IMG/VR virus record: IMGVR_UViG_3300020595_000245
Location: 1-20,040 of that record
Length of the DNA: 20,040 nt
Strand: one strand, 5' to 3'
Origin: a virus
Shown: in pieces, positions 1 through 20,040 of the stretch
How positions within the stretch are numbered: position 1 is the stretch's first letter
Layout: every line of letters begins with the position of its first letter
Position numbers and translations under genes: made by a program
Notes under the pieces: generated by a model
Told to the model about the DNA's origin: nothing
Seen by the model: only the letters and a program-made list of their open reading frames with translations
Databases searched by the model: none

Positions 1-513
1 AGTGTCTAATGAAGCCAATGAAGCAGTTGTAGCACCCGCTACCTCTACAACACCTGTTCCTGCGTCTGTTAACTGAATCAAACCAGCTGAACAATCTACA
101 GATGAAGTAGCATTCCAAAGGAATGTATCGTTCTTCTTTTTCATTTGGTTAACGATTAACTCGCTATAAGTCTCAGCAAGTTTCCAAGTAGTGTTGTATG
201 AACCAGCATCTAGAGACGAAATACCTAAGTATTTAGTGTCTAAGTCTTTCAAACATAGAGAATCGAATGATTGTCTACCACAAACTTGAATGTTGCGTTG
301 AGTGAATGTTGCTGAACCAGATGGCGTAGTAGCACATCCATAACCTTCGGCAACGTATAAGTCTACTTCAAAAAGGTTAAGAGGTTCGATATACTTTATA
401 TTTTCCTGAACCGATGTATACTCGGCTGTGTTCCCTGTATATACGATTTTGGGAACGATTTTACCCGCAGTTTGATTTGAAAAATCCGCGAGTGCTGATA
501 CGTTTAAACTCAT
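1..513 (-). CDS. Major capsid protein, N-terminal part (3' end beyond the left edge)
   Basis: The first 171 codons are visible, beginning MSLNVSALADF at 513, and the frame stays open to base 1. The visible part contains the stretches FTQRNIQVCGRQ and LCLKDLD, then AGSYNTTWKLAETYSE and a lysine-rich segment before FLWNATSS. I associate this pattern with the N-terminal half of capsid-type structural proteins of Bacteroidota phages (recall, not a search). The gene follows an XkdF-type protease and an acidic scaffold, which is where a capsid gene is expected. It is not coupled to the upstream gene. It has its own A/T-rich leader with two AACTTAAAA copies and no Shine-Dalgarno site, consistent with strong independent translation. 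The fold cannot be confirmed because the C-terminal part is missing; another abundant structural protein is the main alternative. Confidence 0.72.
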   Translation of the reverse strand, partial: MSLNVSALADFSNQTAGKIVPKIVYTGNTAEYTSVQENIKYIEPLNLFEVDLYVAEGYGCATTPSGSATFTQRNIQVCGRQSFDSLCLKDLDTKYLGISSLDAGSYNTTWKLAETYSELIVNQMKKKNDTFLWNATSSVDCSAGLIQLTDAGTGVVEVAGATTASLASLDT

Positions 514-516
514 TTT

Positions 517-533
517 ATTTTAAGTTTTAAGTT
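517..533 (-). promoter_or_regulatory. A-rich translation leader of the capsid gene
   Basis: Read on the minus strand this is a tandem AACTTAAAACTTAAAAT just upstream of the capsid ATG at 513. The 10-mer AACTTAAAAT occurs again just upstream of the scaffold gene at 1221-1230. Bacteroidota often initiate translation from A-rich leaders without a Shine-Dalgarno sequence, so I infer an initiation enhancer. A transcription signal cannot be excluded. Confidence 0.4.
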
Positions 534-541
534 ATTATTAG

Positions 542-1210
542 TTATTTTTTAGAAAATCTTTCCATTACTAAATCGAACCTTTTAGCATTGAATACCTCTG
601 CTGTTGGTTTGATTGATTTGTCTGTGGACATCATTTCTGGCATTGATTTGTCAGTTGCTGGTGAATCCTCGTATTCAGCCATTTTAGCTTTAAGTGCTTC
701 CATTTCATCCTTTAGAGATTTCATTTCATCCTTAACTGCTTCAACAATAGCTTTCACTACATCGCCCATACCGGCTTCCTCATCCATCATTGCTTCGGCT
801 TCCTCTTCTTCAGTTTCGCCTTCAAATCCGGTTTTTTCTACGTCTACACCTTCAATAGATGCTGGTTGTTCAACTTCACCATCGATAGCAAGTTCCTCAC
901 CTTCACGTTTCTCGATTTCCGCTTCGCTAGTGTATTCAACAACTTTGCCGTCCTCAACTTTAATCACCGCCCCATCCTCTAAACGATGTTCTCCGTCAGG
1001 TGCTGTAAGTTCTTGTCCGTCTGCTGTTCTAACTCTAACTTCGCTTCCAACCTTGAGTTCGTCGCCTGGGAAAATGATTGTGAACGCTTTGTTTTCGTCC
1101 ATAATCTCACCAAACGTTTCGTTTGATGTTTCCTCAACAACCGCTTCAGTAGGGGCTTCTGTCAATGAAAAATGTTGCTTTACTAACTCTTTAAGTTCGT
1201 TGCTAGTCAT
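542..1210 (-). CDS. Acidic capsid scaffold-like protein
   Basis: This 222-residue, very acidic protein lies directly upstream of the capsid gene. Residues about 52-98 carry repeated short motifs (VRTADGQEL, APDGEHRLEDG, KVEDGKVV) that I recognise from head genes of Bacteroidota phages. A Glu-rich linker follows, then a likely coiled coil at about 147-183 (VKDEMKSLKDEMEALKAKM), and a short basic C-terminus ending RFSKK. Acidic, helical and next to protease and capsid is the usual profile of a scaffolding protein whose basic tail contacts the capsid shell and which the prohead protease may remove; that role is inferred. The start at 1210 follows a 32-nt A-rich leader containing AACTTAAAAT. The opposite-strand reading frame over this gene is a serine-rich shadow. 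Confidence 0.68.
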   Translation of the reverse strand: MTSNELKELVKQHFSLTEAPTEAVVEETSNETFGEIMDENKAFTIIFPGDELKVGSEVRVRTADGQELTAPDGEHRLEDGAVIKVEDGKVVEYTSEAEIEKREGEELAIDGEVEQPASIEGVDVEKTGFEGETEEEEAEAMMDEEAGMGDVVKAIVEAVKDEMKSLKDEMEALKAKMAEYEDSPATDKSMPEMMSTDKSIKPTAEVFNAKRFDLVMERFSKK

Positions 1211-1220
1211 TTTTTGATTG

Positions 1221-1230
1221 ATTTTAAGTT
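1221..1230 (-). promoter_or_regulatory. A-rich translation leader of the scaffold gene
   Basis: The minus-strand 10-mer AACTTAAAAT lies about 10 nt upstream of the scaffold ATG. The same 10-mer precedes the capsid gene at 517-526. These are the two genes in the head block that do not overlap their upstream neighbour, so the element may provide independent initiation. It is not a Shine-Dalgarno sequence. Confidence 0.35.
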
Positions 1231-1242
1231 TTTAGAATAGTT

Positions 1243-1425
1243 TTACTCCAACGTAATATCAAGGGGCGTTGGATTTCCCCCTTTTTCGTGTTTGAATGAA
1301 TCGTGTAGCTGGGCATAGCATATAGCACTTGCCTGCTTTGTAGTATATTCATCACTTATTTGTTCTATACATCTACCGATGAATACATCTCTATCTTCTC
1401 CTGCTTTTCTGTTCGGTATTGGCAT
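1243..1425 (-). CDS. Small conserved phage head-region protein
   Basis: A 60-residue protein beginning MPIPNRKAGEDRDVFIGRCI with ASAICYAQLHDSF near its middle. The arrangement FIGRC, about 20 residues, then A-x-x-C-Y-x-Q is a pattern I recall from small proteins near portal, protease and capsid genes of many phages. Its function is unknown to me. The two cysteines might form a disulfide or bind metal, which is speculative. The ATG overlaps the stop of the upstream small membrane protein by one base (TAATG at 1423-1427), indicating coupled translation. A 32-nt leader separates it from the scaffold gene downstream. Confidence 0.7.
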   Translation of the reverse strand: MPIPNRKAGEDRDVFIGRCIEQISDEYTTKQASAICYAQLHDSFKHEKGGNPTPLDITLE

Positions 1426-1601
1426 TATCGTTTGTATTTATTCATTGTGTCAACTAAGGCTTGTGAACCAATATATGCTACAGCAATGTATGTCCAATCA
1501 CCTGAAGTAAGTGAACCAAATATTGCTAATAAAGTAGCTATAGAAAATACTATAAACTTTCTACTTGCCCATTTACCTAAAAATCTGTCTATTATTCCCA
1601 T
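1425..1601 (-). CDS. Small two-helix membrane protein, holin-like
   Basis: A 58-residue ORF, MGIIDRFLGKWASRKF... to ...DTMNKYKR, that fills the space between the protease and the next small gene exactly. Its ATG shares one base with the protease stop (1599-1603) and its stop shares one base with the next ATG. It has a basic N-terminus, a hydrophobic segment at about 17-33 (IVFSIATLLAIFGSL), a second weaker one at about 38-50 (YIAVAYIGSQALV), and a basic tail. Such small two-helix proteins with charged ends are often phage holins, but this one sits in the head module rather than beside a lysin, so a head or membrane role is equally possible. The gene is short and easily missed by length cut-offs. 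Confidence 0.72.
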   Translation of the reverse strand: MGIIDRFLGKWASRKFIVFSIATLLAIFGSLTSGDWTYIAVAYIGSQALVDTMNKYKR

Positions 1602-3364
1602 TATACTAGTTTTGTTAGTTTATTTACAAAATATCCTTCTACAGATACACCTTTTACTTTACCTTGCTTGATGTAATCATTCCAAAAGTCATCATTGTCG
1701 ATTTTGAATAAGCCAAACCAGGTTCCTTTTGGTAAATCATAACCAAACACATTAGATTTATCTGTTTTAGGTTCATTGATTAACCAGCTTTCTGCTACAT
1801 AAATACCATCAACCATAGAATCCATATCGTGTTCTAAGTTGATATTATCAGCGTTTTTACTTTTAGCAAATGCGTATGCTATTTTTTTAATAGTATCCTC
1901 TGTAAAATATACGTAATACTTTTCTCCATCCTCATCTCTACGTTCTATAAGTTTATTTGGAACCATAATAGGTGTAGCAACGATTTGTTGTTCATCCATT
2001 TGTTCCTGAGAGAATGATAATCTACCATCAGCTAACAGATTAGTTAATGTATCGTTATTTAATGAAGTAGCATCAGCACGTCTATCTAATACAGCACTTG
2101 GACGTTTTCTATCACTTGCTTTATCCTTTCTAGGTATAATAAATGCTTGCCAGAAATGTTGGCAGTTTTTACCTCCTTTATAAGTGAAAATATCATAGAA
2201 ACGTTGTCCTTGTAAACCGAATCCTTCATTAGCACCCTGAATAGTAAGTTTGTTGATGTCTTCCTTACGGAACCATTTACCTGCTTTAATAACGTTTTGA
2301 CAAAATGTTCTACTATTATTACCTACAGATTCTGTGCCATCGTATCGAGTGTATCTATATAATACTTTCCATTGTCCATAATCATCAACAGATGGTTGAT
2401 TTTCCTTACTAGCACCTTTTATTTGTCCTACAGAAGCAACAAATGTGTCAAAGTTAAAATCCGCGTCTAAACGCACTGCCTTTTTTAAGTCATAGCCCTC
2501 GGTGCTTAAATCTTCTTCATCGATACCTACGTTTAATAACGCGTCTAAAACGACATCCTTTAGCTTATCCTCTAAGTCAGTAATGTAATCATCTGCTGAA
2601 AATAGTTCATCGTGTGAACCACAAGGCATATAATATGTTTTACCAGCAACCTTATATTCGTGCCAGCTATCCATTGAACATCCATATTTAGGAGATTGTG
2701 CCCTTGCTTCCTCTGCTGTTGTATAATAAGGCATTCTATCAGGTGTTAAACCTACTCTAGCCATTTCCTGCTTGATTAACTCCTCTATAATAACAGATTC
2801 TAAGTTAGTTTCAGGAACGCAGTTAGGAACTTTACGTCCGTTTTTAGTTTTTAATCCTATTGCTTTATAGCCTGGTTGGCAAGCATCATCTAAATCAAAA
2901 CCGATTTCATTTTCAGTAGATAACTCCTCACCTGCTTGACGTAGTTTTTTCTCACTCCAAGGTAATGCTTCAGCACCACCCCATAGTAAATAACTAATGT
3001 AGCCACAGGCAGAATAGTCTTTCCTTTCTAATGCTAACTCATAGTTGTCCTTTTGTCTCAATAAAAACGAACGCATACGACGGATTGTATCTAATGATAG
3101 ATTTTCTCCGTTAGCAAGTTGTTGGGCACGAACTTTACCTACCTGAGTAGCACATTTATTGCCGTTTTCCTTGTTTAACTCGATTCCACGTTTAGCATTA
3201 GCGATTGCTTTTTTAGGATAGTCATTGTATGTTTCAAACTCCTCCTTATTAAATGCTAAAAAGTCTATTTCAATAGCTGGATTTTCTACGAATGCGATAG
3301 CATCTACACCATCTAGTAATCCATCCTCGATTTCGAGTTTTACTATTTTAGGTTGCTTTGTCAT
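1601..3364 (-). CDS. Multi-module prohead protease, XkdF-like C-terminal domain
   Basis: A 587-residue mosaic. Residues 12-38 (EDGLLDGVDAIAFVENPAIE) match the usual N-terminus of XkdF-type proteins. Residues 49-145 are a helical module around KCATQVGKVRAQQLANGE and YSACGYISYLLWGG. Two short cysteine modules follow: CQPGYKAIG to VPNCVP (162-184) and YGCS...YYMPCGSHDE (227-253). Residues 335-405 (YRYTR, FCQNVI, WFRKEDINKL, YKGGKNCQHFW) resemble modules I have seen at the ends of MuF and protease proteins. The XkdF-like domain is at about 461-580, with NLEHD (H512) and VKGVSVEGYF (S574) as candidate catalytic residues. It would process scaffold and capsid during head assembly. The start at 3364 overlaps the tape-measure stop as ATGA. 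Protease assignment is from domain recognition; catalysis is inferred. Confidence 0.72.
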   Translation of the reverse strand: MTKQPKIVKLEIEDGLLDGVDAIAFVENPAIEIDFLAFNKEEFETYNDYPKKAIANAKRGIELNKENGNKCATQVGKVRAQQLANGENLSLDTIRRMRSFLLRQKDNYELALERKDYSACGYISYLLWGGAEALPWSEKKLRQAGEELSTENEIGFDLDDACQPGYKAIGLKTKNGRKVPNCVPETNLESVIIEELIKQEMARVGLTPDRMPYYTTAEEARAQSPKYGCSMDSWHEYKVAGKTYYMPCGSHDELFSADDYITDLEDKLKDVVLDALLNVGIDEEDLSTEGYDLKKAVRLDADFNFDTFVASVGQIKGASKENQPSVDDYGQWKVLYRYTRYDGTESVGNNSRTFCQNVIKAGKWFRKEDINKLTIQGANEGFGLQGQRFYDIFTYKGGKNCQHFWQAFIIPRKDKASDRKRPSAVLDRRADATSLNNDTLTNLLADGRLSFSQEQMDEQQIVATPIMVPNKLIERRDEDGEKYYVYFTEDTIKKIAYAFAKSKNADNINLEHDMDSMVDGIYVAESWLINEPKTDKSNVFGYDLPKGTWFGLFKIDNDDFWNDYIKQGKVKGVSVEGYFVNKLTKLV

Positions 3365-5352
3365 AATGTTCTTCTTTGATTGATTTTTCTGTCGGCATCA
3401 ACGCTACTAACTACATCGCCAGCAAGCACGTATGCTTTTACAGCACCTCCTTGTTGTCCGTTTTGTGATTGTCCTGTATTACCTCCTGTTGTTTGTCCTT
3501 CACCTAATGATGGGGCACCTAAAGCACCGAAACCACCTCCTGATGTCATAGTTCCAGCACCAAATCCTCCACTACCACCACTTGATGTTCCACCTATACT
3601 TCCACCACCACTACCAGCACTTTCAAATGTAGTTGATTGGATTTTTTTAAGGTTTGCTAATGCGAAGGCACCTGCTAAACCTGCTTGAATATATGGATAA
3701 GCTGGGAATATAGCTGTTAATGGAGAAGCATTTGCTGTGCTAAACGCATTTTGAACCGCTAAAATACCATTCATTGTTGCTTGTGCTAGTTGGGCACCTT
3801 TAGCGATTTGAAACGCTTTTTTCTGTCGTTTCTCATCCTCACCCGCAAAGGCATCTGCTAACGCAATAACCGCGTTAAACCCGTCGTTTGCTAGCTGTAT
3901 TTTAGCATCACGTAAATCAGCTTCATCTTGTGCTTTCTGTTCGTTGATTGCTGTTTCCTCATCAGCTAATGCTTTGGCATTTTCTGCTGTAGCATCATTA
4001 TATTGTTCCTGAAGTATTAACGCTTCATTAGCATATTTTTCCTTAATAGCTAGTTTAGCTTGTTCTGTTAAATCCTCTTGTTCTAACTCCTTAGTTTGTT
4101 GTTCCTGAAGTCTAAGTAAATCATTAGCAAACCTAACATCTAAAGCATCTTGGGCATCCTTAGCTTGTGCTTCTGCTAACTTACGTCTCGATTCAGCACG
4201 TGCTTCTAATGCGGATAACTCATTTGCTGTTTCCTTATCTAGTTGTGCTTGTCTCTCAGTTCGTGCTTTTTCATCAATATCATCTATTTGATTATTGTAT
4301 TGGGCACGTTTATTTTTTAACGTTAATAACGTTTTTTCTATCTCAGCTGTTCCTTCATCTAACTCTGTTGTATCACCTGAGAATATAGATTGACTAATAG
4401 AATCATTTAAGTCCAATACAGCTTGATTTAGTCCAAAATCCTTACCAAATGCTTTACCTAACTTATCTACACCCATTAATAATAAACGTAATGGTGCTGT
4501 TAAAAAGTTTAGAATACCTGATAATATGGTTTGGTTTCTCTCTGCTGTAGCTATTTGTTCCTTTTTAATCTCCTCTTGTGCTACAAGCTGTGCTTCTAAA
4601 CCATTAATAACCTCATTTGTTTGAGATATTTTGATTGCTAGAATCTCCTTATCTGTTTTACCTTGACGTTTTAATACATCGGTAGATGCTTCTGTTGCCT
4701 CTAATGCTAGTTGTGCTTGATTAGTTTGTTCCTTAGCAATATCTAAGTTGGCTTGTCCTGCTGAAGCACCTAATCCTAATACACCAATGAACTTCTCCCA
4801 GTTAGCAATCAATAAACCTACAGCAACTACTAAAGCACCAATACCAGTTGCTATTAAGGCACCTTTTAATGCTGTAGCACCTCTAACACCTGAAGCAAAT
4901 GCTAGTTTGAATGATTTACCTAAGTTAATATTTGAGTTAGCAAGTAGTTTTTGTGTCGCAACTATACCATTACTAGCATCTCTTAAACCTGATACTACAC
5001 CAATAACACCTAACAACTTACGTTCAGCATCCTCTATAGCCTCACTTGAAGCACCAAAAGCAATAAATCCAGCTGATACAGCACCTACGGCACCAGTTAA
5101 GCCTGTAAACGCATCTACTAATGCTGTAGCACGTTGTTCCTTATCTAAACCTTCGATTTGTAGTTCGAAATCCTTTAGTTTACCACGTGATGAGGCTACT
5201 TGCTTAGATAGTTCCTTAAACTCTTGACTACCAATATCAGCGGTTTTGAGTTGGGACTCTAATGTAGAGATACCTTCCTCTAAATCATTAATGTTGTTGA
5301 TTGCTGTATCAACCCCATTTATTTTTATACTATATACTTTTTCCTGTGCCAT
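3361..5352 (-). CDS. Tail tape measure protein
   Basis: 663 residues, begins MAQEKVYSIKINGVDTAI. The N-terminal region is helical with coiled-coil character (about 22-75). Two hydrophobic stretches follow, at about 85-105 and 160-183 (ALIATGIGALVVAVGLLIAN), then long Ala/Glu/Gln-rich coiled coil (about 340-505), a second hydrophobic patch and a Gly/Ser-rich linker (about 577-645). The C-terminus VKAYVLAGDVVSSVDADRKI followed by NQRRTL is one I associate with tape measures of Bacteroidota phages. The tape measure sets tail length and is threaded in the tail tube. At roughly 1.5 angstrom per residue the tail would be near 100 nm, within the siphovirus range. The start is coupled to the upstream gene by TAATG at 5350-5354. 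Proline-rich frames on the opposite strand are shadows of the glycine-rich segment. Confidence 0.87.
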   Translation of the reverse strand: MAQEKVYSIKINGVDTAINNINDLEEGISTLESQLKTADIGSQEFKELSKQVASSRGKLKDFELQIEGLDKEQRATALVDAFTGLTGAVGAVSAGFIAFGASSEAIEDAERKLLGVIGVVSGLRDASNGIVATQKLLANSNINLGKSFKLAFASGVRGATALKGALIATGIGALVVAVGLLIANWEKFIGVLGLGASAGQANLDIAKEQTNQAQLALEATEASTDVLKRQGKTDKEILAIKISQTNEVINGLEAQLVAQEEIKKEQIATAERNQTILSGILNFLTAPLRLLLMGVDKLGKAFGKDFGLNQAVLDLNDSISQSIFSGDTTELDEGTAEIEKTLLTLKNKRAQYNNQIDDIDEKARTERQAQLDKETANELSALEARAESRRKLAEAQAKDAQDALDVRFANDLLRLQEQQTKELEQEDLTEQAKLAIKEKYANEALILQEQYNDATAENAKALADEETAINEQKAQDEADLRDAKIQLANDGFNAVIALADAFAGEDEKRQKKAFQIAKGAQLAQATMNGILAVQNAFSTANASPLTAIFPAYPYIQAGLAGAFALANLKKIQSTTFESAGSGGGSIGGTSSGGSGGFGAGTMTSGGGFGALGAPSLGEGQTTGGNTGQSQNGQQGGAVKAYVLAGDVVSSVDADRKINQRRTL

Positions 5353-8300
5353 TATTTTTTACGTTGTATTACTTGCCACTCATTATTTAATAGCTGTGCC
5401 GTCATACCATCATATGGTGTTGTTAATGGTTCCTCAGCATTACCATCTATAGTTGTTCCTCCTAATGGTGTTATATTTACTACCTTTGAAGCACCTAATG
5501 TTCCATCACTAGTAAACCTAAGTTGTAGTCTATCCTCAGCAATACTACCACTTGGAATATAGATTGTAGATGTTCCATTTACCCCTGCCCACCTAATATG
5601 AGTGTGGAAGTTAGTTAGATTACTACCTGTCATATAATATTCCATTGAAGCAGACATTTCTAAATCCAAATACGACTCATATTGTAATCCTTGTCTCCAT
5701 AGATTACCTACTATCACTTCATTATTATCAAACTCTGTTATAGCTTCTGTAGGTTGTAATGCTACGATGTTTTGTGAACCACTTTCTATACTAAGATTGC
5801 CTGATTGGTTTACAATAAATAGATTATTTACACTACCAGATGCTGAAACATTATCGCCAAATATTTGGATATTACCTTCTGTCTCAATCAGGTTATTATT
5901 ATTACCTACGATTGTAGTATCAACAGCTAAACCACTTACATAGTTTCCATTACCTTGTATATTAACGTTTGTAGCACGTTCATCAATGTAGTTTATACCA
6001 TTACTAACATTGCGAGTTGGAATATTTGTTCTATTTGGTTTCCAAACTACCTCATTTGAACCACTAAAATATCTAAATCCATCTCTACTAGATGCTTGCG
6101 ATATAATAGTTCCATCTGTTAGTGGTAATCCGGTTTCGAAATCAACATAATCTACTCTGCCAGTATCTAAGTCTAAACCATCATTTGATACTCTGGCATC
6201 TACATAATCATTACCACCGAAATCACCTACAGCAATACGTCTACGAGGGTATTTTAGTTTTTGTGTAGGTGTTTTTAACAACTCAACCTTAGTAGATTGT
6301 TCGTTTGTTAGGTTAGCACCCATTATTTTATTAATACGATAGTAATGTCCGTCAATATGGATTTTATCATTTAATCTAATATCTGGAATATCACTAGGTG
6401 ATAGTTTTACATTTAATGTAATCAATCTAGCATCTATATCGTATAACTCATTTACATACTCAGCCCAATAAACGTGGAACGCATCATTTTCAGTTTCGCT
6501 ATTAACGAACTGCTGGTGATAATCCGCGTGTTGTGGATTATTAAAATGTAAATCTAATGATGCTGTAGTAGTAGGTAAAGCATTTACGTGATGGAATACT
6601 GGATGTTGAGTTTGTGCTTGGACAACATCGCTATCATCCTGAAAATACCATTCACCAGAAGCACCAGTTCTAATAAGGTTATTATTTGTTTTTTTACCTA
6701 AATAGTGTAATAATCTAGGTTTATATACCATTCTAAGTTGTTCCTGATTCTCACCTTTAGCAGAATATATTTGTGGAACAATAAATGTAGTATCTCCTTG
6801 AATATAACGCATTGGTGTAGGTGCGAAATAGCTACCTATTTCCTTCACACCTATAGCTAAATCTGCTTCACTCTCGTATGTAGTGCTACCGAATGTTGTT
6901 GCTAAAACGTCTTGCGAATACTCATTAAAATAATCCTTATCCTCCTCATCACTAAAATAGATGTTTTTAGGATTACTCGCCAACGGATGTCTAATCTCAT
7001 ATTTAATCGATTTATCTACCTTATCACTCCAATCAACAATACTACCAGCATCTCTCCAATCATTAAATGTTTCAATATTAATAATAGTAGGAGTCTCAGG
7101 TAATGGTTCTATTACTAAGTTAAACTTCTGGATTACACCATTTAGAAAATCTATTACTTTATCCTTATCATTAAATAAACCACCTAAGTTTACATTACCA
7201 CCTCTAATAGCTTGTGGTGATTGATAACAACTAAAGTATGTTTGAGTTCCTGAGTTTAACTCTAATGTAGATGCTGAATCGTTAGTATTATATTGTATTC
7301 TAACTTCAAGAACATCTGCTGTGGTTAATGGGACATTTACCCATTGAGTAGTAAAGTTTCCAAATAAAGGAGATGAAGCAGGATTTGTATTATATTTTTG
7401 TAATCGTTGTGTTGATTGTATTAAAGAACCATTTTTATATAAACCAACTACTAGTGTAGCAATGTCTACTTGCGTAATACCTGATATAGTAAATGGTAGA
7501 TTAACATTAAATGAATAATCACCATTGTTAACAGCCCTAAATGTGCTACCTGCTGTATCCCAAGCACCAGCATTATCGTAAATCTCAGTATTAAAATCTA
7601 CTTCCTGCCAAACAAATGTTGAAGCCCCAGAGTATGATTGTGGGGCATCATTATATGCTTTGAATGATTGAGAGACAGGCGAAATAAAGGCACCACCTCT
7701 AGTAGCATCTTGAGTCGATATCATATACACACTATCAAAATAGGCATCATCAAAAAACGATGAAGTATAAGTATAGTTAGTTGTATCAAATATTTTATCA
7801 ATCATTGTTCTCAACCTAATAGCTGGTTGAAAATCTGCTGGTATTAATGGGTAGTTATTATTTGTAAATGTGTTAACTTGCCCTCCATTCTGGATTAATG
7901 TAGAGTTTACATCATTTTGTTCAGCACCATATTCTATTAACGGATAAACTACTTCACCATTGAATAAGTTATTATCCCAGCTAGCTGTAATATTATTGTA
8001 TGTTAGATTATGGTTGTATTCTGTCCAATCTAAATCACCAAATGTTAAATCCTCTATTTGATACTTAAAATCAATAGTTTCATTTACTACTACTACATTA
8101 TATATTGTATCACCATTGTTATCTGTGATTACGTTTTCTAAGTAGATATTACCACTAAAAATCTCCTGCCCATCATCTAATACTTGACAAGGTAATGTTT
8201 TAATAAATGATGTAGCAGGTGTAGCACCTATATCGTATAGATTACCAAAGTAAGTATCATTAATGTTTGTAGATGGTAAAGCAAATGTTTGTGAAGTAAT

Positions 8301-8426
8301 ACCGAATACCTTACCAATATCACCTGATTCAATAGCTGAAATATCTAATAAAAATGCTTCCTCATTAAAAACATCTAAATCGTATTTCTCGTTATTCTCG
8401 TTATATGCCCTTAGTATTGTTGCCAT
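5352..8426 (-). CDS. Large tail/baseplate hub-like protein with beta-helix repeats
   Basis: 1024 residues, the largest protein of the window. The N-terminal domain (LDISAIESGDIGKVFGITSQ, FALPSTNINDTYFGNL) resembles tail tip or baseplate proteins of Bacteroidota phages. A middle region at about 660-730 (VKLSPSDIPDIRLNDKIHID, YYRINKIMGANL) has the beta-rich look of hub proteins. Residues about 811-890 are rich in N-x-G and G-x-N repeats (NIQGNGNYVSG, IVGNNNNLIE), suggesting a beta-helix or beta-roll. The last 100 residues end with ITPLGG, TIDGN, LTTPYDGMTAQL, typical of phage adhesin C-termini. A combined hub and receptor-contacting role is inferred. It is coupled by TAATG to both neighbours and immediately precedes the tape measure. 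Exact role uncertain; tail structural protein is well supported. Confidence 0.68.
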   Translation of the reverse strand: MATILRAYNENNEKYDLDVFNEEAFLLDISAIESGDIGKVFGITSQTFALPSTNINDTYFGNLYDIGATPATSFIKTLPCQVLDDGQEIFSGNIYLENVITDNNGDTIYNVVVVNETIDFKYQIEDLTFGDLDWTEYNHNLTYNNITASWDNNLFNGEVVYPLIEYGAEQNDVNSTLIQNGGQVNTFTNNNYPLIPADFQPAIRLRTMIDKIFDTTNYTYTSSFFDDAYFDSVYMISTQDATRGGAFISPVSQSFKAYNDAPQSYSGASTFVWQEVDFNTEIYDNAGAWDTAGSTFRAVNNGDYSFNVNLPFTISGITQVDIATLVVGLYKNGSLIQSTQRLQKYNTNPASSPLFGNFTTQWVNVPLTTADVLEVRIQYNTNDSASTLELNSGTQTYFSCYQSPQAIRGGNVNLGGLFNDKDKVIDFLNGVIQKFNLVIEPLPETPTIINIETFNDWRDAGSIVDWSDKVDKSIKYEIRHPLASNPKNIYFSDEEDKDYFNEYSQDVLATTFGSTTYESEADLAIGVKEIGSYFAPTPMRYIQGDTTFIVPQIYSAKGENQEQLRMVYKPRLLHYLGKKTNNNLIRTGASGEWYFQDDSDVVQAQTQHPVFHHVNALPTTTASLDLHFNNPQHADYHQQFVNSETENDAFHVYWAEYVNELYDIDARLITLNVKLSPSDIPDIRLNDKIHIDGHYYRINKIMGANLTNEQSTKVELLKTPTQKLKYPRRRIAVGDFGGNDYVDARVSNDGLDLDTGRVDYVDFETGLPLTDGTIISQASSRDGFRYFSGSNEVVWKPNRTNIPTRNVSNGINYIDERATNVNIQGNGNYVSGLAVDTTIVGNNNNLIETEGNIQIFGDNVSASGSVNNLFIVNQSGNLSIESGSQNIVALQPTEAITEFDNNEVIVGNLWRQGLQYESYLDLEMSASMEYYMTGSNLTNFHTHIRWAGVNGTSTIYIPSGSIAEDRLQLRFTSDGTLGASKVVNITPLGGTTIDGNAEEPLTTPYDGMTAQLLNNEWQVIQRKK

Positions 8427-9787
8427 TAACGTCTGTTTCGTTTGTTATTTGCTAACTCAAAGTTGATAGCGTATTGAAATACTTTCTGTGTTCTAGGATT
8501 TGTTTTCTCATTCAATACAGCATCATTAATGACACAAGGTAAAAACTCACTACCATCCTGAATATATACGTTTGTAGAGAAAAATAACTCACGTAGCCAA
8601 TCAGCTTCCGCTTGTGTTAACCAATCGCTATTTGCGGTTCTAACGCGGTTTACTTTATTAACTATCTGTTTTGTCCCACGGCGTTGCTTATCGTAAGCAG
8701 GGTTAGTATTTGGCGTATTATACGGAACAAATGATTGCTTAAATGATATACGTTCTATATTATTTGATGCGTTTGATTGTAGAGTAAAGTTGTAATAATC
8801 CCATACACCAAACTCATTTTTCCAAGCAAATCTAACTCCATTGTATTCGCAATCACCTTCCTGCTTTACAAATGTAAACTCATCCCATACAGCAGAACCA
8901 TTCTCCAAACCATCATCACCTTGTCCTGTTATTTTGGCTGTATAACTCGCCCATCCACTTGGAGGAGTAATACCAGCATCTACTAAGTTTTGATAACCTA
9001 AACCAATATATAATAATCTAGTTGTCTCATCCTGATTAGTATAAACAGCACTCCATAAATCTGTTATGTTTGTTCTCAATACTCCATTGTTAGAGATAAT
9101 ATTGTAGAAATCATTATTCTGGATTACAGCACCACTAGCATCTTTCCATTGGATTTGAACGTAGAATAAATCCTGCCCTACAGCATTATCTAATACATCC
9201 ATATTACCCTCATAAGCACCAATAGTTAGGTAATCACCTTCTCTAATATATTGTGTTTTAGGTGCTACAGATAAAGCTACATTGTGTGAGAATGTATTAC
9301 CATCGCTTGTGTTTTCCTGAATCCAATAGCTAGCACTATTAAAGTTATAATCTACAGCATCTGGATAATCTACTAACCCATCTGTAATAACATAAAAATC
9401 ACTACCTGATTTAGCTGGTGAACCAGTCGTAGCCGTTTGTATACCATCGTATAATGCGGGAGTATCCGTAGATGATGAAGCATATTGTTCACCAAACTTA
9501 ATATCAAATAACTTATTCGATTCACTTGAAGTAGCAAAGTATTGTGTTTTCCAAGTATTATCACTATCCATTTGGGTAGTTAAAATATTACCCATATTAA
9601 ACACACCTAAAGCACTTGGATTAGGTTGTTGTTTGATACGTTGGATTAATGTAGATGAACCTGATTCAAATACATCTAAAACGTATTGATATTGTGGTTC
9701 GCTTGTTTTATTAGACGAGACAACAAATAGCAAATCATTGTTTGCCATATTGGGTTGTGTCGGTTGTTTTGTTATTGTAATCGCCAT
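8426..9787 (-). CDS. Tail or baseplate structural protein
   Basis: 453 residues starting MAITITKQPTQPNMANNDLL, with beta-rich, Asn/Thr/Tyr-rich composition throughout and no membrane segment. A conserved-looking stretch near residue 320 (YNGVRFAWKNEFGVWDYYNF) and the C-terminal WLRELFFSTNVYIQDGSEFLP are features I recall from structural proteins of flavobacterial phages, where they sit just upstream of the large hub-like protein. A distal-tail or baseplate adaptor role would fit this position. A major tail protein is less likely because of the length and composition but cannot be excluded, since no other major tail protein candidate was seen. Both ends overlap neighbours by one base (TAATG at 8424-8428 and 9785-9789), indicating coupled translation. 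Confidence 0.62.
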   Translation of the reverse strand: MAITITKQPTQPNMANNDLLFVVSSNKTSEPQYQYVLDVFESGSSTLIQRIKQQPNPSALGVFNMGNILTTQMDSDNTWKTQYFATSSESNKLFDIKFGEQYASSSTDTPALYDGIQTATTGSPAKSGSDFYVITDGLVDYPDAVDYNFNSASYWIQENTSDGNTFSHNVALSVAPKTQYIREGDYLTIGAYEGNMDVLDNAVGQDLFYVQIQWKDASGAVIQNNDFYNIISNNGVLRTNITDLWSAVYTNQDETTRLLYIGLGYQNLVDAGITPPSGWASYTAKITGQGDDGLENGSAVWDEFTFVKQEGDCEYNGVRFAWKNEFGVWDYYNFTLQSNASNNIERISFKQSFVPYNTPNTNPAYDKQRRGTKQIVNKVNRVRTANSDWLTQAEADWLRELFFSTNVYIQDGSEFLPCVINDAVLNEKTNPRTQKVFQYAINFELANNKRNRR

Positions 9788-10257
9788 TATTGAAATGCTT
9801 TATCTAATGATTCTTCTATGCCAAATGCTAAATCATCTAATGATTGTTCTGCTACAGCCTCAATACCACGTTCTATAAATGGACGAGGTGTTGTATTTTT
9901 TGTTCTCATTGAGTTTTGAATAGCATACGCTACTCCTATTGGATTACTACCACCAATACGTTTTTGATTTACCCATTGTAATATGGGTTGTAGAGGGGGT
10001 GCTAGGGGTTTACCTAGGGTGCGGGTTGCTTTACTTTGTTTACTACTTGCTTTTCTACCCTCCTCAATAAACACAGCATAATCCTCAGCAAATATATCAA
10101 AACCACCTTTACCATCAGGGACAACCTCAATCGATGCTAATAATCTACCACTTGCTAAAGGTGCCCCATGAGTCCCAGTAGCCGTGAGTAATGAATCTTG
10201 TATCGATTCCTGAAGCTGTAAAGCTATTTCATCATATGTTTGTTTTAGTTCACTCAT
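9787..10257 (-). CDS. HK97 gp10-like head-tail connector/tail completion protein
   Basis: 156 residues. Pattern: an N-terminal helix (YDEIALQLQESIQDSL), ATGTHGAPLASGRLLASIEV, then DYAVFIEEGRKAS, a Pro-rich loop, WVNQKRIG and FIERGIEAV at the C-terminus. The order G-x-L-x-x-S-I, Y-A-x-F-I-E-E-G, then R-P-F-I, fits the HK97 gp10 family, which helps join tails to heads. Length is normal for the family. It sits directly after the putative tail terminator; the start codon follows the upstream stop with no spacer. It is followed by the 453-residue tail protein with a one-base overlap. Confidence 0.72.
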   Translation of the reverse strand: MSELKQTYDEIALQLQESIQDSLLTATGTHGAPLASGRLLASIEVVPDGKGGFDIFAEDYAVFIEEGRKASSKQSKATRTLGKPLAPPLQPILQWVNQKRIGGSNPIGVAYAIQNSMRTKNTTPRPFIERGIEAVAEQSLDDLAFGIEESLDKAFQ

Positions 10258-10710
10258 TTATATCTGTGGGAACTCACAATAGTTGTAAACACCTTCCTCC
10301 TTATAGTTTATAGTAGCTACCCATCCATATGTTCTGTCATTAAATGCCTCATTGACTGGAGTAATATTGATTAAATCAATCCATTCGGTTTGTTGATTAG
10401 CACCATCTCTAAAGTATGAAACGATATCGTAGATGTATTGTTCTGTATCACTCATTACTTGCGATACATCTGTATCAGTTTGATAAGGAACAGATAATGA
10501 ATACATCTCGAATGCTAATGTTCTAATATTATTTTGTAAACCTGGAGACGACAATGGACGTAGAAATATATAAGGGTATTCTACATTTTGAGACGAGGCA
10601 TCTAGTTTATCAATCGTTCCAAAATGGAATGTATTGATTGCTAAATGGGCATTACAAGCACTCTCGAACGTGCTAACTACCTCCTGAAATGATTTATACG
10701 AATATGCCAT
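10258..10710 (-). CDS. Tail terminator/tail completion-like protein
   Basis: 150 residues: an N-terminal helix (SFQEVVSTFESACNAHLAIN), then TFHFGTIDKLD, a beta strand around YPYIFLRPLSS, a second strand pair (TLAFEMYSLSVPYQTDTDVS), a long helix (VMSDTEQYIYDIVSYFRD) and a C-terminal strand region with NDRTYGWVATINYKEE. This alternation, and its place next to a gp10-like connector, match tail terminator or neck proteins that cap the tail tube. The assignment is by pattern and neighbourhood; I cannot name a family with certainty. The ATG at 10710 shares a base with the stop of the upstream gene if its TAA is read as TAATG. Confidence 0.58.
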   Translation of the reverse strand: MAYSYKSFQEVVSTFESACNAHLAINTFHFGTIDKLDASSQNVEYPYIFLRPLSSPGLQNNIRTLAFEMYSLSVPYQTDTDVSQVMSDTEQYIYDIVSYFRDGANQQTEWIDLINITPVNEAFNDRTYGWVATINYKEEGVYNYCEFPQI

Positions 10711-10955
10711 TACTTACTATTTAATACTTCTTTAATGTATTGTGAGTGAATACGTAGCATAGATGCTACCTGATTTACACTATATGTTGCTGATAATGCT
10801 TTTACTCTATTACGTAGTTCAACCTCATCGTATGAGAATGATTTACACGCCTTACATTCAACCGATTTTATCTGTTTTTTCTGCGGTTTTGAAGCGATTT
10901 TACCGCTTGTTCCTGATGAACCGCTGGTTCCGTTGCTTATAGTATTTTCTGCCAT
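10710..10955 (-). CDS. Small Cys-containing protein, unknown function
   Basis: 81 residues. The N-terminus is a low-complexity NGTSGSSGTSGK linker, followed by a basic segment KPQKKQIKS, a single CxxC motif (VECKACKSF) and a C-terminal helical part with VNQVASMLRIHSQYIKEVL that could be a small helix-turn-helix or protein-binding helix pair. A lone CxxC might form half of a metal site in a dimer. I do not recognise the family. It lies between the tail assembly chaperone and the tail terminator-like gene. Its start is 8 nt after the end of the -1 frame of the chaperone, and its stop overlaps the next ATG. Confidence 0.62.
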   Translation of the reverse strand: MAENTISNGTSGSSGTSGKIASKPQKKQIKSVECKACKSFSYDEVELRNRVKALSATYSVNQVASMLRIHSQYIKEVLNSK

Positions 10956-10963
10956 AATATACG

Positions 10964-11254
10964 TTATTTTATTTTGTTTTGATTCATTGCTTGTTTCTGT
11001 CGTTTTATTTTCTCTTCTGTCTCATCCCTTAACATCGACATATAGTTCATTACAAATACTATATTTAGAGAGAGAAGGTTGTTCTCGCCCCCGATTTGAA
11101 GGATGGGAGTTTTTCCCAACTCATATAGCGTGTATAACCACCCATAATGTTCTTGTATTGTGATATCTCGTTCCTCATCAACTTCTGTCTCATCAGTTTC
11201 GACATTTGGGCTGTAGAGGTTAGGGAATCTAGCGACGATAGATTGCCTACCCCT
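10964..11254 (-). CDS. -1 frame extension of the tail assembly chaperone (GT-like)
   Basis: Starting right after the slippery heptamer, the -1 frame is open for 96 codons to a TAA at 10964-10966. It has no convincing start of its own near the beginning, and two adjacent TGA codons close this frame a short way upstream of the slip site. The peptide begins RGRQSIVARFPNLY, has an acidic stretch (ETDETEVDEERD), then HYGWLYTLYELGK, NNLLSLNIVFVMNYMSMLRD and a basic end KRQKQAMNQNKIK. It looks like a folded helical protein rather than chance sequence. A slip would yield a fusion of about 284 residues versus 250 in frame zero. The frame ends 8 nt before the next gene's ATG, filling what would otherwise be an unexplained gap. 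Confidence 0.7.
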   Translation of the reverse strand, partial: RGRQSIVARFPNLYSPNVETDETEVDEERDITIQEHYGWLYTLYELGKTPILQIGGENNLLSLNIVFVMNYMSMLRDETEEKIKRQKQAMNQNKIK

Positions 11255-11817
11255 AAAAAAAAACTCAATGCCCCTAATGCTACTGAGGCGGGGAACTCAT
11301 CAAACAACTTAGCTTGTTTTTTTCGCAACTCATTGTCGTAGTCCTCCACCTCATAGTAGTCCATTAAGTGTTCGACTTTGTCCTTAGTGAATATTAGTTT
11401 AAGTGATGATTTCACTTTGAACTTCATATTCTTGATTTTATGAGATTTAATAGGACGATACAATATAGAAACCAACTCGGTTAGATTGTTCATTTTGTCC
11501 TTTGCTAAGTTATCTAAATCGATATACTCAGCTAAACTCATTTTGGACATTGGTGTGAAACCATATTGTTGTCCTTCAAACTCTAATATAGGGTAAAACT
11601 CAATATTCTGGGCTTCATCCAATATTGTTCTAATGGTTTTCCATACCGCTGTAATGGTTGGAATATCCCATTTTTTTACCTCATTTATACTTAATCCAGC
11701 CACAGCTGAAATCGTATGTAGCACTTGGAGGTTATCCTCTAAGGAATATACCTTATCCATTGCTTGATACTGCTTTAATGTCAAATAAGCAGGTAAGTTT
11801 AGTTGTATCTCTTTCAT
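11065..11817 (-). CDS. Tail assembly chaperone, zero-frame product
   Basis: 250 residues, MKEIQLNLPAYLTLKQYQAMDKVYSLED at the N-terminus, largely alpha-helical, with a hydrophobic FPASVALGALSFFLGVGN stretch at about 174-191. Position soon after terminase and before other tail genes, the length, and above all a slippery site at codons 186-188 followed by a long open -1 frame point to a G/GT-type tail assembly chaperone, which coats the tape measure during tail tube assembly. The 62 zero-frame codons after the slip (through FKSGARTTFSL) differ in style from the -1 frame and may be only partly functional. No Shine-Dalgarno site is seen; the ATG at 11817 lies after a 118-nt gap behind terL. The family itself is too divergent for me to name with certainty. 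Confidence 0.68.
   Translation of the reverse strand: MKEIQLNLPAYLTLKQYQAMDKVYSLEDNLQVLHTISAVAGLSINEVKKWDIPTITAVWKTIRTILDEAQNIEFYPILEFEGQQYGFTPMSKMSLAEYIDLDNLAKDKMNNLTELVSILYRPIKSHKIKNMKFKVKSSLKLIFTKDKVEHLMDYYEVEDYDNELRKKQAKLFDEFPASVALGALSFFLGVGNLSSLDSLTSTAQMSKLMRQKLMRNEISQYKNIMGGYTRYMSWEKLPSFKSGARTTFSL
11217..11263 (-). promoter_or_regulatory. Programmed -1 ribosomal frameshift site: slippery U UUU UUA plus stem-loop
   Basis: On the minus strand nine T's (11263-11255) followed by A read AGT TTT TTT TTA GGG in the gene frame, so the heptamer T TTT TTA is in register for a -1 slip. After a 5-nt spacer (GGGGT) comes a stem: AGG-C-AATCTA (11248-11239) pairs with TAGATT-C-CCT (11231-11222) around a 7-nt loop, one C/C mismatch, with possible extension by the flanking GGG and CCT. 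This is the standard layout of a stimulated -1 frameshift signal. A homopolymer sequencing error is the main alternative. Confidence 0.72.
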
Positions 11818-11913
11818 ATGGTATAATATCGTTTATGGGCGATTTAGTCTCGGTTGATATTACGATGGTGAAACATTTGATATTTCTATGTTTTCCATCT
11901 CTCTCTCAAAAGG

Positions 11914-11944
11914 TAGCCCGACGTTTCTGTTGGGCTATTTTTTT
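11914..11944 (+). terminator. Intrinsic terminator facing the plus direction behind terL
   Basis: TAGCCCGAC (11914-11922) pairs with GTTGGGCTA (11929-11937) around a 6-nt loop, followed by seven T's (11938-11944). One pair is G-U in a plus-strand RNA; on the minus strand the same position is an A/C mismatch and the 3' flank is only ACCTTTTG, so the plus direction is favoured. All adjacent genes are on the minus strand, so it either stops antisense transcripts or ends a small plus-strand RNA. It may also act weakly behind terL. The T-run overlaps the terL stop codon. Confidence 0.6.
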
Positions 11945-13199
11945 ACCCCCATTGTGGATTTAAGTTATTATTTGTCATTCCTATTTTAATGGCATTCAAA
12001 CCACTACTTTTTATTTTATTTCTACTTAAGTTAGCTAACCATAAGGCATCTACACAATCATCATTTACCCCATTAGGGTGTGAGAATGATATTTTACCAT
12101 TAGCTGAATATTTGTAGGTAAAAGCACTTAGTTCATTATATAGATGAGGGAAAAACTCCTTAGTTGGAATCTCAATCACACCAGCATCCATATCTGTCAT
12201 CAACGTTCTAATAGCATTCATTTTACTATCCTGCGTTGATATAAACGGCATAGTTATTCTAATGTGTTTACGTATTAGTTCAAACATAGCCTTACCAATC
12301 CCATTTGTCTCAACAAGACATCCTTGAACGGAGTAGCGTTTGAGTGTCGCAATATATCTGTTCGCAATGTTCTCAAGTGTATCATTGTTAGTTCTGTCAA
12401 TAAAAACAACCCTCCCTGATTCATCGATGATTGTGAGAACTGAATAGTCGCTTGATAATCCTGTATCAATGCCAGCAAAATATCTATTTCCTCTATTAGG
12501 TTGTGTCCATTCATATATTATAGCATTTTTATCTATACTCTGGAATACATCATTAGTGCTGTCTGTAAACTCAGCTTCATACTCACTCCTAAATACATCT
12601 ATTGGTAATGATTTACGTGCTTCCTCTATTAACTCAGGTTTAACATAAGGGCAAGCCTCTAATGGAATACGATATGATATATAATCGTTATTACCCTCTT
12701 GTCCACGTAAGTAATATTCATAGAAATGATTTTTACCTCGTGGTGTAGATATCATTAAACATTTTTTACCATTAGGGTTTAATGTCGGTAGTATTGCTTT
12801 CTCTATTGTTTCCTTATTTAGGTAAGCTACCTCATCTAATATCAAGTAATGAAAACGGAATCCCCTAACTGAATCTGCCCTATCGGCTGATAGAAACTTG
12901 ATGCTACTACCATTAATAAACTTGATTGTTAAATCTGCTTTATTGCTTGACTCAATCAAATCGTGTGTTTTGCTTTGTATTATCTCAAATACTTCCTTTC
13001 CCAAAGCAAATATGGGAGTGATATAACCTAACTTACTATCATTATTACGTAATGCCCAAAATAATAGCATATTAATACCTAATAATGTTTTACCAGCACC
13101 ACGTGGCGATACTAATACACCGAATAAATGCGGGGAATCAGCGTATAAATCGATGAACTCCCTTTGTGCGGTATATGGTTTGAATAGGTTTACTTTCAT
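11943..13199 (-). CDS. terL: Terminase large subunit (ATPase/nuclease)
   Basis: 418 residues, full length. ATPase domain: Walker A SPRGAGKT at 31-38, Walker B LILDE with D122 and E123, coupling motif STPRGK at 151-156. Nuclease domain of RNase H fold: GIDTGLSSDYS with D245, LVETNG with E297, and NDDCVDALW with D380/D381 and D384 as the third acidic cluster. All key residues are present, so it should be an active packaging motor that pumps DNA into the prohead and cuts the concatemer. The start at 13199 follows the small-subunit stop by 3 nt. An intrinsic hairpin lies at its 3' end. A portal gene would normally follow but does not. Confidence 0.95.
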   Translation of the reverse strand: MKVNLFKPYTAQREFIDLYADSPHLFGVLVSPRGAGKTLLGINMLLFWALRNNDSKLGYITPIFALGKEVFEIIQSKTHDLIESSNKADLTIKFINGSSIKFLSADRADSVRGFRFHYLILDEVAYLNKETIEKAILPTLNPNGKKCLMISTPRGKNHFYEYYLRGQEGNNDYISYRIPLEACPYVKPELIEEARKSLPIDVFRSEYEAEFTDSTNDVFQSIDKNAIIYEWTQPNRGNRYFAGIDTGLSSDYSVLTIIDESGRVVFIDRTNNDTLENIANRYIATLKRYSVQGCLVETNGIGKAMFELIRKHIRITMPFISTQDSKMNAIRTLMTDMDAGVIEIPTKEFFPHLYNELSAFTYKYSANGKISFSHPNGVNDDCVDALWLANLSRNKIKSSGLNAIKIGMTNNNLNPQWG

Positions 13200-13202
13200 C
13201 GT

Positions 13203-13580
13203 TTAATCGCTGAAGTCAACGTTTATGGTAATATTACCTTTTACCTCGTGTTGGTGTCTCTCTATCTCAGCACCTTGTATTTTGGCTTGATACTTAATAG
13301 CATCTAACCACGTTCGTCTATCTTCTGCTTCGATAGCTGACATTTTTATTTGTTCAAGTTCGATTAATGCTTTATTGGCTGATTCGCGTATGTTATCGCT
13401 AAACTCATCGTTCAAAATAACCCAAGCATCTTTCCACATATCATTAGCTTGTCTGTTATTGATGTGGTATTTCTCCCTAGCCCACGAAGTGTATTGAGTC
13501 CACCCCGATTTATTCTCTAGGATATACTCAACACTCTCGTCGATATGCTGTTGATACTCTACTTTATTAGACTTACTCAT
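13203..13580 (-). CDS. terS: Terminase small subunit
   Basis: 125 residues immediately upstream of terL. The N-terminal part (residues about 8-55, HIDESVEYILENKSGWTQYT, then AREKYHINNRQANDMW) reads as a helical DNA-binding domain. The middle is helical (NKALIELEQIKMSAIEAEDR, a likely oligomerisation region), followed by RRTWLDAIKYQAKIQGAE and a short beta end KGNITINVDF. This layout, the size and the location fit a small terminase subunit that recognises the packaging site and loads TerL. Identity rests on architecture and neighbourhood. The ATG overlaps the end of the upstream gene by 8 nt. Confidence 0.82.
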   Translation of the reverse strand: MSKSNKVEYQQHIDESVEYILENKSGWTQYTSWAREKYHINNRQANDMWKDAWVILNDEFSDNIRESANKALIELEQIKMSAIEAEDRRTWLDAIKYQAKIQGAEIERHQHEVKGNITINVDFSD

Positions 13581-13767
13581 TGAATGTAAACTCTTGTTGT
13601 TCTGCTTGTGGTTGTTGTTCAGGCATTTCTAGTTCCTCACCTAATAGGTGTTCCATATCGTTTTCCTTAGCATAATCTACTTGTAATACTAAACCGATTG
13701 CCTTAAATATTTTAGCACAATCCTCGATTGTTTTAATGTTGTCAAAGTTAATGTTTGCTACTTTCAT
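13573..13767 (-). CDS. Small acidic protein, unknown function
   Basis: 64 residues, MKVANINFDNIKTIEDCAKIFKAIGLV..., ending in a Glu/Gln/Pro-rich tail (MPEQQPQAEQQEFTFNE). No motif I recognise. The N-terminal two thirds could be a small alpha/beta fold and the tail is probably disordered. The start overlaps the upstream stop as ATGA at 13764-13767 and the end overlaps terS by 8 nt, so it is translated as part of the operon. Location beside terS is compatible with a packaging accessory role, but nothing in the sequence shows it. Confidence 0.65.
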   Translation of the reverse strand: MKVANINFDNIKTIEDCAKIFKAIGLVLQVDYAKENDMEHLLGEELEMPEQQPQAEQQEFTFNE

Positions 13768-13970
13768 AATAGTCGTTTTATTTGTTCTAGTTTATTTTCT
13801 GCCATATAGAGTTGTTGTTTTAACTCTGTATTCTCATTTATTACCTCCCATAGACGATTTGTCATATCCTCTGTCATCTGGATTTCCTTAGGTTCACTTA
13901 CACCCACATCAATGCCTTCTGCTGTTTTAATAATAGTTTTTTCTAATCCATCCTTAAATACGAATCCCAT
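13764..13970 (-). CDS. Small protein with C-terminal coiled coil, unknown function
   Basis: 68 residues. The N-terminal half MGFVFKDGLEKTIIKTAEGI is unremarkable. The C-terminal half (MTNRLWEVINENTELKQQLYMAENKLEQIKRLL) has heptad-like Leu/Ile spacing and probably forms a coiled coil. No family recognised. It overlaps the upstream gene by 17 nt and the downstream gene by ATGA. Confidence 0.62.
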   Translation of the reverse strand: MGFVFKDGLEKTIIKTAEGIDVGVSEPKEIQMTEDMTNRLWEVINENTELKQQLYMAENKLEQIKRLL

Positions 13971-14151
13971 TTTCCTCTAGTTTTAGTTTTAATGTTTCTA
14001 TTTCCTTATATAATCTATCCTTCGTTCCACTACCTCGTGGTTCTGGTATTGATTTACCTTCAGCCCAAGCATACACAGCTTCCTCTAACCAATCTCTGTG
14101 TTCATCATCGCCGTGTAATATCCCTTCTAATAGTATTTTTATATCAGGCAT
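13954..14151 (-). CDS. Small protein, unknown function
   Basis: 65 residues, MPDIKILLEGILHGDDEHRDWLEEAVYAW then AEGKSIPEPRGSGTKDRLYK and a short coiled-coil-like end (IETLKLKLEENG). The HGDDEHRDWLxEA motif with conserved-looking His and acidic residues recalls small phage early proteins, but I cannot name the family. Its ATG overlaps the end of the upstream 53-residue gene by 8 nt and its own end overlaps the next gene, so it is embedded in the operon. Confidence 0.62.
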   Translation of the reverse strand: MPDIKILLEGILHGDDEHRDWLEEAVYAWAEGKSIPEPRGSGTKDRLYKEIETLKLKLEENGIRI

Positions 14152-14305
14152 CGCTTGCTTGTTTATTTAACGTTATTTGTTCCTTCATCCACGCTGTAGC
14201 TGTATTTAGTTCCTCGAACTTACCTACTATCTCCATTTCATTGAACACGAGATAATATCGTTTTTTAGCGTGTCGCGTCTCAAGTATTTTCCATTTTTTT
14301 CTCAT
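14144..14305 (-). CDS. Short basic protein, unknown function
   Basis: 53 residues, MRKKWKILETRHAKKRYYLVFNEMEIVGKF, then EELNTATAWMKEQITLNKQAS. This ORF fills the space between two other small genes. Its ATG overlaps the upstream stop (14302-14305, ATGA) and its TGA overlaps the next ATG by 8 nt. The N-terminus is strongly basic with a beta-strand pattern (YYLVFNEMEIVGKF) and the C-terminus is a helix, like small DNA-binding or inhibitory phage proteins. Function unknown. It is short enough to be lost in automatic calling. Confidence 0.66.
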   Translation of the reverse strand: MRKKWKILETRHAKKRYYLVFNEMEIVGKFEELNTATAWMKEQITLNKQASDA

Positions 14306-14559
14306 ATCATCCAATCATCATTTTTTTCCCAACAACTACATTCTGGAACATATATAAAGTCAAACCTATAACTCGTATCATATTCCTTATACGCCTTAAC
14401 ATCCTCCTCGGGTGCCAAACTACATTTTGTTTCACAATACTTACACTTAGGTGTTTTAGGAAAAACCATTTTAGCTTGTTCCTTCATTGTCATTACTCTA
14501 GTCTCTCTCATTGGTGGTTTATATTTTTTAGCCCCTTTACGTTTTTTACTCTTTGCCAT
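14302..14559 (-). CDS. Small zinc-knuckle-like protein
   Basis: 85 residues from the start at 14559 (MAKSKKRKGAKKYKPPMRE). The N-terminal 20 residues are very basic. The C-terminal part has CKYCETKCSLAPEE and, after about 25 residues, VPECSCW. This gives CxxCxxxC plus CxC, enough cysteines for a zinc site. A longer reading from 14634 is possible but would add 25 residues over most of the end of the upstream gene. The 14559 start gives a 14-nt overlap and a more natural basic N-terminus, so I prefer it. A nucleic-acid-binding role is plausible but inferred. Confidence 0.62.
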   Translation of the reverse strand: MAKSKKRKGAKKYKPPMRETRVMTMKEQAKMVFPKTPKCKYCETKCSLAPEEDVKAYKEYDTSYRFDFIYVPECSCWEKNDDWMI

Positions 14560-14896
14560 ATTTTCCGTCAAAATCAGGTTCCTTAGTTCCTTGTTTCCAT
14601 AAGTTGTAGTTGCCTTTATATTTGTAGATAACATCCATCAACTCATCATTTGTTAGCATATCTACTTCCTCAGGCTGGATATTAACATACCATTGGTTGT
14701 ATTTGTTTCCGTGTTTAGCCCATCGTTCAGCATTTTCCTCATTGTTATCACCAAACTCCTCAGCTATTTTCTGTTTAGCTTTATTCCATAGTGCTTCCTT
14801 CTCCTCCTCTGTCTCCCATAACTTACCTTTGTTGGTTGTAGATTCACCATTTTTAACACCTTTTGGACGTCCACCTCTATACGGATGCTTTGCCAT
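14546..14896 (-). CDS. Small hydrophilic protein with AT-hook-like N-terminus
   Basis: 116 residues. The N-terminus MAKHPYRGGRPKGVKNGEST contains GRPKGVKN, close to an AT-hook core (GRP), suggesting minor-groove DNA contact. The rest is charged and Trp/Tyr-rich (AERWAKHGNKYNQWYVNIQP, DELMDVIYKYKGNYNLW) without a motif I know. It overlaps the upstream gene by 20 nt. A small DNA-binding early protein is a reasonable guess only. Confidence 0.6.
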   Translation of the reverse strand: MAKHPYRGGRPKGVKNGESTTNKGKLWETEEEKEALWNKAKQKIAEEFGDNNEENAERWAKHGNKYNQWYVNIQPEEVDMLTNDELMDVIYKYKGNYNLWKQGTKEPDFDGKYGKE

Positions 14897-15113
14897 ATAA
14901 CTCCCTTATTTGTGTTTCGTATTGAGAAAAAAATGATTTAACCATTCTAGCTTGGGTTTTATACTCACAACTACAGCTTCGTGGTTGTGGTTTATCCCAC
15001 CCCCTTAGTATTCGTTCAGCCTCGTTCCATATACCGATTGTAGGATTATGTAAAGCACCATCACGAATAGGATACCATTTCTCCATAATATATGTTGCTT
15101 CCTCAGTCGTCAT
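14877..15113 (-). CDS. Small protein with CSC motif, unknown function
   Basis: 78 residues. MTTEEATYIMEKWYPIRDGAL then HNPTIGIWNEAERIL and PRSCSCEYKTQARMV. I recall the combination of IxDGALHNP, W-N-x-A, and a CSC motif from short proteins in Bacteroidota phages, always of unknown function. A single metal or disulfide site through the two cysteines is possible. Start coupled by ATGA to the end of the GIY-YIG gene (15110-15113). Confidence 0.65.
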   Translation of the reverse strand: MTTEEATYIMEKWYPIRDGALHNPTIGIWNEAERILRGWDKPQPRSCSCEYKTQARMVKSFFSQYETQIRELYGKASV

Positions 15114-15634
15114 TTTTTCTTTTTGCTAGTATTATATTCACAACCATACTGAGTCATCCAATAATCCTCACGTTCAAACTTTTGTTCCTTAGGGCAGTAT
15201 TCTAATACCTGAGATGTAAATGCTTCCTTACCATATTGTTTTAATGCTTTAGATAATGGTTTTACTTTACTACGTCCTCTATTGTAGAAATGACGCCAAA
15301 TACGGCGTTTAACGTCGTTAGAACAGCCTACATACGTCTCGCCTGTCTCTGTATTAGTAATCACGTATACGCCAGATTTTAACTCATTATTCTCCATAGG
15401 ACGTCCTATTTTACCCCCTGTTTTACCAAACATTTCTGGGTTATTATTATAGTATTTTTCAAACCATTCATTGTGTCTCTCTAGATTATCTATTTTCCAT
15501 TGTTTATAGATTTCAACACTACAATCTCTACAATATGATTTTCTATAGCCTTTTTGTTTGTTAGTCCAATCAAATGATGTGATTTCTTTATGTTCACCAC
15601 ATTTTCTACATTGCTTTACTTCCATCAGTTCCAT
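15110..15634 (-). CDS. GIY-YIG endonuclease with N-terminal zinc finger
   Basis: 174 residues. N-terminus: CRKC (9-12) and CRDC (35-38), a four-cysteine zinc finger as in many phage homing nucleases. Nuclease domain: GVYVITN (88-94), TYVGCSND (100-107), VKRRIWRH with R110/R111, KALKQYGKEAFTSQVLE, EREDYWM with a candidate catalytic Glu (E153 or E155), and a final YNTS. All expected GIY-YIG landmarks are present, so it is probably active as a DNA-cleaving enzyme, either a free-standing homing endonuclease or an anti-competitor nuclease. The start at 15634 overlaps the upstream gene by 10 nt; an ATG at 15625 with TGATG spacing is an equally good start and would drop three residues. Confidence 0.85.
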   Translation of the reverse strand: MELMEVKQCRKCGEHKEITSFDWTNKQKGYRKSYCRDCSVEIYKQWKIDNLERHNEWFEKYYNNNPEMFGKTGGKIGRPMENNELKSGVYVITNTETGETYVGCSNDVKRRIWRHFYNRGRSKVKPLSKALKQYGKEAFTSQVLEYCPKEQKFEREDYWMTQYGCEYNTSKKKK

Positions 15635-15915
15635 TTACTTTTTATTTGTTCTATTTGTTCGATACCAAAGGTAATAAAGTAAGCTAAGGCACTCACGCTT
15701 AAAGCTAAAATAAAGTCCCTAGAATATAGAAGTGTAAACCAGAAACCGAAACACTTGCTACAACTTATTACTACCGCTAGCGATGCTAATGAATGTAAGT
15801 TTAGTTTAATACATAATCTAATCCATTTATCTGTTATCCATTCTCTAGCTGGGTTAAATGGTGTGAACCATCCTGTTATCCATACGCTGAATAATGCTAA
15901 TCCTAAAATCTCCAT
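15625..15915 (-). CDS. Membrane protein with CxxC and FW motif, unknown function
   Basis: 96 residues with an N-terminal hydrophobic segment (LGLALFSVWITGWFTPF, about 4-20), a central SLASLAVVISCSKCFGFWFTLLYS and a C-terminal ILALSVSALAYFITFGI. The pattern C-x-K/T-C-x-x-F-W within a transmembrane context is one I recall from small phage membrane proteins. Function unknown; membrane remodelling or superinfection exclusion are possibilities only. TAATG overlap with the upstream gene at 15913-15917. Confidence 0.66.
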   Translation of the reverse strand: MEILGLALFSVWITGWFTPFNPAREWITDKWIRLCIKLNLHSLASLAVVISCSKCFGFWFTLLYSRDFILALSVSALAYFITFGIEQIEQIKSKWN

Positions 15916-16115
15916 TAGTTTAATAAGTTTTGTTGTTCACCATTCAACTCATCGTTTTGCTTAAGTTGTTGTTCCTTTATCTGTTCCATTAAACCACAGA
16001 ATAACTCAAATGCCATTACGTGTCCATTATCATAGATAAAGTTTCTCATATTGACGAAATCATTATATTCCTCTCTGGTAATACGGATTGTCTCTAGTTT
16101 GATATTATTTCCCAT
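15915..16115 (-). CDS. Small helical protein, unknown function
   Basis: 66 residues, MGNNIKLETIRITREEYNDF..., ending in a Gln/Asn-rich tail (QQLKQNDELNGEQQNLLN). Mostly helical; ITREEYNDFVNMRNFI resembles the start of ribbon-helix-helix or coiled-coil proteins but I cannot assign it. It overlaps the upstream gene by 11 nt and ends with a TAATG junction. Confidence 0.6.
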   Translation of the reverse strand: MGNNIKLETIRITREEYNDFVNMRNFIYDNGHVMAFELFCGLMEQIKEQQLKQNDELNGEQQNLLN

Positions 16116-16422
16116 CTTTCAACTCCTCTAAATAGTCGCGAACATCACGACGAATGTTATTTTTTCTATTTCTGTCTCTGGTAGATAGTCTCTCAGCAAT
16201 ATTATTTACTTGCTTCTCTAAATCCTCTACCTTTAACTTTAATACTCCTAACTCGGTTTTGTTTGTGTTAGCTAACATCTCACAGCTATTTGTGTTTTTT
16301 CCACGTCTAATACGTGATTTAATCGCATTACGTAGCATACTCACATATGGCATCGCTACTAATCCTACTGCCAAGGTAAACGCACCTAGACAAAACATTA
16401 CAAAGTTCATTTTCTCCATCAT
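16105..16422 (-). CDS. Membrane-anchored coiled-coil protein
   Basis: 105 residues with an N-terminal transmembrane anchor (MNFVMFCLGAFTLAVGLVAM, about 5-24), a basic segment (AIKSRIRRGKNTNS) and a coiled coil (LGVLKLKVEDLEKQVNNIAE, about 58-77) followed by a charged tail. Orientation by charge would place the coiled coil in the cytoplasm. Function unknown. The ATG at 16422 overlaps the stop of the sigma-like gene as ATGA; an in-frame ATG follows immediately, so the exact start is uncertain by one residue. Confidence 0.64.
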   Translation of the reverse strand: MMEKMNFVMFCLGAFTLAVGLVAMPYVSMLRNAIKSRIRRGKNTNSCEMLANTNKTELGVLKLKVEDLEKQVNNIAERLSTRDRNRKNNIRRDVRDYLEELKDGK

Positions 16423-16931
16423 TTATTACATTTTAGTTTTAACATTTGTAGCCCTTCCTTAACATCTCGAAGTAGGCTATTTTTCGAGATTCTATATTTC
16501 TCATTCATTTGCTGGTAGGTAAGTCCATTTATAAACTTATCCTGAACCAATATTCTATAGTAGAAGTGTAAATCATTTAGTTCCCTAAGGGCACATTCAC
16601 ACATTTCATTATATTCATCATCACTATCATCCTCTAGGTTATGCCCCCATTTCCATTCTACCCATTCAGTCTCATTTCTGGGATGACGTCTAAGTTGTCT
16701 GTGGTAAGGGGAGGTAGAGGATTTATAGTTTCTATTGACACACATTGTCATATAGTTCTCTAACTTACCCTCATCAAACAATCTCTGTTGCTTATCAGCT
16801 GGATATTCGAGGAGAGATAAAACACACATATGTAATATTTCAGTCGCTTCGTCGCGATTGGAAGTGATGCGAGTAGCATTACCTACCAACATCTCATAGT
16901 TCCTATTTATCCATTTCTCTATATCACTCAT
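16419..16931 (-). CDS. Sigma-70-like (ECF-type) transcription factor
   Basis: 170 residues. Residues about 10-75 (RNYEMLVGNATRITSNRDEA, ILHMCVLSLLEY, LENYMTMCVNRNYKS) look like sigma region 2. A central acidic linker (NLEDDSDDEYNEMCE) follows, then a C-terminal helix-turn-helix (INGLTYQQMNEKYRISKNSL, LLRDVKEGLQMLK, about 134-164) like region 4. Size and layout match small ECF-type sigma factors that flavobacterial phages often carry. It is the first gene of the long minus-strand operon, so it may redirect host RNA polymerase to phage promoters. The leader contains TACTTAAAG just before the ATG. No anti-sigma gene is evident. Confidence 0.72.
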   Translation of the reverse strand: MSDIEKWINRNYEMLVGNATRITSNRDEATEILHMCVLSLLEYPADKQQRLFDEGKLENYMTMCVNRNYKSSTSPYHRQLRRHPRNETEWVEWKWGHNLEDDSDDEYNEMCECALRELNDLHFYYRILVQDKFINGLTYQQMNEKYRISKNSLLRDVKEGLQMLKLKCNK

Positions 16932-16954
16932 ACTTTAAGTAGAAAGATAGCCGA

Positions 16955-16969
16955 GGTATAAAAAATACC
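16955..16969. repeat. Short inverted repeat near the sigma-like gene
   Basis: GGTAT-AAAAA-ATACC, a 5-bp inverted repeat 24 nt upstream of the sigma-like ATG. It could be an operator half-site pair for a regulator of this operon. Related ATACC and GGTAT half-sites recur at 17310-17326 in the opposite arrangement. Confidence 0.35.
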
Positions 16970-17029
16970 CCTATTTTAAGGTTAATACCATTTCCTACTA
17001 TAAACTTATACATAGCACCTCTGGGAAAT

Positions 17030-17088
17030 CTCACCCTCATAGATTCTCAATCTACGATATTTACTATATTTTCATCTATCTCGGGGAG
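17030..17088 (+). repeat. Long-range hairpin in the intergenic region
   Basis: CTCACC-ctc-ATAGAT (17030-17044) can pair with ATCTAT-ctc-GGGGAG (17074-17088), giving 11 pairs, one A/G mismatch and a symmetric 3x3 internal loop. The 5' arm can alternatively form a local hairpin (TAGATT-CTC-AATCTA, 17040-17054). This suggests switching between two folds, or simply local palindromes. Confidence 0.35.
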
Positions 17089-17105
17089 TCTGTTATTTAC
17101 AGATT
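17087..17105 (+). repeat. 7-bp hairpin
   Basis: AGTCTGT-TATTT-ACAGATT forms seven pairs in plus-strand RNA, one of them G-U; on the minus strand that pair would be C/A. No T-run follows, so it is not a terminator. Confidence 0.4.
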
Positions 17106-17153
17106 CTAACACCCTGCCATCGGTAATACACTTAACCTAAGTCCTATAACATC

Positions 17154-17220
17154 ACTTGGTATTCAGGTGAGTGCCTGATGACATTGATAAATATATAATA
17201 AAAGGTTGGGAATGCCAAGT
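17154..17220 (+). ncRNA. Candidate structured RNA domain, plus strand
   Basis: ACTTGGTATTC (17154-17164) pairs over all 11 positions with GAATGCCAAGT (17210-17220) if one U-G wobble is allowed, closing a 67-nt domain. Within it TCAGG-TGAGTG-CCTGA (17163-17178) forms a second hairpin, slightly overlapping the outer stem. The wobble is only a pair in plus-strand RNA. A 5' leader element or small RNA upstream of the nuclease-like gene is inferred. No known RNA family is recognised. Confidence 0.35.
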
Positions 17221-17241
17221 TAAAATAAAAATCTCTAATGG

Positions 17242-17273
17242 AATGAGTAAACGCACGTTTTAATGAGTAAACG
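17242..17273 (+). repeat. 12-bp direct repeat, 20-bp period
   Basis: AATGAGTAAACG occurs at 17242-17253 and again, identical, at 17262-17273, 20 bp apart, so both copies lie on the same face of the helix. It lies about 80-110 bp upstream of the plus-strand gene and resembles a tandem operator or a pair of iterons. Confidence 0.45.
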
Positions 17274-17276
17274 GAT

Positions 17277-17293
17277 ACCCCCCTTGGAGGGGT
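17277..17293 (+). repeat. GC-rich hairpin upstream of the nuclease-like gene
   Basis: ACCCC-CCTTGGA-GGGGT, a 5-bp stem in an otherwise AT-rich region, 60 nt before the plus-strand ATG. A T-run is absent, so it is not a classical terminator. A second small hairpin, ATACC-GATGAGA-GGTAT, follows at 17310-17326. Confidence 0.4.
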
Positions 17294-17353
17294 TCTATAT
17301 GTATACGTGATACCGATGAGAGGTATGGATTATTAACTAAATATAAAATAGAA

Positions 17354-17851
17354 ATGTCAAACAATCAAATCAAATCAGGAGGAAAAATACAAAACCTCAA
17401 ACGCTTACAACAAATCCCAATATTCGAAAATATTAGATACTCAATCACTGATAATAGTGGTTGGGGTATCCAATCACCTACTGACGGAGATATGATATTT
17501 GAGTTCCAGAGTAAAGTAATCATATTTTGTGATTTTAAGTTAGAAGGTAAGGGATTAGAGAATGGACAAAATAGAACATTTACATCAATAGTAGATGCTT
17601 GCCAGAATGGAGGATATGAAGGTGCTTATTTTATTACAGCTGAACATAATACCGACATAAATACACCCACATTCGATGCGTCTACTTGCGTAGTTAAGCG
17701 TGTATACTACAAGCAAAACATTTATACACCACCTCCACTGCTTACATTAAACGATTGGTTAAATCGCATATTTCAAAAACACAACTTACCATTAACTCCT
17801 TATAAACCTAAAAACATAATGGATATTTTTAGTGAAACATTTGATAAATAA
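17354..17851 (+). CDS. PD-(D/E)XK nuclease-like protein
   Basis: 165 residues, the only plus-strand gene. The core reads PTDGDMIFEFQSKVIIFCDF then KLEGKGLENGQNRTF: D46, then the D60-F-K62 pair in a beta strand, and Q72 in a GQ-R helix. A later strand is GAYFITAEHNT. Acidic residue, about 13 residues, D-x-K, then GQ is the layout of the PD-(D/E)XK superfamily, such as Holliday-junction resolvase-like or DNA-processing nucleases. The N-terminus is basic and probably flexible. It faces away from all neighbours, has an A-rich leader without Shine-Dalgarno and is followed by a strong terminator, so it is an independent unit, as expected for a gene with different timing or a morphon-type insertion. 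Family membership is from motif spacing only. Confidence 0.6.
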   Translation: MSNNQIKSGGKIQNLKRLQQIPIFENIRYSITDNSGWGIQSPTDGDMIFEFQSKVIIFCDFKLEGKGLENGQNRTFTSIVDACQNGGYEGAYFITAEHNTDINTPTFDASTCVVKRVYYKQNIYTPPPLLTLNDWLNRIFQKHNLPLTPYKPKNIMDIFSETFDK

Positions 17852-17897
17852 ACGTGCCGTTAATAAATAGAGGTTATATATTGTAAATAGGTTTAGC

Positions 17898-17952
17898 CGT
17901 TAGGGGTTTTTGTTTCCCATTGTTGGTTCATATTTCTATTTTTCCCCTAACG
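17898..17952. repeat. 9-bp inverted repeat, CGTTAGGGG, with a further copy
   Basis: CGTTAGGGG at 17898-17906 is matched by CCCCTAACG at 17944-17952 with a 37-nt spacer, and CGTTAGGG recurs at 18006-18013. The copies flank the terminator at 17960-17979. They could be arms of a larger terminator structure or binding sites of a protein at the end of the two convergent transcripts. Confidence 0.45.
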
Positions 17953-17959
17953 ACAAAGG

Positions 17960-17986
17960 TGCCCCGCGAAAGCGGGGCATTTTATG
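17960..17986 (+). terminator. Intrinsic terminator of the plus-strand nuclease-like gene
   Basis: TGCCCCGC-GAAA-GCGGGGCA, a perfect 8-bp GC-rich stem with a GAAA tetraloop (17960-17979), followed by TTTTATG on the plus strand. It lies about 110 nt behind the plus gene. In the minus direction the 3' flank is CCTTTG, so it may also slow transcription leaving the holin-like gene. Confidence 0.85.
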
Positions 17987-18034
17987 TTTCTCCTTCGGTA
18001 GCGTCCGTTAGGGAAATGTGTTTATACGTGTGTA

Positions 18035-18205
18035 TTATTTGTTTTTATCGCGTTTTTTCCACCAATCATAGATTCGCGTGATGTTAAGTATTAATGCGGT
18101 TAAAAGCACTACTACACTAATAGTTGTCTGGACATCCATAAATGTTAGTCCTATGCCTGCTGTTGAGGCTATATTTGCTATTGAATCTTTTGTTATTGAG
18201 TCCAT
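18035..18205 (-). CDS. Small holin-like membrane protein
   Basis: 56 residues from the ATG at 18205 (MDSITKDSIANIASTAGIGL). One strong transmembrane segment (TTISVVVLLTALILNI, about 29-44) preceded by a weaker hydrophobic stretch and followed by a basic tail (YDWWKKRDKNK). This charge pattern is typical of small holins that perforate the inner membrane at lysis. The ATG lies one base after the stop of the LamG-like gene, favouring 18205 over the longer reading from 18238, which would overlap that gene. No lysin gene is seen beside it. Confidence 0.62.
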   Translation of the reverse strand: MDSITKDSIANIASTAGIGLTFMDVQTTISVVVLLTALILNITRIYDWWKKRDKNK

Positions 18206-18206
18206 A

Positions 18207-18899
18207 TTAATACGATGATACATAGTTATGTAAATCACTTACTTCCTGTGCTGTTAATGCCCTATCATAATACATAAAGTTATAACAATCCCAATCACCT
18301 TCATCCTGATTAGGATTAAATAATACCCCTGTTGTATTTAATGATAAGGTAAAATCACTACTAGTAGTAGTTATACTTGAACCATCCTTATATGATTTAT
18401 AGTTATTAGCTACACCATTAGCATCTTTTGTAAATGCTACACTTGCTAATGTTGTTCCAATAGATACTGCTGGCATACCTCTATAACTTGTATTCCAAGG
18501 ACGAACAGCACCACTATCATAGTTTCCTACTAATGATAATCTATCTAATCCAGGATTTGTTGATTTCTCTACCATATAAACATTATCGGTAGTATTAGCA
18601 AGTCTTATATAAGCAAATATACTCCATTCTGTTGTAAAACCAAGTTGATTAAATGTTCCTGTAAAATCTATAGCATCAGTATTTGCTTGAACAAAAGTCA
18701 TATATCTGTTGCTATTATAAGTCCCACTATTAAAAGTTCCAGTAATACCATAAGTAGATAAATCTGTAATAGTTGTTCCTGTTCCTGAATAACTTTGTCC
18801 TGAACCAAAACTTGTTTCAAATACAAGCCCTGATGATACAGGATTTGTTGGTGTATCACTTGCTGGAGTTTTATAAAATCCAAATGGTATAAATGACAT
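18207..18899 (-). CDS. LamG/concanavalin A-like carbohydrate-binding tail protein
   Basis: 230 residues. After a short N-terminus (MSFIPFGFYKTPASDTPTNP) the protein has the jelly-roll pattern of LamG or concanavalin A-like domains: GLVFETSFGSG, NRYMTFVQANTDAIDF, TTEWSIFAYIRLANTTDN, ASVAFTKDANG, and the near-diagnostic end NFMYYDRALTAQEVSDLHNY. Such domains bind sugars and in phages often sit on tail fibres as receptor-binding modules. It follows the beta-helix fibre gene and precedes the holin, a common place for host-recognition genes. No catalytic residues are evident, so binding rather than hydrolysis is assumed. No signal peptide. Confidence 0.75.
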   Translation of the reverse strand: MSFIPFGFYKTPASDTPTNPVSSGLVFETSFGSGQSYSGTGTTITDLSTYGITGTFNSGTYNSNRYMTFVQANTDAIDFTGTFNQLGFTTEWSIFAYIRLANTTDNVYMVEKSTNPGLDRLSLVGNYDSGAVRPWNTSYRGMPAVSIGTTLASVAFTKDANGVANNYKSYKDGSSITTTSSDFTLSLNTTGVLFNPNQDEGDWDCYNFMYYDRALTAQEVSDLHNYVSSY

Positions 18900-18918
18900 A
18901 TATTATGTGTTTTAATGC

Positions 18919-18949
18919 GGGAAATATGCGTTTTAATCGCATACCTCCC
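18919..18949. repeat. Hairpin between fibre and LamG-like genes
   Basis: GGGA-aa-TATGCG (18919-18930) pairs with CGCATA-cc-TCCC (18938-18949) around a 7-nt loop, ten pairs with a 2x2 internal loop. On the minus strand it lies 20 nt before the LamG-like start, followed by GCATTAAAACAC, not a T-run. It may act as an RNA-stability or processing element that lets the two genes be expressed at different levels. Confidence 0.45.
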
Positions 18950-18969
18950 ACTATTAATATATTTACGTG

Positions 18970-20040
18970 TTAGCTAAAGTTCTTAGCACCTACACATTGA
19001 ACATTACCTCCACCGAAACAAACAAATGTTAAAATATCTATCGCACCTGTTGTTGCTGTTGCTGTAAATGCTGTTCCACCTTCAAAATCAAACTGCGAAT
19101 CAAATGTGATTGTTCCAGCACTTGTAGCATTGTTTGTGATTTGTAGTTGGAATGTTTGTCCTGCTACTTGGTTTGTAAGTTCTACTTCTGTATTAACACC
19201 ATTTTGTAGTGTTAAAGTAAATAGATTACCTAATGAAGCATCTAACTCTGCTACGTTAGCAACAACACTTAACGCTTCTACATTTTGAACTACAGCACCA
19301 TTAGTTGATAAACTTGGAACTACTACTTCATTTGCTTTAGTTGTAGATAAGTTTTGTCCACCTATAATAACACTTCTTAGATGTCCATTTATAGTATTAT
19401 TTTCTCCACCTACAATAACACTTCTACCAAAGCCACCACCAGAAATAGTATTATCAACACCAGCAACAATAGCACTAAAATCACCACCACTACTTGCGAT
19501 ACTATTACCTTGTCCCCCAATAATAACAGCCCTACCTGAACTTATTGTATTATCATCACCAGCAAATATACCATTAAGGTAGTTTCCACTAATAGTATTA
19601 CTTTGTCCTCCAATCAATGTATTTCTACCAGAGGCACCAGCTGTTATTTGATTATCAAATCCACCAATAACACTACTCCATCCGTCTCCTCCAGCAATAG
19701 CTGAACCACTTGAATATACTATACTATGTGGGGCACCTACAACTATATCACCTGCTACGTTATTTAATGCTGATACTGAACTTGAAGGTGCTGTTCCTGC
19801 TTGCCATTCTGTAGCACCACCACCACCACCTGCTGTAGCTTGTGTTGTTCCATCAGCAAATGTTAATACAGCACCTGAACCACTTATTGTTAAGTTAGGA
19901 ACTACTACTTCATCATCCTTAGTTGTAGATAAAGTATCACCACCTACAACAACACTTCTATTATGAGTAGCTGTATTACCTGTTCCAGCAAATATACCAG
20001 CGTGGTTAATGGTTGCTGGTAAACTACTAGCACCAATAGT
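18970..20040 (-). CDS. Tail fibre with beta-roll repeats (5' end beyond the right edge)
   Basis: At least 356 residues visible; the frame is open to the right edge, so the start is outside. Residues before the middle hold GGDTLSTTKDDEVVVPNL, then FADGTTQATAGGGGG. A block of repeated GG-x-x-N-T-I-x-G units follows (GGFDNQITAG, GGQSNTISG, AGDDNTISS, GGQGNSIAS, AGVDNTISG, GGENNTING) spaced roughly 15-22 residues, as in trimeric beta-roll or YadA-head-like adhesins. GGQNLSTTKANEVVVPSL then repeats the first motif. The C-terminus is a beta-rich domain ending TGAIDILTFVCFGGGNVQCVG, seen on phage fibres. It probably forms a trimeric receptor-binding fibre. A TTG at 19617 is not a real start, since coding continues unbroken upstream. 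Confidence 0.78.
   Translation of the reverse strand, partial: TIGASSLPATINHAGIFAGTGNTATHNRSVVVGGDTLSTTKDDEVVVPNLTISGSGAVLTFADGTTQATAGGGGGATEWQAGTAPSSSVSALNNVAGDIVVGAPHSIVYSSGSAIAGGDGWSSVIGGFDNQITAGASGRNTLIGGQSNTISGNYLNGIFAGDDNTISSGRAVIIGGQGNSIASSGGDFSAIVAGVDNTISGGGFGRSVIVGGENNTINGHLRSVIIGGQNLSTTKANEVVVPSLSTNGAVVQNVEALSVVANVAELDASLGNLFTLTLQNGVNTEVELTNQVAGQTFQLQITNNATSAGTITFDSQFDFEGGTAFTATATTGAIDILTFVCFGGGNVQCVGAKNFS
19316..19960 (-). repeat. Direct repeat inside the fibre gene
   Basis: The segment starting at 19316 (ggaactactacttcat) and that starting at 19898 share about 60 bases with most positions identical, and both code for LSTTKxxEVVVPxL. They bracket the beta-roll block, which suggests duplication of a knob or register module during fibre evolution. 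Confidence 0.55.

Follow-up and report, generated by a model that had tools for sequence, protein, structure and literature searches.

A conserved run of nine T residues in a phage tail-module gene as the probable site of a programmed -1 frame change

We analysed a DNA stretch of 20,040 bases (hereafter the window), which constitutes one IMG/VR virus record and stems from a marine phage, probably a flavobacterial one. A gene on its minus strand contains a run of nine T residues (T9) at which a zero-frame and a -1-frame coding region overlap, and all relatives with complete sequence at the locus share the run, its position and the -1 frame. Comparison of these sequences makes it very probable (about 0.87) that a programmed -1 frame change at the conserved T-run would yield two proteins from this gene, whichever machine slips. 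The two-product strategy and T-runs in tail genes are already known in phages; the widely conserved and unannotated T9 variant described here is new.

The two reading frames of the gene

The zero-frame ORF (11817-11065, minus strand) encodes 250 amino acids, probably a short G-like tail assembly protein, and has homologues in 200 loci. It contains the sequence AGT TTT TTT TTA GGG (11265-11251, minus strand), in which the T9 run occupies positions 11263-11255. A scan of all 20,040 bases found no other homopolymer of at least eight residues. The run holds an in-register U UUU UUU (11263-11257) and, together with the next base, the U UUU UUA (11260-11254) that the first-pass annotation had pointed out, and whose presence in register on the minus strand we confirmed. 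The N-terminal part common to both products (11257..11817, minus strand) comprises 187 codons and ends in the residues ...LGALSFF; both Phe residues at the slip site are invariant in all 36 aligned members of the family. The extension, a T-like domain of 97 codons plus stop (10964..11257, minus strand), lies in the -1 frame; this frame opens shortly before the run and continues without interruption to its stop at 10966-10964 (98 codons when counted from 11260). Upstream, the -1 frame is shut by TGA TGA 13 codons 5' of T9; 8 nt separate the -1-frame stop from the next gene, which begins at 10955. All of this agrees with the earlier description of an open frame closed on its 5' side and ending just before the next gene. 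The zero-frame tail beyond the slip site (11065..11256, minus strand) is dual-coded with the -1 frame and is kept open in relatives.

Most expression would stop at the zero-frame stop codon and give the 250-residue protein. In a small share of cases, the machinery would move one base back on the U-run, after the second TTT, and continue in the -1 frame, giving a fusion of 187 + 97 = 284 residues with a second helical domain; we infer both the event and its low frequency. The products of about 250 and 284 residues proposed previously thus stand as predictions. The fusion would be recognized by its junction peptide LSFFFRGR (S-F-F-F-R) and by peptides from the extension, for example HYGWLYTLYELGK.

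Conservation of the T-run and of both coding frames

Relatives were collected by protein and terminase searches of IMG/VR, which gave 200 loci, some of them overlapping pieces of the same contigs. Three other IMG/VR records hold near-identical copies, and the next relatives are 67% and 35% identical. All forward frames of the 200 loci were scanned with profiles built from the N-terminal part and from the -1 tail. In 197 loci the C-terminal tail came up in the -1 frame, and no locus had it in the zero or +1 frame; it was missing in three loci whose sequence stops shortly afterwards. When the 197 loci were grouped at 80% amino acid identity of the N-terminal part, 92 clusters resulted, and every one of them has an overlapping -1 extension with a slippery T-run in the overlap, which is the arrangement of the G/GT type. 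Among cultured phages, Nonlabens phages P12024S and P12024L carry T9, in the second of the two registers described below, followed by the -1 tail; the two parts are annotated there as separate hypothetical proteins (gp38 and gp39 in P12024S), with no frameshift annotated. A tblastn search of annotated phages with both parts of the window protein gave no match, two scans of bacterial genomes gave no confirmed relative, and the -1 alignment was too poorly conserved for a pattern search of IMG/VR.

The length of the run is strictly held. Over the 92 clusters it is T9 in 81, T10 in seven, T11 in two, T7 in one (L061) and T6 in one (L112, as TTTTTTC), with no T8; two contigs, L075 and L077, have T7 though they cluster with T9 relatives. 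Synonymous resampling of the zero-frame codons predicted runs of at least nine in 17 clusters and of at least seven in 43, against 90 and 91 observed. None of 152 other Phe-Phe pairs in the same loci contains a run of at least nine. Across 306 kb of coding sequence elsewhere in these loci, T7, T8 and T-runs of at least nine number 10, 2 and 0, where 33, 6 and 2.4 would be expected, and A-runs too are avoided there. The run sits in two main registers, NNT TTT TTT TTR (60 clusters) and NTT TTT TTT TAY (21 clusters), which differ between clades, and the in-register heptamer of the X XXY YYZ form is U UUU UUU in 91 of 92 clusters and U UUU UUC in L112. Among clusters with T9 in the first register, 35 close the run with the Leu codon TTG and 24 with TTA, while TTA is four times commoner than TTG elsewhere in the loci; this excess of TTG is probably set by the residue encoded in the -1 frame.

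Both frames bear the marks of protein-coding sequence. Variation by codon position was computed from 51 pairs of related loci, which are non-independent. Upstream of the run, zero-frame positions 1/2/3 vary at 0.31/0.19/0.48, and in the region read in the -1 frame only, the -1 positions vary at 0.28/0.20/0.44. In the overlap, the values for the -1 positions are 0.29/0.21/0.37, a -1 periodicity with a damped third position, as dual coding predicts. Codon periodicity thus switches from the zero frame to the -1 frame at the run. The zero frame nevertheless stays open past the slip site for 2297 codons summed over loci, against 738 under synonymous resampling of the -1 frame (P <0.05 in 27 of 37 loci). 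These data support the conservation and constraint of both parts at the protein level in the relatives and agree with the earlier proposal that one tail-module gene gives two products through a programmed -1 frame change. What the sequences show directly is the signal, the conservation of two coding frames and the strict position of the run. In three related lineages (L069, L081 and L094) the zero frame runs about 95-100 codons past the run, approximately as far as the -1 frame, so that nearly the whole tail is dual-coded.

The -1 frame could instead be a separate gene, with its own start or with reinitiation at the zero-frame stop. P12024S and P12024L are annotated in this way; the ATG of the second gene there overlaps the stop of the first (TAATG). 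Conservation of the -1 tail, however, begins directly after the T-run, with F..LF and then a near-invariant GW, and an ATG precedes the conserved W in only 5 of 90 clusters (16 when GTG and TTG are counted). The scarcity of a -1-frame ATG indicates that separate initiation is not the route, and we consider this alternative very improbable. Still less credit, to the point of being negligible, is due to the idea that a sequencing or assembly error, or decay of the gene, has broken a single ORF. Homopolymers are error-prone, and distant relatives do encode both parts in a single frame, but a run length shared by 81 of 92 clusters, drawn from many metagenomes, its presence in two cultured phages and a zero-frame tail that is constrained and kept open all argue against it.

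These distant relatives are represented by Flavobacterium phage laban6-1, whose gp17, a hypothetical protein, is a homologue with both parts in one frame. The alignment covers the N-terminal part and the tail alike (hhalign probability 94-96%, E 1e-7 to 2e-9; at most 0.3% in ten shuffles), and the relatives of laban6-1 in Duneviridae, as well as a few other phages, are likewise single-frame. The first-pass annotation had held that single-frame relatives lacking a T-run would speak against a frameshift. Such relatives do exist in this far clade, yet as fused homologues they support the fusion protein instead of refuting it. Flavobacterium phage 6H was considered as a further frameshift case and rejected: a 2-nt insertion in its record relative to phage 2A (L205:1148-1149), at a place with no slippery run, shortens the fused homologue to 191 amino acids as recorded.

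The signal and the slipping machine

In the window, the run is followed by a stem (11248-11222, minus strand) of 9 bp with one C.C mismatch, separated from TTTTTTA by a 5-nt spacer. It had been described before, and we recovered it in the minimum-energy fold, with an energy that is ordinary for its composition (z = -1.23; 22 of 200 shuffles were as good). The first-pass annotation had taken the heptamer, the GGG and the stem together as a striking convergence with HIV-1 gag-pol. If slippage occurred in the HIV-1 manner, the ribosome would respond to U UUU UUA, GGG and a stem-loop as one signal, and the window does have U UUU UUA GGG, the 9-bp stem and the 5-nt spacer. The same stem also occurs in one sister lineage (L010/L051) with a compensatory change of the apex pair from A-U to G-C, and z reaches -4.0 there (45-nt window). 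The wider family, however, does not preserve this signal. The base 3' of the run is A in 45, G in 41 and C in 6 of the 92 clusters, the 21 clusters in the second register have no in-frame TTTTTTA, and the heptamer ends in A, G or C/T; GGG is confined to the lineage of the window, and the stem is common only to the window and the sister lineage. The convergence did not survive the comparison: with base and register varying in this way, the window's U UUU UUA GGG is one instance of the T-run rule, and an HIV-like signal is very improbable. Of the two elements proposed for a conservation check, the T-run is thus kept in relatives and the stem is not, and the latter is best regarded as a candidate lineage-specific stimulator.

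Stimulators are common at -1 ribosomal frameshift sites and are not essential to them. Over the 92 clusters we found no family-wide downstream stem (mean z -0.21 at 45 nt and +0.09 at 60 nt), no upstream hairpin standing out (mean z -0.25), and Shine-Dalgarno-like motifs at a frequency near chance (38 observed, 33.8 expected). Neither a pseudoknot-free 3' structure nor a 5' Shine-Dalgarno-like element is therefore a conserved stimulator in this family. Strong individual stems are seen in two lineages, L068 and L112. In L112 (positions 1220-1300), the lineage with TTTTTTC, a 10-bp outer stem (z about -2.5) begins 3 nt past the heptamer, as though a stimulating structure had taken the place of run length.

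The ribosome was assumed as the slipping machine from the start, and we also place it slightly ahead, at roughly even odds, with tandem tRNA-Phe slippage on U UUU UUU as the presumed step. The T7 lineages (L061; L075 and L077) and the T6C lineage (L112) retain the in-register heptamer and an intact -1 domain. Ribosomal slippage, which needs seven T's, explains these lineages. Known tail-gene frameshifts are ribosomal as well (PMC5009743), and T-runs have their precedent in P2-like phages (PMC3931495). The machine could also be RNA polymerase, which would stutter on T9 and add one U in some of the mRNAs, leading to the same 284-residue fusion; this alternative bears only on which machine slips, and we give it somewhat less than an even chance. 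A coding homopolymer of at least nine A or T is what such slippage requires, and it is present in 90 of 92 clusters, with no T8, despite shifting register and flanks. Elsewhere, these genomes avoid long runs of A or T, and the downstream structure is not conserved. The RNA:DNA hybrid measures 9-10 bp, and efficient slippage in vivo has been reported at nine A or T (PMC5009743, PMC1088944), which T9 matches on both counts. What seems to be a floor of nine T's, two above the ribosomal need, with no conserved stimulator, also fits polymerase slippage.

The intact -1 domain in the T7 and T6C lineages argues against the polymerase, as does the lack of an outstanding upstream hairpin. The two extra T's may, moreover, be held by dual coding, in which the zero frame reads Leu TTR or Tyr TAY and the -1 frame Phe/Leu: in the first register, a Leu codon of the CTN type would change the -1-frame Phe to Ser, so that the protein sequences themselves could keep the run long. 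A tree-based test for compensation between the 5' and 3' run ends had at most five independent changes to work with. The two machines may also both act. It is tempting to speculate, with rather more doubt than confidence, that the host RNA polymerase sets the ratio of the two proteins on the nine-T tract, and that the T7 and T6C-plus-stem lineages are switches to ribosomal frameshifting. Homologous dnaX genes use either ribosomal or transcriptional slippage (PMC5009743). If the polymerase does set the ratio, this family would be a natural parallel to the dnaX alternatives in a large and mostly uncultured phage group.

Protein identity, neighbourhood and known systems

The AlphaFold model of the zero-frame protein is confident, with a mean pLDDT of 86.4, and that of the -1 tail is mostly helical (76.4). 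The window protein matched no named family in Pfam, NCBIfam or PHROGs; one member of the family matched the tail protein PHROG 166 at E 0.003. Foldseek searches of BFVD returned uncharacterised phage proteins, including one of Nonlabens phage P12024S (E 1.4e-8), and a weak match to a protein annotated as a tail assembly chaperone (E 0.018, TM 0.68 over 75 residues). The search of BFVD with the -1 tail model gave nothing below E 0.3, and a fold search of the PDB gave rows at chance level only.

The gene lies in the late module, with its neighbours on the same strand. Its 5' neighbour is the terminase large subunit (11943..13199, minus strand; Pfam PF03237/PF17289, PHROG 2), and the order terminase, then frameshift gene, is also found in relatives and in Nonlabens phage P12024S. 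The genes on its 3' side are probably head-tail completion and tail genes, followed by a probable tape measure gene in the same orientation (3361..5352, minus strand; PHROG 1506 and 24676, E ~1e-5). The latter lies 5.6 kb, or five genes, downstream. The gene therefore does not occupy the position directly upstream of the tape measure gene that is usual, though not strictly defining, for the G/GT type. The fused homologue in the Duneviridae phage Ingeline_1 precedes the tape measure gene by about 1 kb, or two genes. The analogy with lambda G/GT makes a role as a tail assembly chaperone likely. The designation used previously is plausible to that extent, while membership of the chaperones is not established, since there is no tape-measure adjacency and the searches matched no sequence family so named. 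On the same analogy, and on that of P2 E/E', coating the tape measure protein would be the task of the short form, and recruiting the tail tube subunit that of the extension.

In lambda, the slippery heptamer is GGGAAAG, close to the end of G. The gene described here resembles lambda G/GT in having a short protein with a -1 extension, overlapping frames and a place in the tail region; it differs in having about 60 more zero-frame codons after the T-run and in not standing beside the tape measure gene, and no sequence similarity was detected. It shares a T-run slippery site in tail assembly genes with the P2-like E/E' pairs, which use T6G, T7G and T7C (PMC3931495). The P2 runs are shorter, whereas at least nine T's are the rule here, and searches found no relation. 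Transcriptional slippage on about nine A or T is documented in Thermus dnaX, IS elements, and Shigella spa13 and mxiE (PMC5009743, PMC1088944). These genes likewise have a coding homopolymer of about nine and two products, but they are not phage tail genes. The likeness to HIV-1 gag-pol, U UUU UUA GGG and then a stem, belongs to the window's own lineage, and here a bacterial ribosome or polymerase would be at work. The closest counterparts are the homologues themselves, namely gp38-gp39 of Nonlabens phages P12024S/L, with T9 and a -1 tail, and gp17 of the Duneviridae phage laban6-1, fused in one frame.

Tail-gene frameshifts are common, and this family is nevertheless unannotated even in cultured phages, with the consequence that one gene is called as two. 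The strict run length, together with the natural T6, T7, T10 and T11 forms among the 92 lineages, allows one to ask whether the stoichiometry of tail proteins is controlled at the transcript level, and the cultured Nonlabens phages make that question testable.

Two further observations concern the neighbourhood. In one relative (L012:2438-3037), the terminase and the frameshift gene are separated by an ORF that by eye resembles HNH/NUMOD homing endonucleases. Window positions 1601-3364, where the tail module ends, encode a composite protein of 587 amino acids that combines an XkdF-type protease domain (PF14550) with matches to portal and other phage families.
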